Below, piece by piece: positions 1 to 64,000 of a stretch of DNA of 64,000 nt. The stretch covers positions 1 to 64,000 of the forward strand of contig JAQXDL010000032.1 of the NCBI GenBank assembly GCA_029251375.1, in the 5' to 3' direction. A program made the position numbers and the translations under genes. The notes under the pieces were generated by a model. That model ran no database searches, was not told where the DNA came from, and saw only the letters and a program-made list of their open reading frames with translations. Position 1 is the first letter of the stretch, and every line of letters starts with the position of its first letter. Origin of the DNA: Pseudomonadales bacterium. GTDB lineage: Bacteria; Pseudomonadota; Gammaproteobacteria; Pseudomonadales; Azotimanducaceae.

Positions 1-714
1 GATTCGTGCGTTACGTACCGGTGGTTGTATGGCACGGCCGAACAGGAGGTTCTGCATTGGCACGTCAGCGGTATAAACGGCGCCGCCGGTCACCAGCGCG
101 CGAATATCTAAGGGTGTCACGTCGTGGCCAACTTGTTTTTTGTCGCGGCTTGCGTCGAACGTGTAAAGATTTGGTGCCGGTTTGCTGTCGTCGAACTCAA
201 CCATGAGGTTCGTCTGATCAACCAGATCTGCGTATTTCAATTTTCGGCCATCGGTTGTTTGGAAACCGCCCGCATCATCAAGGATATCTGAGCCGGGTAT
301 GCCAAGCTTAATCGCTGCGCGTGCCCGCATGCTTTCGCGTAAGGTGGCCGCGGCAATGGCGGTTGGCCGTGAAAAAGCGGTTAACGACATGCTGCCTGCC
401 GTCACAGCGATGGGTGGTACATCGCTGGTGCTGGGGGTAACACCCTGAATATCCTGCACCTTTAGATTGAGTTCTTCGGCGACAATTTGCGCCAAGCCGG
501 TGTTCGCGTTCTGACCCATGTCCATGCGCGCGAAAAACATACGGCATACGCCATCGGATCGAATTTGCAACCAGGCCGCACCGGATTCTGCATCGGGGAA
601 GATAATGGTCGGTGCGACAGAGATTGCTTTGTTACGCAGGGTGTACAGCACAGTTGCACCGCCGGCGACCCAGCCGGTTGCGATGAGAAATTTACGACGG
701 GAAAGGCCAGCCAT
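1..714 (-). CDS. Molybdenum hydroxylase large subunit (isoquinoline 1-oxidoreductase beta type), N-terminal part, runs off the edge
   Basis: The frame from the ATG at 712-714 is open to base 1, giving the first 238 residues of a protein whose C-terminus lies outside the window. The N-terminus reads MAGLSRRKFLIATGW, a twin-arginine signal, so the mature protein should be periplasmic. The following sequence (for example the stretch around FARMDMGQNANTGLAQIVAEE) matches the start of the molybdopterin-cytosine-dinucleotide subunit of isoquinoline 1-oxidoreductase/aldehyde dehydrogenase types within the xanthine oxidase family. The start codon overlaps the stop of the 2Fe-2S subunit by one base (TAATG), so the two are translationally coupled. 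The family oxidises N-heterocycles or aldehydes; the substrate cannot be read from this fragment. Confidence 0.85.
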   Translation of the reverse strand, partial: MAGLSRRKFLIATGWVAGGATVLYTLRNKAISVAPTIIFPDAESGAAWLQIRSDGVCRMFFARMDMGQNANTGLAQIVAEELNLKVQDIQGVTPSTSDVPPIAVTAGSMSLTAFSRPTAIAAATLRESMRARAAIKLGIPGSDILDDAGGFQTTDGRKLKYADLVDQTNLMVEFDDSKPAPNLYTFDASRDKKQVGHDVTPLDIRALVTGGAVYTADVPMQNLLFGRAIQPPVRNARI

Positions 715-1184
715 TAGTTTGCCTCCCGCATGACGATCGCCGCGTTCTTAATCGACTTCCGAATACGGTCGTAGGTACCGCAACGACACAGGTTTCCATT
801 CATCGCCTGGTCTATATCCGCATCGTCAGGGTTCGGTGTCGTCTCTAGTAATGCGAGTGCTTGCATGATCTGCCCTGATTGGCAGTAGCCGCATTGCGGT
901 ACGCTCTCGTCAATCCAGGCCTGCTGCAGCGGATGTAGCGTGCCGTCTTCAGCGGCGAGGCCTTCGATGGTCAAAATGTTTTTGTTAGCAGCATCCTTCA
1001 CCGACATTAAACAACTGGTGACGGGGCTACCCTCGACATGTACCAAACACGCGCCGCATTGGCCGATGCCACAACTGAAGCGGGTACCTGATAAACCCAA
1101 ATGATCTCGTAAGACTGTAAGCAGGGTTTCATCTTGCCAATCTGTCGCAACCTGGCGCTCGACGCCGTTAATGTTCAGCTTCAT
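714..1184 (-). CDS. 2Fe-2S iron-sulfur subunit of the molybdenum hydroxylase
   Basis: A 156-residue protein of the small-subunit family of xanthine oxidase-type enzymes, passing electrons from the molybdenum site through two 2Fe-2S clusters. The plant-ferredoxin-like cluster ligands are seen in FSCGIGQCGACLVHVEG plus a later Cys (VTSC). The second, alpha-helical cluster is seen in PQCGYCQSGQ and NLCRCGTYDRI. The length is normal for the family. The frame extends further upstream, but the ATG at 1182-1184 was chosen because it is preceded by GAGGAA and the protein then begins MKLNINGV as usual. It has no signal peptide and is presumably exported piggy-back with its Tat-targeted partner. Confidence 0.92.
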   Translation of the reverse strand: MKLNINGVERQVATDWQDETLLTVLRDHLGLSGTRFSCGIGQCGACLVHVEGSPVTSCLMSVKDAANKNILTIEGLAAEDGTLHPLQQAWIDESVPQCGYCQSGQIMQALALLETTPNPDDADIDQAMNGNLCRCGTYDRIRKSIKNAAIVMREAN

Positions 1185-1340
1185 TATTGTTATTCCTCGC
1201 AAACGACCGAAGATTCTATACGAGACGGTTCGTCTTGCCAAGAACGAAAATCGAATCAAGTTTTGAGGAAAAATTGGGTGACTATGATGGTTTACCGAGC
1301 GAGGAATGAAGCGATAAGATGATGAATCGATGCCAAACGA

Positions 1341-1886
1341 TTATTGTTCGTTGTCGGTGAGCCCTGTGAGTTTGGTTATTCTTTCGTCATCGGCGCCTAG
1401 ATACTCAATGATGGTTGCGGTGACTAACGGTACTTGTAAGGTGCCGGCTGATTGCATCTCCTCTAAGTCGGCCCAATCTTTGGTGCGATTAAAGAACACC
1501 TTTAACACAGCGATATCTTGGCAGGATAGAAAGGGTACCGATGCGCCGCCGAATGATTCCCAGCGACAGCGTCTGGCCATTTGTCTGTGCAGAGGCAAGG
1601 TGTTGAGAAAGAGATCGAGCGGCGTTTTATCCCACCAGATGCGAATCTGCCCTTCTTTCATTAATGTGTCGAGATCCTTCTGCGTCCAAGTTACTTGTTC
1701 TGGTAATGCTGTTAGAGCCGTTGCGGCAGCTTGCGTATCAACAAAGATATTTAGGTCGATGTCGATCGTGCCACGGGCACGCTGAGTACACCAAGCCAAT
1801 GCTAATGCGCCACCGAACCCATGTGGGATATCCGCCTGCGCTAATGCTTGGTGCAATCTAACAATTTTTTCCGTGAGGCTACTCAT
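1341..1886 (-). CDS. Nucleotidyltransferase-fold protein, putative toxin of a HTH/NTase pair
   Basis: A 181-residue protein resembling the nucleotidyltransferase-fold proteins of AbiEii/MNT-type modules. The family core is visible as GFGGALALAW followed by RARGTIDIDLNIFVD, that is, a GG motif and a D-x-D metal-binding pair (DID, around residues 42-44). Its ATG overlaps the TGA of the upstream HTH gene by four bases (ATGA), so it depends on that gene for translation. Gene order (XRE-type regulator, then NTase) and the operator ahead of the pair suggest a toxin-antitoxin or abortive-infection role. The exact target (tRNA, protein or nucleotide) is unknown. It could also be a domesticated NTase with no toxicity. 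Confidence 0.7.
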   Translation of the reverse strand: MSSLTEKIVRLHQALAQADIPHGFGGALALAWCTQRARGTIDIDLNIFVDTQAAATALTALPEQVTWTQKDLDTLMKEGQIRIWWDKTPLDLFLNTLPLHRQMARRCRWESFGGASVPFLSCQDIAVLKVFFNRTKDWADLEEMQSAGTLQVPLVTATIIEYLGADDERITKLTGLTDNEQ

Positions 1887-2266
1887 AACGTGCCCGGCAT
1901 TTTGCTGTCGGGTGTGTCTGAATGCCGAGCAGGGAATTCCGAGGCGAGCTCAAGCACAGCTTGCAGCTCTGCGCCCTTAGGGTTGTCTGCGTCACCTCGA
2001 AGCCTTGGCGACAGAGAAAAGTCGATTGAATATCCGCAGGCGTGAACGAGCCGCATCAATGTCGTTGTCACAGGTGTTTTTTTGCCGGATTCATAAGCCA
2101 GAATAGTGGAGTGTGAACTGCCGACACTGCGAGCTAGCTCTCTTGCCGATAATCCTGCTTTGCGGCGTACGTACTTAAGCAGCTCCGCGACCCGTTGGCT
2201 GTAGCGTTCAGACTGGTCAGCTTTGGCCGTCGCCTTTGTCGGAATTTGAGGTTTAATTTTCACCAT
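1883..2266 (-). CDS. XRE-family helix-turn-helix regulator, putative antitoxin
   Basis: A 127-residue protein with a central lambda-repressor-like HTH (about residues 25-85; LSARELARSVGSSHSTI followed by YESGKKTPVT), and a basic N-terminus. The C-terminal third has no recognised domain. It is first in a two-gene unit with the nucleotidyltransferase and overlaps it by four bases. A perfect palindrome lies seven bases before its start codon, on the likely promoter, as expected for negative autoregulation by an antitoxin-like HTH protein. No Shine-Dalgarno sequence is seen, and the start codon falls where transcription would begin, so the mRNA may be leaderless. The antitoxin role is inferred from arrangement, not demonstrated. 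Confidence 0.78.
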   Translation of the reverse strand: MVKIKPQIPTKATAKADQSERYSQRVAELLKYVRRKAGLSARELARSVGSSHSTILAYESGKKTPVTTTLMRLVHACGYSIDFSLSPRLRGDADNPKGAELQAVLELASEFPARHSDTPDSKMPGTL

Positions 2267-2272
2267 GAGCTA

Positions 2273-2294
2273 ATGGTACCCGTTTGGGTACCAT
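2273..2294. promoter_or_regulatory. Palindromic operator of the HTH/NTase pair
   Basis: Perfect inverted repeat with 9-bp arms, ATGGTACCC and GGGTACCAT, separated by four bases (GTTT). It lies seven bases upstream of the HTH start codon and covers the putative spacer and -10 box, an ideal position for repression by the HTH product. Confidence 0.7.
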
Positions 2295-2301
2295 GCTTCA
2301 A
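2273..2301 (-). promoter_or_regulatory. Putative sigma-70 promoter of the HTH/NTase pair
   Basis: On the minus strand TTGAAG (2296-2301) and TACCAT (2273-2278) are spaced by exactly 17 bases. Each matches four of six consensus positions. The predicted transcription start would fall at or next to the ATG at 2266, suggesting leaderless translation. Confidence 0.5.
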
Positions 2302-2384
2302 GATGTCTGATTTAACCGGCCTGTAGTGCGGGAATTTTGGGCAAGATCTAATATAGCCTCGCTTTTGGCGACGTGAGGAATAGA

Positions 2385-3377
2385 TTAAACCTCAGCTGAA
2401 TTTGCCACCAAGGCAGCAAGCACGCGTCGTTCGCCGGTGTAAGGACGTCGACCGTGCATCACAAGAAAATTATCTACCAATGCGACATCACCGGTTTGCC
2501 ATTGCATGTCGTAGGACAGTTCATCGCCGAGTTCGATCGCAACCGACATGTGCTCGGCTGGAATTTCTGAGCTGTCGCCAAAACATATCGAGCGCGTGGT
2601 TTTATTGCGGCTGTCTTTCCAGCCACGAAAAGCGGCAATCAGTTGGTTGAAGAAAACACGTCGACCGTTAGGCAAGGTTTTCACGGCGGGCAGTATCGGG
2701 GTTGTGACTTGCAGCGAGCCATCGTCAAGCCACTGCCACTCATAGCTTAAAGCTTTAAGTTTGGCTTCGGCGTCTGTTTTGTTATCGACACTCAAGGTGC
2801 TTGTCCAACTGCGACCTTGGCCTGACTCGGGATCATCTTGCGACGGCATGATGTTGGAATAACGCACGCCTAAGCTTTCACAAGTCGCGACGAAGTCGGG
2901 TAATTGTTGTTGCAGGCGCTCTAGTAAAAGATCGGATCGACACAGTGGCGTGGCACCGCCTTGTTCAGCGGCGAGTTCACAAAAGAAAAACAGTTGCGCC
3001 GGGTAGATCGGTGTTTGCGCCATTTCATGATGCAGAAAAATGGACACGGCGGGCGGTGCTTCGTTAGCCGTAAAAACCTTAGGGGTACGATTGCGGCGTA
3101 CCGCGTTTGACAGAGAATCTGCGTAGGTGAAGTTGGGTAAATCAAATGCCGATAAGAACGCATCGAAATCTTTATCCGACACCACGGGGAAATCTCTAAA
3201 CAAAATGGCACCGTGTCTTGAAAGCTGCTCCATCAACACCGTTTGATTTTGCTCAACCCAATCAATGGCTTGCGACAGTTGGTCTGCACCCGTCTGTTTG
3301 GCATAAATCAATGGAAACACGTCAGCGTCATTATGCTGAGTGTCCGTACGTACCTGTTCAACGACGAATGAAGACAT
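2385..3377 (-). CDS. TauD/TfdA-family Fe(II)/2-oxoglutarate-dependent dioxygenase
   Basis: A 330-residue non-heme iron dioxygenase. The facial triad appears as HHEMA (His and Glu, around residues 117-120) and a distal His in FLVMHGRRPYTGERR, whose last Arg is the usual 2-oxoglutarate ligand. The family hydroxylates or oxidatively cleaves small organic acids, sulfonates or amino-acid-derived compounds; the substrate is not readable. It starts nine bases after the aldo/keto reductase gene and closes a run of same-strand catabolic genes, so it probably acts on the same compound or a derivative. It more closely resembles the SyrP-like branch (HxE rather than HxD) than taurine dioxygenase itself. 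Confidence 0.85.
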   Translation of the reverse strand: MSSFVVEQVRTDTQHNDADVFPLIYAKQTGADQLSQAIDWVEQNQTVLMEQLSRHGAILFRDFPVVSDKDFDAFLSAFDLPNFTYADSLSNAVRRNRTPKVFTANEAPPAVSIFLHHEMAQTPIYPAQLFFFCELAAEQGGATPLCRSDLLLERLQQQLPDFVATCESLGVRYSNIMPSQDDPESGQGRSWTSTLSVDNKTDAEAKLKALSYEWQWLDDGSLQVTTPILPAVKTLPNGRRVFFNQLIAAFRGWKDSRNKTTRSICFGDSSEIPAEHMSVAIELGDELSYDMQWQTGDVALVDNFLVMHGRRPYTGERRVLAALVANSAEV

Positions 3378-3385
3378 CTAACAAC

Positions 3386-4366
3386 CTAATCGTAAATAGC
3401 GTGGAATGTATTGAATGCGCCTTCGCAGAATGCGCCGGGATCATTGAAGCGACGGTTGGCGTTCAATGCGGATATTGCCGCCATTTCATCATCATTCAAT
3501 TCAAAATCAAACAACGCCAGGTTCTCTTTCAGACGTTCCAACTTACTCGATTTAGGGATGATTGCGGTGCCGCGTTGTATACCCCAGCGCAGCACAATCT
3601 GCGCCGGTGATCGTTCAACCCGTTTGGCGGCGGCAAGCACGGCGGCTTGTGACAGAACGGTATCAGACGTTGTTGCCATGTCTAACTCAACATATGACAG
3701 TGCGGCTAGTGGTGAGAAGGCCGTGACGGCAATGCCGTAATTATTCGCGGTACGTATCAAGGCTTCCTGGGTCAAGTAAGGATGCGATTCAATTTGTAGC
3801 ATGGCGGGTTTGATCTTCGCGTACGCCATCAAATCATGTAGCAAGCCACTGGTGTAGTTACAAATACCAATCTGCTTCACTAAACCATCGGCGACAAGCG
3901 CTTCCATCGCGCGCCATGTGTCGGCCAATGGAACAGGGTCGATTTCCATGATGGGGTTGGCTGCGTCTGGGTTCGCAATCCACTCGGGTGGGTAGCGTGT
4001 ATCGATACCGACATACTTCAGTGAGATAGGAAAATGAATCAGATAGAGATCGAGATAGTCGACACCAAGATCTGAGAGCGTTTTCTCACAGGCTTCGCGC
4101 ACGTGTTCAGGTCGATGAAAGGTATTCCACAGTTTTGATGTGATCCACAGGTCTTCGCGCTGGCACAGGCCATCGGCCAATGCCTGCTTGATGCCGGCGC
4201 CGACTTCTTCTTCGTTGCCATAGTCGGCGGCGCTGTCTAAATGCCGGTAGCCAATTTCAATCGCATTTCTGACGACATCTGCGCAGTCACTTTTATCAAG
4301 TTTCCACAGTCCAAGACCCACCGCGGGCATTTGATTTTCGTCGACGTTAATTACTGCTTCATTCAT
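3386..4366 (-). CDS. Aldo/keto reductase, xylose-reductase-like
   Basis: A 326-residue NAD(P)H-dependent reductase of the AKR superfamily. The catalytic tetrad is visible: Asp and Tyr in HLDSAADYGNE, Lys in WITSKLWN, His in YLIHFP. The cofactor-binding C-terminal signature is IPKSSKLERLKENL. The segment YVGIDTRYPPEW is typical of the xylose/aldose-reductase branch. The frame can begin at a GTG at 4376, but the ATG at 4364-4366 was chosen; it has GGA eight bases before it. It lies nine bases upstream of the TauD-like gene and 115 bases after the dehydrogenase gene. Likely role: reduction of a sugar or short carbonyl compound imported by the neighbouring symporter (inference). Confidence 0.85.
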   Translation of the reverse strand: MNEAVINVDENQMPAVGLGLWKLDKSDCADVVRNAIEIGYRHLDSAADYGNEEEVGAGIKQALADGLCQREDLWITSKLWNTFHRPEHVREACEKTLSDLGVDYLDLYLIHFPISLKYVGIDTRYPPEWIANPDAANPIMEIDPVPLADTWRAMEALVADGLVKQIGICNYTSGLLHDLMAYAKIKPAMLQIESHPYLTQEALIRTANNYGIAVTAFSPLAALSYVELDMATTSDTVLSQAAVLAAAKRVERSPAQIVLRWGIQRGTAIIPKSSKLERLKENLALFDFELNDDEMAAISALNANRRFNDPGAFCEGAFNTFHAIYD

Positions 4367-4392
4367 GGCTGTATCCACTGCGTTATGTTTTT

Positions 4393-4428
4393 CGTTTGAT
4401 TTGTTTGATGCGTTTGATTCGCTTGATG
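4393..4428. repeat. Four imperfect 9-bp tandem repeats
   Basis: Four consecutive nine-base units (cgtttgatt, tgtttgatg, cgtttgatt, cgcttgatg) in the gap between the Gfo/Idh/MocA gene and the aldo/keto reductase gene. No function is evident. Confidence 0.7.
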
Positions 4429-4481
4429 CATGTTTATAGCTGGTTTACTTGTTTTTCTGTATTCACGCTACTCGGTGAGCG

Positions 4482-5705
4482 CTATTCACTGAGCGTTGCG
4501 ATGAGATCGTGTTCGGTTAGAAACGCCTTGATATTAATCGCTTCGCCGGTGCGTATGGATGCCTGTGCGGCGCTGGCAACAACAATGGCCCACAGGCCCT
4601 GCTGTGCAGTTGCGCTATGGACGTCTTTACCTTCTAGTTCGTCGATGAAGGCCGCATGCTCGTAGAAGGTTGAGCCATGGTGTCCGCTTGATTCAATAAT
4701 AGAGGAGTAGCCTAAGTCTTGTTTGCGTGATGCACCGGTTTCACCGAGTTCAATCGTCAGGGATGTCTTGGTTGGCTGTTGGTGTTGAAAGTCGGACTTT
4801 TCAGCGGCGATAAGTCTGCCGTGTTCACCCGAAACAATCATTTCTTCATCAAAGTCAGCGCAGAACATATTTAGGGTGAAGTTTGCCCGCACACCATTTT
4901 CATAGTCGATAATGACAAAGCTGTGATCGTCGATATCAGACTTTTTGCCGTCCCGTTCAAAGTCGGTAAAGTTAACGGCCTGACCACCACTGGCAAAGAC
5001 GCGCTGCGGACGTGACTGCGCCATTAAATTAATCAGGTCGAAATAGTGACAACATTTCTCAACTAATGTGCCGCCAGAGAATTCATTGAACTTGTTCCAT
5101 TGTTTGACCTTGTCGAGGAACGGCGGTCGATATTCACTAACGCTGATGGTTTTGATTTCACCGAGTGTCTTGCGCGCCAGAGCCTCATGAAAGGCTTCGA
5201 CATACTGCGCTTTATAGCGGTACTGCAAACCAATCTGGATAATGTTGCTATAGCGTTCGGACATTTCAACGATGGCTTTTGCATCGGCAAGGGAGGTTGC
5301 CATTGGCTTTTCAAGGAAGATAGGTTTGCCGGTATGAATAACCTGATTTAACACATCGAAATGCGTGAAGTTGGGGGTGCAGATAAAAATAGCATCAACC
5401 TGTTCGTCAGCGCAGAGAGCCTCAATGCTGTCGTAGCGCACCAGTGTATTTTTGTTGTAACGGGAAAATTCTGTCGCAGCCATATCCATGCTGTGACTTT
5501 CAAGGTCGAAGATGCCATGAATCTGCGCACGGCCAAGTAGGCTCGCAACACGCATGTGTTCTTGGCCAATCGTACCGGTACCAATAATGGCGAGACGATG
5601 TTTGGCGATCGGCGCTTTATAAAGATAGCGATCCGCTTCAGGCACATGGCGCTGACTGCTGGCGTTCTCGAATGCGCGCAGGCGGACTTTTTTATGTTCA
5701 GTCAC
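4482..5705 (-). CDS. Gfo/Idh/MocA-family NAD(P)-dependent oxidoreductase
   Basis: A 407-residue dehydrogenase of the glucose-fructose oxidoreductase/inositol dehydrogenase family. The Rossmann nucleotide-binding loop is LAIIGTGTIGQEHM (about residues 37-50), the catalytic-lysine motif is FLEKPMATS, and GGTLVEKCCHYFDLIN carries the conserved His/Asp region. About 35 residues precede the Rossmann fold, slightly more than usual. The start is a GTG at 5703-5705, since no ATG occurs before the nucleotide-binding motif. It lies 68 bases downstream of the sodium symporter gene, which suggests that the transported solute is a sugar, inositol or related polyol oxidised here. Cytoplasmic. Confidence 0.85.
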   Translation of the reverse strand: MTEHKKVRLRAFENASSQRHVPEADRYLYKAPIAKHRLAIIGTGTIGQEHMRVASLLGRAQIHGIFDLESHSMDMAATEFSRYNKNTLVRYDSIEALCADEQVDAIFICTPNFTHFDVLNQVIHTGKPIFLEKPMATSLADAKAIVEMSERYSNIIQIGLQYRYKAQYVEAFHEALARKTLGEIKTISVSEYRPPFLDKVKQWNKFNEFSGGTLVEKCCHYFDLINLMAQSRPQRVFASGGQAVNFTDFERDGKKSDIDDHSFVIIDYENGVRANFTLNMFCADFDEEMIVSGEHGRLIAAEKSDFQHQQPTKTSLTIELGETGASRKQDLGYSSIIESSGHHGSTFYEHAAFIDELEGKDVHSATAQQGLWAIVVASAAQASIRTGEAINIKAFLTEHDLIATLSE

Positions 5706-5773
5706 TTTTTAGCTCGTCCAATATCATTTTGTCTAATGTCGGTTTGTACAAATTTCAGCGTTAACGGTCGTGT

Positions 5774-7510
5774 TTAATCAATGCTTTTAGTCGCGGCCCC
5801 TACTATAAAGACTGGGATGCGCGTTTGTCGACTGCTCCACCACCATACCGCGATATTGGCCAACACCAGCGCCGTAATTAAACCCCAAAACAGATTGGTG
5901 ATGCCGCCGACTAAGCCGACCGGTGAAAATAGTAGATACAAACCAATCACCGCAGACATCAAGCTGGCGGCGCAGGGCAGGGCGAAACGCCAGGGTGTCA
6001 TGTCGACCAGATTCTGGGCTGTGTAAGACCAGGGCACTGGGCGCGGCTTCATGTAACCGATGGTCAGCATGATGCCAACCTCGATAAAGAACAAAATCGC
6101 GTACAGATGTAGAAAGTGAATATCGACGATATCGTCGAACACAAACTTCAACAGGCCGTAGCTGATGACATGAAACACGATAACAACCTTGGCAGCGACA
6201 GCGGGTACTTGCCGGGTAAAGAGACCAACCAACACTAGTACAATCACCGGGATGTTATAAAAGCCTGTGAAGATGCGAATGATTTGCCACAAACCATCTG
6301 GTGCAAACTGTAACAACGGCGCGACGATAAATGAGAACAACGCGATGACGATGCTGGCGATTTTCGCGACCCGCAACATGTGTGCGTCTGTCACCGGGTT
6401 TTTTTTCATGGGTGCATAGACATCGAGGCAAAACAACGTTGCCGCGCTATTCAGCAATGAGTTGAAAGAACTGAACACCGCACCGAGCAATACCGCAAGA
6501 AAGAAGCCCGTGGCCCAAAGAGGCAGTACATCCTTAATCAGTTTTGGGTAAGCAAGGTCAATTGACTGCAGACCATCACCATAAAGATGAAAGGCGATGA
6601 CGCCGGGAATCATCATCATGAAGGGCACCAGTACCTTAAAGAAGCCGGAGAACAACACACCTTTCTGACCTTCCGCTAGATTTTTTGCGGCCAGGGTGCG
6701 CTGAATCACATATTGATTGGTGCACCAATAAAATAGATTGGCGAAGATCATGCCGGTAAACAAGGTTGCAAAGGGGGTTGGGTCGCTCGGTCCGCCAATC
6801 GCATTCAGCTTGTGGGTATCTGTCGTGGTAATAATTTGTAAGCCTTCGGACACACTGCCCTGGCCGAGCGCTGAAAGCCCAAGCCATGGTACGGCAACGC
6901 CAATGATCAACAGGCCAATGCCATTTAATGTGTCGGATACCGCCACCGCTTTTAGGCCGCCAAAAATTGCGTACAGAGCGCCGATGCAACCGATCACCGA
7001 GATGGTTAAAAATAACGATGAGGAATATGAAAGACCTACTAACTCCGGCACATTAAACAACTGCAACACGGCAATGGAGCCCGCGTATAAGACCGACGGG
7101 ATGGTGACCAGGCCGTAACCGACCATAAACAGCACAACCGACATACGCCGCACGCCGTCATCGAATCGATCGTTGAGAAACTGGGGCAGTGTTGTGAAAG
7201 CACCTGCCAAATAGCGAGGCAGAAAAATAAACGCCATACAGATGGTCGCAAAGGCGGCGGTGACCTCCCAACCCATGCTGGAAAGATTAAAGCCGTAGGC
7301 GGAACCATTTAAACCAATCAGTTGTTCCGCCGAAAGGTTGGTGAGTAGCATCGAGCCTGCAATAAAAATAGCCGTTAAACCTCGGCCCGCGAGGAAGTAA
7401 CCTTCCTGCGTGTCGACCTCACCGCGGGTTTTGATATAAGACACCCACGCCACTAACGCCATAAAGAAAATACAGCTGACTAAGGTGAATATGAGGTCTG
7501 TTGAATCCAT
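5774..7510 (-). CDS. Sodium:solute symporter (SSS family), sugar-transporter-like
   Basis: A 578-residue inner-membrane protein with about 14 hydrophobic segments. Family features include GYFLAGRGLTAIFIAGSMLLTNLSAEQLIGLNG in the first helices and GALYAIFGGLKAVAVSDTLNG in the middle. This is the arrangement seen in SGLT-type sodium/sugar and inositol symporters. Length and start (ATG at 7508-7510) are normal. It precedes the Gfo/Idh/MocA dehydrogenase and aldo/keto reductase on the same strand, pointing to uptake of a polyol- or sugar-like substrate for this cluster. Exact substrate unknown. Confidence 0.88.
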   Translation of the reverse strand: MDSTDLIFTLVSCIFFMALVAWVSYIKTRGEVDTQEGYFLAGRGLTAIFIAGSMLLTNLSAEQLIGLNGSAYGFNLSSMGWEVTAAFATICMAFIFLPRYLAGAFTTLPQFLNDRFDDGVRRMSVVLFMVGYGLVTIPSVLYAGSIAVLQLFNVPELVGLSYSSSLFLTISVIGCIGALYAIFGGLKAVAVSDTLNGIGLLIIGVAVPWLGLSALGQGSVSEGLQIITTTDTHKLNAIGGPSDPTPFATLFTGMIFANLFYWCTNQYVIQRTLAAKNLAEGQKGVLFSGFFKVLVPFMMMIPGVIAFHLYGDGLQSIDLAYPKLIKDVLPLWATGFFLAVLLGAVFSSFNSLLNSAATLFCLDVYAPMKKNPVTDAHMLRVAKIASIVIALFSFIVAPLLQFAPDGLWQIIRIFTGFYNIPVIVLVLVGLFTRQVPAVAAKVVIVFHVISYGLLKFVFDDIVDIHFLHLYAILFFIEVGIMLTIGYMKPRPVPWSYTAQNLVDMTPWRFALPCAASLMSAVIGLYLLFSPVGLVGGITNLFWGLITALVLANIAVWWWSSRQTRIPVFIVGAATKSID

Positions 7511-7570
7511 TTATGAATCTAGTCCAGGTTGAGGTGCGTGTGTTCGAAGCTTGACGCTTATTTGAGAAGG

Positions 7571-8314
7571 CTAGTCGGCGTTGATCGCTAACAATTCATC
7601 AATAGACTCGAGGCCCAAATATTCTTCAAAGTCTTCAACTCTGTTTTGCATGGCAACAAAGCACATGCGATCGGCGATTTCATTGCCTTCAACGCCGGAG
7701 TGCCCTTTGACATGAACGATGTTGACCTCTTCAGGCAGCTCTTGGTAACAGGCATACATTTTCTTGATCAGCTCAGCATTCGCCAGCACTTCGTTTTTAC
7801 CCCGTGTCCAGTTCTTGCGCTGCCAGCTCTGCGCCCATTGGGTCATGGCTTTTACAGAATAGGACGAGTCGCTAAGGATTTGTACTTTCAAACCCTGGGC
7901 GAGGAAGTCCTTCGCCAGTTGCATGGCTTGGTGCAGTGCATTGAGCTCAGCAGTATTGTTTGTGCCCTGATGATACAGACCGTGATATTTGGCAATGATA
8001 GAGCCTGACTGATACACAGCAATGCCCGATGCGGCAGGTCCTGGGTTGGGATCACAGCCACCGTCACAAAAAATGTGAATATCAAAATTTTCATCGAGCA
8101 CAAAGGCAGCACGTTTTTTCGCAGGCTTTCTCGACTTCGATGTCGCGATGCTTTTGTCGGGTGCTTGGCTAAAGGCAGCTTCGGCCAGCGCGCGGCTTTC
8201 AAAGCCTTTAAACTTTGCGCCCTTATGACCGGCAACAGATTTTTGAGCGGTCGGCCAATCCTCGAAGATGCCTTTGTTTCTGCCTTCCCAAATGACGTAA
8301 TACTTTTTGGCCAC
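7571..8314 (-). CDS. rnhA: Ribonuclease HI with N-terminal viroplasmin-like domain
   Basis: Cleaves RNA in RNA:DNA hybrids in the cytoplasm. With the GTG start at 8312-8314 the protein is 247 residues and begins (M)AKKYYVIWEG, exactly where known hybrid-binding-domain RNases H begin. Residues 1-50 form the viroplasmin/hybrid-binding domain. The RNase H domain carries the four acidic residues: Asp in FCDGGCDPNPG, Glu in NNTAELNAL, Asp in LSDSSYSV, and Asp in HVKGHSGVEGNEIAD. AGGA lies six bases before this GTG. The frame also stays open through an upstream hexanucleotide tract to a GTG at 8453-8455, which would add 47 residues with a Lys-Asn repeat; I consider that tract 5' untranslated. It looks like a bystander within the catabolic cluster. 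Confidence 0.9.
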   Translation of the reverse strand: MAKKYYVIWEGRNKGIFEDWPTAQKSVAGHKGAKFKGFESRALAEAAFSQAPDKSIATSKSRKPAKKRAAFVLDENFDIHIFCDGGCDPNPGPAASGIAVYQSGSIIAKYHGLYHQGTNNTAELNALHQAMQLAKDFLAQGLKVQILSDSSYSVKAMTQWAQSWQRKNWTRGKNEVLANAELIKKMYACYQELPEEVNIVHVKGHSGVEGNEIADRMCFVAMQNRVEDFEEYLGLESIDELLAINAD

Positions 8315-8348
8315 GTTGTTCCTAATGCTGGGGTGTTGTCTTTTATTG

Positions 8349-8414
8349 TTTTTGTTTTTGTTTTTGTTTTTGTTTTTGTTTTTGTTTTTGTTTTTATTTT
8401 TGTTTTTATTTTTG
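8349..8414. repeat. Hexanucleotide tandem repeat ahead of rnhA
   Basis: Eleven consecutive six-base units: seven perfect TTTTTG (8349-8390) and then TTTTTA, TTTTTG, TTTTTA, TTTTTG. On the rnhA strand it is a CAAAAA/TAAAAA tract 35 bases upstream of the preferred GTG start. Slippage would change 5'-leader length without altering the reading frame. Confidence 0.9.
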
Positions 8415-8571
8415 TGCTTTTTTTCTGTGCCTTGTGTTCTTTTGGCAGTTGTCACTATCGCTGATTAATATCGACAAAGCACAGTCTAAATCATTTCTGA
8501 CCTAGACTCAGTGCTTGTGTCGTTTGGATCCTAAATAATTGACAAGGCTTTAGATCGAACCCATTGGCTAG

Positions 8572-9561
8572 TTAGCCAACTAGCTGCTGTTGAGTTTCAT
8601 TTAGCTCTGGCACAGCGGGTAATTTAAAACGTGGTTGTTTGTTCGCCTCGATAATATCCGGGAACTGATCTGCGTTAATGAAGCGATCACTCCAGTTCGT
8701 TGTCGAGGTCAAGTTTTCGACCGCGGCACGCCGTTTTGCGATCACTTTGTCGTTCGATTTTGCTTTTGGCATCATACAAATTAGGCTGACGGCGCGAAAC
8801 AAATCGTTGTCGAAATTAGGCGTTTCAAGCCCCGGGCTACTGCAGTGTATGGTGCGAGAATCCCACAGCATTAAGTCGCCGGGTTCCATATGACAAATTA
8901 TCGGCTCTGATGTCGCTAAAAGCTCATCGTCATTCGGAAAGCGGAAGTGATCAATGCTGGGGTGAATACGTGCAAGTCGCGCTGGATACAGTGTTGCAAT
9001 TTTCTCAAAGCGTTTGTGACTGCCCGGTACCATGACGTTGCCACCTGTCGCGGCCGACATCGGTAATAAGTTGACCAAACCCTGAACGCAATGTTTGCCC
9101 GGTCGACCAATCGGATGCTGGTCGATATGCATCCAACTAGGGCCATTGTTGGTGCGCCAGTTAGGGTTGTGTGTCCAGGGTCGCCACAGGGCAACGCCGT
9201 CAAAACTGGTGAGTAGTTCATCATCATTCCATACTGACGCAAAGGACTGTTTTACCGTAGGTATATCGCGAATATACCATTGCACCGCGCTATGTCCGAT
9301 GCCGTGACCGGGTAGTATGCCGCCGTGTACCGCAGTTGGCCAACGATCGTCATCCCATGTGTTGCGATCGCGTCGATCAATACCTGTGCCGAGTTCTTCT
9401 AAGTAATCCCACATTAACTGCATCGCATGATCAGCCTGCTCGGTTGATAGCGCATTGGCAATCACGACAAAGCCGTTTTCTTCAAGATAATCATTGGCGT
9501 CACTTGATCCAGCTTTGAAGCGAGGCACATGTGCATAACGGATGTTGATGTTGTCTGTCAT
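8572..9561 (-). CDS. Phytanoyl-CoA dioxygenase (PhyH) family protein
   Basis: A 329-residue Fe(II)/2-oxoglutarate-dependent oxygenase. The iron ligands are His and Asp in WMHIDQHP and a distal His in DSRTIHCSSPG, with the 2-oxoglutarate Arg in LFRAVSLI. PhyH-family enzymes hydroxylate diverse small molecules, not only phytanoyl-CoA. The frame extends 11 codons further upstream, but the ATG at 9559-9561 was chosen because GAGGGAA lies just before it. It follows the amidohydrolase gene by 47 bases. It is the second 2-oxoglutarate dioxygenase of this cluster, next to an amidohydrolase and a sodium symporter, suggesting stepwise attack on an imported compound (inference). Confidence 0.85.
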   Translation of the reverse strand: MTDNINIRYAHVPRFKAGSSDANDYLEENGFVVIANALSTEQADHAMQLMWDYLEELGTGIDRRDRNTWDDDRWPTAVHGGILPGHGIGHSAVQWYIRDIPTVKQSFASVWNDDELLTSFDGVALWRPWTHNPNWRTNNGPSWMHIDQHPIGRPGKHCVQGLVNLLPMSAATGGNVMVPGSHKRFEKIATLYPARLARIHPSIDHFRFPNDDELLATSEPIICHMEPGDLMLWDSRTIHCSSPGLETPNFDNDLFRAVSLICMMPKAKSNDKVIAKRRAAVENLTSTTNWSDRFINADQFPDIIEANKQPRFKLPAVPELNETQQQLVG

Positions 9562-9608
9562 GATGATTGGGTTCCCTCGAAAAACCTGATGCAATCTTAA
9601 AATAATTC

Positions 9609-10826
9609 TTATGCGGCGTGAACCGGTACGCCGCGCTTGATGACTTGGGTAATCGCCTTGTCGTCGGCCAGTGCGGCAATATTCTGCAGCGCATTAATCG
9701 GCGTAATAACCACATCGCCGTTCATGCCGGGTGCCAGACGGCCGATGCTATCGGGCCTTTTTAATATAATGGGATTCATAATGTACATCGCATGCAAGAT
9801 AGATTCGGCTGACTGTATCTCTGCGCGAATCGCAAACTCATGCCGCTGCATCGATTGGGTTTCGCCTATTAGGTCTGTGCCCCAACCCATTTTCACGCCA
9901 GCCTTGTCAGCCAGCGCAAGAGACTCCAGGCCTGATGCCAAGACCGCTTTGTTTTTGACGAGGTTTCGTTCGGGTAATCCCAGACGTTTACCTTCAGATG
10001 CCATAGCCTTAAACGTAACAAGTGTGGGTACCAACCAAGCGTCATGTTGAACCATTACTTTAACCGTTTCGGCATCCAACAAATTGCCATGCTCAATACA
10101 TTTAACGCCGTTGTTGACGGCCATCTGAATCGCCTCGGGTGTGTAAGCATGTGCCGCCACATAGGTCTTGCGATTGGTCGCTTCCTGCACGGCCGCTTGA
10201 ACTTCTGCCACCGTGTATTGAGTACAATCCAGTGGATCCATCGGCGTGGCGACCCCGCCGGAGACATGAATCTTGATAAAGTCGGCGCCGGCGCGGAGCA
10301 CGTGGCGGGCCGCTTTTCTAACAGCGTCAGGACCATCTGCGACGATGCCAAACGCACTGTGGCGCATCTGGCAAGCACAATCAGGCACCGCCAATATGCC
10401 GCTTTCGACATCGCCGTGACCGCCGGTTTGGGAAATCATTAGGTTGGCTTGCACAATATCAGGGCCGCGCGCCATACCAGTGGTGATAGCGCGCTTTAAT
10501 CCAACGACATCGCCGCCGAGGTCACGCACAGTGGTAAAGCCGCGGGCGAGGGTTTCTTCACTTAGTTGTGCCATGGCGATACCGAATTGGACCTCAGTCC
10601 ATTGCGACAAACGCGAGAAATTGAGCGTTGCAAGTCGAAAGTGCACATGTGCATCGATAAAGCCAGGCATCAGGAATTGACCATCTGCATCGACAACGAC
10701 GTCTGCAGATGATGTGTCGGAGTCCGCACTGATGAGGCCGTTTTCAATAACGAGTGTTTCGTTAGGGCGCATGTCCATAGTGTGTGGATCGAAAATTGAA
10801 CCGCCACGAATAATTGTTTTTGTCAT
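9609..10826 (-). CDS. Metal-dependent amidohydrolase (imidazolonepropionase/Xaa-Pro dipeptidase-like)
   Basis: A 405-residue TIM-barrel amidohydrolase. Metal ligands appear in order: HxH in GFIDAHVHF, the bridging Lys region in FIKIHVSGG, His in VAAHAYT, His in CIEHGN and Asp in GWGTDL. A small beta-sandwich formed by both termini (MTKTIIRGG... GDVVITPI) completes the fold. This subgroup hydrolyses N-acyl or dipeptide-like amide bonds; the substrate is not known. It is the first gene of the minus-strand catabolic cluster, with its promoter presumably in the repeat-bearing gap upstream. ATG at 10824-10826. Cytoplasmic, no signal peptide. Confidence 0.87.
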   Translation of the reverse strand: MTKTIIRGGSIFDPHTMDMRPNETLVIENGLISADSDTSSADVVVDADGQFLMPGFIDAHVHFRLATLNFSRLSQWTEVQFGIAMAQLSEETLARGFTTVRDLGGDVVGLKRAITTGMARGPDIVQANLMISQTGGHGDVESGILAVPDCACQMRHSAFGIVADGPDAVRKAARHVLRAGADFIKIHVSGGVATPMDPLDCTQYTVAEVQAAVQEATNRKTYVAAHAYTPEAIQMAVNNGVKCIEHGNLLDAETVKVMVQHDAWLVPTLVTFKAMASEGKRLGLPERNLVKNKAVLASGLESLALADKAGVKMGWGTDLIGETQSMQRHEFAIRAEIQSAESILHAMYIMNPIILKRPDSIGRLAPGMNGDVVITPINALQNIAALADDKAITQVIKRGVPVHAA

Positions 10827-11343
10827 GCGTCGACTCCGAAACTGAATCTGATTGCTTTAGACAGTGTGCCTAAAGTTAGTACACATATAGATAGTACACA
10901 TACAGAAGTAATCTTACGGATAGTACACCGATTACATTGGTGACTGCTATTAGCCGAAAAGCCGGTAAAACAGTTCGATTCCCGTTGGCCCCAATCCCAT
11001 TGGCCTAAATGTGCGTGACAATTTTTAATGAGTCACGTGTGTAGCTAAGTGTTGAAATACTGATGAGAAAATTTGATAGATCGTCGCCGTCGAAGGCGAT
11101 GCCCATAAAGTATTAGCGAAAGGCTGTTTCTGCTGGCAATAAAAGCCCAACTGATAGAGCCTAAACCGCTGTTTTTCTCGTGTTTTTCGGCAGCTTAGTT
11201 ATAAGTAAATAAAGCTTTGTAGTTTTGATACTTTGGGCTACGATGCGCGCCGCCGAATAGCTGTGCCAATAGCTGCAGCACCGGCTTGGCTTAACTGGCT
11301 CGTGGGTAGATGCCTGCGTGCTTCACTTTGAGGTGAACAGATT
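10827..11343. promoter_or_regulatory. Divergent intergenic region between the amidohydrolase and rimK genes, with TAGTACAC repeats
   Basis: A 517-base gap with no convincing reading frame. Three TAGTACAC elements occur near the amidohydrolase start: 10877-10887 and 10892-10902 (both TAGTACACATA, 15 bases apart) and 10921-10929 (29 bases further). This spacing suggests binding sites for a regulator of the catabolic cluster. On the rimK side a weak promoter (TTGTAG at 11217, TACGAT at 11239, spacer 16) precedes the GAGGTG ribosome site at 11331. No regulator gene adjoins. Confidence 0.45.
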
Positions 11344-12537
11344 ATGAAACTAGGTATTCTATCGCGCAGCCCAAATGCTTATAGCACACGACGTCTTAAG
11401 GAGGCGGCTGAGCAGCGTGACCACGAGATAAAAGTCCTCGATACGTTGAAGTTCGCCATCGACTTAGAGCGTGGCTCGCCTGATTTGTACTATCGGCAGA
11501 AACCGTTGAGTAGCTATGACGCTGTGCTGCCGCGCATAGGTGCGTCGATCACCTACTATGGCACGGCGGTGGTTAGACAGTTTCAGGAAATGGATGTCTA
11601 TTGTGCCAATACGGCGCACGGTATTCTCAACTCTCGCGATAAGCTGCGTAGCTTGCAGATACTAAGCCGACATCATATTGGTATACCCAAGACGACCTTC
11701 GTACGTGACAAAAAAGATGTACTGCCAGCCATTGCTAGGGTGGGCGGTGCACCGGTTGTTATAAAACTTATTGAAGGTACGCAGGGCATTGGTGTGTTGC
11801 TGGCAGAGTCGGTCAATCAAGCGGCTTCCATTATCGAGCTGTTGCAAAGTCAAAAGCAGAATGTGCTGATACAAAAGTTTGTTGCCGAAAGTAAAGGTAA
11901 AGACATTCGTGCGTTTGTTGTCGGCGATCAGGTTGTCGCGGCGATGCGACGTGTTGCGCAAGGCCAAGAGTTTCGCAGTAACGTCCATCGAGGTGGGCTT
12001 GCAGAGCCAGTTGAGCTTGATGAACGGTATCGCGAGACCGCCGTGCGTTGTACGCAAATTTTAGGTTTGAGTGTGGCGGGTGTTGACATGTTGGAAGGCG
12101 CAGATGGTCCGCAGGTGATGGAAGTGAACTCCTCGCCAGGACTTGAAGGCATAGAAAAATGTACTGAGCTGGATATCGCCGGCGCCATTATTGACTATAT
12201 CGCCGCGCAGGTAGATTTTCCCGAGATAGACGTGAGGCAAAGGTTAACCGTTAGCCGAGGCTATGGGGTTAGTGAAATTTATGTGCCGGAAGGTTCAAAG
12301 TTTGTTGGCCAAACCATTGTCGGAACCAAGCTGTCCGAAAGTGATATCAATGTGCTGACGCTATACCGCGGCGCTAAAGTCATACCTAATCCGCGAGAAG
12401 GACGGGTACTTGAAGCGGGGGACAAATTGCTTTGTTTTGGCAAGTTGGAAGCGATGCGCGGTATGGTACCGGTTCGAACCAGACGCAAGCGACGCCCAGC
12501 CATTCAAGAATTGGATACCCACATCAATGACGACTGA
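11344..12537 (+). CDS. rimK: RimK-type ATP-grasp glutamate ligase fused to a C-terminal RCK_C (TrkA-C) domain
   Basis: A 397-residue protein. Residues 1 to about 290 form the RimK ATP-grasp ligase, which adds glutamates to the C-terminus of ribosomal protein S6. Visible are MKLGILSRSPNAYSTRRL at the N-terminus, GTQGIGV in the nucleotide loop, and the metal/catalytic segment VMEVNSSPGLEGIE. Typical RimK stops near 300 residues. Here about residues 300-382 match an RCK_C domain (VSEIYVPEGSKFVGQTI through RVLEAGDKLLCFG), the ligand-sensing module of potassium-transport regulators, followed by a basic tail. The ATG at 11344 follows GAGGTG. The gene overlaps the next by 11 bases. The added domain suggests control by a nucleotide or other small ligand (inference). 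Confidence 0.88.
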   Translation: MKLGILSRSPNAYSTRRLKEAAEQRDHEIKVLDTLKFAIDLERGSPDLYYRQKPLSSYDAVLPRIGASITYYGTAVVRQFQEMDVYCANTAHGILNSRDKLRSLQILSRHHIGIPKTTFVRDKKDVLPAIARVGGAPVVIKLIEGTQGIGVLLAESVNQAASIIELLQSQKQNVLIQKFVAESKGKDIRAFVVGDQVVAAMRRVAQGQEFRSNVHRGGLAEPVELDERYRETAVRCTQILGLSVAGVDMLEGADGPQVMEVNSSPGLEGIEKCTELDIAGAIIDYIAAQVDFPEIDVRQRLTVSRGYGVSEIYVPEGSKFVGQTIVGTKLSESDINVLTLYRGAKVIPNPREGRVLEAGDKLLCFGKLEAMRGMVPVRTRRKRRPAIQELDTHINDD

Positions 12538-12994
12538 TATGCCACAAACCCTAGGTTGGCGCGAATGGGTTGGTTTTCCTGACATTGGCATTCCTCAGGT
12601 CAAAGCTAAAGTCGACACGGGTGCCCGTACGAGCAGTCTGCATGCGTTCATGGTTGAAGCCTTTGAACGCGATGGTGTGCCGTGGGTGCGTTTTGATATG
12701 CATCCATTGCAGACAAGCGATAGTGACGTGATTCGCTGCGAGGCGCCTTTAGTTGGTCAGCGCTCTGTGCGCGATTCTGGCGGTCATGAAGAGCTGCGTT
12801 ATGTCATTGAAACAACCATCACGATTGGCGATAGCCGTTTGAAGGCTGAAGTGACATTGACCGACCGGGACACCATGAAGTTTCGAGTACTGCTCGGCCG
12901 CACGGCCATCCGTGGTAAATTTCTGGTTGATTCAGGACGTTCCTATCTGCGTGGTAAGAAGAAGCGCAAGGTTAAGCGTCAACCCAAGGTCTAA
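12527..12994 (+). CDS. rimB: RimK-linked ATP-dependent zinc protease family protein (RimB-like)
   Basis: A 155-residue protein of the RimB/DUF785 family with a retropepsin-like fold. The active-site motif is KAKVDTGARTSSLHA (about residues 27-41). A C-terminal segment VLLGRTAIRGKFLVDSG resembles the second part of the fold, and the tail is strongly basic. In pseudomonads RimB acts with RimK in controlling S6 glutamylation. The start could be the ATG at 12527, overlapping rimK, or the ATG at 12539 immediately after the rimK stop; neither has a strong ribosome site, so coupling is likely. Four bases separate it from the next gene, making a three-gene operon. Confidence 0.83.
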   Translation: MTTDMPQTLGWREWVGFPDIGIPQVKAKVDTGARTSSLHAFMVEAFERDGVPWVRFDMHPLQTSDSDVIRCEAPLVGQRSVRDSGGHEELRYVIETTITIGDSRLKAEVTLTDRDTMKFRVLLGRTAIRGKFLVDSGRSYLRGKKKRKVKRQPKV

Positions 12995-12997
12995 ATT

Positions 12998-14065
12998 ATG
13001 GCAAGCAAAGTACCTGAGCTCAGCATCGGTGGCGTCAGCATCAAAGCTGGCGAGCGGCAAGTGGTTGATGTGCCGGTTGCACCCATGTACACCCATGACG
13101 ATCTGTCGATTTCTGTGCAGGTTGTGCGCGGCAAATCGGCGGGACCGACATTGTTTATTAGCGCCGCGATACACGGTGACGAGATAAACGGCGTTGAAAT
13201 CATTCGTCGGCTGTTGCAGCACAAAGCACTTAAAAATTTACACGGCACGCTGCTCGCGATACCCATCGTCAATGTTTACGGCCTACTTAACCACACCCGT
13301 TACTTGCCAGACGGACGTGATCTGAATCGATCATTTCCCGGCTCTGCTAAAGGCTCTCTGACCGGCCGTGTTGCGCATACCTTTGTACAGGAGATTGTCA
13401 GTAAGAGCACCCACGGTATCGATTTGCACACGGGGTCGCGTCATCGCAGTAACTATCCGCAAATCAGAGCGAATTTGGAGGATCCACAAACCCGTCATAT
13501 GGCGGAGGTCTTTGGTGTGCCGCTGGCGATCAATGCGAAGATTCGCGACGGTTCGTTGCGTGCCTGTGCGGCGGATGCTGGCGTGCCCATTTTGCTTTAC
13601 GAGGCAGGCGAGGCGTTACGTTTTGAGGAAATGTATATTCGCGCGGGGGTTAAGGGCATCATCAGTGTCATGCGCAGTCTTGGCATGTTGCGCAAGAGTC
13701 GTAGTTCAAAGCCACCCAGGCTGCCCATCATTAGCAACAAAACCAGCTGGGTGCGTGCGCCGGAAAGCGGCATTTTACGTACACTGGTTCCCCTCGGCGG
13801 CAACGTCACTGCGGGTCAAACCCTCGCTTTTGTTGCTGACCCCATGGGTTCAACCGAAACGGAAATTGTTGCGCCAGAGGATGGTATGGTCATTGGTCGA
13901 ACTAACTTGCCACTCGTATACGAAGGCGACGCAACCTTTCACATCGCACAGTATGGTCGCAGTGTGGCAACCGTCGAAAAACAAGTTGAACAGTTTCAAG
14001 AAGACAATCAGCCAGAGCCAACGGATATGGATGGCGAAAACCCCAGTGAGGCGCCGATCACCTGA
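12998..14065 (+). CDS. Succinylglutamate desuccinylase/aspartoacylase family zinc hydrolase
   Basis: A 355-residue M14-like zinc carboxypeptidase-fold protein. Zinc ligands are seen in AAIHGDEINGVE (His and Glu) and GIDLHTGSRHR (His), and the catalytic Glu lies in ILLYEAGE. The last 110 residues (from about 245) form the barrel-sandwich domain typical of this subgroup, ending in an acidic tail. AstE-type enzymes remove acyl groups from amino acids. Its tight linkage to rimK and rimB suggests it works on glutamylated or related substrates, but that is inference. The gene is convergent with the arylsulfatase gene. Confidence 0.85.
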   Translation: MASKVPELSIGGVSIKAGERQVVDVPVAPMYTHDDLSISVQVVRGKSAGPTLFISAAIHGDEINGVEIIRRLLQHKALKNLHGTLLAIPIVNVYGLLNHTRYLPDGRDLNRSFPGSAKGSLTGRVAHTFVQEIVSKSTHGIDLHTGSRHRSNYPQIRANLEDPQTRHMAEVFGVPLAINAKIRDGSLRACAADAGVPILLYEAGEALRFEEMYIRAGVKGIISVMRSLGMLRKSRSSKPPRLPIISNKTSWVRAPESGILRTLVPLGGNVTAGQTLAFVADPMGSTETEIVAPEDGMVIGRTNLPLVYEGDATFHIAQYGRSVATVEKQVEQFQEDNQPEPTDMDGENPSEAPIT

Positions 14066-14124
14066 GCCAAGTTTGGCAGGTGTTCATACCTCACATCCAT
14101 AAAAATTTGTCGCGCCCAGTACGC

Positions 14125-16455
14125 TTATTGCGTACTCAAACCCGCCTTAAACTTCCCCTTAGTTTCCGCATCCAAGGTTGCCTTATCTTTACTCGATAGG
14201 CGCTCGAGTGTCACACCAATGATCTTGTCTTTGAATTCGAAGTTGTGAGGATAGGGGCCAACCGCTGAGCCCGCATCTCGGCCAACATCGAAAGTCTCGC
14301 CGCTCATGGAGTAAACCACGGGTACGGTTTTGTCGATGCGACCTTCTGCGACTGTTTGATTGTTAACGAGCAATGTCGCTAGCCCGCCTTTGCCAAACCC
14401 ACCGTCATGTTCGTAGTGCAATTTGATGTTGTGCTGACCTTTGGGTAATGGCTCGCTCGCAGTAATCACTGTGATTTCATGACCAAACCAGTTGTAGACA
14501 AATGAGGGTTTCGCATTTGCGTCGAGATACAGACTCCAGCCCGCCATATTGCCGCCCTGACAAGCGATAACGCCTTGGCTGTGTTGGCCAGATAATTCGA
14601 TATTCGCCTCGATATTGTAAGAGGCATTTTTCAGATTAATGATGGAGCTTTCAGGCATGCGCACGTGCGCTTTGGTATAGGTCATTTTGCTATGACCTTC
14701 TAGCGAATGCGGCACACTATAGTCGCCGGTGCGCGCAGCGGATGCATCGCGCAGTGGATAAACGCCATTCTTTTCAGCCTCTTCATCAAAGCGTGCTTTC
14801 ATTTCAATGAGCTTGTCGGGATGCGAGGCGGCAAGATCATTACCCTGAGAAAAATCATCTTCAATGTTGTATAGCTCCCAAATTTCTTGGGGGCCATCAA
14901 ACTCGTAACCCGCATAACGAATCCACGGCAGGCGGCCGTGGAAACATGAGGCTATCCAACCATCATGATAGATACCCCGGTTACCAAGAATTTCAAAGTA
15001 CTGCGTTTCGTGGGTGCTCTTTAATGCTTCATCAGCAAAGCTATACACCATGCTGTCACCTTGAATGTCGCTTTGGGTAATGCCATTCACTTTCTCGGGG
15101 GCGTCAATGCCGACCAATTCTAGAATCGTCGGCACAACATCAATGACATGATGGAATTGGGATCTTAATCCACCTTGTTCCTTGATTCGGTCTGGCAGTG
15201 ACAACACCATGGCATTTCGGGTGCCACCAAAATGCGAGGCCACTTGTTTCATCCATTGGAACGGTGAGTCGAGGGCCCAGGCCCAGCCCACGTTGAAATG
15301 ATTTTCACATCGGTCCGTACCAAAATCATCCATGTGTTCCAGCAACCATTGCGGATCTTCATGCACGCCATTTTGGAACGAAGGCGCGCTCCATGCACCG
15401 TGCACCGTCCCTTCGGCTGATGCGCCATTATCACCGGTGAGATATATCACCAGTGTGTTGTCGAAACAGTCGAGTTCCGTTACTGCATCAATGACCCGTT
15501 CGACCTGCGCATCTGTGTGGGCCAGAAAGCCACTGAACACTTCCATTAGGCGACTGGCGACGGGTTTGTATTCATCGGGGTAGTCATCCCAGGCTGGAAT
15601 TTCATCAGCTCTAGGGGTCAGTGTTGTGCCTGGCGGAATGACGCCAAGTTCGAGTTGGCGTTCGAAGATTTCTTCCCTGAGCTTGTCCCAACCTTGATCA
15701 AATTGCCCATCGAATTTTTCGATCCATTCTGGCGCAACATGGTGTGGTGCATGAACAGCCGCCGGCGCAAAATAACAGAAGAAGGGTTTGTCAGGAGCTG
15801 AGGCTTTTTGGCGTTGTAGCCACTCAATAGTCTTGTCAGCAAGATCTTCAGTAAAGTGGTAATCCTCTTTGCCGAGATGCGGTTCAATCGGTGTGGTTTG
15901 ATCGTAGGCGGCGGGTTCCCAGTGGGACGCCTCTGCACCGACAATGCCGTAAAAGCGCTCGAATCCCATACCGGTTGGCCATCTGTCGAAGGGTCCGGCG
16001 GGACTCTGCTCCCACGATGGGGTTAAGTGCCATTTGCCGAAACATCCGGTTGAATAGCCGTTCTGCTTGAGTATTTCTGCAATGGTGGCTGACTCAGGCG
16101 GAATAGCGCTATCGTAGGCTGGAAAGCTGTTGGCGATCTCCGTAATGCCGCCCATGTGAACGCTGTGATGATTCCTCCCCGTTAACAAGGATGCGCGTGT
16201 CGGTGAACATAGCGCCGTCGTGTGAAACTGGTTGTAGCTCAGACCCTGTTTAGCAATCTTGTCGACTCCAGGGGTCGGTATTGGTCCGCCAAAGGTGCTG
16301 CAGGAACCAAAGCCAACATCGTCGAGCATCACCAGTAAAACATTTGGCGCGCCCTTTACGTCATTCTTCAGGTTGAGTGGGCTTGGGTCAGAATCAGCGT
16401 ACAAGCGAGTTGCATTGCCCGCGAAAGGCTCTGTCGGTTTAGGGATATCACTCAT
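14125..16455 (-). CDS. Arylsulfatase (formylglycine-dependent, type I)
   Basis: A 776-residue sulfatase. The N-terminal metal site is LVMLDDVGFGS, the formylglycine signature is CSPTRASLLTGRN (Cys to be oxidised by a maturase), and GCFGKWHL and YLTGDNGASAEG complete the active site. Residues beyond about 550 form a C-terminal beta-rich region. It is long compared with the usual 450-600 residues, but this long arylsulfatase subgroup is well known. No signal peptide is seen, so it may be cytoplasmic. The ATG at 16453-16455 (MSDIPKPTEPF) is preferred; another lies at 16485 in frame. It is next to an alkylsulfatase-like gene on the same strand, suggesting sulfate-ester use. Confidence 0.88.
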   Translation of the reverse strand: MSDIPKPTEPFAGNATRLYADSDPSPLNLKNDVKGAPNVLLVMLDDVGFGSCSTFGGPIPTPGVDKIAKQGLSYNQFHTTALCSPTRASLLTGRNHHSVHMGGITEIANSFPAYDSAIPPESATIAEILKQNGYSTGCFGKWHLTPSWEQSPAGPFDRWPTGMGFERFYGIVGAEASHWEPAAYDQTTPIEPHLGKEDYHFTEDLADKTIEWLQRQKASAPDKPFFCYFAPAAVHAPHHVAPEWIEKFDGQFDQGWDKLREEIFERQLELGVIPPGTTLTPRADEIPAWDDYPDEYKPVASRLMEVFSGFLAHTDAQVERVIDAVTELDCFDNTLVIYLTGDNGASAEGTVHGAWSAPSFQNGVHEDPQWLLEHMDDFGTDRCENHFNVGWAWALDSPFQWMKQVASHFGGTRNAMVLSLPDRIKEQGGLRSQFHHVIDVVPTILELVGIDAPEKVNGITQSDIQGDSMVYSFADEALKSTHETQYFEILGNRGIYHDGWIASCFHGRLPWIRYAGYEFDGPQEIWELYNIEDDFSQGNDLAASHPDKLIEMKARFDEEAEKNGVYPLRDASAARTGDYSVPHSLEGHSKMTYTKAHVRMPESSIINLKNASYNIEANIELSGQHSQGVIACQGGNMAGWSLYLDANAKPSFVYNWFGHEITVITASEPLPKGQHNIKLHYEHDGGFGKGGLATLLVNNQTVAEGRIDKTVPVVYSMSGETFDVGRDAGSAVGPYPHNFEFKDKIIGVTLERLSSKDKATLDAETKGKFKAGLSTQ

Positions 16456-16494
16456 TGCTTTTATTGGTTTCCTTGTCTTTTGCATCGATTTGTT

Positions 16495-16521
16495 GATGCC
16501 TCTTTAGAGGCATCTTTTTTT
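16495..16521 (+). terminator. Hairpin plus T-run of terminator type, oriented against both neighbouring genes
   Basis: Perfect 8-bp stem GATGCCTC (16495-16502) and GAGGCATC (16507-16514) with a TTTA loop, followed on the plus strand by seven T. Both flanking genes are on the minus strand, so it would stop antisense transcription. On the minus strand the same hairpin would sit in the arylsulfatase leader. Confidence 0.55.
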
Positions 16522-16548
16522 GTCGACGATCTTGTCTAGACGACAGAA

Positions 16549-18282
16549 TTATTGATTAAACGATGGATGATCAAAGCAACTAAAGAACCGAGCAATCGCT
16601 GCAGCATCATCGTTGGTTTGAATTCTTCCTTCCGTAAGGGCTGCTGCAAATGTTAGCTTGCCGCCCAATATTTTGGCCCAATCGGCATGTGTCAGGCTGA
16701 TTTGCTGTTGCGCATCTGCACCGCTGGTGGGTATTGCTACACCACCTCTGATTTTCAACCCTGTGCTTGTGCCATCGTCAAACAGCCACCGTACTTCCAT
16801 GTCGAGATCAAGGCTTCGTTCAGGCGCCAACAGTACGCGCAGTACTTTAATGAAAGTTGTCGCTGGTTTGGCGAGAACTTCGTCTACTCTAAATCGATGC
16901 TGCCGAAATCGGCTGAGATCTAATTTGCCTTCCAGTTCGAGCGCTCTGGTTAAACACCAATTTCTTACATTGGCTGATGTGGTGCGTTGTGCAATTGTCC
17001 GTACAACGTTGGCGAGTGCGTCTTTGTTGCTTTGATCATCGGTGGCTTTTTCAAGCCAGGCGCCCAACTCAAGTGCCCAGCGATGATCGTCTTCTTGCAT
17101 CGCCTGCTGCATCATTGCCAGTACTTTGTTGGCGCCGCCGAACCCTGCCACGATCCGCGTTGCACGATCGGTCGGTGCCAGAGGGAAGAGATTAGCGACA
17201 TCTTCATCAAACCAACCGAACAAGCCGGCGTGAATCTGCTTGACGTGATGTTCAACCAAGCCATAGAACTGGCGGGTGAAATAGGTGCGGTTGAAGCGTT
17301 CAGGTAGTTGAACAAAACGGGTTAACTCATCCAAGCTTAAGCCTTTGTTGGCGCCTCGCACGGTTTGATCCCAAAGTAACTGAATGGAATCACGATAGTC
17401 GACGATCACATCATTGATGTCCGCTTTGCCACTAAAAGGTGGTCCGTGCGCGCCGAGCAAATGATCTGCACCAAGTTCGGCCATGTGATCGAGCCCGGAT
17501 AGAAGTATTCGTGGATCACGGTACTCTTCGCCGCGAATCGCAAACACGTTAAACAAGGCGGGCCAGACCAAATTGTTGACGCACACGCCTAATTCAGGAA
17601 ACCAAATGGTGGCGGAGTCGTCGGCATCTGACGGTGCATGTGTGAATTCAACTTTAAGACCTGCAATATCAGCTTTCAACGTTTCATCGAAGCTATGCGT
17701 GACAGGTAAATGTCCATGGGTAAAAGGTGCGTGATCACTATTTCTGAAAAATTTGCCCAAGCCGACATTAACGAGTCCGTCGTCACTTTCGGTAGGCATT
17801 GAAATAGCAAATTGATGTACCAGACCACGCATGATTCGAGGTCCGACCTCGCCGCCATAACGCGCGATGTTGCCAGCGATGCGGCTATGACCGTAAACAG
17901 GAAGAGACTCTGCATTGCCAGCATCTTTTAATTCCGCAAGCAGCGCAGTTGTGCCATTGACGTAATGAAAGTGCGTATACAAGCAAGCAACCACAGGGGC
18001 TGAAGTGAATTTTCTCAACTCATCCAGCGCTTCCTGCATTTCTTCAACGCATTCGCCCGTATCAATGCAGATGAGCCCCTCGGGACCTTCAATAAAGGTT
18101 TGATTTGATAGGCCATTGCCGACCATACACCAAACATTGTCACGCACCTGGTAGAGCTTGCGTACAAGTCTTTCTGAATGGCTTATATGGTCAGGGTGAG
18201 CAAGCTGATGCAGCGGACCGACGGCAGGATCAATGTTGCTAATCGATGCGGGGAGTTCCGACGAGTGGGTTTGGCTGGGCAT
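16549..18282 (-). CDS. Alkylsulfatase-like metallo-beta-lactamase-fold protein with altered metal motif
   Basis: A 577-residue protein with the SdsA/YjcS layout: MBL domain (about 35-290), alkylsulfatase dimerisation domain (about 310-440), and an SCP2-like C-terminal domain (about 465-575). These enzymes cleave sulfate from alkyl sulfates. The usual zinc motif HxHxDH is here THFHYVNG: the two first His remain but the Asp and third His positions are Val and Asn. Other later ligands (LLGAHGPPF) are present. The enzyme may therefore bind one metal or have changed activity. No signal peptide is seen, whereas many SdsA proteins are exported. Same strand as, and 93 bases upstream of, the arylsulfatase gene. 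Confidence 0.8.
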   Translation of the reverse strand: MPSQTHSSELPASISNIDPAVGPLHQLAHPDHISHSERLVRKLYQVRDNVWCMVGNGLSNQTFIEGPEGLICIDTGECVEEMQEALDELRKFTSAPVVACLYTHFHYVNGTTALLAELKDAGNAESLPVYGHSRIAGNIARYGGEVGPRIMRGLVHQFAISMPTESDDGLVNVGLGKFFRNSDHAPFTHGHLPVTHSFDETLKADIAGLKVEFTHAPSDADDSATIWFPELGVCVNNLVWPALFNVFAIRGEEYRDPRILLSGLDHMAELGADHLLGAHGPPFSGKADINDVIVDYRDSIQLLWDQTVRGANKGLSLDELTRFVQLPERFNRTYFTRQFYGLVEHHVKQIHAGLFGWFDEDVANLFPLAPTDRATRIVAGFGGANKVLAMMQQAMQEDDHRWALELGAWLEKATDDQSNKDALANVVRTIAQRTTSANVRNWCLTRALELEGKLDLSRFRQHRFRVDEVLAKPATTFIKVLRVLLAPERSLDLDMEVRWLFDDGTSTGLKIRGGVAIPTSGADAQQQISLTHADWAKILGGKLTFAAALTEGRIQTNDDAAAIARFFSCFDHPSFNQ

Positions 18283-18523
18283 ATTGGGTTATCTCTTTTT
18301 ATTTTTTAGTGGCTCTAATGTATTTAATTTTCTAACAGATTGCAGCGAATTAGTGGGTGCCTCTTTCAGGCGTTTTATCGACCCTTAGAAAAGGATATCG
18401 GAGGCTATATTCGTTAATGACGACATTGCAGTAATTTTAGTTTGTTATTCATATGTCCAAATTACAAGGTTTCAATGTCGAATACTGAGCTGCTGAAGTG
18501 CTGGCGAGGTGTGTTCAATTTCC

Positions 18524-19582
18524 TCAGATCAATTTAGCCGGCTGTTTGCTAATCGCTATTTCCAGCCTCAGCACAGCGCGCCATAAAAGCTCGCGATTGT
18601 CCTCGGCGGTTAACTTGCGATAGTTGGCACTCGGTTCAAATTCAATGAAGAGATAATCCCTGACAAACTGACGTCGATAGTCTAATCCAGCAGCATAGAC
18701 ACTTGTGTAACTATCAGGACGCGTGACGCCGGCGGCGGAGACAAAATACGACACTGCGATGGGGCGGTCATCTTCGATTTTGTAGCGATTGAGCAGAGAA
18801 AATTGTGTTGTCCATTCAACACCCTGGGTGCGCTCACCATAGGTCAAGCGCGATGACCAATTCACAATACTATTGTTTGTTAGCAATCGACTTATTCTGA
18901 AGTTTGTTCGCGAATAGACATTTTTCTCATGCTCGTACTGGATACGTTCGGTAAAACGATAGGTGGTCTTATCGCTCAGCGCACCCTGGCGACGGTATTT
19001 GATGCCGGGTCTGAGGTGCCCGTTAGACCAACCGAGCGTATAGTCGAATCGAGATTTTGATGTCTCGCGTCCAGAGAATTGTAAGCCAATCCGATCTTCT
19101 TCTTCTTGGCCAGGCAATCGATCTGTGAAGCTACCGTCTTCATCTTCATCGCCACTGAATACCAGCGATAGTCTTTTCGACAGTCTCGGCATGTGGACCC
19201 GGTCACGAATTTTTGAGCCAAAGCTGTTGCCATTTTCACTGTCCCAATCATTCTCAAGTTCGATCCGGATGATTGATTAGGCCTGCTCGGAATCGTAGTC
19301 CGTATCGCCGAAGAAACTATCCATCCAATTGGCGAGCGTCTGAGTTTGATTGGTCAGATATCCGTGACTGCCATCAAGCCTGTTAACTTTAGGGTCGTCA
19401 GAATCCGGTGCGGCAGCTTCCCAATCTTCTTCAACCGGCCCAGCTAGAAGCGAATGACTATAGGATGATAAGAACAACGCCGGTAATAGCAAAGTGCAGC
19501 AAAAGAGCAGTAGCGCACGAGTCTGTGCTTTGATTTTTGATGGTCTTTGTAACCACGGAGAAAACATTTTTTGCACCAGCAT
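18524..19582 (-). pseudogene. Exported beta-barrel-like protein gene interrupted by one in-frame TAA
   Basis: A single frame runs from the ATG at 19580-19582 to the stop at 18524, broken only by a TAA at 19277-19279. The first 101 residues contain a hydrophobic signal-like stretch (ALLLFCCTLLLPALFLSSY) and an acidic segment ending FFGDTDYDSEQA. The continuation without a frameshift reads SIIRIELENDWDSENGNS and then alternating hydrophobic/polar strands (RFDYTLGWSNGHLRPGIKYR, LTYGERTQGVEW), as in an outer membrane barrel. An internal ATG at 19192 could restart translation, but without a signal peptide. I do not recognise the family; 'hypothetical outer-membrane protein' is the safest name. Confidence 0.65.
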
Positions 19583-19757
19583 GATTTAGGCAAAGAGTTC
19601 AAACTAGGCTATTTAAATCATGCCATGGTGTCAAACTAGACGGGTTGTATGTGTGTCAGTAGGGCGGGCTAGGCATTAGATGTCACATAAAGGTCTCTAT
19701 GTCTGTTTTGTTCGTGAAAGCAACGATATAGTTGTAAAAAAATAGAGGGCGTCATTC

Positions 19758-20375
19758 ATGCTATCAGCAACAGAGTTTTACGAAATACCTCGTAGTCTTG
19801 AAATTGTTTTGTGGATAGAAGTGGTGGTCTATCTTGGTATCGGTATCTTTGAGTTGTTTGATGATTTTATTGTAAAGCCCAGGCCCTGGATGACAATAAA
19901 CGGCAGGGTCAATGGTTACATTCGCATCAAGGATACCGTTGGTCACAAAATGCACGCGGGTATCTGTTTTTTGTTGGGTTTTATCGCGCTAAACGGGTTG
20001 TTAGAGGGGCATGTCACACGCTTTGAGTTGGAGTTGATTTTTGTCAGCTTCGCTATACTCATGCCCGTTATCATTGCGTCGCTTTTACCCGGTCGTCTGA
20101 CAATGGTTATCTTGCTGACGAAGCCTGAGTTCTGGTTACAGGGCGTTATGTTTTTCTCGTTCAGTGATTTGATTCGCCCTGAAGTGTTATTTTTGTGCGT
20201 TGGACTCAATCTTTGGGGCGTTGTTGTTTACGCTTTCCACACGCGGAAAAACTTGTTTAAACCTTTCACCTACGCCGCAGTCAGAGCGGACTGCCTCGAC
20301 GCTGAAGGTGAAGCATTTACATCGAAGATCGATAAGATGGCAGGTTACAAGGTCACAAGCGAGCGTGCTAACTAG
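19758..20375 (+). CDS. Integral membrane protein of unknown function
   Basis: A 205-residue protein with about four to five hydrophobic segments (LEIVLWIEVVVYLGIGIFEL, AGICFLLGFIALNGLL, ELELIFVSFAILMPVIIASL, VLFLCVGLNLWGVVVYAF) and a soluble, charged C-terminus of about 35 residues. GAGGG precedes the ATG by about ten bases. It is divergent from the interrupted barrel-like gene and convergent with the antiporter operon. No family is recognised and no catalytic motif is evident. Confidence 0.7.
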   Translation: MLSATEFYEIPRSLEIVLWIEVVVYLGIGIFELFDDFIVKPRPWMTINGRVNGYIRIKDTVGHKMHAGICFLLGFIALNGLLEGHVTRFELELIFVSFAILMPVIIASLLPGRLTMVILLTKPEFWLQGVMFFSFSDLIRPEVLFLCVGLNLWGVVVYAFHTRKNLFKPFTYAAVRADCLDAEGEAFTSKIDKMAGYKVTSERAN

Positions 20376-20393
20376 TGTCGCTCTAGTTTTTGT

Positions 20394-22109
20394 CTAAAGA
20401 TAGTAAGCCAAAACATAAGCTGATAGCAGGCCGCTGATCCACAAAGCTGTTGTGCCAATGGTCCAGGAGCGCGCAAAAACACTCCTCTCTTCGCTGTCGG
20501 CTTTATGCGGCTGCCCGAGGTAGCGATCGGACAGATAGCTGAGTGTCTTGATGGTTTTAGTAGCGAGCCTGTTTTTAACTGCTGTGAATCGTTCAACAAC
20601 TGTGTTCAATCCGTTTGCTAACAAACGACCGCCGTGGCGCCAGACCCAGTCGGTATCCAGACTGATTGTTAGGGTGCGCTGCATGAGCGGTAGCAGAATG
20701 AAGAAGGCGAGTCCCGAAAATAATAACAACTGTAAATAGAAAACAACCTTGGCAGGATAGTAGGCTACATAGTCAACGTCATAGGGCAGCAGACCGTACA
20801 GCATCTGCGGGAAAACGCCGATTAAGATACAGATAGCAGCGCAGCCAGCCATGGCGAGCTTCATGTTAAAGGACGCATCCTTAGGTCGCAGGCCTGAGTC
20901 CTTTTGAAAGAAGACAAACCAGGGGAACTTGATGCCGGCGTGTAGAAAAACACCGGCGGAAGCCGCCGTCAATAAGAAGTAGACGGCCATGTAGCCTTCA
21001 TCAATGGCCGCTTGGGAAATCATCGTTTTAGTCGTAAAGCCGCTGGTGAGCGGAAAGCTGGAAATTGATAACGCACCGATAATGGCGCAAATGGTGGTAA
21101 AGGGCATGGTTCGATAGAGACCGCCGAGATCCGTGCAGCGACTTTTGCCTGTTCGATACAGGACAACACCGGCGCACATAAATAGCAGTGCTTTGTAGAT
21201 GATGTGTGCAAAGGCATGGGCAGCGGCGCCATTTAACGCCATCTGTGTGCCGATGCCGACGGCACAAACCATGAAGCCCACCTGATTGACGATTGAGTAA
21301 GCGAGGATGCGTCGCGCATCATTTTCTAATAGCGCAAAAATAATACCGTGCATAATCATATAAAGGCCAACGCCAATCAGAATCGGTTCGCCTGGAAACA
21401 ATAGCAGCAGGGCCAAGACGGCTGTCTTGGTGGTAAAGGCAGAAAGAAATACCGATCCGGACACGCTCGACTCTGGATAGGCATCTGACAGCCAAGCGGA
21501 TACTGGTGGTGCGGCGGCATTGATCAAAATGCCTATCAGAATCATCCAGGTACTAAAGTCTGTCGCCAGCATGGGTTGAATCTGTATCGATCCGGTGGAG
21601 ACAACAATGCCTTCGATACCGACTTTTAATATCACACCACCGAGCAGGTGCATGATCGCGTATCGAATGCCTGCGTCTCTGGCGCCGGGGGTGCCGCCGC
21701 ACCAAACAATCACGGTGGAGAAAATGGCCATTAGCTCCCAATAAAGGAACAGTGTAATCAGGTCGCCAGCAAAACAGACGCCAATGGCACCGGCTGCATA
21801 GACAAAAGCCGCTGACAGCTCGTGCCAGCTGGCAATCCGGTAGGCAAACAGTCCGCCAAAAAACACCATGATGGCGAACACAGTCGCAAACAGTCGCCTC
21901 AGCGGACTACCTTCGACCGGTTCGAGCATGTAGTAGTCAAGAAACAGAATGCTGCCTTGCACACCATCTTCGATCTGCCAGATAGCAGCGAGGGTTAACA
22001 ACGGCGCCGCCATAACAATTAGCGGCTTCATTCGATCGTTAGATAAAGGTATCAGTATCGCGGCGGCGATCAGAATCAACGCGGGTGACAGCATCTCAAT
22101 CACGATCAT
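20394..22109 (-). CDS. Third NuoL/MrpD-like proton-conducting subunit of the antiporter operon
   Basis: About 571 residues, some 14-16 membrane helices, matching the proton-conducting transporter (NuoL/M/N, MrpA/D) family. The conserved helix-5 Glu is in LFLYWELMAIFS, and HAFAHIIYKALLF carries the later conserved His/Lys. The helix-7 Lys that other subunits have (ALKAALFP) is replaced by Asn (LINAAAPPVSAW); a nearby FTTKTAVLAL supplies a Lys instead. A C-terminal extension of about 90 residues ends in another helix. It is the last gene of the operon and overlaps the small protein gene. Start uncertain among 22130, 22109 (GGGG four bases upstream) and 22094. Confidence 0.85.
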   Translation of the reverse strand: MIVIEMLSPALILIAAAILIPLSNDRMKPLIVMAAPLLTLAAIWQIEDGVQGSILFLDYYMLEPVEGSPLRRLFATVFAIMVFFGGLFAYRIASWHELSAAFVYAAGAIGVCFAGDLITLFLYWELMAIFSTVIVWCGGTPGARDAGIRYAIMHLLGGVILKVGIEGIVVSTGSIQIQPMLATDFSTWMILIGILINAAAPPVSAWLSDAYPESSVSGSVFLSAFTTKTAVLALLLLFPGEPILIGVGLYMIMHGIIFALLENDARRILAYSIVNQVGFMVCAVGIGTQMALNGAAAHAFAHIIYKALLFMCAGVVLYRTGKSRCTDLGGLYRTMPFTTICAIIGALSISSFPLTSGFTTKTMISQAAIDEGYMAVYFLLTAASAGVFLHAGIKFPWFVFFQKDSGLRPKDASFNMKLAMAGCAAICILIGVFPQMLYGLLPYDVDYVAYYPAKVVFYLQLLLFSGLAFFILLPLMQRTLTISLDTDWVWRHGGRLLANGLNTVVERFTAVKNRLATKTIKTLSYLSDRYLGQPHKADSEERSVFARSWTIGTTALWISGLLSAYVLAYYL

Positions 22110-22371
22110 CTGCCCCGTAATAATCTTCATCGCGTTTCAGCACGAAGCCTAATGCCTTGGCGAATAGCACCATCAGCAGGCAGCATAGGAAGCCAAACAC
22201 AGCACCAAAGCCTGGCCAGTCATCGATACCAAAATAACCTTTGGTAGGAATGAAAAACCCAGCCAGTAATGTCAGCAGTAAGACGCAAATGCCTGCGATC
22301 CATATGTTTCGAATCGTCGTCGGGCGAACCAGCCAATGGTCGTCGCTTTGCTTTTGGTTAGGGTCTGTCAT
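22096..22371 (-). CDS. Small two-helix membrane protein within the antiporter operon
   Basis: A 91-residue protein with two hydrophobic stretches (IWIAGICVLLLTLLAGFF and GAVFGFLCCLLMVLFAKALG) separated by a short loop, and an acidic C-terminus (KRDEDYYGADD). The ATG overlaps the TGA of the preceding MrpD-like gene by four bases. Its fixed place between two proton-channel subunits suggests an accessory subunit of the complex. It does not resemble MrpC, F or G, and no named family is recognised. Confidence 0.75.
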   Translation of the reverse strand: MTDPNQKQSDDHWLVRPTTIRNIWIAGICVLLLTLLAGFFIPTKGYFGIDDWPGFGAVFGFLCCLLMVLFAKALGFVLKRDEDYYGADDRD

Positions 22372-23861
22372 GATGAGTCCAGTCGCGGCACAATTTGTTT
22401 TTCCAATTCAATGACCGTGCCGTTGAAGAAGAAAAAGCCAATGGTCAAAGCAGCTGTAATTGTCAGTGCCAGCACCATCAGAAGGGGGGCTTCGCCGTGT
22501 TCCTTTATGACGCTGGTATTCGTATTGATGCTGGTATCTTCCTTTTCAAACCACGCCATATACACAATGGGCAGAAAGTAAGCGGCGTTTAGCACCGTGC
22601 TCGCAATGATGGTGAAAATAGCAACGTAGTGTCCGGCTTGTAAAGCGCCGCCAAGGATGTACCACTTCGATACAAAGCCGGCGGTCGGTGGCACACCGAT
22701 CATCGACAGTGCGCCAATGGAAAATGCAGCCATCGTCCAGGGCATGCGACGCCCGATACCACGTAGCTGGGCGATGTCTGTTTTCTTAGCGGCGACGTAG
22801 ATCGCGCCGGCGGCAAAGAACAGTGTGATCTTGCCGAAAGCATGGGCAACCATATGCACCGCCGCGCCAATCTCAGCCATGGGCTTTAATATCGCCGCAG
22901 CCATAATTACATAGGACAATTGTGCGATGGTCGAGTAAGCCAACAAGCGTTTTAGGTTGGTTTGTCTAAGCGCGACAAGACTGGCGCTAATAATGGTGAA
23001 GGCAGCCAGATAAACGAGCCAGCCGCTTTGCGGCAGTGAGAATAGATAATCAGCGCCAAAGATATAAACGATGACTTTGGTGATGGTAAATACGCCTGCT
23101 TTAACCACCGCTACTGCATGCAGTAATGCGCTAACGGGGGTTGGAGCGACCATCGCTGCCGGCAGCCATCTGTGCACGGGCATGATCGCCGCCTTACCAA
23201 CACCGAAGACGAACAGCGCCAGCAACAAACCAACGGATGCAGGGTCCATCAGTCCCCTCAGAATGCCGCCCAAAACGAAATCACCGCTGCCGGCAACATG
23301 GTAGGTCCAGATGATGGCGGTCAAAAGCAGGGCGATTGAGGTCGACAGCAACACGCCAAGATAAACACGGGCAGATTTGACGGTCCCAGCATCACCCTTG
23401 TGTGCGACTAACGGATAGGTCGACAGTGTGAGTAGTTCATAGAATAAAAACAGCGTGAATAGATTTGCTGAGAATGCCAGCCCCATTGTTGCTGTGATCG
23501 CCAGTGCAAAGCAGATATAAAAACGTGTCTGGTTCTTTTCCTTGTTGCCCCGCATGTAACCAATGGAATAGATCGAGTTGATAATCCACAGGCTCGATGC
23601 CAGCGTCGCGAATAACATACCGAGCGGCTCGACTCGAAAGCCAATATCGATACCCGGCATGACCTGCAGCAAAGTCACCTCGGGTCGTTCACCGTCAAGT
23701 ATTAAAGGTACGAGGCTCCAGACAATAACGGCTAACAGTGTCGCAGTGATAAGCGTGACGGTTTCTCGCAGGTTGTCATGCAACCGGCCAGTAATAGCAA
23801 TGAGGGCTGCCCCGACGAGCGGTACGACAAGCGCGAGCATGATGGCAAGTTGAGGGCTCAA
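22368..23861 (-). CDS. mrpD: Second MrpD/NuoN-like antiporter subunit
   Basis: A 497-residue polytopic protein of the proton-conducting family. Key residues are visible: Glu in FLFYELLTLSTYPL, Lys in FGVGKAAIMPVHRWLP, and His/Lys in HMVAHAFGKITLFF. The start is unusual: TTG at 23859-23861, overlapping the TGA of the upstream subunit as TTGA, with AAGG seven bases before it. The first ATG (23840) has no ribosome site and would cut into helix 1. Four-base overlaps on both sides show tight coupling. Proposed role: one of three parallel proton/cation pathways of a membrane antiporter. Confidence 0.88.
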   Translation of the reverse strand: MSPQLAIMLALVVPLVGAALIAITGRLHDNLRETVTLITATLLAVIVWSLVPLILDGERPEVTLLQVMPGIDIGFRVEPLGMLFATLASSLWIINSIYSIGYMRGNKEKNQTRFYICFALAITATMGLAFSANLFTLFLFYELLTLSTYPLVAHKGDAGTVKSARVYLGVLLSTSIALLLTAIIWTYHVAGSGDFVLGGILRGLMDPASVGLLLALFVFGVGKAAIMPVHRWLPAAMVAPTPVSALLHAVAVVKAGVFTITKVIVYIFGADYLFSLPQSGWLVYLAAFTIISASLVALRQTNLKRLLAYSTIAQLSYVIMAAAILKPMAEIGAAVHMVAHAFGKITLFFAAGAIYVAAKKTDIAQLRGIGRRMPWTMAAFSIGALSMIGVPPTAGFVSKWYILGGALQAGHYVAIFTIIASTVLNAAYFLPIVYMAWFEKEDTSINTNTSVIKEHGEAPLLMVLALTITAALTIGFFFFNGTVIELEKQIVPRLDSS

Positions 23862-25363
23862 AATTCGACCTTCAACAGTATTTTCGAGGAGAGTTCAGCC
23901 AAGGTTAATGGCAACCCAGGTACCAGTCCGAAGTAGATGTTCATCGCAACGGTGAAAATAAGTGCGATTAACAGCATGTCGATTTTTTCAGGTTTCACGC
24001 TAACATCAGCCGCATCATCGGGCAGGTCATCCGTTGGTATCGCATACAATGTTTCGATGACCCGCCAGATATAGCCGACGGCGATGAGCGAACTAATCAC
24101 AACAATAGCCACCATGATGAAACCCATGTTGCCGGTTTCCATTATCGCCATGATCAGTTGCCACTTACTAATAAAGCCGGCAGTGCCTGGCACACCTATG
24201 AGTGATAAACCTGCGATGACAAAGGCAAAGGAAGTCAATGGCATACTACGGGCAGCACTTTTGAGTGAGTCAATACGAAGGTCAGCATACTGCGTCGCAA
24301 ACTTGGCAACGGCGAGAAACAGTGCCCCCTTCGTTAGCGCATGGTTGAACATGTGCAGCGTGCTGGCGGTGATACCTGAATCTGACATAAGGCTTGCACC
24401 CATCAGGATATAGCCAATTTGGGCAACGGAAGAAAAAGCCAGCATGCGCTTGAGATGACCTTCGAACATGGCGACCAGTGAGGCGACGATAATGCCCAAT
24501 AATGCCAACGGCATTAGGAAGAGTGCGAACTGAAGTAGATGTTCGCCGAAAGATTGAAAAATGCTGAACTGGAATCGTAACAACACATAGACTGCCACTT
24601 TGGTACCACAGGCAGCCAAGAACACGGTCACCATATGTGGCGCGTGTGTGTAGGCGTTAGGTAGCCAGACGTGCAAAGGAAACAATGCCGCTTTTAACGC
24701 AAGCCCGATAAAGACAAAGGCTGCCGCAACCAAAATCGGTCGTTGATCCTCGATACCGACGACGCGCTGTGCCATATCCTCAAGGTTGAGGGTGCCCGTC
24801 ATCATGTAAATCATACCGACCCCAATGAGATAAAAGGTCGCGCCGATGGTACCGATGATTAAGTACTTGAACACGGCTGGTAGCGTTCGGCGATCAGGTC
24901 CGCCAGCAATCAATATGTACCCGGCCAGTGATGAGATTTCCATAAAGACGAAAATGTTGAAAGCATCGGCCGTCACAACCATACCGACTAAGCCGGCGAT
25001 GGCGAGTAGCCAGGCTGCAAAAAATAAAGGCTGCCGGTGGTCTTCTATCTGTTGGTTTATGCTGTTTCGAGCGGCAATAAGCGATATGGCGGCGGCGCCT
25101 GAGATGATCAGTAAAACAATGGCTGAGAACGCATCGACCCTCAGTTCAATGCCAATAGGCGCAAACCAACCGCCCATCTCATAGCGCAGTATGTCTCCCG
25201 CTAAAATGCGCACGGCGATAGCAATTGAGACCGCAAAACTAAAAAATGCGGTCGCAGTAGTGGCAGCCCACGCGAAGCCCCGGGGCTGTAGCAGTACAAT
25301 CAGTGGTGCCGCTAGTAGCGGAACAATGACTTGTAGGGCGGGTAAGTGCTGCGCGAAATCCAT
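23858..25363 (-). CDS. mrpD: MrpD-like Na+/H+ antiporter subunit
   Basis: A 501-residue inner-membrane protein, the normal length for MrpD. It has the conserved Glu in IFVFMEISSLAGYIL, helix-7 Lys in LALKAALFPLHVWLP, and HMFNHALTKGALFLA. These residues line the proton path in MrpA/MrpD and complex I homologues. It follows mrpC by five bases. In Mrp complexes MrpD, together with MrpA, exchanges external protons for cytoplasmic Na+ (or K+/Li+). This copy has all hallmark residues and is the best match to canonical MrpD of the three. Confidence 0.92.
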   Translation of the reverse strand: MDFAQHLPALQVIVPLLAAPLIVLLQPRGFAWAATTATAFFSFAVSIAIAVRILAGDILRYEMGGWFAPIGIELRVDAFSAIVLLIISGAAAISLIAARNSINQQIEDHRQPLFFAAWLLAIAGLVGMVVTADAFNIFVFMEISSLAGYILIAGGPDRRTLPAVFKYLIIGTIGATFYLIGVGMIYMMTGTLNLEDMAQRVVGIEDQRPILVAAAFVFIGLALKAALFPLHVWLPNAYTHAPHMVTVFLAACGTKVAVYVLLRFQFSIFQSFGEHLLQFALFLMPLALLGIIVASLVAMFEGHLKRMLAFSSVAQIGYILMGASLMSDSGITASTLHMFNHALTKGALFLAVAKFATQYADLRIDSLKSAARSMPLTSFAFVIAGLSLIGVPGTAGFISKWQLIMAIMETGNMGFIMVAIVVISSLIAVGYIWRVIETLYAIPTDDLPDDAADVSVKPEKIDMLLIALIFTVAMNIYFGLVPGLPLTLAELSSKILLKVEF

Positions 25364-25368
25364 AACGA

Positions 25369-25728
25369 CTAATCCGCGTCCAAGATTTCGTTTTCTTCAA
25401 TCGTACCGTATCGTTCCTTGATGCGAACGACGATCGCAAGCCCAAGTGCCAGTGTTGATACGCCAACCACGATGGCGGTGAGTATCAATACCTGCGGCAG
25501 AGGGTTGGAGTACAGTTGGTCGACGACACCTGGCTTAATAATCGGTGCGGTGCCGCCCTCGACTTTATCCATCGAGATGTACATCAGAAAAACCGCGGAC
25601 TGAAAAATCGATAAGCCGATCAGCTTCTTGATCAGGTTTGCCTTAGCAATAACGGCATAGAAACCAATCATCAAAAGAATCGCGAATACCCAGTAGTTGT
25701 AATAGCCGAGAAACTCAAACAGCTTCAT
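25369..25728 (-). CDS. mrpC: Na+/H+ antiporter subunit C (NuoK-like)
   Basis: A 119-residue, three-helix protein homologous to NuoK. It retains the family's LIKKLIGLSIFQSAVFLMY and DPLPQVLILTAIVVG-like segment (here NPLPQALVLTAIVVG type, read as SNPLPQVLILTAIVVG). The ATG at 25726-25728 was chosen because GGAGGA lies ideally before it; this start overlaps the end of mrpB by 14 bases. It functions as a core membrane subunit holding the antiporter modules together. Confidence 0.92.
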   Translation of the reverse strand: MKLFEFLGYYNYWVFAILLMIGFYAVIAKANLIKKLIGLSIFQSAVFLMYISMDKVEGGTAPIIKPGVVDQLYSNPLPQVLILTAIVVGVSTLALGLAIVVRIKERYGTIEENEILDAD

Positions 25729-26710
25729 CAGTGTCCTCCGCGCTGCGTGCCGCAAAGGCATGGAAGATCGACAGCATCGCGCCGCAAACCGCCATACCGA
25801 CGCCCGCTTCGATGACGATGATACCTATTTGTCTTGCTGTGACAGGATTCTCCATTAATACCGAGTAGTCGAGAAATTCACCGCCCATGATCATGCAGAG
25901 AACACCCACCATCCCGAACATCAGTGCGCCGCAAATAACCAGACCGAGCTGTGCGCTTCTCGGAACGGCGCGCAGTGCGGCCTGTTCGCCTTCAAGGAGT
26001 GAGTACAGGATGAAGGCCGTGGCAATGATAGCGCCTGCCTGAAAACCGCCACCCGGACCATACTCACCATGGAACTGGACATACAAACCAAACAGTACAA
26101 TGAAGGGGACTAATATTCGCCCAACAACCTGTGGGATTAAATGATGACGCAGTCCTGTCATCTTTCGGGTGACATACTTTGGTCCGGTGCCGGTCCTTGC
26201 GTCGAGAATAAACAGCACGCCAATACATGCAGCAAACACGACGAAGACTTCGCCAAGTGTGTCGTAACCCCGGTAACTCGATAGCACGGCGGTGACCACG
26301 TTAGGAAAGCCCATTTGCTCCATTGTATTGTCTAGATAGTAAGGCGCGACATGTTGATGCACAGGCGCATCCGGATCACCCAGTCTGGGTTTGTCAAATG
26401 TGGCGTAAATGATGAGAGAGGCTGTCAAGCCAACGACGATCAAGGCAATGCCGCGACCAGAGCGGTTGGGTTTTTCTTGTGTGGCGGTCAGTGCCAATGC
26501 GCTCAGAAAAATCACGGTTGTGATACCTGCGCCAACAGCCGCTTCTGTTAATGCAACATCAGCAGCATCGAGAACAAAAAAATTGGTCGACATTAACAGG
26601 CTGAAAATCGAGGTCAGCATGACGGACACAAACAGATTGCTCGATTGAACTATGGCAACCGCGGTGATGACCAACATAGTCAGTAGGAAAATAGCGAAGA
26701 CGATAGTCAC
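25715..26710 (-). CDS. mrpB: Fused MrpA-C-terminal (DUF4040)/MrpB antiporter subunit
   Basis: A 331-residue protein with two joined parts. About residues 1-80 are the DUF4040-like helices normally found at the C-terminal end of MrpA (FFVLDAADVALTEAAVGAGI). Residues about 180-320 are MrpB (VQFHGEYGPGGGFQAGAIIA, then a long helix pair). The start is GTG at 26708-26710, overlapping mrpG as GTGA. No full MrpA exists in this operon, so this fusion with the separate NuoL-like subunits takes its place. Operon position and motifs make the assignment firm; the transported ion is not readable. Confidence 0.9.
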   Translation of the reverse strand: MTIVFAIFLLTMLVITAVAIVQSSNLFVSVMLTSIFSLLMSTNFFVLDAADVALTEAAVGAGITTVIFLSALALTATQEKPNRSGRGIALIVVGLTASLIIYATFDKPRLGDPDAPVHQHVAPYYLDNTMEQMGFPNVVTAVLSSYRGYDTLGEVFVVFAACIGVLFILDARTGTGPKYVTRKMTGLRHHLIPQVVGRILVPFIVLFGLYVQFHGEYGPGGGFQAGAIIATAFILYSLLEGEQAALRAVPRSAQLGLVICGALMFGMVGVLCMIMGGEFLDYSVLMENPVTARQIGIIVIEAGVGMAVCGAMLSIFHAFAARSAEDTDEAV

Positions 26711-27042
26711 TCGACTTTCTTCTCAAGCACAGCGGCTTTCGGCTTATGGCCTGACAGTAACGCTGAATTAGCCAATGCATAAGTTGCAGTAGGACCGGTC
26801 AATAGGAGGAATAACATGATGGCGAATAACTTCGCAGCGGCCAATGAGAATCCCGCTTGAAGAATCATGCCGCTAAACAGCGCCAGTGTCGCCATGGTAT
26901 CGGTCAAGCTGGCGGCATGAATTCGGGAATAGAAATCAGGCATGCGCAACACGCCGATGCCGCCGATTAACACGCAGATGCTGCCAATGATCAGCAGAAT
27001 CCAGCTAACAATATCAACGACGATAAGTAGCCACTCAATCAC
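26707..27042 (-). CDS. mrpG: Na+/H+ antiporter subunit G
   Basis: A 111-residue, three-helix protein. The family signature is GGIGVLRMPDFYSRIHAASLTDTMA followed by LLLTGPTATYALANSAL. The start is a GTG at 27040-27042, overlapping mrpF by eight bases. MrpG is a small essential subunit of the Mrp complex in the inner membrane. The C-terminal tail is basic and slightly extended. Confidence 0.92.
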   Translation of the reverse strand: MIEWLLIVVDIVSWILLIIGSICVLIGGIGVLRMPDFYSRIHAASLTDTMATLALFSGMILQAGFSLAAAKLFAIMLFLLLTGPTATYALANSALLSGHKPKAAVLEKKVE

Positions 27043-27313
27043 CGGATGCGTCTCCGTTTGCGTCGATACGGTTCTGGAAGAATTCGAGTACGGCCAGAAC
27101 GCCGACGAGATTGATCAATGCGTAGGCAAGCGCTAGGTCGAGAAAATCTGCCCGGCCGAATAGAAAAGCAATAACAGCTAGGAGTAAAGCGGTCTTCGTG
27201 CCAAACATGTTGACCGCCAAGAGGCGATCATAGACAGTCGGCCCTTTAATCGCCCTTGCAATCGCAAGCACCATGGTGACCAAAATAGCGCATGAGACAC
27301 CGGCAAATATCAT
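27035..27313 (-). CDS. mrpF: Na+/H+ antiporter subunit F
   Basis: A 92-residue, three-helix protein. AIKGPTVYDRLLAVNMFGTK and ADFLDLALAYALINLVGVLA are the family hallmarks, with the Asp of helix 2/3 retained. Its ATG overlaps the mrpE stop by one base (TGATG). MrpF is a small conserved subunit needed for assembly and transport by the Mrp complex. Confidence 0.93.
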   Translation of the reverse strand: MIFAGVSCAILVTMVLAIARAIKGPTVYDRLLAVNMFGTKTALLLAVIAFLFGRADFLDLALAYALINLVGVLAVLEFFQNRIDANGDASGD

Positions 27314-27837
27314 CAGGACTCCAGTGCCTTGATGCGGTCAACAATATCGTCCTGCTTTAGGGCCATGGCGTCTTTCTTTAACAGGCAGTGAACCAGTAGT
27401 CGGCCATCGTCAATGTCCAACGTTACCGTACCGGGTGATAGTGTGATGCTATTACCTAAGATTGTCTGGCCCATCTCTCCGAGTTTTGCGCCATCAGTGT
27501 CGACCATGGTGGGTTGTATGACGAGCTTTGGTGCGAGCACAATTTTGGTGACGTTCCAGCTCGACACAATGATGTCTTTGACAAGCAATAGCCAATAGCC
27601 AGGCAGTCGACGAATCATGCTAAGCAGTTCAGACGATTGCGCGAAAAAAACCATTCGGCGAGCAAGAAACAGGGTCAGCAAGCAAGAAAAAACACCCAGA
27701 CCAAGTACAACCGGTTTGTAGATGCCAGACCATAGCAGCCACGCGAGCACCAGAACGACGAGGAAAATGAACAAATTTGCCGGTGTTGCCGCGCCTCGTT
27801 GGGGGCTTGGCAGGCATTGAGAACGACGAGGTTGCAT
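27313..27837 (-). CDS. mrpE: Na+/H+ antiporter subunit E
   Basis: A 174-residue protein and first gene of the nine-gene operon (E-F-G-B-C-D-D-small-D). Two N-terminal helices (ANLFIFLVVLVLAWLLWSG, LGLGVFSCLLTLFLA) precede the cytosolic domain with LLVKDIIVSSWNV and GNSITLSPGTVTLDI, both typical of MrpE. The ATG at 27835-27837 is used; a GTG immediately before it is also possible. An unusually basic N-terminus (QPRRSQCLPSPQR) precedes the first helix. Its order differs from the classical mrpABCDEFG and corresponds to the rearranged operons that begin with mrpE. Confidence 0.9.
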   Translation of the reverse strand: MQPRRSQCLPSPQRGAATPANLFIFLVVLVLAWLLWSGIYKPVVLGLGVFSCLLTLFLARRMVFFAQSSELLSMIRRLPGYWLLLVKDIIVSSWNVTKIVLAPKLVIQPTMVDTDGAKLGEMGQTILGNSITLSPGTVTLDIDDGRLLVHCLLKKDAMALKQDDIVDRIKALES

Positions 27838-28392
27838 CACGTACGGTCCAATTATTGAAGGTCAAGTGTACAAGATTATAGGGGCGTAGGCCTAGCTGAG
27901 AAGAGCATGTTTGGGGCTGAGGTATTCCGTTTTGAAATTCTTCAACGATATTGATCGTCTCGTCGAGAAGATCAATACTAAATGCGACTAGTGCATGTCT
28001 GACGGCGGCGGCAATGTGGCGGCGGTTTCTGCGAGTGGATCGCTGGCGTGGCCGTAACCAAGGCCAACCACCTGGTCAAAATGATCGACTCGTAACAGGT
28101 CTAAGTCCTGTCGCAGGGCGCGGCAGCAACTGTTGCTGCCTAAACCAATCAAGGTAAGCCTGTAAGCGTGATCAGTAAGGTCTCACTACGAACAAAGGCT
28201 TGAATAAGTTATCTGACCTCGCCGGCATACAGAAGGTATTTACTAAACTAAGATAGTGGGTATTGTGTGCTTGTGCAGACGAAGTGTTAATGTGCCACCT
28301 TTAAAGTGTTGTTAAAATGTAGGTCGATTGTTCATTTGGTCGGGCGATGAATATTCGTGCTACCAACTTCAATTCAATAATTAGGAATTAAC
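27838..28392. other. Intergenic region with an orphan coding-like remnant
   Basis: About 555 bases between the antiporter operon and the SYLF gene. It holds the operon promoter and, at 27988-28182 on the minus strand, 64 open codons with no start codon but protein-like composition (includes LIGLGSNSCC, VVGLGYGHASDPLAE). This could be the tail of a lost gene. Nothing else is recognised. Confidence 0.4.
27875..27880 (-). promoter_or_regulatory. Putative -10 box of the antiporter operon
   Basis: A perfect TATAAT on the minus strand about 38 bases upstream of the mrpE start. No good -35 box is seen at the right distance, so activator dependence or chance is possible. Confidence 0.35.
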
Positions 28393-28947
28393 ATGATGCG
28401 AGTACTGAGTCTTTTTCTAACCCTGGCGCTGATTACAAGTCCCGCATTAGCGGATAAAAATCAAAAGAAGCGCGATAAGATTAACAGCAGTGCCGCCAGT
28501 GTATTAACAAAATTGTATGAGCAGCAACCGGCCACGAAAAAAGAGATTGCGGGCGCTGTCGGTTATGCGGTTTTCTCTAATGTTGGCGTTAACGTTATTT
28601 TCTTCTCTGCAGGTGGCGGTAGTGGTGTTGTTGTTAATAACAAAAGTGGCCAGCGTACCTATATGAATATGGGCTCAGCGGGTGTCGGTTTGGGACTTGG
28701 TATCAAGGACTTTCGTGCCGTATTTGTATTCCATAAGCAGTCAGCGATGGATAACTTCATCAATACCGGTTGGGATTTTTCAGGCCAAGCTGATGCGGCG
28801 GCTAAAACCACTGACCGTGGTGCTGAAGCCAGCGGCGCAGGCACGGTGGTTAACGGTGTCAGTATTTACCAATTGACCGAAGCGGGTTTGGCGTTACAGG
28901 TAACTTTGCAAGGCACTAAATACTGGAAGAGTGACAAATTAAATTAA
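28393..28947 (+). CDS. SYLF/YSC84-domain exported protein
   Basis: A 184-residue protein with a clear signal peptide (MMRVLSLFLTLALITSPALA) and a SYLF lipid-binding domain: GAVGYAVFSNVGVNVIFFSAGGGSG, then GLGIKDFRAVFVFHKQSAMDNF and a final glycine-rich strand. SYLF proteins bind lipids or membranes; the bacterial role is poorly known. It stands alone, with promoter space upstream and no clear terminator downstream. A second, interrupted SYLF gene lies at 62856-63410. Confidence 0.85.
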   Translation: MMRVLSLFLTLALITSPALADKNQKKRDKINSSAASVLTKLYEQQPATKKEIAGAVGYAVFSNVGVNVIFFSAGGGSGVVVNNKSGQRTYMNMGSAGVGLGLGIKDFRAVFVFHKQSAMDNFINTGWDFSGQADAAAKTTDRGAEASGAGTVVNGVSIYQLTEAGLALQVTLQGTKYWKSDKLN

Positions 28948-29249
28948 AGCGTTCATGTCACGGTTTGAGCCGGTCACGCTGTGTCTCTGGTAGTTTATTG
29001 GTATTGGTTAGTTAAGATCGGGTGATCATTTTTCCCCGATGATTGGAGTTTGACCAATGCACTCGTACGGCGGCACAAACAATAGCCAAAACGCCGCTAA
29101 TAGGCCAGTCAACATTGCCAGGTTCATTTTAAATGCATCATCAATATGCGTTGTAGCGCGGTTGAAGTGTAATTACTGATTGCCGGTCGTGCACAAGGCG
29201 TGCTAATTCTCACAGTCATATTTGTTAATAAAGTTCAAAGAGGTTACTT
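28948..29249. other. Intergenic region between the SYLF gene and the short-chain dehydrogenase gene
   Basis: About 300 bases. On the minus strand it contains one hydrophobic mini reading frame (listed separately). Otherwise only the ribosome site AGAGG before the dehydrogenase gene is recognised. Confidence 0.4.
29026..29127 (-). CDS. Possible 33-residue hydrophobic small protein
   Basis: ATG at 29125-29127 to TGA at 29026. The product begins MNLAMLTGLLAAFWLLFVPP, a single membrane-spanning stretch, followed by a short polar tail with one Cys. There is no Shine-Dalgarno sequence, and nothing in the sequence confirms translation. It is recorded because the gap has no other gene and the amino-acid pattern is that of a typical small membrane protein; chance is equally possible. 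Confidence 0.22.
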   Translation of the reverse strand: MNLAMLTGLLAAFWLLFVPPYECIGQTPIIGEK

Positions 29250-30116
29250 ATGAAAATTGCGGTTGTTACAGGTACGAGTACAGGCATTGGTTTGACGACC
29301 AGTTTGCATCTTGCAAGAAATGGTTATCAAGTCTTTGCAGGTATGCGAAACCTTGCGAAAGCTGAAGCATTACAAACGGCCGCCGCGGCGGAGAATTTGC
29401 CGGTGACTGTTGTTCAACTTGATGTCTGCGATACAGATTCCGTCGCACAAGCGTTTGCTGAGATTGAGAAAACAGGACCCGTTGATGTGCTGATAAACAA
29501 TGCGGGTATCGGTGGCGCCGCACCGCTTGAGTTGGTGCCGGAAGAAGAGCACAAGCAGATGTTTGAAACAAATTACTTTGGTGTGGTTCGTTGTATACAG
29601 GCTGTTTTGCCGTCTATGCGAGAGCGACAGACGGGCAGCATTGTTAACATTACCTCAGCGGTCGGTTTGCAAGCGACGCCAAACCAGATTGCCTATTCTG
29701 CCTCGAAATGGGCGCTGGAATGCCTAGGTGAAGCTCTGGCGCATGAGGTTTATCGCTTCGGTGTCAGAGTCGTGAACGTTGAACCGGGTGTCATTATGAC
29801 GTCGATATTTGAAAACTCAGCGGAGCAGACAAGATACGATAAGACCTCACCGTATCAACCGATTATGCGCCGTAATGGCAAGGTATTCTCGGCTGGGTTC
29901 AAGCGCGCTGTGTCGCCTGATTTGGTTGCGGAAACAATTCTTGAATCGATTACAACGAATGAATACAAGCTACGCTGGCCGGTTGGCCCTGACGCCGAAG
30001 GTTTTATGGCCGCGCGAACGACTGTTCCCAGTGAAGAGTGGATTGCGATGGGCGCCGACCTGACCGACGATGAATATAACGAAAAATTCAAATCGCTGTT
30101 TGGTATTGATTTATAG
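29250..30116 (+). CDS. Short-chain dehydrogenase/reductase (classical SDR)
   Basis: A 288-residue NAD(P)-dependent oxidoreductase. It shows the nucleotide motif TGTSTGIGLTT, the structural NNAGIGG, the catalytic Ser in ITSAVG, and Tyr/Lys in YSASKWALE. AGAGG lies before the ATG at 29250. The length is normal, with a C-terminal extension (PSEEWIAMGADLTDDEYNEKF) seen in some retinol-dehydrogenase-like SDRs. Substrate unknown. Monocistronic by context; downstream is a weak hairpin and then the decayed methyltransferase on the other strand. Confidence 0.88.
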   Translation: MKIAVVTGTSTGIGLTTSLHLARNGYQVFAGMRNLAKAEALQTAAAAENLPVTVVQLDVCDTDSVAQAFAEIEKTGPVDVLINNAGIGGAAPLELVPEEEHKQMFETNYFGVVRCIQAVLPSMRERQTGSIVNITSAVGLQATPNQIAYSASKWALECLGEALAHEVYRFGVRVVNVEPGVIMTSIFENSAEQTRYDKTSPYQPIMRRNGKVFSAGFKRAVSPDLVAETILESITTNEYKLRWPVGPDAEGFMAARTTVPSEEWIAMGADLTDDEYNEKFKSLFGIDL

Positions 30117-30155
30117 CTCACAGTTGTCAGCCAACGATTAAACCGATAATCGGCC

Positions 30156-30182
30156 CGCACCCTCAAAAATCCGAAGGGTGCG
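30156..30182 (+). terminator. Weak terminator-like hairpin after the short-chain dehydrogenase gene
   Basis: Arms CGCACCCT (30156-30163) and AGGGTGCG (30175-30182), 8 bp perfect, 11-base loop. It is not followed by a proper T-run, so intrinsic termination is doubtful. Confidence 0.35.
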
Positions 30183-30268
30183 ACCGTGTTTTGGTCGAAT
30201 CGCTATTTTGCACTGCTAAATTGATAAGCATGCTTTGAACAAATTCTGATGACCTGATCTTCGTCTAT

Positions 30269-30943
30269 TCAATGGGCGCCGACGACCCCATATTCGGTAC
30301 TCCAGCCCAGTTTATTAAACATACCTTTGCAAGCTTTTTTTGAAACCCGCTAAGCTTGCTCAGTAAATGTCTCGAACGCTTCGTAATGGTGAGCGGACCG
30401 CTAGATAAATACGAGGTCAAACCTATCTTCTTTAGAGGGTAGTAATGATGCATCGCTGACGACGCCTGTTAGTTTCAAGATTGGGAAGCTGTTACGCAGA
30501 TGCTTATCTGCAGATAGTATGGCTGGCCCTGAAAAAACTAGGATAGTTAAATCCGTCGCGCCTCTGTCGATCAGTAGCGAAGCTTCGCGGCCGATGCCAC
30601 AAGAGATGTTCAGTGTTATAAAATTTTGCGGCTGTGGCGTTTTTTATCGATAAAACTCAAATGCTTTATCTTCTGCTCGAAAGCGCACCTTATAATTTGG
30701 CTGGTTGGGTAATCTAAATATCTCGCGGATCCTATCATTGCTCGTTAAGACTCGATCTTTGGCAAGCGCAAAGAATTCAACCATTTCTTCAAGGCCCTTC
30801 ATATCACCAAGCTCTATCAAAATAGAAACATGATGATCTAGCTCATAGTTAGTTATACAGGCATCACAGCGCAAGAATTCAACACGTCGTGTTAAAGATG
30901 ATTGGCATGTCAAACAAACGAAACTTTCATTGTTGGCGACCAT
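30269..30943 (-). pseudogene. Decayed class I SAM-dependent methyltransferase gene with three internal in-frame stops
   Basis: One frame from the ATG at 30941-30943 reads as a zinc-ribbon start (CLTCQSSL, then RCDAC) and a linker. After a TAA at 30644-30646 it continues in the same frame into a SAM-binding motif (NFITLNISCGIGREASLL), then KLTGVVSDASLLP and EDRFDLVFI. It is broken again by TAG at 30401-30403 (between FDLVFI and RSAHHYEAF) and TAG at 30350-30352, and ends at TGA 30269-30271. The alignment to the methyltransferase fold is good on both sides of each stop, with no frameshift. The C-terminal end is probably lost too. The 99-residue N-terminal piece alone (30644-30943) is unlikely to be functional. 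Confidence 0.72.
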
Positions 30944-31108
30944 GCGCTAGTTTTCCTTGGGAGAGTCCTAATTCATGAGGACTATAGTAACGAGTGATGC
31001 TAATGAGTGGCGCCAAGCTGAAATTTCACAGTAAATTTTACATATAGTTAGGCAAGTAATTTTGCCTAGGTGTTGTTTCTTCAGGCACCGTATATCAAGG
31101 ACAAGCAA

Positions 31109-32866
31109 ATGAATAAGCGCTCTTTCATCGCAACTCTGCTAGTAAGCCTTGTGCCCCTGCTTTGTAGTTGCGGTGGCTCGGACCTCGGTGCCGGTTTTGT
31201 TGATCTGCCGCATAAGACAGCGCCGCAGGTTGCGCAAGGTGTTGCTGGTGTTAGCAGCGCCCATCCGCTTGCAAGTCTTGCTGGTGCGGAACTGTTAGCC
31301 AGTGGTGGTAATGCTGCCGATGCTGCGGTGGCTACCGGTTTTGCATTGGCTGTTGTTGAAAACAGCATGAATGGATTAGGCGGTCGACTGCAGATTTTGT
31401 TGCGCGATGTGAATGGCAATATGGTCGGCATTGATGCACAAACGCAACTAGGCAGCGGTTACAAAGGACCCTGGTTAGCACCATCTTTTAGTGGTGTGGA
31501 GATTGTTGGTGTGCCGGGACTCGTAGCGGGTTTGCTTAGGCTGCATGATGATCACGGCAGCAGGCCGCTTGCAGATGTCATGGCACCTGCTATTCGGTAT
31601 GCCAGAGACGGCTATGCCATTTTACCTGGGGAGGTGACGCGTCATTTTAGAGTGGAGGAGTCGATCAGATCAGATTCAACACTGGCCGCAATCTATCTGG
31701 ACGAGCAGCAATCGATTCGTGCTGCAGGCGATCTTTTTCAGCAAGAAGACCTTGCTAATACACTCCAAAGAATCGCCTCGGGTGGTGCGGATGTGTTCTA
31801 TCGTGGTGATATTGCAAAAAAGATTGCTGACGATCTGCAATCACGAGGCGGGTCCATTACCTATGAAGATTTAGCCTCTTATAACGCCAAAGACGCGACA
31901 ACCGTCAGTACCTACTACAGAGGTTATGAAATTATTGGAACGATTGCGCCGGCTAACGGCACCGCGATTATTGCTGCGCTGAAGGTGCTAAGCCACTTCG
32001 AAATGGCAAAGATGACCGATGTTCAGTGGGCGAGCGTTATCAGCCAGACCATGGCTCAGGTGATGCAAGCTACTGTGATTGATGATCCTGATGATGAAAA
32101 CTATCAACAAACAATCAGCAAGGCGCGGGTGCAAGAATTCTTGCTTGAGATTGAACGACCAAACCCGAGTGTTGTCAGGCAAGGACCAAGACGAAAATTC
32201 ACGCTACCGGATTCGCAGTCGGAGGCAATGCATGTCGGTCAGGTGGATTTCAGTGGTGAAGCAAATGGTGAGTTCTCGCATCATACGACACATCATGTCG
32301 CGGCAGACCAAAATGGCATGGTGGTGACAATGACGCAAACCCTAGGGCCTAACTTTGGTGCCAAAATCATGACGCCTGGACTTGGTTTTCTGCACGCGCA
32401 AACCGGCGGCATGCCGACATGGCTAGTCGACGCGCAACCAGGGGACCGACCGCGAACAAATATAGCGCCGATTATTATATTGAAAGATGGCCAGCCATTT
32501 ATGACATTAGGTGCAGCGGGTGGATTTATGATTCCGCCCGCAATTGTGCAGGTCATCAGTCGTGTCATTGATCAAGGCTATGCGTTACCCGAAGCGGTTG
32601 CGGCACCAAGAATTGCGCCAAAATTGAACCTGTTTACCGCGAGCTTTGCGATGGACGAGGCGACGCTGGAAATGACCCCAATTAATGGTTGGTCGCCTGA
32701 AGATGCAGAAGCATTAGAGTCTGTCGGTATCGAAGTTACTAGTAAAACAATGTACTCGCTACTCGCCCGTGTGCACGCGATGATACGTGATCCAGATACA
32801 GGACGTTGGACGGGGGTTGCAGACCCCGATTGGGAAGGTAGCGCTGCAATGGTTGAGGGTCCCTGA
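31109..32866 (+). CDS. Gamma-glutamyltransferase family protein, probable lipoprotein
   Basis: A 585-residue Ntn-hydrolase of the gamma-glutamyltranspeptidase family. These cleave gamma-glutamyl bonds, for example of glutathione, after self-processing into two subunits. The N-terminal hydrophobic segment ends in LCSC, a possible lipobox. Family landmarks are SGGNAADAAVATGFALAVVE in the large subunit, HHTTHHVAADQNG with the Thr nucleophile (processing would be just before it, near residue 392), and GAAGGFMIPPAIVQVI for the oxyanion region. The ATG at 31109 has AAGGA before it; an earlier in-frame start at 31070 is not needed. A few motifs are weakly conserved, so activity may differ from classical GGT. 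Confidence 0.83.
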   Translation: MNKRSFIATLLVSLVPLLCSCGGSDLGAGFVDLPHKTAPQVAQGVAGVSSAHPLASLAGAELLASGGNAADAAVATGFALAVVENSMNGLGGRLQILLRDVNGNMVGIDAQTQLGSGYKGPWLAPSFSGVEIVGVPGLVAGLLRLHDDHGSRPLADVMAPAIRYARDGYAILPGEVTRHFRVEESIRSDSTLAAIYLDEQQSIRAAGDLFQQEDLANTLQRIASGGADVFYRGDIAKKIADDLQSRGGSITYEDLASYNAKDATTVSTYYRGYEIIGTIAPANGTAIIAALKVLSHFEMAKMTDVQWASVISQTMAQVMQATVIDDPDDENYQQTISKARVQEFLLEIERPNPSVVRQGPRRKFTLPDSQSEAMHVGQVDFSGEANGEFSHHTTHHVAADQNGMVVTMTQTLGPNFGAKIMTPGLGFLHAQTGGMPTWLVDAQPGDRPRTNIAPIIILKDGQPFMTLGAAGGFMIPPAIVQVISRVIDQGYALPEAVAAPRIAPKLNLFTASFAMDEATLEMTPINGWSPEDAEALESVGIEVTSKTMYSLLARVHAMIRDPDTGRWTGVADPDWEGSAAMVEGP

Positions 32867-32880
32867 CGTTCGTTGTGATC

Positions 32881-33507
32881 TTAGAGAGACGTTACGCCGG
32901 TGAGCAAACTATCTGTGCCTGTGTTCGATAACACATAGATGCCCACCGCAATCATTACCCAAGGAACAAGCTTTTCACCCCGATCATTTATGCGTTTTGC
33001 CAAATCCGCATTTGAGGCAATTTTTATCGAGATTGCGCACCATAATATGCTTGTTAGCAAGTAAATTGAGACGATTAATAAGGTTGGCATTGAGCCACTC
33101 TCAGCAAGCAAAGGCAGCAAGACGGCGATGCTGTCGGCGCTGTTACTGAACATTAATACGACGGTGGTCAGCCAGACCCTTGATGGAGCGCCCATCGCAC
33201 TTATCACAGCAGTCGATTTATTTTCAGTAGATCGCAGTTGCTGATAAAGGATGTAAATGCCTATCAAGAGTGGTCCGAAGCCAAGATAACCAACAAGGCT
33301 TGGGCTTAGAAGTGTGCCGATGAGGATGCCAACACTTGAAACGGCTATGACCAATATCACCGCCGCGACAAAACCCATCAGCACATGCTGTCGTGCATTT
33401 GGCGATTGTCCCAGCAAAAACACCAGAATGATGAGGTTATCAAGGTTAGTGACGGCAAACGTCGACACAACTAGTGTTGTTAAAGTAATTAGATCCAGCA
33501 GGTTCAA
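32881..33507 (-). CDS. CadD-family cadmium-resistance-type transporter
   Basis: A 208-residue protein with about six membrane helices and the CadD N-terminal motif STFAVTNLDNLIILVFLLGQ. CadD proteins in Gram-positive bacteria confer cadmium resistance; gram-negative homologues are little studied. The start is a TTG at 33505-33507 with GGGAAG close upstream; no ATG exists before the first helix. Convergent with the gamma-glutamyltransferase gene. Whether it moves cadmium here is not readable from the sequence. Confidence 0.72.
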   Translation of the reverse strand: MNLLDLITLTTLVVSTFAVTNLDNLIILVFLLGQSPNARQHVLMGFVAAVILVIAVSSVGILIGTLLSPSLVGYLGFGPLLIGIYILYQQLRSTENKSTAVISAMGAPSRVWLTTVVLMFSNSADSIAVLLPLLAESGSMPTLLIVSIYLLTSILWCAISIKIASNADLAKRINDRGEKLVPWVMIAVGIYVLSNTGTDSLLTGVTSL

Positions 33508-33703
33508 AGACTTCCCGTTGATTAAAGGCTAAGCAAGTAAGAGCTTTCGTGTTGATGGTAGGAGATTAAATCACAGAGATAGCAGAACCTGAAGGTCGCC
33601 CAGTAGCAGAGCGACTATAGTGATCATTATCCGTGCCGCACCCGTGAATATAATCCAATCAATAGGCTCAAGCGTAAGATTTTGTTTCGACTAGCTTTTT
33701 CTA

Positions 33704-34606
33704 ATGAAAACACACAACAATCTTCTAATCACTGGCGGAACTGGTTTTATTGGACGCCATTTAAGTGAGCATCTTGTTGATCAGGGTTATCGAGTCACTA
33801 TTTTGACAAGAGAAGCGGCCACCGACCGGTCGAACTCTGACCATATTAGCTATGTGTCTTCGCTAGAAAGCCTGCCTGATGTTAATTGGTACGGGGTGAT
33901 CAACCTTGCCGGTGAACCGCTGGACAAGGCGCGTTGGTCTGAGGAGCAAAAGTCGCGCATTATTAACAGCCGGGTGTCGATGACAGCCCGACTGAATGTT
34001 TGGATTCGAAATTTACCGACGCCGCCGCAGGTTTATATATCCGGCTCCGCAATTGGCTGGTATGGACACTGGGTCGAGGAGTCTCTCGATGAAGACAGCG
34101 CTTTTCATGAAGGTTTTTCGCATCAGCTTTGCGATGCGTGGGAGCGAGAGGCTAATAAATTGGCAGATCTTGGAACGCGTATTTGCACCGTTCGCATAGG
34201 CATTGTGCTCGGCGCCGATGGCGGTTCATTACCGGCGATGTTGTTGCCAGCCAAAATGGGCCTCGGTGGTCCGATGGGCAGTGGTGATCAGTGGTGGTCT
34301 TGGGTCCATATTGTCGATGCGGTACGTTGTTTTGAGATGCTACTCGACAATCCACAGGCAAAGGGCGTTTTTAATATGACGGCGCCAAGGCCGGAACGCC
34401 AGGGGGATTTTGCACGCACCTTAGGCAAGCAGTTACGCCGTCCCGCCATTTTGCCGCTACCTAGCTTTATGGCGAAACTGATGCTCGGCGAATTTGCCGA
34501 GGAAGTGCTGTTAAAAGGACAGCGTGTCTTGCCTAAAAATCTGATTGCTGCAGGGTTCACCTTTAAGTATCCAGCGTTATCCGACGCGCTGCGTAACCTG
34601 GTTTGA
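33704..34606 (+). CDS. TIGR01777-family NAD(P)-binding epimerase (YfcH/SDR39U1-like)
   Basis: A 300-residue atypical extended SDR. It has the Rossmann start LLITGGTGFIGRHLSEHL, VINLAGEPLDKARWSEEQK (a family hallmark), and YISGSAIGWYG in the active-site area. The C-terminal DUF1731-like portion includes LPSFMAKLMLGEFAEEVLLK and GQRVLPKNLIAAGF. Length is as in E. coli YfcH. The function of the family remains uncertain. It opens a plus-strand group including a small protein, a CsgA-like SDR and a DUF6482 gene. Confidence 0.9.
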   Translation: MKTHNNLLITGGTGFIGRHLSEHLVDQGYRVTILTREAATDRSNSDHISYVSSLESLPDVNWYGVINLAGEPLDKARWSEEQKSRIINSRVSMTARLNVWIRNLPTPPQVYISGSAIGWYGHWVEESLDEDSAFHEGFSHQLCDAWEREANKLADLGTRICTVRIGIVLGADGGSLPAMLLPAKMGLGGPMGSGDQWWSWVHIVDAVRCFEMLLDNPQAKGVFNMTAPRPERQGDFARTLGKQLRRPAILPLPSFMAKLMLGEFAEEVLLKGQRVLPKNLIAAGFTFKYPALSDALRNLV

Positions 34607-34755
34607 GAAGTGCCTTCAACGCTAAAAGCAACCTCACGGCAACGACAAATGAATGCCGCGATCCAAATCGAGATTGTGCCCGTACCAAGATCATTAAGAG
34701 TTTCTTAGGCGATAACGGCATTGATGGGTGTGCCAATCACGAGGGCGATGAGTAT

Positions 34756-34935
34756 ATGAAAAAAATATTTTTGGAGAACGCGCAGCGACTGTTTACTGCA
34801 CTAAGCCAAGAGGTTTCGGCGGCACTGTATTCATGGTTCTGCGTTGCGGAGAAATCAACGGGCGCGACGTGGACAAAGCGTGATGGGATGGCTTGGTTTG
34901 TGGCTGAAAATGTAACCGAGGGTGCCTCATTGTGA
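34756..34935 (+). CDS. Small protein of unknown function, coupled to the downstream SDR
   Basis: A 59-residue reading frame starting at the ATG at 34756, with GAGGG about ten bases before it, and ending by a GTGA overlap with the next gene. The product starts MKKIFLENAQRLFTALSQEV and contains WFCVAEKSTGATW. No family is recognised. The ribosome site and stop/start overlap support real translation, though it might be a remnant of a larger gene. The 150 bases before it contain nothing I can identify. Confidence 0.5.
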   Translation: MKKIFLENAQRLFTALSQEVSAALYSWFCVAEKSTGATWTKRDGMAWFVAENVTEGASL

Positions 34936-35639
34936 ATGTGCTTGTTGTGGGCGGATCCGGCGGTATTGGCCAGGCACTTGTCAGCTTCTTTTGTAATGCT
35001 GTTGATATCGAGACGGTGACGGCAACTTATCGGTCCAATAAGCCGAGTCTAGTAAACGAGAAGCTCAAATGGGTCGCCCTCGATGTTACTGACGAAGAGG
35101 CGATGGCCGAACTCTTCGCTTCCTGCCCCGATCTGACGTATATCATCAACGCCGTAGGTCTGCTGCACGCACATGAAGGTAAACCAGAGAAGACCATAAA
35201 CAAACTCGATCCCGACTTTTTTATGGACAATATTCGTGTCAACACACTTTCAACGTTGTTGATTGCGAAGCACGCAAAGCCAGCGTTGAAGAAAGCGAGT
35301 CGCAGTGTGTTTGCTGTGTTGTCTGCACGCGTCGGTTCAATATCCGATAATCAGCTAGGTGGCTGGTACAGTTACCGTTGTTCGAAAGCCGCATTGAATA
35401 TGGCGGTAAAAACACTGAGCGTTGAATGGAAACGCACGCTGCCGAACTGCGCGGTTGTCGCATTACACCCAGGTACGGTAACAACCGAATTGTCGGCACC
35501 ATTCGTTGGTAAAAAATCGGGTGCTAAGTTATTCACGTCAGCACAATCGGCTGGATGGTTGGCGGACATAATTGTCGACCTGCAAGCCGAAGACACGGGC
35601 CGCTTCATCGCCTTTGATGGAAGCGATATCGAATGGTAA
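34932..35639 (+). CDS. Short-chain dehydrogenase, CsgA/C-factor-like
   Basis: A 235-residue SDR. The glycine motif is VVGGSGGIGQALV, the region around YIINAVGLLH takes the place of NNAG, and Tyr/Lys appear in WYSYRCSKAALNMAV. The start is GTG at 34932, overlapping the upstream stop, with GAGGGTG at good distance. The family includes the myxobacterial C-factor and eukaryotic carbonyl-reductase-like sniffer proteins; the substrate here is unknown. Followed after 15 bases by the DUF6482 gene, probably cotranscribed. Confidence 0.87.
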   Translation: MNVLVVGGSGGIGQALVSFFCNAVDIETVTATYRSNKPSLVNEKLKWVALDVTDEEAMAELFASCPDLTYIINAVGLLHAHEGKPEKTINKLDPDFFMDNIRVNTLSTLLIAKHAKPALKKASRSVFAVLSARVGSISDNQLGGWYSYRCSKAALNMAVKTLSVEWKRTLPNCAVVALHPGTVTTELSAPFVGKKSGAKLFTSAQSAGWLADIIVDLQAEDTGRFIAFDGSDIEW

Positions 35640-35654
35640 TAAGACGGCAATAAT

Positions 35655-35987
35655 ATGCACCCAATCACGCTAGCACAATTAGTGAAAAGACACCGGAAAA
35701 CAAAAGGCTTGTGTATCGAGTTACTGCGATTGCGTAGTTTCGAATGCAGTCTTTACTTGGTAGAACTGGTCATCGAAGACGAAACCTACCTTGTCAAAGA
35801 TGAGCAGGGCAAGGTGCTATCATTTCGCAGCTTGCTGGACGCTAAGAAACCTTTTAAGGAATTTAATATCGCATGTGCCGAACTTGTACAAGAAAGTGCC
35901 TATGACGAGATGATCGGGCAGCCTGTGGGGCAAGAGAAAAATACTTTGAGGGTAAAAGTCGCCTTGCCACGTGATGATCTAAGTTAG
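35655..35987 (+). CDS. DUF6482 family protein
   Basis: A 110-residue small soluble protein found in many gammaproteobacteria; function unknown. The family pattern is visible in LRSFECSLYLVELVIEDETYLV, followed by KVLSFRSLLDAK and a segment ending SAYDEMIGQPV. It starts 15 bases after the CsgA-like SDR and probably belongs to the same transcript. No metal or catalytic motif is evident. Confidence 0.75.
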   Translation: MHPITLAQLVKRHRKTKGLCIELLRLRSFECSLYLVELVIEDETYLVKDEQGKVLSFRSLLDAKKPFKEFNIACAELVQESAYDEMIGQPVGQEKNTLRVKVALPRDDLS

Positions 35988-36068
35988 CGCTTGGGCCTCG
36001 CTCTGAACCGTTCAATGAGCCTTTAACTGAGTTCTGATTGATCCTTTCAGTCGTGCCCTGTGGCCGGG

Positions 36069-37631
36069 CTAGCCAAGAATTTTATTCTTGTTATCGCCCC
36101 AATACCGGTCTCTTAACAGCCGTTTGTAGAGTTTGCCGGTCGGTAGACGTGGCAGTTCAGCTTCGAAATCAATCGACCTTGGACATTTTTGAGGCGAGAG
36201 GTTGGCCGCACAAAATGCCATCAGCTCAAGCACCAGATCTTCATTTTCATCGATTTCTGGCATGGTTTGAATGACAGCCTTCACTTCTTCGCCGAAGTCC
36301 TCATTGGGTACACCAAACACAGCGGCATCTGCAATTTTTGGATGAGTGATCAGTAGATCTTCGGTTTCCTGTGGGTAGATGTTCACGCCTCCTGAAATGA
36401 TCATGAAGGTGGCTCGATCGGTCAGATACAAAAAGCCATCGTCATCTAAGTAGCCGACATCACCAACCGTGCTCATGGTGCCATCGGTCGAGGTGACTTC
36501 CTGTGTTTTTTCATCGTCATTAAAGTAAGAGAATGCATTGGCCGTTTTAAACCAGATTTCGCCCGGTTTACCCTTGGGTGATGGGTTGCCGTCTTCATCT
36601 AATATTGCAATGTCGCCCATGATGACCCGGCCCACGCTGCCTTTGTGTGCAAGCCATTCCTCGCTGTTGCAAGCGGTAAAACCTAAGCCCTCTGTTGCGC
36701 CATAGTATTCGTGGATGATTGGACCCCACCAGTTAATCATGTCCTGTTTAACTTTAGCTGGGCAAGGTGCTGCAGCGTGAATAGCAATCTCAAGCGAAGA
36801 AAGATCGGCGCTAGCTTTAACGTCCGCCGGTAGTTTCAGCATTCGACTAAACATGGTCGGCACTAATTGACTATGAGTGACGGCGTATTGACTGACGTAG
36901 TCGAGGTATTTTGCAGCATCAAACTTTTCCATGATAATCACGGTGCCACCCGCTCTGAGGGTCAAGCCAACTGCCGCCTGAGGAGCCGAATGGTATAAAG
37001 GTGCCGGCGATAGATAGATCATGTTTTCGCGATATTGCCAGAGATTTTTCAGGAAGGTCATCATCGGTAGAGAATCCGACGGCGGTAATTCCTCTAATGG
37101 TCTGAGAATACCCTTGGGTCTGCCGGTCGTACCAGAAGAGTACAGCATGCTAGTGCCCAGGCTCTCGTCTGAAACGGGTGTAGTGGGTAAATCCTCAATC
37201 GCCTTTTGATAGGGTTTGAACCGGTCGTCGTTCAAACCTTTATCACTGTCTCCAATGACGTAACAATGTTTCACGTTTGGACACTGAGCTAGGGCTGCTT
37301 TTAGCGTGTGGCATTTGTCGGTACTGGTAAAAACGATCTGCGATTCGCTGTTGTTGATAATATAGGCGAGTTCATCGGCGGTCAGGTAAGAGTTGATGCA
37401 CGTATAGTAGAGCCCGGATCGTTCACCAGCACCGCATATTTCAGGATAGTAAATCGAGTTTTCCATAAACACAGCATAATGATCCAACCTTTTTAAACCT
37501 TCCGATCTAAGCAGGTGTGCGACTTGGTTGGAGCGTTGATCAAACTCTTGGTAAGTCAGGGTCTCGCCTGTTTCTGCCATGATCACAGCGGCTTGGTTAG
37601 CTTTTTCTACTGCAAATTTATCAACATACAT
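36069..37631 (-). CDS. AMP-dependent acyl-CoA synthetase
   Basis: A 520-residue ANL-superfamily ligase that activates a carboxylic acid with ATP and joins it to CoA. The P-loop-like motif is MLYSSGTTGRPKG. YGATEG is the A5 region, and DVGYLDDDGFLYLTDRA contains the hinge Asp. Near the C-terminus, LPRLPTGKLYKRLLRD carries the catalytic Lys. Length and start (ATG at 37629-37631) fit the family. It resembles the FadD3/steroid-side-chain type, but the acid is not predictable. Divergent from the response-regulator gene and apparently monocistronic. Confidence 0.9.
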   Translation of the reverse strand: MYVDKFAVEKANQAAVIMAETGETLTYQEFDQRSNQVAHLLRSEGLKRLDHYAVFMENSIYYPEICGAGERSGLYYTCINSYLTADELAYIINNSESQIVFTSTDKCHTLKAALAQCPNVKHCYVIGDSDKGLNDDRFKPYQKAIEDLPTTPVSDESLGTSMLYSSGTTGRPKGILRPLEELPPSDSLPMMTFLKNLWQYRENMIYLSPAPLYHSAPQAAVGLTLRAGGTVIIMEKFDAAKYLDYVSQYAVTHSQLVPTMFSRMLKLPADVKASADLSSLEIAIHAAAPCPAKVKQDMINWWGPIIHEYYGATEGLGFTACNSEEWLAHKGSVGRVIMGDIAILDEDGNPSPKGKPGEIWFKTANAFSYFNDDEKTQEVTSTDGTMSTVGDVGYLDDDGFLYLTDRATFMIISGGVNIYPQETEDLLITHPKIADAAVFGVPNEDFGEEVKAVIQTMPEIDENEDLVLELMAFCAANLSPQKCPRSIDFEAELPRLPTGKLYKRLLRDRYWGDNKNKILG

Positions 37632-37955
37632 GTTGTTCCGCCTTCTGCTAATTATGCTCAGTGTGAGTATCTAGGTTCAGATAAACCGCCCTTTCGAAAC
37701 AGCGCGACCTTCTTAACAATGCCAAGTTTGGACGGCTAAGAACAGTATTTTGTGCCTCAATTGACAGTAACACCTAATATTTACCCGAGTATTAATAGCT
37801 CCGGGACACTTGCATAGCCTCCTAAATAGCTTTTACACCGAGCCCGACAAATAAAAGGAGTTACTTACATGTTTCTGTGACTCCGGTCACATTATGGTGC
37901 AGCAAGATCTGTGATAGTGGGTCCAGTCTCAAAAAGCGAAAAAAAGAGAAAAGTG
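37632..37955. promoter_or_regulatory. Divergent promoter region between the acyl-CoA synthetase and response-regulator genes
   Basis: About 320 bases with no convincing gene. Parts are AT-rich (around 37770-37800) and could carry promoters in both directions. I see no clear conserved operator. Confidence 0.35.
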
Positions 37956-39050
37956 ATGCCCGCAAATATTTTAATTGTTGATGATGAAATCAATGTATTG
38001 AGTGCTTTAACCCGCTGTTTCAAGCAAGTGGGTATCCGCGCGGACGCTTGCACCAGCGGCAGGCAGGCTGTCTCTTATTTAATGGAAAACAAGTACGACT
38101 GCATTATTAGCGACTACAAGATGCCTGAAATGAATGGATTTGAGTTTTTTGAAATAGCGGCGGAAATTACAGCAACGACTCCTCGATTGCTCCTATCCGG
38201 CCACGTTGACTCTGAATTATTAGAGACAGCTATAAATAATTGCAATATAGACAGTTTTTTAAATAAACCCTGGTCGAATGATGAGTTGATTACTCTCGTA
38301 AGAAGTTCGATCAAGGAAGGTAAAAAGAAAAAACGACTTTCACAAAAACTGAAAGAAACATGTCAGCAAATCGAGTCAGCCTCATTGCATCAAAACGGTA
38401 GGCTGCCTGATCCAATTGAAAACGCCAATATCGTTGCAGATTTTATTTTTAAGCCACTTTATATCTTGTCCGGCGATATAGTCGATTATGAATACACTGA
38501 TACATATTTTAATTTTGCTATCTTCGATTCTGCCGGCAATGGCACGGTGGCTGCAATGGAAGCTTATGCCATGCAAAAACAAGTCGATTTGACCAATGAG
38601 CTAGAGCCAAAAGAGTTTACGGAAGAATTGAATAATCGTTATGCGGCTGATAAGTCACCGAGTTTATTTACCATGAGTCTTGGAAGAATTGATTTCGCCA
38701 CCAACCGGCTTTCTTTCTGCCAAGCAGGTGCGCCTAACGCTTACATCTTGTCTACCGATCCGAGTCGACGGCTGGAGAGGGTCGGGCTAGGTGGCTTTCC
38801 AATTGGATATTCAACGAACGAAAGTTACGACGTTCAAGAAATTCAATTAGAGAAAAACGATTGTTTCATCGGTTTCTCGGAGAACTTTACTGATCGTCAT
38901 GCCGAAGCGCTAGAGACGCTGCTGTGCGGTTTGCCGAGCTTGTCTGTGGAAGCGCTCAAAATCAATGTGTCGGCCTGGTGCGATCAACTGAATCAAACCG
39001 ATGATATTTCTGCTGTCTTTTTTCAATATAAACCGAACGAAATACATTAA
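37956..39050 (+). CDS. Response regulator with C-terminal SpoIIE/PP2C-type phosphatase domain, possibly degenerate
   Basis: A 364-residue protein. Residues 1-120 form a receiver domain: NILIVDDE, phospho-acceptor Asp in CIISDYKMPEMNG, and Lys in FLNKPWSNDE. A short coiled linker (about 125-155) leads to a PP2C-like domain. Its metal motif is IFDSAGNGTVAAM where GDxxGHG is usual. The second metal Asp motif (usually TDGxxE) reads GFSENFTDRH, while the final DDISAVFF is intact. Such proteins control anti-sigma/anti-anti-sigma switches. The altered motifs suggest low or altered phosphatase activity. The ATG at 37956 follows an AGAG site; no partner kinase adjoins. Confidence 0.8.
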   Translation: MPANILIVDDEINVLSALTRCFKQVGIRADACTSGRQAVSYLMENKYDCIISDYKMPEMNGFEFFEIAAEITATTPRLLLSGHVDSELLETAINNCNIDSFLNKPWSNDELITLVRSSIKEGKKKKRLSQKLKETCQQIESASLHQNGRLPDPIENANIVADFIFKPLYILSGDIVDYEYTDTYFNFAIFDSAGNGTVAAMEAYAMQKQVDLTNELEPKEFTEELNNRYAADKSPSLFTMSLGRIDFATNRLSFCQAGAPNAYILSTDPSRRLERVGLGGFPIGYSTNESYDVQEIQLEKNDCFIGFSENFTDRHAEALETLLCGLPSLSVEALKINVSAWCDQLNQTDDISAVFFQYKPNEIH

Positions 39051-39074
39051 AAAGAGCACGCTAGTTCTTTGATC

Positions 39075-39119
39075 GATAGTGCTGTCGTCATAAGTGCTGT
39101 CGTCGTTAGTGCTGTGATC
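39075..39119. repeat. Three 15-bp tandem repeats
   Basis: Units gatagtgctgtcgtc, ataagtgctgtcgtc and gttagtgctgtgatc in direct succession between the response-regulator and DUF952 genes, which converge here. Possibly replication slippage; no function evident. Confidence 0.7.
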
Positions 39120-39142
39120 GTTCGTACTGGGTGCCGCGGTTG

Positions 39143-39526
39143 CTATTTGGGCAGGACCCAGAGACCATTTTCGTCTCTGCTAAACAACATCTTGCGTTCT
39201 ACCATATCCAAGTTAAGTCCGCGCCAGTAATCGGGATTGTCACCTATCCATCTTAGATACTCGTCGTTATCATCAAAAGTCACCTGCAGTAAGTACAATA
39301 TTTCTCTGTCTATATATGCGTCGTTAGCAATCGGCAGGATTAACTCTATCTTTGAAAAATGAATATAACCTTCAAGTTCGACAGAAGCCGGTGTGTAGAC
39401 ATTGTCTTTCGTTAGAGTCCGCAGCTCCTTTTCACTGACGATATGGTACAGCGTTGTGTCCGCAATGCTGACGGATGTAATAGAAAGGCAGGCGATAAGC
39501 AAAACAAATCTAAAAGCAGGCTTCAT
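39143..39526 (-). CDS. Exported DUF952-family protein
   Basis: A 127-residue protein with a signal peptide (MKPAFRFVLLIACLSITSV, likely cut after SIA) and a DUF952 domain: LYHIVSEKELRTL near the start, EGYIHFSKIE in the middle, and ILYLLQVTFDD afterwards. DUF952 proteins are usually cytosolic and have unknown function, so a secreted version is unusual. The ATG at 39524-39526 was chosen because the signal peptide starts there. A second DUF952-like gene lies immediately upstream on the same strand. Confidence 0.72.
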   Translation of the reverse strand: MKPAFRFVLLIACLSITSVSIADTTLYHIVSEKELRTLTKDNVYTPASVELEGYIHFSKIELILPIANDAYIDREILYLLQVTFDDNDEYLRWIGDNPDYWRGLNLDMVERKMLFSRDENGLWVLPK

Positions 39527-39575
39527 ACAATTCTCGCGTATCAATTCTATTGCTAAAATGAGGAGTGACGACTGT

Positions 39576-40103
39576 TTACGATCCCGCATTGCCGCCATCG
39601 ATAACATCCTCTACAGATAAAAAGCGGCCGTCTTCGCTACGAAAAACCTTGTGCGCTTGCAACACCGCGGATGGATGAATGCCGCCTAAGATATGCGGAA
39701 ACAATTCGCTGTCGGTGCCCTCGAAGTCTGCTTCTTTATCGCCAACAGGTGCAGTGCCTTCAAAGATGGTACGAACGCCAGTGCCTGCCAATGACTCGAC
39801 CGACATTCTCAGACACAGCCATTCGCCTTTCACGTCTGGGTAGAAATGATTGCCGATGGTCAGAAGGAACGCAGGGTTTGCTGTTGCGTGGGTGAATTCA
39901 TCTTGGCTATAGGTTGGCGGATAATAGGTTGAGTTTGTCTCCAGCGCTTTATTCCACAACTCTGTCTGCACAAGGTGATAGATGTAAGGATACTTTTCGA
40001 CGTATTCCTGTGTGTTTTCATCTGACGCGGCAGCGCAAGTTTGGGTTAGTAGGGAACTCGCTAAAAGTATGTAAAAATATTTGTAAAAAGACTGACTGAT
40101 CAT
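39576..40103 (-). CDS. Exported DUF952-like protein
   Basis: A 175-residue protein starting MISQSFYKYFYILLASSLLT, a signal peptide ending near TCAAAS, followed by a DUF952-type fold (YIYHLVQTELWNKALETN, FTHATANPAFLLTIGNHFY, GEWLCLRMSVESL). The C-terminal part with PHILGGIHPSAVLQAHKVFR is well preserved in the family. Together with the next gene it forms a pair of secreted paralogues separated by about 50 bases. Function unknown. The ATG at 40101-40103 is preferred to an upstream in-frame start at 40160 because it begins the signal peptide. Confidence 0.72.
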   Translation of the reverse strand: MISQSFYKYFYILLASSLLTQTCAAASDENTQEYVEKYPYIYHLVQTELWNKALETNSTYYPPTYSQDEFTHATANPAFLLTIGNHFYPDVKGEWLCLRMSVESLAGTGVRTIFEGTAPVGDKEADFEGTDSELFPHILGGIHPSAVLQAHKVFRSEDGRFLSVEDVIDGGNAGS

Positions 40104-40187
40104 TAACTGGCCAAAATGAGATTGATAGCAGAACATATCCTTTGCTAGAGCATCTGTCAAAGCAAGCCGTGATAACTCTTCATCTGA

Positions 40188-40892
40188 TCACAATAGCTTT
40201 CGTCTATGTGTCGTGACTTTAGGTTTCTTCCTTTTTATACTATTCGTAACTGAAGTGATAACGCTTACATTGTATTTTTCAGATCCATCATAGCCGCACA
40301 AACGTTGGGCGCTTTTTAGCCTAAATTGATATCTGTTCCCGTTCGATAACCGTAATAGGAATTTTGTGTTTGCTTTTGAATTTATCGGTACTAATGCGGC
40401 GCCGTCTTCACCCATGACATAGGTACGCACGGGCCCATGCGGAACCTGCGTGCCGACATCGATGACGTAAGCTTCTGCGTCTAGTGCGTCCAGGTATTCA
40501 GGAAACGTTTCCCAATTCCAGCGAATACCTTCAGACAACGCACTACCTGGAATATCCTCAACGCCCTCCATAAGTTGGATTAGGAAGTCTTTTTGATCTG
40601 GTTTCACCGGCGCGAAACCGACACTGCAGTTGCCGATAACGACGGTCGTTACGCCATTCCAGCCTGCAGGTGTGAGATAGGGGTCCCAAGTTACCTGGCC
40701 ATCGTAATGGGTATGTATGTCGACCCAGCCCGGTGTGACCAATAGCCCTGTTGAATCAATTTCTTCACGGCCCGCTCCGATATCTAAACCAACAGCGGTA
40801 ATGGTCTCGCCATCAATAGCAACATCTTGAACTAGACCAGCGCTGCCTGTGCCATCGACAATCAGTCAGCCTCGAATGACTAAATCGTGCAT
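40188..40892 (-). pseudogene. Truncated N-acyl-D-amino-acid deacylase (D-aminoacylase) gene with an in-frame TGA
   Basis: From the ATG at 40890-40892 the frame reads MHDLVIRG, a TGA (40866-40868), then LIVDGTGSAGLVQDVAIDG and on to TPGWVDIHTHYDGQVTWD, the metal-binding start of D-aminoacylases. The position of the TGA normally holds Gly (GGA to TGA would be one change). Homology continues to about 40386 (PHGPVRTYVMGEDGA), then is replaced by an unrelated, AT-richer 65-residue tail. A complete family member is near 480-570 residues, so about two thirds is missing. This is a remnant cut by recombination, not a working enzyme. Confidence 0.78.
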
Positions 40893-41017
40893 ATTGTTTC
40901 CAGATTCCCACACCTAATAAGCCACTAGATCACGGCACAGCGATTGCTGTCAATTTGTCGACTGACGTTGTTTTTTGAGGGTGTGAACCGGCTCTAACAG
41001 GGCAGCGGTGTCTACTC

Positions 41018-41905
41018 TTATCGCTGGCTTTTATTAGAGAGCAGGTGGCTCACCATAAATTTGACCGTGGCTTGCACGACTTGTTCACCATAGCCAGGGT
41101 TTGGCTGATCGTATACGTTAAGAATATGATCGGCGCCTTCAATGGTCCATGAAAATTCAGGCGTGGCCGATGCAGCGGCGAAAATTTCCCGTTCCGCTGG
41201 CACCAAATAATCTTCACTGCCACGAATCGACAGTATGGCACCGCGGTAGGCTGTTAGCGGTGTGAAAATATTGTAGCCCTTGTAGCCTAAGTAATGTTCT
41301 TTAGTGATGGTTACGTCAACCCATCGTTGTAGCGTCACTCTATCGTCCTGCATCACTTGTTGTTTCTGTTCAGCTGTTAGGTCTTTGAACATTGTGCCTG
41401 GGTCGCCAACCGTAGACCAAAGCACAAGACTGTTGAGGGCCAGAGGATTGTCGCCAATCAATTTCAAGGCGGTTGCGCCACCCAAACTAAAACCCACTAC
41501 ACCAAACTTTGCATTAGCATAGTTTGTTTGTAAGTAGTCTAAACCGGTTTGCGCATCGGTGACGCGAGACTCGAATGTGCTGGTCATTAAAAAATTGCTG
41601 GCCTCACGTTCGCTCTCGCCGCGGATGTTGATGCGTAAAGAGGCAATGCCTTGCTTAGCTAATTGTGCAGCTAATTGTTTGTAGATGTCGCCGACCTCAT
41701 CCATTTGACCTGCCCAACCATGAACGAGGAGCACAGCGGCCTTAGTTTCAGCGCGTGTCAGATTAGACGGTAACGTTTCGGTGGCGATCATTTCATTGGC
41801 TAACACAAGCCTGAGCTCACCTGATAGCGTTTGCGCGAATATCGATAGTGCTGCGAATGTGAGGACGACACCGAGTGTCAGATTTGCAATGAGCTTTAAG
41901 AACAT
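41018..41905 (-). CDS. Exported alpha/beta hydrolase
   Basis: A 295-residue protein with a signal peptide (LIANLTLGVVLTFAALSIFA, likely cut after AQ) and an alpha/beta-hydrolase fold. The oxyanion motif is LLVHGWAGQMDE and the nucleophile elbow GFSLGG (Ser about residue 143). The acid Asp lies near RGSEDYLVPAE, and the catalytic His in EGADHILNV. Resembles dienelactone-hydrolase/acyl-esterase types; substrate unknown. Divergent from the ACR3-type transporter gene with only 84 bases between. Confidence 0.82.
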   Translation of the reverse strand: MFLKLIANLTLGVVLTFAALSIFAQTLSGELRLVLANEMIATETLPSNLTRAETKAAVLLVHGWAGQMDEVGDIYKQLAAQLAKQGIASLRINIRGESEREASNFLMTSTFESRVTDAQTGLDYLQTNYANAKFGVVGFSLGGATALKLIGDNPLALNSLVLWSTVGDPGTMFKDLTAEQKQQVMQDDRVTLQRWVDVTITKEHYLGYKGYNIFTPLTAYRGAILSIRGSEDYLVPAEREIFAAASATPEFSWTIEGADHILNVYDQPNPGYGEQVVQATVKFMVSHLLSNKSQR

Positions 41906-41989
41906 TGGTTATTGCCATTGAAATAGGTGATTACTCTATACTAGATATAAATGCATGTCCTTGCCATGCGGCACCGTTGAGGAGTATTG

Positions 41990-43015
41990 ATGGGAATTTT
42001 CGAACGTTATCTTTCATTGTGGGTGGGACTTTGCATCTTCGCCGGTGTTGGTCTGGGTAATCTGGTACCGCAACTATTCGAGTTAGTTGCGAGCGTTGAA
42101 TATGCGCATGTGAATCTCATCGTTGCGTTGTTTATCTGGATTATGATTTACCCGATGATGGTGCAGATCGATTTCTCCTCGCTGCGTGATGTGGGCAAGC
42201 GACCTCGTGGCCTCGTGCTGACATTGGTTGTTAACTGGCTTATCAAACCCTTCACGATGGCGGCGTTGGGCTGGTTGTTCTTTAAGGTGCTATTTGTAGA
42301 TCTCGTCGATCCGGAGTCCGCGACAGAATATATTGCGGGCATGATTTTGCTTGGCGTTGCACCCTGCACGGCGATGGTTTTCGTGTGGAGTCAATTGACG
42401 CGGGGTGACCCAAATTACACATTGGTGCAAGTATCGGTTAACGACATCATCATGGTCTTTGCGTTCGCGCCATTGGCAGCCTTGTTGCTGGGTGTTAGCG
42501 ATATCGTCGTGCCTTGGGAGACATTGTTATTGTCAGTGCTGCTATATGTTGTGTTGCCGTTGGTAGCGGGTGCCCTAACGCGTCAGTGGTTGGCGCAGCG
42601 CGGCCAAGGTTTAGCCGTTGATGTCTTTGTACAAAAACTTAAACCCTGGTCTGTTATAGGTCTGCTGGCGACGGTCGTTTTACTATTTGGATTTCAGGCT
42701 GAGAAAATTATCGGTCAGCCACAAACGATTGTTCTGATTGCTATCCCTCTTTTGATTCAGACGTACGGGATTTTTGCGATTGCCTATAGCGCCGCTAAGG
42801 CGATTAAGCTGCCTCACAATATTGCTGCGCCTGCCTGCATGATCAGCACTTCAAACTTTTTCGAGTTGGCTGTGGCAGTGGCGATTTCCCTGTTTGGTTT
42901 ACAATCGGGCGCGGCACTGGCGACGGTTGTTGGCGTGCTGGTTGAAGTGCCGGTCATGTTATCGCTGGTGGCATTTGCTAACCGCACACGGCATTGGTTT
43001 CCCAAGGAGCAGTAG
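41990..43015 (+). CDS. ACR3-type arsenite/bile-acid:sodium symporter family transporter
   Basis: A 341-residue inner-membrane protein with about ten helices. ACR3 hallmarks are seen: [39 protein letters not shown]-type segment (here [17 protein letters not shown]) with the conserved Cys, and [21 protein letters not shown]3 exports arsenite or antimonite. No arsR or arsC gene is adjacent, so the substrate is inferred from family only. The ATG at 41990 follows GAGGAG. It precedes the heavy-metal efflux genes, which supports a metal/metalloid resistance region. Confidence 0.86.
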
Positions 43016-43209
43016 CGATGCCAAGTAATATCAAGCAAATTTAGCGGATCTTGCTATTTAGACGGTGTTTTAGCAGCTCGGACAACTTCAAATCGAGGTT
43101 AATAGGCTTGGTGGACTTCCTGTCGACGGCTCCCAGTTGGCTTGGGAAGCTATTTTTGCATAGGCGAATTAACGTTGACGGCAAGATTTCTGAGCGTTAA
43201 TGTTCGCCG

Positions 43210-43716
43210 ATGAGCCTACCTAAGCAAGCCCTAAACTTATTTCTTGCAGCGACGTTAGTTTTCGTCAATCTGGCGTGTGCTTGCGCGTCGGCGTCAGTGA
43301 GTGTGTCTGACAGTGACCAGCAGCTCGGTCAGCATCAATCTGAACATCAACATCAACAGAATCAAAATCAACAGAATCAAAATCAACAGAATCAAAATCA
43401 ACAACATCAGCATGACCAGCACGGCCAGCACGATGCGTTAGTTGAAACTCAACACGTATGTTCGCACCAGTTTACTGACAGTCAATGTCCAGACTGCAGT
43501 TCGGATGTCGCAATCAGCTGTGATAATGGCGCATTGACGCTTCAGTTGGCCAAGCTTAATCATTTAGGGCAAAGCGATGATAGTGGCCAAGCCCTTGTGA
43601 TATCGCAGGTTCCATACCTCCCATTGCCGGTACCAATATCGACCGGTCCGCCGGTTCAGGCGATGGTTTTCATCGCTGACTCGCCAGTTCGCCGTCACGA
43701 CCGACAGCTTATATAA
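43210..43716 (+). CDS. Exported histidine/glutamine-rich protein ahead of the metal-efflux operon
   Basis: A 168-residue protein with a signal peptide (LNLFLAATLVFVNLACACA), followed by a His/Gln/Asn-rich segment (about residues 38-75) and Cys-rich pairs (CSHQF, CPDCSSD). Within the rich segment, the unit QQNQN is encoded by three exact 15-bp repeats. It resembles the small CopL-like metal-binding proteins found before copper or silver efflux genes, but no strict family match is claimed. It probably binds metal in the periplasm for the following CusCBA-like system. Confidence 0.65.
   Translation: MSLPKQALNLFLAATLVFVNLACACASASVSVSDSDQQLGQHQSEHQHQQNQNQQNQNQQNQNQQHQHDQHGQHDALVETQHVCSHQFTDSQCPDCSSDVAISCDNGALTLQLAKLNHLGQSDDSGQALVISQVPYLPLPVPISTGPPVQAMVFIADSPVRRHDRQLI
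43354..43398. repeat. Three perfect 15-bp tandem repeats coding a Gln/Asn segment
   Basis: CAACAGAATCAAAAT repeated three times inside the His-rich gene. Copy-number change would keep the frame and vary the length of the metal-binding segment. Confidence 0.9.
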
Positions 43717-43819
43717 GTTCTGATTCAATTCAGGCGCCTCGTTGCGTCTACTAATTCTCGCGTGCGATAAGCCATTGCGCGCGATCATTGAGTTTTTGAT
43801 TTGAGCCAGGAATGTCGGT

Positions 43820-45178
43820 ATGAACAAGCAACTTATTACCTTTGTCGCGCTAGTTGCAATTAACAGTGGTGTGCAATCTAGCGTTGATGCACAAAATTTA
43901 GCTCGCTCGAGCTCTGTTAACTTGGACGCCGATTCTGCTTTGACAGCCGATGAACAAAGCCTGCGTGCATTGGTGGACTATGCAGTGGCGCACAATTCGG
44001 ACGTTAATGCGGCTCGCCAGCGCCATCTTGGCGCACTCGCGCGGGTACCTCAGGCAACCGCATTACCTGAACCGAAATTGACTTATCGCTATTTCGTTGA
44101 CGAGGTTGAAACCCGTGTCGGACCGCAAGAACATGGCATTGGTTTGTCTCAGACCCTGCCTTGGTTTGGCAAGCGAAGTTTGCAGGGGGCGGCGGCAACG
44201 GAAGCCGCCAGAGCCTCAGCCGAGCGTGTTGCTTCTATCCAGAACGCTGTCATCGCTGATGTGGCGAGCGCCTGGTACGAACTTTTCTATCTCGGTCAGA
44301 CAATCGAGATTGTGCGTGGCAATCGTGACCTTGTACTTCATCTTGAACAAGTCGCAAGAGCGAGATATGGCACCGGTGCAGCCACGCATGCCGATGTGAT
44401 TCGGGCTCAGGTTGAACTTGCCACAATTGAAAACCGTCTTGCCAGTCTGCGCGATAGACGCGCGCCTTTATTCGCTCGAATGAACGCACTAATCAATCGG
44501 CCTACGACAGAAATGTTTACCTTGCCGAAAGCGTTAACTCGAGCAGTCGTCGATTACACCGATGAAGAACTGTTAGAAAAAGTTACTCTGAATAACCCAG
44601 AGTTGCGAGCCACCAGTTTCGATATTGAAGCTGCCTATCGCCAGAGAGATCGAGCCAACAAAAATTATCTGCCGGATGTCACCCTAGGTGTCGATTATAT
44701 TGCCACGGGAGATGCACGTATGTCCGGTGTCAACGGTAGTGGCGATGACGCGCTTTCAGCAACTATCGGCTTCACCTTGCCTATTTGGCGATCGAAATAT
44801 GACGCGGGTGTGAAAGAGGCGGACGCAATGCTAGCCCAGCATCAATTTAAACGTGATCAACAGTTGAATACCTTCCACGCTCAGACCGTTACGGCGTTGT
44901 TCAAACTTCGAGATGCTGAGCGACAGATCAATTTGTATGAGAATACCTTGCTACCGAAAGCCAATGAGTCCCTCGTCGCTACGCAGCGTGCCTATAGTGC
45001 CGGAGCTGCGCCGTTTTCCGACATGATTGACGCCCAGCGAATGCTGCTGAGCTTCGAACTATCTTTTGCTCGGGCGATTACGGATCACAATCAGGCCCGT
45101 ATCATCCTCGAAAAACTGACCGGTGAACCGTTAATTGAACAGACGTTAATAATCTCTCAAGTGGAGGTAAGCTCATGA
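43820..45178 (+). CDS. TolC/CusC-type outer membrane channel of the heavy-metal efflux system
   Basis: A 452-residue outer membrane factor with a signal peptide (MNKQLITFVALVAINSGVQS). The two repeated halves of the family are visible: helical segments such as LVDYAVAHNSDVNAAR and RYGTGAATHADVIRAQVEL, and in the second half AYSAGAAPFSDMIDAQRMLL. It is the channel through which the tripartite pump exports its metal. It overlaps the adaptor gene by four bases (ATGA), with GGAGGT for the latter inside its end. Confidence 0.88.
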   Translation: MNKQLITFVALVAINSGVQSSVDAQNLARSSSVNLDADSALTADEQSLRALVDYAVAHNSDVNAARQRHLGALARVPQATALPEPKLTYRYFVDEVETRVGPQEHGIGLSQTLPWFGKRSLQGAAATEAARASAERVASIQNAVIADVASAWYELFYLGQTIEIVRGNRDLVLHLEQVARARYGTGAATHADVIRAQVELATIENRLASLRDRRAPLFARMNALINRPTTEMFTLPKALTRAVVDYTDEELLEKVTLNNPELRATSFDIEAAYRQRDRANKNYLPDVTLGVDYIATGDARMSGVNGSGDDALSATIGFTLPIWRSKYDAGVKEADAMLAQHQFKRDQQLNTFHAQTVTALFKLRDAERQINLYENTLLPKANESLVATQRAYSAGAAPFSDMIDAQRMLLSFELSFARAITDHNQARIILEKLTGEPLIEQTLIISQVEVSS

Positions 45179-46728
45179 ATTTGACGAATACAATACTGAC
45201 GTTTGTAAAGTCTCGCCCAGGTATCGCAATTGTCGCTGTCGTCGCAACATTGTTTCTGATGGGCCTATTTGGCGATGCTGACAGTAAACATGTGAAGCCT
45301 TCTGACAAAGCGATGGTCGAGCATTCACCACAAATATCGATGGCTGATCACTCTCAACATATTGACCCGCTAGAGACTAAGGCAAATGCCGGTGTCTGGA
45401 GTTGTTCTATGCACCCGCACATTCACCGAGACGGTCCGGGTCAATGTCCGATTTGTGGCATGGATCTGGTAAGAGTGCGCCAGGATGAAAAGACAAGCTT
45501 GGCGTCGACAGATAAATCACGGCAACTGAGTGTTAGCGCTGCACAAAAATCGTTAATGAGAATTGAAACTATCCCGGTGCAAAGACGCTTCCCCACGGCT
45601 TCGCTAAGGCTGGCGGGCAAGGTGACCTATGACGAAACGAATCTTGCCTATATCACTGCATGGGCGCCGGGTCGGATTGACGAGCTGTTTGTGGATTACA
45701 CCGGGTTGTCCGTAAACAAGGGTGACCACATGGTGCAATTGTATAGCCCGGAGCTCTATTCAGCGCAGGAGGAATTACTGCAAGCCTTGCGTGGCATGAG
45801 CGCTTTATCAAATAGTGGCTTGAATTCTCTACGTGCTGCCGCCGAAGGTACAGTAGCCGCCGCCAGAGATAAGTTGCGGCGCTGGGGTTTGACTGCCGCG
45901 CAAATCAAACAAATTGAAAAATCCAATAAGCCAACTGAGCATGTGACGATCTATTCGCCCGCCAGTGGCGTTGTGATTCATAAGAATGCACAGCAAGGCA
46001 TGTATGTCGAAACCGGCAGCAGGATATTCACCATTGCTGACTTGCGCGCTGTCTGGGTGCAGTTGGACGCCTATGAATCTGATTTGCAGTGGCTCCGATA
46101 TGGCCAGCAAGTTGATTTCACCACTGAAGCGTTCCCGGGCGAAAAGTTTAAGGGGCGCGTGGCATTTATAGACCCTGTGCTGAATGCAAAAACGCATACC
46201 GTCAAAGTTAGGGTGAATGTGGATAACAGCGATCAGCGACTTAAACCAGAGATGTTTGTTCGAGCTGTCGTCGCTGCACGTTTGGCGAACGATGGCAATC
46301 TCGTCGATGAGGATTTGGCGGGTCGGTGGGTCTCGCCGATGCATCCGGAGATTTTGCGTGATAAACCGGGTAAATGTCCCGTTTGCGGTATGGATTTAGT
46401 GACAACAGAGTCATTGGGCTTCAAGCAAGATGCTGCCATGAATATGACTGCGCCGCTTGTCATACCGGCGACAGCAGCTCTGCTGACGGGCAAGCGTGCT
46501 GTGGTTTACGTTGAGGATGTTGACGCAGATGGGCCAACCTATATGGGTCGTGAAGTCATACTCGGTCCGAGGGCAGGTGAGGACTATGTGGTCATAAGCG
46601 GTTTGAAAGAGGGTGAGCTTGTTGTTGTCTCGGGCAACTTCAAAATTGATAGTGCCCTACAAATTCAGGCGAAGCCGAGCATGATGAACTCACAGAGCGG
46701 CGCTTCTACCGGCGCTCATCACCACTAA
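45175..46728 (+). CDS. CusB-like periplasmic adaptor with two heavy-metal-binding modules
   Basis: A 517-residue membrane-fusion protein anchored by one N-terminal helix (IAIVAVVATLFLMGLFG). It contains the HMBD motif twice: WSCSMHPHIHRDGPGQCPIC near residue 80 and WVSPMHPEILRDKPGKCPVC near residue 385. Between them are the barrel-sandwich and beta-barrel domains (GKVTYDETNLAYITAWAPGR; SPASGVVIHKNA). The C-terminus ends in HHH. Metal binding through Cys/Met/His of the HMBDs suggests Cu, Ag or Zn/Co as cargo. It is joined to the pump gene by a TAATG overlap. Two HMBDs in one adaptor are less common than one. Confidence 0.88.
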   Translation: MNLTNTILTFVKSRPGIAIVAVVATLFLMGLFGDADSKHVKPSDKAMVEHSPQISMADHSQHIDPLETKANAGVWSCSMHPHIHRDGPGQCPICGMDLVRVRQDEKTSLASTDKSRQLSVSAAQKSLMRIETIPVQRRFPTASLRLAGKVTYDETNLAYITAWAPGRIDELFVDYTGLSVNKGDHMVQLYSPELYSAQEELLQALRGMSALSNSGLNSLRAAAEGTVAAARDKLRRWGLTAAQIKQIEKSNKPTEHVTIYSPASGVVIHKNAQQGMYVETGSRIFTIADLRAVWVQLDAYESDLQWLRYGQQVDFTTEAFPGEKFKGRVAFIDPVLNAKTHTVKVRVNVDNSDQRLKPEMFVRAVVAARLANDGNLVDEDLAGRWVSPMHPEILRDKPGKCPVCGMDLVTTESLGFKQDAAMNMTAPLVIPATAALLTGKRAVVYVEDVDADGPTYMGREVILGPRAGEDYVVISGLKEGELVVVSGNFKIDSALQIQAKPSMMNSQSGASTGAHHH

Positions 46729-49700
46729 TGCAGGGCGGTAGCATGAAAACTGATTCCTACTCTCTACTCGATAAGTGCATTCGCTTCTGCTTAGAGCGAA
46801 AGCTGATTGTGCTTTTGCTGCTGACCGGCGTGATCGGTTGGGGGTCGATGGTGGCACCTTTTTCCTGGGACATTGGTAGCTTGCCGAGATCGCCCGTGTC
46901 TGTGGATGCGATTCCGGATATTGGCGAAAACCAACAGATCGTATTCACGCAGTGGATGGGTCGATCGCCACAAGATGTTGAGGACCAAATTACTTATCCC
47001 CTCACAGTTGCACTATTGGGCGTGCCGGGCGTAAAAACGGTCAGGAGCTATTCATTCTTTGGCTTCTCCACCGTGTACATTATTTTTGATGAGGACGTTG
47101 AGTTTTACTGGTCTAGAAGTCGCGTCCTAGAGAAACTCAGCAGTCTGCCTAAAAGCACCTTGCCTTCTGATGTGCAGCCCGTGCTCGGTCCTGACGCAAC
47201 AGCGCTTGGTCAGGTTTACTGGTACACCCTAGAAGGTCGAGATTTGGCGGGTAAGCCAACGGGTGGATGGGGTCTGCAAGAACTGCGCACGATTCAGGAT
47301 TGGTACGTCCGTTATTCGCTGCTCGCGGCCGAAGGTGTGAGCGAGGTTGGTTCCATTGGCGGCTTTGAAGAAGAATATCAAATTGATGTAGACCCCGATG
47401 CGATGCGCGCATATGGCGTGACCCTGGATCAGGTATTTAGTGCGACTCGACAATCTAATCTTGATGTCGGTGCGCGCACAATCGAAGTTAACGGTGCAGA
47501 GTACGTCATCCGCGGCCTCGGCTTTATTAAAAATGTTGCCGACATCGAAAACATTGTGGTTGGTGCAAACGATAACGTGCCGATTCGAATTAAAGATGTG
47601 GCCAATGTTGCTAAAGGTCCAGCTTTGCGGCGCGGTGCGCTCGATAAAGGCGGTGCGCAGGCTGTCGGCGGTGTTGTGGTTGCGCGTTACGGTTTTAACC
47701 CCTTGCAAGCGATCGATAATACCAAAGCCAAGATTGAGGAAGTCTCGCCGGGGCTGCCTTCAAAAGCGATAGTCGATTATAGCAGTACGACTAAAGATGC
47801 GTTGCAGTCCTTTGCCGACGCAAGGGGGTTTGTGGGTTTTACCGGCCAAGCGCTGAATCAGGATGCATGGATTGCATGGCTACGTGCAAATAAAGCGTCG
47901 ACTTGGCCAGCCGGCGTCATCTTGAGTCAGGTAACCATCGTCCCGTTCTACGATCGAAGTAATCTTATTTATGAAACGCTGGGCACGCTAAATGATGCGT
48001 TAACACAAGAGATCTTCATCACCATGATCGTTGTGTTGATTATGGTGATGCATCTAAGAGCCTCGATTCTGATTAGTGCGCTGTTACCCATCGCGGTCTT
48101 GATGTGTTTCATCGCGATGAAGTTGTTCGGCGTGTCCGCCAATATTGTTGCGTTGTCAGGTATTGCGATAGCGATCGGCACCATGGTCGATATGGGTGTC
48201 ATTATTTGTGAAAATATTTTGCGCCATATGGAGGAAGCTGAAGCCGATGATCCGCCGTTAGAAACCGTGTTCGAAGCGACGCGAGAGGTTGCCGGTGCCG
48301 TGTTAACTTCTGTTGCGACAACGATCGTGAGTTTCCTGCCTGTATTCACCATGACGGGTGCGGAAGGTAAGCTTTTTACACCGCTGGCCTTTACCAAAAC
48401 GTTTGCACTGGTTGCTGCCGTTATTGTTGCGCTGGCGATTATCCCACCGGCTGCGCAACTTTTATTTGGTGCGAAAGTTCAATCCGCAAGAGTGAAATAT
48501 TGGTTCTTCGCTGGGCTGGTTTTTGTTGGCCTGGCCATCAGTATCGGGCTAAGTGTACCGGTTGGTTTACTCTTGATCGCGTTTGGCGCAGTGCAGCTGC
48601 TCAAGTCGCATTTGCCTATCCCGCAGTGGCTGAAGGGCAATCTAGTTGGCGCGGCCAGCTTGATCGTAGCTGGATTAGTAGCCATTTTACTTTCTGAGTC
48701 CTGGCTACCCCTGGGGCCTGGCCGAGGTTCGCTAGTCAATCTGATCTTTGTGGTGGTACTTATCGGTGGTCTGCTGCTTGCGTTTCGCTATTATCAACGT
48801 GTGTATCCTCGGGTGTTGGAATGGTGCCTCGAGCACAAAGCGTTGTTTATGGCATTTCCTGCGCTAATTACGATAGTCGGTCTAACAGCCTGGCTGGGTT
48901 TTGATAATTTGCTTCGGTTCGCGCCAGAGACGTTACGACAAACGAGTGGCTGGCAAGCATTGGACAGATCTTTGCCCGGCTTTGGTAAAGAGTTTATGCC
49001 CAATCTAGACGAAGGCTCTTTTCTATATATGCCGACCATCATGCCCCACGCATCGATTGGTGAGGCGCAGGATTCGCTAGAAATACTTGACCAGGCCATC
49101 GCTGCAATCCCAGAAGTTGAATCGGTGGTCGGTAAACTAGGCCGTGCAGATACACCGCTGGATCCTGCGCCGATTTCCATGTTCGAAACCGTTATTAACT
49201 ATCATTCAGAATTTCGCACTGATCTGAACGGGCGCGTCATGCGTTTTAGCTTCAATAGAGAAGCGAATGAGTTTGAGCGGGACGACGCGGGCGAACTCGT
49301 CCAAGACCCGAACGGACAGCCCTATCGACAGTGGCGCGAACATATTCGTTCCGTAGACGATATTTGGCAGGAAATTGTATCAGCCACTGACTTGCCGGGC
49401 ACTACGTCGGCACCCAAGTTGCAGCCAATTGCTGCGCGCATTGTTATGCTGCAAAGCGGCATGCGTGCACCAATGGGGATAAAGGTGAAGGGCCCTGATC
49501 TAGATACCATTGAACGGGTCGCGCTTGAGTTGGAAGCGCTGCTGAAACAGGTGCCCGTTATTGAGAAGACAACCGTCACTGCTGATCGTTTGGTCGGCAA
49601 ACCTTATTTGGAGATTGATCTGGATCGGTCATCCCTAGCGCGTCACGGGCTGCATATTAGTGATGTGCAGCAGGTGATTGAAGTGGCTGTCGGTGGTAAA

Positions 49701-50648
49701 TCGGTAACCAGTACTGTTGAGGGGCGAGAAAGGTATCCAGTTAGGGTTCGATACTATCGAGAGCTTCGGGATACGCCGGAAGAGCTGGCCGACATCATTG
49801 TACCAACCGCATCTGGTGCACAAATCCCACTTGGCCAATTGGCGCAGATTAATTATGTTCGCGGTCCTCAGGCGATCAAAAGCGAAGACACTTTTCTACT
49901 CGGCTACGTAGTATTCGATAAAATCGCAGGCGCGGCGGAAGTCGATGTTGTCGAGCAGGCTCAGGCCTTCCTTGCCGATAAAATTAGTACCGGTCAGTTC
50001 GTGTTGCCCAGTGGTGTTAGCTATAGCTTTGCGGGTAACTATGAAAATCAACTGCGAGCGCAACAAACGCTTTCTGTGGTGCTACCGCTGTCTTTGTTTA
50101 TCATTTTTCTAATTTTGTATTTACAGTTTTCTTCGGTTGTCACGACGTTAATTGTGTTTAGCGGAATCGCGGTTGCTTGGTCCGGCGGCTTCTTGATTAT
50201 TTGGTTTTACAATATGGCGGGGTTTCTCGATTTTGCAGTGCTGGGTCAAAACATCAGAGAACTGTTTCAAGTTGGCCCCATCAACATGAGCGTTGCGATT
50301 TGGGTTGGGTTTCTCGCCTTGTTTGGCATTGCCACTGACAACGGTGTGATTACGGCGACCTATTTGGATCAAACCCTAGCGCGCAACAAAGCTAGCACGC
50401 ATAAAGAGATGAGAGCGTTGGTGGTGCAGGGTGCTAGTCGACGTATTAGACCCGCGCTGATGACCACTGCAACGACCTTGATCGCGTTGATTCCGGTGCT
50501 GACATCGACTGGTCGAGGCTCCGATATTATGGTGCCAATGGCCATACCGTCATTTGGCGGTATGTTGGTAGCGATCGTCACAACATTATTGGTGCCTGTG
50601 TTGTATTGCGCGGCGAAGGAGATTGCACAAGGTCGCAGTAGCAAGTAA
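46728..50648 (+). CDS. CusA/CzcA-type heavy-metal RND efflux pump, enlarged
   Basis: A 1306-residue inner-membrane pump of the heavy-metal efflux (HME) RND family, longer than the usual 1030-1050. N-terminal HME signatures: VDAIPDIGENQQIVFTQW and YPLTVALLGVPGVKTVRS. The proton-relay helix has IAIAIGTMVDMGVIICEN. Extra sequence appears at two places: a roughly 40-residue periplasmic insert before VTIVPFYDRS, and about 110-130 residues with added helices around residues 585-700. The metal is not predictable, but the neighbouring CusB-like adaptor suggests Cu/Ag or divalent cations. Two start codons (46728, 46743) are possible; the first overlaps the adaptor stop. Confidence 0.88.
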   Translation: MQGGSMKTDSYSLLDKCIRFCLERKLIVLLLLTGVIGWGSMVAPFSWDIGSLPRSPVSVDAIPDIGENQQIVFTQWMGRSPQDVEDQITYPLTVALLGVPGVKTVRSYSFFGFSTVYIIFDEDVEFYWSRSRVLEKLSSLPKSTLPSDVQPVLGPDATALGQVYWYTLEGRDLAGKPTGGWGLQELRTIQDWYVRYSLLAAEGVSEVGSIGGFEEEYQIDVDPDAMRAYGVTLDQVFSATRQSNLDVGARTIEVNGAEYVIRGLGFIKNVADIENIVVGANDNVPIRIKDVANVAKGPALRRGALDKGGAQAVGGVVVARYGFNPLQAIDNTKAKIEEVSPGLPSKAIVDYSSTTKDALQSFADARGFVGFTGQALNQDAWIAWLRANKASTWPAGVILSQVTIVPFYDRSNLIYETLGTLNDALTQEIFITMIVVLIMVMHLRASILISALLPIAVLMCFIAMKLFGVSANIVALSGIAIAIGTMVDMGVIICENILRHMEEAEADDPPLETVFEATREVAGAVLTSVATTIVSFLPVFTMTGAEGKLFTPLAFTKTFALVAAVIVALAIIPPAAQLLFGAKVQSARVKYWFFAGLVFVGLAISIGLSVPVGLLLIAFGAVQLLKSHLPIPQWLKGNLVGAASLIVAGLVAILLSESWLPLGPGRGSLVNLIFVVVLIGGLLLAFRYYQRVYPRVLEWCLEHKALFMAFPALITIVGLTAWLGFDNLLRFAPETLRQTSGWQALDRSLPGFGKEFMPNLDEGSFLYMPTIMPHASIGEAQDSLEILDQAIAAIPEVESVVGKLGRADTPLDPAPISMFETVINYHSEFRTDLNGRVMRFSFNREANEFERDDAGELVQDPNGQPYRQWREHIRSVDDIWQEIVSATDLPGTTSAPKLQPIAARIVMLQSGMRAPMGIKVKGPDLDTIERVALELEALLKQVPVIEKTTVTADRLVGKPYLEIDLDRSSLARHGLHISDVQQVIEVAVGGKSVTSTVEGRERYPVRVRYYRELRDTPEELADIIVPTASGAQIPLGQLAQINYVRGPQAIKSEDTFLLGYVVFDKIAGAAEVDVVEQAQAFLADKISTGQFVLPSGVSYSFAGNYENQLRAQQTLSVVLPLSLFIIFLILYLQFSSVVTTLIVFSGIAVAWSGGFLIIWFYNMAGFLDFAVLGQNIRELFQVGPINMSVAIWVGFLALFGIATDNGVITATYLDQTLARNKASTHKEMRALVVQGASRRIRPALMTTATTLIALIPVLTSTGRGSDIMVPMAIPSFGGMLVAIVTTLLVPVLYCAAKEIAQGRSSK

Positions 50649-50752
50649 CAACGGTTACCTCGGCCGAGAGTTGCTGATGACGGATGACAGAGAAATTAGA
50701 CCGTAAGGTGGGTTAAGTTTTCACCCTATGTGTGGGTGGCGGTTGATTGTTC

Positions 50753-53700
50753 TTAGTTTGCAACAATCGGTTCCGCTTTCTCCTCTTTCTCTTTCTCCTT
50801 TTCCGTCTCCTGCTCTTCAATCTCAGCGCCGTGTTTAGAGGCTAGCGCTAAATACATACTTGGCAGAATGACGAGTGTAAAGAAAGTGCCTAACAACATG
50901 CCCGCGACTAAGATGATACCGATGCTGTTGCGTGCTTCGGCACCCGCGCCGGAGACGAGTACCAATGGGAAATGACCGATAACCGTCGCACCTGTCGTCA
51001 TCAGTACAGGTCTAAGTCGCACGCTGGCGCCCTGGCGAATAGCCTCGAATTTAGTGAGACCTGCTCTTTGCAAGTGGTTGGCAAATTCGACAATCAAAAT
51101 GCCGTTTTTTGTCACCAATCCAATTAATGTAATCAAGCCTATTTGAGAATAGATATTCAGTGTGGTCCAGCCTAAGAAGGTAAACATGAGCGCGCCCGCT
51201 AATGCTAACGGTACAGAACCCAACAACACGACCAAAGGATCTCTAAAGCGGTTGAAGAGGATGACCAACACCAAAAATACAAACGCCAGCGACATCCCTA
51301 AGGCGCCAAATAGGGTGTTGCCTTCCTGTCGTATCTGACGAGATTCCCCTGCGTAGTCGACGATGTAACCCGGCGGCAAAATTTCCTCCGCTGCGGCTTC
51401 GATAGCGCTAAGTCCCTGTTCTTTCGTGTAGGCTGGAATCATACCGGCGAACAGGGTAAAGGAATTTCGTTGTTGGAATTTTGTCAGTACCCTGGGTCCC
51501 ACTTTTTCAATGAGTGTCGCCAATGATGAAAATGGCACCAGCTCACCGGATGGCGTTTGAATCTTCAAATCCTGTAGCGCATAGATATCTAGCCTGTCTG
51601 CATCCTCCAACATGGGAATCACACGATAGGCTTTGCCATCGAGATCAAAGCGGTTGACGTAGTTGCCAGAGAGGTAGGTTGATAACTGACGACTGACCCC
51701 CGAGACCGTTAAGCCAACATCAGCAATCCTGTCGCGGTTCAATTCAAAGTGAGCCTGCGGGAAGTCAATTTTTAGGTTTGTATCAGCAAACAGAAACAAA
51801 TTGCTTGCGTAGGCTGCAGCTAATAATTTCTCTGCATAGGGCTGCATTTCTTCAGCACTGGCAGCCGCCGTGACGACCAGTTCAACCGAAAAGCGCCCCG
51901 CACTTGGCAGTGATGGGCTTGAGTTCGGGAACGCCTGAAGGCCGGGTACTTTCGACAGACGGCCAAATGTTTGCGACATCATATCCAAGGTGGTGAAGTC
52001 CCGTTCACTGGGGTCAACAAACTGCTGCCCGCCAATTGCGCCGCCGGGGTTAACGATCTGCCACATAAAGGTTGCGCTGGGCAAATTATTCATGACATCC
52101 ACGACGTCAAACATATGTTCATGGGTATATTCTAAAGATGCTTCTGGTGGCGGTGTGGAGATGACAAATATCTCATTTTGATCTTCTATAGGCGCCAGTT
52201 CCTGTTGCGACATTAAAAGAAAAGGAATCGACAGTAGTGAGAATACAAAGGCAAAGACCAACAGCTGTGGTGTCCAATCGAGACTATGCTTTAGAAAGAT
52301 TTCGTAGCGTTTTTGCAGACTGCTAAAGCGAGCGTTGACCCAACGCGTCATGGCGCCTTCTTGGCCCTTTGCTTGGCTTGCATAGGCGCTCATGATCGGC
52401 GACAAAGTGAGCGCGATCATGCCCGAGATTAAAACGGCAACAGCGAGTGTGAAGGCAAACTCTTTAATCAAAACACCTGTTAGACCCGATAGAAATCCGA
52501 TCGGTACGTAAACGGCGGCAAGTGTAATCGACATGCCGATAATGGGGGTCAATAATTGACGGGAGCTGGCCAGGGCCGCCTGTTTGCGGCTCATTCCTTC
52601 GCGCATAAAGCGCGATACATTTTCGACCACAACAATGGCATCATCGACAACCAAGCCGACCGACAGAACAATGGCAAGGATAGTGAGCAGATTAAAAGAA
52701 AACCCCATAGCCATCATCAAAGCCATCGCACCTAACAATGAAATGGGTATGGTGATCAGTGGTACTAATGCGCTACGCAATGAGCCCATGAAAAATAATA
52801 CGACGATGCCAACCAGCAGCACCGTTTCCGCTAACGTGATAAATATTTCCCGGATGGCATCTCGCATATAGATGGTGCCATCGAAACCCATGTCAACGCG
52901 CATGCCATCTGGCAGCGTGGCATTGACTTCATCAAGTACTGTGTAAAGTCTATCGCCGATTTCAATTTCGTTTGCGCCGGGTAGACCATAAACCGCCAGG
53001 AATAAATTATCGCGCTGACTCAGGCGCGCTATCTGACTACCTTCAACTTCACCGAGTTCGACTCTGGCGACCTCACCGAGCCTCACAATCGCGCCATCAA
53101 TGTTATTGATGACAAGCTGCTCGAAGTCTTGTTTGGTTTTGAGGGTTGCACTTGTCTGCAGATCAATCCGCTGTTGCTGGTTTTCGACTCTACCGATAGG
53201 TGCGATCACATTGTTTGCCATCAATGCCAGGCGAATTTGCTCTGCACTGACGTTCAGATAGTTTAGTCGTGATGGATCGAGCCAGATACGCATAGCGGGG
53301 TCTCGGCCGCCGGCAACCCTTATCCTTTGTACATCAGGTATGGAGGACAAAATGGGTACGACGTTACGGGTCATGTAATCGGCTGTTTCTGAGCGAGTTC
53401 GTCCTTGCATAACGACATCAAGATAGAAAATGGCGTTATTAGCATCGGCCCGGTTGACGGTGATGATTGGATCCTCGGCGCCAGCAGGTAATTCAAAACG
53501 AATTTGCCCTAGGCGAGTGTTGAGTTCCGCCAAGGCCAGATTGCTGGGCTCATTGAGTTTTAGCCAAGCGGTGACGGTACTGACACCGGCAGTTGTTGTT
53601 GAGTCAATGTAATCAACGCCAGGCACAGTCGCTGCGGCGCGCTCGATCGGCTCGGTGACAAAGCCTTTGACGGTGTCGGCTGACGCGCCGACATAGGGTG

Positions 53701-53866
53701 TTGTAATGACTAATGAAGAGCTTTCGATTTCAGGAAACTCGAGTACGGGCATTTCGACAGCTGCTCGTAGGCCAAGCAAAATTAGCGCAAGGGATATGAC
53801 AACCGGGATAGCCGGCCGCTCGACAAAGATATCAAAGAAGTTAGTTTTTCCATTTTGTCCGCTCAT
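50753..53866 (-). CDS. RND multidrug-type efflux pump (HAE1 family)
   Basis: A 1037-residue inner-membrane transporter of normal length. The proton-relay Asp pair is in VGLVVDDAIVVVENV. FVERPAIPVVISLALILLG and ITTPYVGASADTVKGFVTEP mark the N-terminal half, and NGILIVEFANHLQRAGL the C-terminal half. It belongs to the MexB/MdtB-like drug and organic-compound exporters, unlike the metal-type pump on the opposite strand. Its ATG overlaps the adaptor gene's stop by four bases. The C-terminal tail is rich in Glu/Lys (EKEKEKEEK). No outer membrane channel is present, so it probably uses TolC encoded elsewhere. Confidence 0.92.
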   Translation of the reverse strand: MSGQNGKTNFFDIFVERPAIPVVISLALILLGLRAAVEMPVLEFPEIESSSLVITTPYVGASADTVKGFVTEPIERAAATVPGVDYIDSTTTAGVSTVTAWLKLNEPSNLALAELNTRLGQIRFELPAGAEDPIITVNRADANNAIFYLDVVMQGRTRSETADYMTRNVVPILSSIPDVQRIRVAGGRDPAMRIWLDPSRLNYLNVSAEQIRLALMANNVIAPIGRVENQQQRIDLQTSATLKTKQDFEQLVINNIDGAIVRLGEVARVELGEVEGSQIARLSQRDNLFLAVYGLPGANEIEIGDRLYTVLDEVNATLPDGMRVDMGFDGTIYMRDAIREIFITLAETVLLVGIVVLFFMGSLRSALVPLITIPISLLGAMALMMAMGFSFNLLTILAIVLSVGLVVDDAIVVVENVSRFMREGMSRKQAALASSRQLLTPIIGMSITLAAVYVPIGFLSGLTGVLIKEFAFTLAVAVLISGMIALTLSPIMSAYASQAKGQEGAMTRWVNARFSSLQKRYEIFLKHSLDWTPQLLVFAFVFSLLSIPFLLMSQQELAPIEDQNEIFVISTPPPEASLEYTHEHMFDVVDVMNNLPSATFMWQIVNPGGAIGGQQFVDPSERDFTTLDMMSQTFGRLSKVPGLQAFPNSSPSLPSAGRFSVELVVTAAASAEEMQPYAEKLLAAAYASNLFLFADTNLKIDFPQAHFELNRDRIADVGLTVSGVSRQLSTYLSGNYVNRFDLDGKAYRVIPMLEDADRLDIYALQDLKIQTPSGELVPFSSLATLIEKVGPRVLTKFQQRNSFTLFAGMIPAYTKEQGLSAIEAAAEEILPPGYIVDYAGESRQIRQEGNTLFGALGMSLAFVFLVLVILFNRFRDPLVVLLGSVPLALAGALMFTFLGWTTLNIYSQIGLITLIGLVTKNGILIVEFANHLQRAGLTKFEAIRQGASVRLRPVLMTTGATVIGHFPLVLVSGAGAEARNSIGIILVAGMLLGTFFTLVILPSMYLALASKHGAEIEEQETEKEKEKEEKAEPIVAN

Positions 53867-55014
53867 GGCTTTTCTGCTGCCCGAGCTTGAGCAGCTGTTA
53901 TACGCTCTACCACATGTACTAAGAGCCCCTGCTGAAGTTTAAAGGCGCCTAGTGCGGCGACCAAGTCACCTTGTGCAAGCCCCTGCGTGATGATGACTTG
54001 ATCGCCTTCGGCACGGGTAACGGTGACAGGTTGCCTTACCGCGCGGTAGGATGCTGCCGAGTCCGAATCTGTTTCGTCTAATTCTAACAAGTAGACAAAG
54101 GCGCCGAAGCTGCTTCTCCGTACCGCCGTGGCGGGTAGCCGAAAAACACCGTTGATGACGCCGGTCTGAACGGCAACATCGACGACCGCGCCGGGGGACA
54201 AGCTATCAGCGGTGTTGTCTAACAAGGCCCTATAGCCGCGTGTTCTTGAAGCCGCATTAATTGCTGGCTCGGCGGAAATAATTTGTGCGTTAAGGTCAGT
54301 TTTCATGCCCGTGCCGGAGATGCGAACTAATGTGCCAATACCGATATCGGCTTTATCCTGTGGCAGATCAAAGTCGAGCCAGAGTTTGGCTTCATTTCCG
54401 GTTAGGCCGGTTATGAGTGTGTTAGCAGCAATATATTGACCAACTTCCAGGGTGTGCAGGTTGGTTGTCGCAGCGAAAGTTGCATTCAATTGTTTTTTGT
54501 CGATGCGTGCCGCCAGAGCAGCTAAGTTAGCTTGCAATACGGCCTTATCTGCTGCGGCACTATCGTAATCTTCCGGGCTCGCCATTTTACCACCGCGTAA
54601 TTCGCTAATGCGCTGTAATCGTAAATCTGCGAGTTTCAGTTGCGCTCGCGTAGCATCAAGCTGCGCAATCTCCTCGCGACTATCTAAGCTAAGCAGGTTC
54701 TGGTCCGGTTCGACCTTGTCGCCGCCAACAAATCCAATCTTAGTTATCCGACCTTCAACCTCGTTTCTCAGTTCTACATAGCGGGTTGCGCGAACTTCAC
54801 CAATGGTGCGGTAGACCTGATTCCAGCTGGTCGGCGTAGCGATCACTGCTGTGACTGAGGCGGAACGTTCGGGAAAGGACGCCGCAAAGGCGATAGACTT
54901 TTGAATCTGTTGGTATTTCAAACCGGCAAGAACGGCGATTAGCACAAAACAGGCTAGTAAAAGCAGCCCCCATCGTTTAACAGAACGAAAGGGCGATGGC
55001 GAAATGTCAGTCAT
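53863..55014 (-). CDS. RND efflux periplasmic adaptor (MexA/MdtA-like)
   Basis: A 383-residue membrane-fusion protein, N-terminally anchored (WGLLLLACFVLIAVLAGL). It has a barrel-sandwich lipoyl-like half motif (GEVRATRYVELRNEVEGRI), coiled-coil hairpin (LDATRAQLKLADLRLQRISEL) and the second half (NLHTLEVGQYIAANTLI). It pairs with the HAE1-type pump downstream. The long upstream gap with the divergent tamA gene is likely its promoter region. No regulator gene is adjacent. Confidence 0.92.
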   Translation of the reverse strand: MTDISPSPFRSVKRWGLLLLACFVLIAVLAGLKYQQIQKSIAFAASFPERSASVTAVIATPTSWNQVYRTIGEVRATRYVELRNEVEGRITKIGFVGGDKVEPDQNLLSLDSREEIAQLDATRAQLKLADLRLQRISELRGGKMASPEDYDSAAADKAVLQANLAALAARIDKKQLNATFAATTNLHTLEVGQYIAANTLITGLTGNEAKLWLDFDLPQDKADIGIGTLVRISGTGMKTDLNAQIISAEPAINAASRTRGYRALLDNTADSLSPGAVVDVAVQTGVINGVFRLPATAVRRSSFGAFVYLLELDETDSDSAASYRAVRQPVTVTRAEGDQVIITQGLAQGDLVAALGAFKLQQGLLVHVVERITAAQARAAEKP

Positions 55015-55495
55015 AGTGAGTGAACCAATTTATCGAGTCTTGACGATTTACGGCGCTATCCATCGGATTAGGTTGGCGTAGCTTGTTTTAGCGGCCGATA
55101 TGCGGCCAGTGTGAGATTATATATAGTTCAATAGCAACATGATAATTGCCAGTGATGGAATATATTGCAGTGCAAACCTGCATAAATAGACACACCGATA
55201 ACGAGCGCAGCGCATAAATGTTTATTTGTATCAGCCAAAATAGGCTGAGCGTCTGAAATTGGGGAATCGGCCTTAATATAGCTCTGGGAGCGGCTTCAAA
55301 GCGACTAAAGATCTCCTTTCTGCGGATTGTTTTGCTGCAGAGGCTACGACACGACAAGCCGTTTTCCTATTTCGAATTTCTAGTTTCTAGTTGATAAGAC
55401 GTTGATAGGCTGCTTTCGCTCTGTCCAATCGGTTAAACTGTCAGGTAGCAAAGGGGCGATGAACCAAGCCCTGATATAACGCGGAGACATCAAAC
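55015..55495. promoter_or_regulatory. Divergent intergenic region between the RND adaptor and tamA
   Basis: About 480 bases without a credible gene. AT-rich blocks (55110-55150, 55190-55230) may hold promoters for either side. A frame at 55088-55357 on the minus strand lacks a ribosome site and is judged spurious. Confidence 0.35.
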
Positions 55496-57205
55496 ATTTC
55501 TACGGTTGTTCGACAACTTGGCTTGCTTTTGCTTGTCGCCATTGCGCTGCTGGCAACTGTTGCGAGCGCCGAGCCTGTAAAAGTCTACGTGGAAGGTGCA
55601 CCGCAAGGGTTGGCTGCTAACATTAGCGCGAGTCTTGCCGGCATTACTAAATCAGATTTGTCGAACGGCCACTATCAGGTGCGAATCAGTCAGATGGTCG
55701 ACGAGGCCGCTCAGGCATTGGGCTACTACCACAGCAGCCATCAATTACAATCTAGTAAAGACCGATTAACGGTCATTGTGCAAGCGGGCGATCAACTACA
55801 TTGGACTGTGCCAGAGCTGGGGTTGGTGGGTGATGGAGCTGAAGATTCCGCGATTTTAGCGTTTCTCGAACAGCATCCGTTTTTGCCATCGGCGCCGCTG
55901 AACCATGATGTATACGAGAACTATAAAGATAAACTGATAAGTGTTGTGCAGCGACAGGGTTACCCCAGGGTTGAGATGACGCGGCAAGTGTTGCTTGTGG
56001 ATCCAGACGCCGGCACCGCGCAGGCTAAGTTGACGATTGATACGGGTGTTCGTTTCCGTTTGGCAGGGGTCGAGTTTGTTGGCACTCGTATTGATCCCGA
56101 TGTGATTACCAAAATGCTCAATATGGATGTGGGTAGTTGGTATCAGCCAGCAATGGTTCGTGACTTACAGTACCAACTTTTGGATACCGGTTACTTTGTC
56201 ACGGCCGACGTGCGTGTTATTAGCGACAATGATAGTCGCACGATGCGACTTAAGGCGTATCTGCAGGACGAGCCAAAAGATCGCTTTACCGTTGGCCTAG
56301 GTGTCGCAACAGACACGGGTGTGCAGGCGGTATTCAATTGGGACAAGCCTATCGTAAATGAGCGTGGTCATGGATTATCTTTAAGTTCTAAACTGTCAAA
56401 GCCCGTGCAAAACATCAGCACACGCTACACCATTCCTTGGGATCACCCCCGCGAAGAGTTTCTAGAATGGCTTGTTGCCTGGCAACGCAAGGACAATGAA
56501 GACACTCTTAGTAGCCTCGCAAAAACCGGTTTCATCTGGCAACAGGACCGACGCGAGGTCAAGCGTTCGCTCGGCATTAACCTTGAGCATGAAGTCTATG
56601 AGCAAGGTAGTGAGCCGGAGATAAGCACAATGTACATATTACCTCTGGCGACGTGGAGTCGATCATCCCTACCTGCTGAAGAGGGAAATGGCTACCGTTA
56701 TGGGGTGAATTTGATGGCGAGCGCAGAGGCGTTGGGCTCCGATACGGATTTTCTGCGCGGCTCTGTGCACGGCTCTTATCTGTGGCGCTTTGCGAAACGC
56801 CACTCGTTTATTGGTAAAGCTGAGATCGGTAAAATTTTTGCCAATGAGCTAAATCAAGTGCCAGCCTCGAAACGCTTTTTCGCAGGCGGCCAAGATAGCA
56901 TCCGCGGTTTTTCCTTTGAAAGTATTTCGCCCCGTGATTCGCAGGGTGCTATCACGGGTGCAGATAAGCTGATAACAACAACGCTCGAGTACCAATACGA
57001 TATTTGGCCCAATTGGGCGATAGTCGGGTTTGTTGACAATGGTAAGGCATATGTTGATGACAGTGAGCCTTTTCGAACCGGTGCCGGTCTAGGCGTGCGT
57101 TGGAAAACACCTGTGGGTGCGGTAGGAATAGATATCGGGGTGCCCGTCAATGATGACGAATATGACGGTTTTCAGCTGCACTTTTATCTCGGGCCGCTGA
57201 TATGA
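55496..57205 (+). CDS. tamA: TamA, outer membrane Omp85-family translocation/assembly protein
   Basis: About 569 residues: signal peptide (RQLGLLLLVAIALLATVASA), three POTRA-like domains (about 30-270) and a C-terminal 16-strand barrel with the Omp85 motif FFAGGQDSIRGF. TamA with TamB moves lipids/autotransporters across the envelope. The start is a problem: no ATG or GTG precedes the signal peptide. An ATT at 55496 has GGAG nine bases upstream and supplies a positively charged n-region; the next option, a TTG at 55523, has no ribosome site and lacks the Arg. I prefer ATT, a rare start codon. The stop overlaps tamB (ATGA). Confidence 0.88.
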   Translation: MSTVVRQLGLLLLVAIALLATVASAEPVKVYVEGAPQGLAANISASLAGITKSDLSNGHYQVRISQMVDEAAQALGYYHSSHQLQSSKDRLTVIVQAGDQLHWTVPELGLVGDGAEDSAILAFLEQHPFLPSAPLNHDVYENYKDKLISVVQRQGYPRVEMTRQVLLVDPDAGTAQAKLTIDTGVRFRLAGVEFVGTRIDPDVITKMLNMDVGSWYQPAMVRDLQYQLLDTGYFVTADVRVISDNDSRTMRLKAYLQDEPKDRFTVGLGVATDTGVQAVFNWDKPIVNERGHGLSLSSKLSKPVQNISTRYTIPWDHPREEFLEWLVAWQRKDNEDTLSSLAKTGFIWQQDRREVKRSLGINLEHEVYEQGSEPEISTMYILPLATWSRSSLPAEEGNGYRYGVNLMASAEALGSDTDFLRGSVHGSYLWRFAKRHSFIGKAEIGKIFANELNQVPASKRFFAGGQDSIRGFSFESISPRDSQGAITGADKLITTTLEYQYDIWPNWAIVGFVDNGKAYVDDSEPFRTGAGLGVRWKTPVGAVGIDIGVPVNDDEYDGFQLHFYLGPLI

Positions 57206-60200
57206 ACACGAACGCAAAAGCGGATCCTGTGAAGAAGGGGCGTCAAAAATCCTTGTTAAGGCGACTGCTGGCGGCAATGATTATTTTTGTTTTCTTGCTT
57301 GTGCTAATAGTGGTGAGTAGTGCCTGGTGGTTGGGTACCAGTGAGCAGGGTAGCCGCTGGTTGGCTTATTTCGCGGTAGATTTGGTGCCAGATCTGCAGC
57401 TTGAGATTGATTCAGGTAGCCTGGCAGAGGGATTCAAACTGCGCCACGTTGCGTGGCAGACCGCTGACTTGTCGGTGCAGGCTTTCGATGTAAAGTTGGC
57501 GTGGAGCCCCTCTTGCTTGTTGGCGTCCCGACTATGTTTGGCTGAGTTAAAGATGGAACGACTTGATATTGTGAGTCGTGCGAAACCTAGCACCGGTCCG
57601 ATTGAATTGCCCGAGTTTGTCAGTCCGCTGTTTTTGACTGTGACGGCATTGGAAATTGACCAATTGACTGTTTCAGGTGTGGCTGGCGAGCCATGGGTGT
57701 TTGAAAGGGTTGAAAGTCGTAATGTTGCTTTGCGAAGAGAGAGGTTGTCAGCTAAGCGATTGCATTTACAACTGTTGGAGCAGCAGATGACGATCGCGGG
57801 GGAATTACGCTTCGTTGATGATTACCCCCTATCTTTAACGGTCGCAGCAACGGTGTCGGCGTTGCAGCAGCCCCTGAATGCCAAATTGTCAGGCACGGTT
57901 CGACAACTGCAGTTCGAGCTGGCAGAAATTGAAGCATTACCATTACGTTTAATCGGTACATTGTCACCACTAGAGCCAGAGTTTCGGGTACAAGCCCAAT
58001 TGGTTGCACAGCAGTCTTTTGATTGGCCTGTGGATGACACGACCTTGGCAATCAAGTCGTTGGATGCGGTTATGAGTGGTGATATGGCGTCACTGACATT
58101 GGCGGTGACGGGTGTCGTGTCGGAACCCTCGTTGGGTGATGTGCCTTTGGTAGCGAAGGCACGTTGGCGAGATGGACATATCTGGTTAGATAAAGGTGAG
58201 TTACAAATACAGCAATTTCCATTGCAAGTCGCCGGGGAGATAGTTTGGGCTCAGGACCTGTTGCCGTATTTACAGGACGTTAGAATCTCCCATGATGCAA
58301 GTTTGTTGTCTTTGCAGGGTAGTTTAGCGGATGGCGGCATAGATTGGTCATTAGTAGCACCAGCGCTATCTGACTATCTACCATTATCTGGGCACGCGAG
58401 TGCGCAGGGTAAATTGAAACAAGCGGGTAGTGGCTATGCCGTTACTATTAACGCGCAGGCACAAGAATTGATTGTTGATAAAAATGTCAGCGATGTTTTA
58501 AGTGACGTTGCCGGGGCGGCATTGCGACTGCAGTGTCGGTTGCAATTGGACATGGCTGACCAACCGATGCAGTTATTCTGCGCTAGCGGTTCAGCAACCT
58601 TGCCGGCGACGAATTGGGCGCCAGCATCTGAGTGGGCATTACAACAGCTCCCAAGCCATCTGCTGCAGTTTCAGCAAGGTGAATTGTCGTTGTCACCTGT
58701 CTGCTTACAGGAACAGACAAGCGCTGATTTGCAGCTTTGTCTGACTGACACATTTGTTTTTTCAGCAAACGATTACTCTGAGCTGCGCTTTGATTTGGGC
58801 AATATACCACTAGCATGGTTTGACCGTTACATAGGCAGTAAAGCTAGCCTGACCGGTGACGCAGATATTCAGGTTCAAGTGACACGCAGTGATGCAGTAT
58901 CGCAGGGCGCGAGTGTCGTCGATGCACTCGAGATCGACTGGCAAGCGCGCATTGCGGCATATGGTCTCTTGCAAGGTCGGATTGATTTGCCAATGCACGC
59001 GATGACGGTGCGTGGCGCTGCAATCGATCTGGCGCCTTTGCGGCAGCTTTATCCTGATCTAGGCCAATTGTCTGGCAGTCTTGATGTTGATCTTAGTGCC
59101 AGCATAAAAGCTGGCAGTCCTTGGGTCACAGGCGCGGCAAGTGTTCACGGTGGTAAGTTAGGTATTATTGGTCAGGCGGGTTTGCTGGCCAGTTCGTTGC
59201 TGCAATTAGAGTTGCTGGGGCAGCAGGCCAAACTGCAGGGGCAAGTCGCTGTTGAGGGTGGGCCTGCGCAACTCACCGGCTCGATTGATTGGCGCTCGGC
59301 GGACTGGCAAGCGCAGTTACATTTATTGGCGGATAGTTTGAGCATCGCACCTTTGCCGGGTGTTTCGTTGCAGCTGGTGCCGGATCTCACGCTTTCTGCT
59401 TCGCCTCAACGAACCCACCTACAGGGTGACGTTTTCATACCCAGCGGCGTCATTGATTTATCACACTTAACGGGAAGCCCTGAAGTCGTGAGCGTCTCAT
59501 TGGATACACAAATAGTCGGTGAGCGGCCGCAGGACGATGCCAGCGTACAGTTTTCGTCAGCGGTGACCGTGCACTTAGGGGACGCTGTTCGTTTTAGGGG
59601 TTACGGACTAGTTGGACGCTTGTTTGGTTCAGGGGCGTTAGAAAAACCCGCTGACGGTAACCTGCTCGCAAGAGGTAGTGTGGGGGTTGTTGATGGCCGC
59701 TGGCGTGCATACGGACAGGACTTGTTGGTAGAAGATGGACGATTGGAGTTCAACGGTCCTCTGGATGAGCCTTATCTTCGCTTGCGTGCCGAGCGTCGCC
59801 AAACGAGGGCTGGCGACACCGTTGGCGTGTTAGTTGATGGCCCGCTGGCTGATCCGCGCATACAGCTGTTTAGTTCCGAGGCTATGTCAGAGCAGGAACG
59901 TATGCACTACTTGATTACGGGTCGGCGTATGGACGAAACAACGATTTCGACAGATGGCGCGGCGGCGCAGGCTGCTGTTGCGATGGGTTTAGCATCCGCC
60001 AACCAGCAGCTCGGTAAAACAGCGGAGCAGTTTGGTATTCAAGGCTTCGAATTGGGTACGGAGATGGGCGAACGCGGACAAGAGGCGCAGGTGAGTGGGT
60101 ACTTTGGCGCCAACCTATATCTTAAATATAGTTACAGTATGTTTGAACCAGGTACCGCTTTCAGCGCACGTTATCGGTTGACCGACCGCTTGCATATAGA

Positions 60201-60258
60201 GGGATATCAAAGTACCAACAGTGCGTTGAATTTGTTGTGGTATATCCGTCGTCGTTAG
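57202..60258 (+). CDS. tamB: TamB, inner-membrane-anchored translocation and assembly protein
   Basis: A 1018-residue protein (family usual 1000-1300) with an N-terminal anchor (LLAAMIIFVFLLVLIVVSSA) and a long beta-rich body. The conserved DUF490/TamB C-terminal domain starts near residue 800 (RGSVGVVDGRWRAYGQDLLV) and includes RLRAERRQTRAGDTVGV and GVLVDGPLADPRIQLFSSEA. It forms a hydrophobic groove across the periplasm for lipid transfer and partners with TamA at the outer membrane. Its ATG overlaps the tamA stop, the canonical arrangement. Followed by short GTTCGTTA repeats. Confidence 0.93.
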   Translation: MNTNAKADPVKKGRQKSLLRRLLAAMIIFVFLLVLIVVSSAWWLGTSEQGSRWLAYFAVDLVPDLQLEIDSGSLAEGFKLRHVAWQTADLSVQAFDVKLAWSPSCLLASRLCLAELKMERLDIVSRAKPSTGPIELPEFVSPLFLTVTALEIDQLTVSGVAGEPWVFERVESRNVALRRERLSAKRLHLQLLEQQMTIAGELRFVDDYPLSLTVAATVSALQQPLNAKLSGTVRQLQFELAEIEALPLRLIGTLSPLEPEFRVQAQLVAQQSFDWPVDDTTLAIKSLDAVMSGDMASLTLAVTGVVSEPSLGDVPLVAKARWRDGHIWLDKGELQIQQFPLQVAGEIVWAQDLLPYLQDVRISHDASLLSLQGSLADGGIDWSLVAPALSDYLPLSGHASAQGKLKQAGSGYAVTINAQAQELIVDKNVSDVLSDVAGAALRLQCRLQLDMADQPMQLFCASGSATLPATNWAPASEWALQQLPSHLLQFQQGELSLSPVCLQEQTSADLQLCLTDTFVFSANDYSELRFDLGNIPLAWFDRYIGSKASLTGDADIQVQVTRSDAVSQGASVVDALEIDWQARIAAYGLLQGRIDLPMHAMTVRGAAIDLAPLRQLYPDLGQLSGSLDVDLSASIKAGSPWVTGAASVHGGKLGIIGQAGLLASSLLQLELLGQQAKLQGQVAVEGGPAQLTGSIDWRSADWQAQLHLLADSLSIAPLPGVSLQLVPDLTLSASPQRTHLQGDVFIPSGVIDLSHLTGSPEVVSVSLDTQIVGERPQDDASVQFSSAVTVHLGDAVRFRGYGLVGRLFGSGALEKPADGNLLARGSVGVVDGRWRAYGQDLLVEDGRLEFNGPLDEPYLRLRAERRQTRAGDTVGVLVDGPLADPRIQLFSSEAMSEQERMHYLITGRRMDETTISTDGAAAQAAVAMGLASANQQLGKTAEQFGIQGFELGTEMGERGQEAQVSGYFGANLYLKYSYSMFEPGTAFSARYRLTDRLHIEGYQSTNSALNLLWYIRRR

Positions 60259-60274
60259 AGCGACAGCATTGTGA

Positions 60275-60326
60275 GTTCGTTAGTTCGTTAGTTAGTTCGT
60301 TAGTTCGTTAGATCATTAGATCATCG
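60275..60326. repeat. Short GTTCGTTA tandem repeats downstream of tamB
   Basis: Two GTTCGTTA units (60275-60290), a partial GTTA, two more units (60295-60310), then diverged GATCATTA and GATCATCG. In the gap before the convergent SdiA-regulated-type gene. No function evident. Confidence 0.7.
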
Positions 60327-60349
60327 ATTTTGGGTGTGACGTTAATACT

Positions 60350-61174
60350 CTAAATATCTTCTATTGAGTTGTAGATGCTCAGTTGCCCACGTTTCTTACC
60401 TTCACCAGCAAGATAGATTCTACCGCTGGCAGAAACCGCGATGCCTTCCATTTTTCGATGCTGCCGCTTTGCAGGTCGGTGCTGGCTCAGCAGTTTTCCT
60501 TTGTGGTCGACGATGAGAATACGTCGTTCCCTTGCGGAGGTTAAATAAATTTTACTTTCCGTTACTTCGATGCCTGAAGTCTGAAATTTTTCAAGTCTAA
60601 GATCCGCTAAGGACATAGTTAAGTATTTAACCAGTGTCGACGTCTTGGGGTTGAACCTGAAGACGATAATGTATTGATGGTCTGATTGTTGATAGTTTGT
60701 CTTGCAGCTGAAATAAAGCTGCTCAGCAAAACTTGATAAGCCTTCGACTTCACAAACCTCGGCTAAGCCAGTTTTCAAGGTGACGCTCGTCGCAATTTTG
60801 TTGTCATAATTTAGGCCATCCGCAATCCAATGCAGTACGCCTTTGCTCGTCGTTAGGTAAAAGTCTTGGTTAATAATTGCGATGGCTTCGAAATCGTCCC
60901 TTAAAGCGGGGCTACCGATTTTTAGCACTTTCTTGACCTTCCCTGTCTTGGGGTCAAAGCGGTAGATGATGCCCTTTTCATCATTGTGGGTGAAAAGGTG
61001 TCCTTCTTGACTGAGCGCAAGACCCGAAGCCTCTCTGAGTTTTTTTGGCAACTCGAAATGTTGCGCTTGCTTTGCCGGGGGGCCAGATTCACCGTGTGCA
61101 CTTGCAACATTGCAGGTTGCGATTAACGCAGCAAGCAGCCCAAGAAAGATCCGGCGGAAATGTAGATATTGCAT
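60350..61174 (-). CDS. SdiA-regulated (YjiK-type) exported beta-propeller protein
   Basis: A 274-residue protein with a signal peptide (RIFLGLLAALIATCNVASA) and a repeated beta-strand pattern of the SdiA-regulated family: REASGLALSQEGHLFTHND, GSPALRDDFEAIAIINQDFY, HRKMEGIAVSASGRIYLAGE. The family forms a propeller-like domain; in enterics a member is controlled by the quorum regulator SdiA, but the molecular function is unknown. The ATG at 61172-61174 gives the signal peptide. Convergent with tamB; divergent from the MipA-like gene. Confidence 0.8.
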   Translation of the reverse strand: MQYLHFRRIFLGLLAALIATCNVASAHGESGPPAKQAQHFELPKKLREASGLALSQEGHLFTHNDEKGIIYRFDPKTGKVKKVLKIGSPALRDDFEAIAIINQDFYLTTSKGVLHWIADGLNYDNKIATSVTLKTGLAEVCEVEGLSSFAEQLYFSCKTNYQQSDHQYIIVFRFNPKTSTLVKYLTMSLADLRLEKFQTSGIEVTESKIYLTSARERRILIVDHKGKLLSQHRPAKRQHRKMEGIAVSASGRIYLAGEGKKRGQLSIYNSIEDI

Positions 61175-61344
61175 AGTGAGGTTGTTTTGCAGCAGGATTT
61201 TTCACAGTATCGTATATAATGCGAACTGTCGAAATGTTTGCACGTCGGCAGTCTTTTGACGAGCGGTGGACATGGGTTCGCTTTGTCATTCTTCACTAGG
61301 ATAGAAAATTGCAGCGGTTAGCGAAACACACGGTAAAGCAACCT

Positions 61345-61392
61345 AGCTCAGGATATAGCTCAGGATATAGCTCAGGATATAGTTCAGGACAC
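61345..61392. repeat. 12-bp tandem repeats upstream of the MipA-like gene
   Basis: AGCTCAGGATAT three times exactly (61345-61380), then a diverged copy AGTTCAGGACAC (61381-61392). They lie 43 bases before the preferred GTG start. If translation began further upstream they would encode a GYSS repeat. Confidence 0.85.
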
Positions 61393-61434
61393 AGTTCGGC
61401 GCTTGCAGATGATCAGCTATACGGTCACGGTCGG

Positions 61435-62859
61435 GTGAAATACCAGCTTCGTCACCTTGGCTTGTTACTAATAGCGCTTATGGTACTAGCGGGTCACTCT
61501 TCTGGAGCATTGGCTACAGGGCAGGTAACCGAAATACAACTCGATAACGTGGCCAAAGGGACAGTCGCTCTCGGCTTTGGTCAACGCTTTGGTCAGAGCC
61601 CTTATACTGGTATTGATAACGTCTCCAGTCACGAGAATGAAAATGCGACTGACCTCGTGCCAATCTATTACTACGAAGGTAAATATCTGTTTTCCCACGG
61701 CACTTCGATGGGCTTACATTTGTGGGATTCGGAAAGATTCAGTGTTGACCTGTTAGGACGATACCGTTTCGATCGCATCGAAGACTCCGATGATCCTTTC
61801 TTTGAAGGTATTAACGAACGGCGCCAGTCCATTGATGCTGGCCTGTCTTTTGAATGGCGCAACAGCTGGGGCGAATTATCAGGGTCAGTGCTACACGATG
61901 CGCTTGATCGTCACGGTGGTACAGAAGCCGAATTGAGCTATCGCTATCCCTGGCGTATTAATCGTTGGCTGATTGCGCCTGTCATTTCCTTTGTCCACCA
62001 AGACAGTACGCTGACTAACTATTACTATGGTGTGTCAACTGATTAGGCCCGGCCCGGCAGACCCGCTTATAAATCCGATAGCGCCAGTTTTGTTCGGTTA
62101 GGGTTAGGTACAACCTATCAATTGAATAAGCGTTTTCGTATTTTTGCTAATGTTGCTATAGAGAACGTTGATGACACGGTGCAGGACAGCCCGTTAGTTG
62201 ATGAAGATCTGCTTGCCTCGGCCTACGTTGGTATTGGCTACAATTTTGGTAACGTGCTAAACGATAGTGATTTTAAGGGCGATAAGTCCCGATTTGGTGA
62301 GTGGTCTTGGCGGCTTAATTATGGCTATACGGCTGAGAGGACCTTTCTAAAACTTCACAACGGGGAAGCCAAAAAGCATGAAGATATCGATACGAACTTG
62401 GCCGGCTTAACCGTCGGTAAGCTGCTGCGCGATGGTCGAAAAGTTGACATGTGGGGTAAGTTTTCTTTTAACCGGCGGCTGGAAAATGATCTGCAGGATG
62501 ATTTCTGGGAATACAATGCCTATGTCATGGCGATGGGCACGGGTTATTCACCTTGGTCTGACCGCGAACTTTTTCGTTGGGGTTTTGGCTTTGGTTTTTC
62601 CTATGCGGACAAAATTCCCGCTGTGGGGATTTTTAAGCAAGATGGTGACCCTGCGGCGCACTTTCTAAATTATATGGAAGCGCAGGTTGACGTGCCGCTG
62701 CGTAACTTCTTCAGTCAACCCGCGTTGAGAAACTGTTATGCAGGTCTAACGTTGGTGCATCGATCTGGTATCTTTGCGACGTCGGACATTTTGGGTAATG
62801 TTTCAGGTGGGTCAGATGTTTTGTCGATGCATATTGAGTGCAAGCGGGGAGTCAAATGA
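61435..62859 (+). pseudogene. MipA/OmpV-like outer membrane protein gene with a second barrel domain, interrupted by one in-frame TAG
   Basis: One frame runs from GTG 61435 (signal peptide LRHLGLLLIALMVLAGHSSG) to TGA 62857-62859, broken only by TAG at 62044-62046. Upstream of the stop it ends NYYYGVSTD; downstream it continues ARPGRPAYKSDSASFVRLG, exactly as in MipA/OmpV proteins where a Glu (GAG) normally follows. MipA homology ends near LLASAYVGIGYNFGN. A further 180 or so residues form another strand-rich domain with VHRSGIFATSD near the end, reminiscent of acyloxyacyl-hydrolase-like barrels. No other damage is visible, so decay is recent, or the stop is read through. ATGA overlap with the next gene. 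Confidence 0.72.
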
Positions 62860-63410
62860 AGTCTCTTGTATCCATATAAATCATGTCTTGTCTGTTTCTA
62901 ACTGCATGTACTAGTCAGCCGATGGGTGACGATTCACTCAACAGTGCGACCTATGAAGGCGCACAGAACGCCGCCAAACATTTTCAATCTGACGAACATC
63001 TTAAGCGCTACTTTGATGAAGCGGTGGCCTATGCCATGTTCCCTAGGGTTTATCGTGCAGGTGCTGGGTACGGTCTTGCCTATGGTGGCGGTTGGTTATT
63101 TCAGTCCGATGGCTCACCACTGGGTAAAACAACCGTATGGCAATTTAGTGCCGGCCCCCATATGGGCGCGCAATATTATGAGCAAATCCTGCTCTTTAGA
63201 ACCCAGCGGTCACTTGAATTATTTCAGGCAGGTACACTTGAGTTCGCGGGGCAGATGAATGCCACCGTGCTGACGATGGGTGTGTCAAAGACGCCGTCTT
63301 ATAATAAAGATGTTGCTGTTTTTACCAATATTGGCGGTGGTCTAATGCTTGAAGGCAGTATCGGTGGACACAGGTACAGTTACAAAGCGTTGCAAACAAA
63401 CGCGGATTAG
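62856..63410 (+). pseudogene. SYLF/YSC84-type lipoprotein gene with an in-frame TAA in the signal peptide
   Basis: The natural start is the ATG at 62856, overlapping the upstream TGA (ATGA). It reads MKSLVSI, a TAA (62877-62879), then IMSCLFLTACTSQP, an otherwise perfect lipoprotein signal with lipobox LTAC. The SYLF domain follows: AYAMFPRVYRAGAGYGLAYG, then GAQYYEQILLFRTQRSLELF and VAVFTNIGGGLMLEGSIGG. Translation could restart at the ATG at 62883, but this would leave a signal sequence with no basic n-region, so export would be poor. It is placed in operon with the interrupted MipA-like gene and converges with the phosphatase gene. Confidence 0.65.
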
Positions 63411-63472
63411 TGATTACTGAATTATAATATCGCCTTGGTACTCTGTCGTAATCGCTTGCCGGCAGTGTATGC

Positions 63473-64000
63473 TCATTTTTTTGCGGCGACTTCCGGCAAC
63501 ACCTGACCAATCGATCCGGAGGGTGCTTCAATTTTCAGTCTGTTCGCAAGGGTGGCGGCAATATCGTAGGGTGTTACCGCGCGGCTTATGCGTGCAGGCC
63601 GAAGATTGCTGCCGGCGAAAACGATCGGCACATGTCTATCATAGTGCCAAGGAGAACCGTGAGTCGCGGCCACATTTAGACCATCAAAGTCAGCAATAAA
63701 CTCCTGAGAACCAAAAACGATGTGCACATCGCCAGAGCGTAGAGGCTGGTAATTGGCGGCTGCCATGCGTGCTAGTGGGCTATCGGGTAGTCGTCCAGCA
63801 CTAATATCCTCGGCAGCATAAGCACTGAAAACCTCTGGTCGCTGCATCACTAGGTCGGCAACTGTGCGCTGCACTTCGGCTAAATTCAGTCCCAGCTCGG
63901 CGATCATTTTTTGGTCTAGATAGATGTAAGGCGTGAAAAATGTCTTCACAAGATCGTGGGAAATATTCATCTGCTCACGCAGGTTCGCGTTCAGTGTTAC
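63473..64000 (-). CDS. Alkaline phosphatase/type I phosphodiesterase family protein, C-terminal part, runs off the edge
   Basis: The frame is open from base 64000 to the stop at 63473 (about 175 residues). The C-terminal portion of the alkaline-phosphatase superfamily is visible: the late metal-ligand His in ATHGSPWHYDRHVPIVFAG, and RAVTPYDIAATLANRLKIEAPSG near the end. This resembles PafA-like phosphatases that hydrolyse phosphate mono- or diesters in the periplasm. The N-terminal half with the nucleophile lies outside the window, so activity and export cannot be judged. Confidence 0.8.
   Translation of the reverse strand, partial: VTLNANLREQMNISHDLVKTFFTPYIYLDQKMIAELGLNLAEVQRTVADLVMQRPEVFSAYAAEDISAGRLPDSPLARMAAANYQPLRSGDVHIVFGSQEFIADFDGLNVAATHGSPWHYDRHVPIVFAGSNLRPARISRAVTPYDIAATLANRLKIEAPSGSIGQVLPEVAAKK

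Follow-up and report, generated by a model that had tools for sequence, protein, structure and literature searches.

A RimK-type glutamate ligase fused to a potassium-channel-type RCK_C domain, possibly under ionic or osmotic control

RimK modifies ribosomal protein S6 and also makes poly-alpha-L-glutamate peptides (PMC12239564). In the RimABK system of Pseudomonas it is accompanied by the protease RimB and, in plant-associated species, by RimA, a c-di-GMP phosphodiesterase; the rim operon of P. aeruginosa is without rimA (PMC10092738). Cyclic-di-GMP stimulates the RimK of P. fluorescens (PMC7343187) and those of P. aeruginosa and P. syringae (PMC10092738). RimK is also found as part of a larger chain, the RimBK hybrid of Desulfotalea psychrophila (DP2392, PMC11957791). 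A parallel is the RloABC system of P. aeruginosa: its ATP-grasp protein, RloC, is 24% identical to RimK, and Rlo retropepsins are needed under hypoosmotic stress (PMC12239564).

Here we describe a RimK that carries a domain of another kind. The window (the whole stretch analysed, 64,000 nucleotides of contig JAQXDL010000032.1 from a Pseudomonadales bacterium) contains, at 11344-12537 on the forward strand, an open reading frame that begins with ATG, encodes 397 amino acids before its stop and has no internal stop. Residues 1-286 (11344-12201) form the catalytic core, within which Pfam finds Rimk_N at residues 1-94 (E 4.7e-38) and the RimK ATP-grasp domain at residues 98-286 (E 9.6e-60). The TIGR00768 model places the protein in the RimK family of alpha-L-glutamate ligases (259.1 bits, cut-off 143.4); its score against NF007764, the ribosomal protein S6--L-glutamate ligase equivalog, is just under the curated cut-off (326.5 bits, cut-off 331). 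All seven of the residues that contact glutamate in RimK (S7, R8, S14, R64, S68, R189 and N262; PMC10092738) are present in the window protein. Six of the seven are invariant across an alignment of 82 fused sequences; position 8, arginine in the window, is cysteine in 55 of them.

The core is followed by a linker, residues 288-309 (AQVDFPEIDVRQRLTVSRGYGV; 12205-12270), that is nearly invariant in the 82 fused sequences with the exception of positions 297, 303 and 305. Residues 310-371 (12271-12456) match TrkA_C (PF02080) with an E value of 5.1e-10 and 39.6 bits, against a cut-off of 27; linker included, the RCK_C unit spans about residues 288-376. The chain ends in a basic tail, residues 372-397 (12457-12534), in which P376, R383, P385 and L390 are conserved across the same alignment. 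Inside the domain D334, N336, L338-R342, P348-P350, R354, E357, D360 and G366 are highly conserved as well, among 82 sequences that were chosen for similarity. The sequence-only reading had recognised a RimK fused to a TrkA-type RCK_C domain in the C-terminal 100 residues and had proposed a domain search of residues 300-382; that search returned TrkA_C over its cut-off, the placement was right to within a few residues, and the fusion is borne out by the Pfam match together with the fold comparisons that follow.

A profile built from five fused C-termini matches known structures by sequence alone (MthK, E 0.0011; KtrA, 0.0035; KtrC, 0.0099). An AlphaFold model of the isolated domain has a mean pLDDT of 69.9, with block means of 79-89 at model residues 21-80; a full-length model (pLDDT 59, built on 48 close sequences) was set aside. 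Foldseek aligns the modelled domain to the RCK_C chain of MthK with an E value of 8e-5, and 49 of the 50 rows listed are, by title, potassium channel or transporter proteins, the remaining one having no assigned function. VIA-align gives the same picture: among 50 rows listed (Z 8.9-11.4), 46 are potassium channel, transporter, antiporter or putative channel proteins by title, two are BusR (7wjg, 7b5u) and two carry titles without an assigned function (2bkn, 2bko). GsuK leads (rmsd 3.6-8.3), followed by KhtT, KtrA, KtrC, TrkA and MthK; KhtT, KtrA, KtrC and TrkA chains score Z 10.4-10.9. Structures with bound c-di-AMP are among those matched (KhtT 7agv, Z 10.9; KtrA 4xtt, Z 10.1; BusR 7b5u, Z 8.9). 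The C-terminal domain is a true RCK_C/TrkA_C domain. We found no paper on a RimK with RCK_C or TrkA-C in the open-licence literature, and the term 'TrkA' is absent from the main text of PMC10092738, PMC7343187 and PMC11957791. The RimK-RCK_C fusion is a real family that we have not found described in that literature.

In the window's own genome the fused copy is the one RimK; a second ATP-grasp-like match (at C6) shows 28% identity (E 4.5e-5). Among 58 genomes of the genus, family and order, the window's own counted, a RimK match at E 1e-20 is present in 23. Five genomes contain a complete fused copy: the window's own (G000), G039, G012, G015 and G042, the last four being 82-84% identical. Two further genomes (G011, G021) hold partial or broken fused copies, and the other RimK matches in this set are core only, at 44-57% identity, with one weak relative at 27%. 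In search of an empty site we compared the 7.9-kb DNA of the locus with the other four genomes of the genus, where it is unmatched. At the level of the class, 4 of 369 sampled genomes (again including the window's own) have a strong match; two weaker ones lie in permease-like proteins.

To follow the domain further, 84,980 species genomes were scanned. At tblastn E <= 1e-3 the C-terminal region has an encoded relative in 247 stretches, and the 80 best of these were retained. Core and domain share one frame in 79 of these 80, among them L106, which as called starts at residue 24; the remaining locus (L039) is cut by a contig end. This rules against an assembly or frame artefact as the source of the fusion. 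There is some redundancy in the collection, since L047 and L108 duplicate the genes of G039 and G015, and two assemblies are each represented by a pair of loci (L045/L090 and L094/L106). Named hosts include Halieaceae, Microbulbifer, Granulosicoccaceae, Neptunomonas, Vibrio, Planctobacterium, two Pirellulaceae and a 'Deltaproteobacteria' MAG. Plasmids and phages yielded no fused copy: 42 records (E <= 1e-30) and 24 records (E <= 1e-10) hold RimK relatives, and all of these fall short of 80% query coverage.

A phylogenetic tree was built from residues 1-287 only, and therefore RCK_C itself could not drive the grouping. In this tree 32 fused cores occupy one side of a branch with support 100/100 and a stem of 1.27 substitutions per site, and branches within the crown are mostly shorter than 0.2. 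Among the copies examined, the topology fits a single origin of the fusion. Myxococcota-labelled and Vibrio copies are placed among those of other gammaproteobacteria, which suggests horizontal transfer of the fused gene, mis-binned MAG contigs being the alternative. Mean core identity is 86% in 82 fused sequences and 72% in 23 canonical RimKs (two long-branch canonical rows were left out), and 26 near-fixed differences set the two groups apart. The short crown, the core contrast and the degree of conservation are all overstated to some extent, because the fused sequences come from the top-scoring third of the 247 stretches, with a few added, and the canonical ones span a broader taxonomic range. 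Within these limits, the gain of the domain was more than a simple addition, for the core changed as well.

The fused gene is followed on the same strand by two others. A gene for a RimB-type retropepsin-like protease of 151 aa (12539-12994; PF05618, E 9.7e-42, with a DTG motif) begins 1 bp past the stop of rimK, and scores 137.4 bits, under the RimB equivalog cut-off of 200. The start of an AstE/aspartoacylase-type gene (12998-14065, 355 aa; PF24827, E 1e-39) lies 3 bp after the rimB stop; its product has an HGDE motif, which we take to be the zinc motif. Both proteins thus retain a motif typical of their class of enzyme. With such spacing the three genes are probably read as a single transcript. 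Sigma-70-like and terminator-like sites show no excess over shuffled sequence in 10800-14200, and no Rfam family matches the window at gathering score. On the opposite strand, after the operon, lie genes for a sulfatase and an alkyl-sulfatase-type protein (14125-18282). That strand also encodes, at 7571-8455, an RNase H1 that has an N-terminal Cauli_VI domain with a run of Lys-Asn dipeptides before it; the run stems from 11.7 copies of a 6-bp tandem repeat at 8346-8415.

Genes for RimB, RimK and AstE cluster around ordinary RimK too in this bacterial order, and such clusters are also found on Acaryochloris and Vibrio plasmids. RimB lies within 5 kb of 27 of 33 canonical RimK loci and 38 of the 80 best fused loci; the figures for AstE are 19 of 33 and 37 of 80. 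Where 3.5 kb is available on both sides (62 fused loci), RimB is present in 28, AstE in 28, both in 21 and neither in 27. The triad, occurring as it does beside ordinary RimK, is therefore older than the fusion, or at least not special to it. The AstE-type partner suggests a second remover of glutamate chains. The pairing of glutamylating ligases with M14 deglutamylases in eukaryotes would be a parallel to RimK with AstE. One fused locus (L037, 6434-7972, +) encodes an AstE-type protein with a long N-terminal extension and, by eye, a signal-peptide-like start, the form in the window being of 355 aa. A Vibrio europaeus plasmid (L254) carries in a row genes for a diguanylate cyclase, a RimK of 301 aa without the domain, AstE-type and RimB-type proteins and a magnesium transporter.

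Beyond these partners, the neighborhood of the fused genes is rich in ion transport. Neighbors within 5 kb of 79 fused loci were clustered and ten cluster representatives were named by Pfam. The largest clusters are AstE (36 loci), RimB (33), the MscS channel (22), MgtE (10) and CorA (10); then come an M16 peptidase and a Glu/Leu dehydrogenase (7 each, both from Microbulbifer), a Na/Ca exchanger, a PEP-utilising GAF protein and a short-chain dehydrogenase (6 each), and a Na/Pi cotransporter and a LysR regulator (4 each). Five ion families (MscS, CorA, MgtE, Na/Ca and Na/Pi) were then counted by homology search, the fused loci being those flanked by 3 kb or more on both sides. One or more of the five is present within 5 kb at 33 of the 63 fused loci, 6 of the 31 canonical RimKs and 0 of the 7 RimBK hybrids; among displaced 11.2-kb windows, which were drawn from 26 of the 36 fused genomes searched, the count is 1 of 40 (Fisher p 2e-8 against the fused loci). 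With near relatives collapsed by hand (nine Microbulbifer loci to one, three near-copies to one), the fused count of 23 of 53 still exceeds that of displaced windows (p 2.7e-6) and, modestly, that of canonical RimK (p 0.033). The choice of families was itself guided by what was prominent around the fused genes, so the contrast is inflated and amounts to a lead rather than a blind test; the M16 peptidase, Glu/Leu dehydrogenase, GAF protein and short-chain dehydrogenase clusters recur there too.

MscS alone is found at 19 of 63 fused and 5 of 31 canonical loci (p 0.21; collapsed, p 0.04 against displaced windows); given the lack of a significant difference from canonical RimK, some of the signal may be a property of RimK systems in general. 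Certain ordinary RimK genes (L275, L285 and L267, all without RCK_C) have MscS and CorA neighbors within 5 kb as well, and the ion link may thus be older than the fusion. The ion partner varies from genus to genus, which argues against one inherited arrangement. At the window's own locus none of the five families is found within about 5 kb. The MscS, CorA, MgtE and Na/Ca neighbors were considered as glutamylation substrates and rejected, their C-termini having no Glu run. The identifier K05844 stands for RimK. Glutamate-modifying genes including K05844 are commoner in brackish than in marine relatives, as are those for a mechanosensitive channel (K03282) and magnesium uptake (K03284) (PMC10219603).

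Our best reading is that the RCK_C domain makes polyglutamate synthesis depend on ionic or osmotic conditions. RCK_C domains would pair up, and a small ligand or ion that reports the ionic or osmotic state would bind in or near the dimer; the resulting change would travel along the nearly invariant linker (288-309) into the RimK core, which would switch polyglutamate synthesis up or down, with RimB and AstE trimming or removing the product. For this explanation as a whole, with an alpha-L-glutamate ligase gated by its fused RCK_C domain, in an operon with a RimB-type retropepsin and a probable AstE-type metallo-hydrolase, we put the probability at roughly 0.42. The mechanism draws on conservation only in part, and that part of the argument is weakened by the selection of the best 80 loci.

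Direct ligand control of RimK, which the sequence-only reading had put forward, is a sound inference from a real RCK_C domain and from known members of the class that bind small ligands; such control is likely. The ligands it had in mind, cyclic dinucleotides, have fared less well against genomes and published data. RCK_C has a known link to one cyclic dinucleotide, c-di-AMP, and the modelled domain does resemble the c-di-AMP-bound domains of KhtT 7agv, KtrA 4xtt and BusR 7b5u; however, a search for diadenylate cyclase (PF02457) came up empty for the window's genome and for 33 of 36 other fused genomes (assemblies whose completeness is not stated), the three exceptions being the two Pirellulaceae and the 'Deltaproteobacteria' MAG. 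This led us to reject c-di-AMP as ligand for most hosts, and a fused family that binds it in the manner of KtrA, KhtT and BusR is very improbable, Pseudomonas RimK moreover not being stimulated by c-di-AMP (PMC7343187, PMC10092738). Binding of c-di-GMP, by which S6 glutamylation would be tied to the motile/sessile switch, also strikes us as improbable. It has in its favor the published stimulation of Pseudomonas RimK (PMC7343187, PMC10092738), whose site PMC10092738 gives as unresolved, and the diguanylate cyclase in the V. europaeus plasmid row, albeit beside a RimK that lacks RCK_C. Yet the stimulated pseudomonad enzymes, to which the earlier reading had pointed, include chains too short for an RCK_C domain (309 and 314 aa in the crystallised P. 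aeruginosa and P. syringae proteins, PDB 7QYR/7QYS), BusR, itself an RCK_C protein, is unresponsive to c-di-GMP (PMC8517857), and a crude motif scan finds GGDEF in a neighbor at only 3 of the 80 best fused loci. The corresponding EAL scan marks a neighbor at three other loci of the 80, one of them an MgtE protein. Other RCK proteins are controlled by ions and adenine nucleotides, which would be natural alternatives here, and an ionic or osmotic signal is our choice over cyclic dinucleotides as the better bet. The domain might instead sense nothing and serve in dimerisation or docking, either assembling RimK or holding RimB and AstE. That the linker is conserved above much of the RCK_C fold is what a contact surface would lead one to expect, but the interior of the domain is well conserved also, albeit in a similarity-chosen set, and the enrichment of ion genes would be left unexplained; we consider a pure dimerisation or docking role unlikely, if far from negligible.

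The substrate is a separate question. Ribosomal S6, which the sequence-only reading named, is unproven for the fused clade, given the stem of 1.27 substitutions and S6 tails that do not track RimK type; since RimK both makes polymer and modifies S6, the candidates are S6, free polymer and other proteins. The S6 tails of 91 loci were compared (one was dropped because its frame ran off the stretch). The last residue is Glu in 8 of 18 genomes with a fused copy only, 9 of 19 with fused and canonical copies, 6 of 6 with fused and RimBK-like copies, 6 of 13 with canonical copies only, 2 of 2 with RimBK only and 12 of 32 without a RimK match at E 1e-20. These counts show no usable difference, so the S6 tail is uninformative on substrate either way. 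A second match at E 1e-40, canonical or RimBK-like, is present in 22 of the 36 fused genomes, and the fused copy stands alone in 14. RimBK make-up was checked in six loci (L243-L248) from four of the fused genomes: besides the fused RimK, Chromatiales G443 and Granulosicoccaceae G460 have two hybrids each, and Microbulbifer G431 and G432 one each. It may be that the fused clade abandoned S6 and makes free poly-alpha-glutamate or modifies another protein. The long stem and the 26 near-fixed differences from canonical RimK would fit such a shift, as would the second RimK-type match in those 22 genomes and the independence of S6 tails from RimK type, with the tail of G003 (a genome of the same genus, 87% complete, with no RimK match at E 1e-20) almost equal to that of the window's genome, G000. 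Against it stands the glutamate site, six of its seven residues being invariant in the 82 fused sequences, while R8, kept in the window, is cysteine in 55. On balance we find the abandonment of S6 doubtful.

The ionic or osmotic reading can be carried one step further, though as a tentative extension that we think is rather unlikely to hold in full: a separate RimK clade, whose spread probably owes in part to horizontal transfer, would act as an ion- or turgor-sensing synthase that sets the amount of poly-alpha-glutamate, free or protein-bound, via RCK_C. If true, an ionic signal of the kind read by potassium channels would set polyglutamate alongside MscS, CorA, MgtE and Na/Ca partners, and glutamate polymer chemistry would be linked to osmotic control. 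In this family RimK has acquired a known regulatory module, apparently a single time, and the combination has persisted across bacterial families and, it seems, phyla. Removal of the domain offers a direct test of ligand control over polyglutamylation, and the neighborhood data turn a vague 'environmental' role into an ionic or osmotic one that can be tested.

How does this locus compare with known systems? RimABK of Pseudomonas shares with it the RimK core, the glutamate-site residues and an adjoining RimB-type gene. The crystallised Pseudomonas RimKs lack RCK_C, whereas the RimK described here has one; the third gene of RimABK is rimA, whereas here it is of AstE type (PF24827) and RimA is absent from the operon. 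The RimBK hybrid resembles our protein in that RimK is fused to a partner domain, but its partner is an N-terminal RimB protease; here the partner is a C-terminal RCK_C domain, RimB is a separate gene, and Pfam finds no RimB domain on the window's RimK chain. RloABC (PMC12239564) offers a parallel in its combination of a retropepsin with an ATP-grasp protein and in its link to osmotic stress; the Rlo protease, however, is secreted, and a 7-TM inactive transglutaminase takes the place of AstE. From the side of the domain, RCK_C also lies inside a larger protein in the SLC13-type permeases L114 and L115 (E 1.6e-9 and 8.7e-9, the only two matches at E <= 1e-8 beyond the strong fused ones in the class scan; permease type assigned by reading the sequence), where the carrier is a membrane permease. 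Finally, the fold is common to the RCK_C domains of KtrA, KtrC, TrkA, MthK, KhtT and BusR, but those carriers are potassium channels, transport proteins or a transcription factor, whereas here the carrier is an enzyme that joins amino acids.
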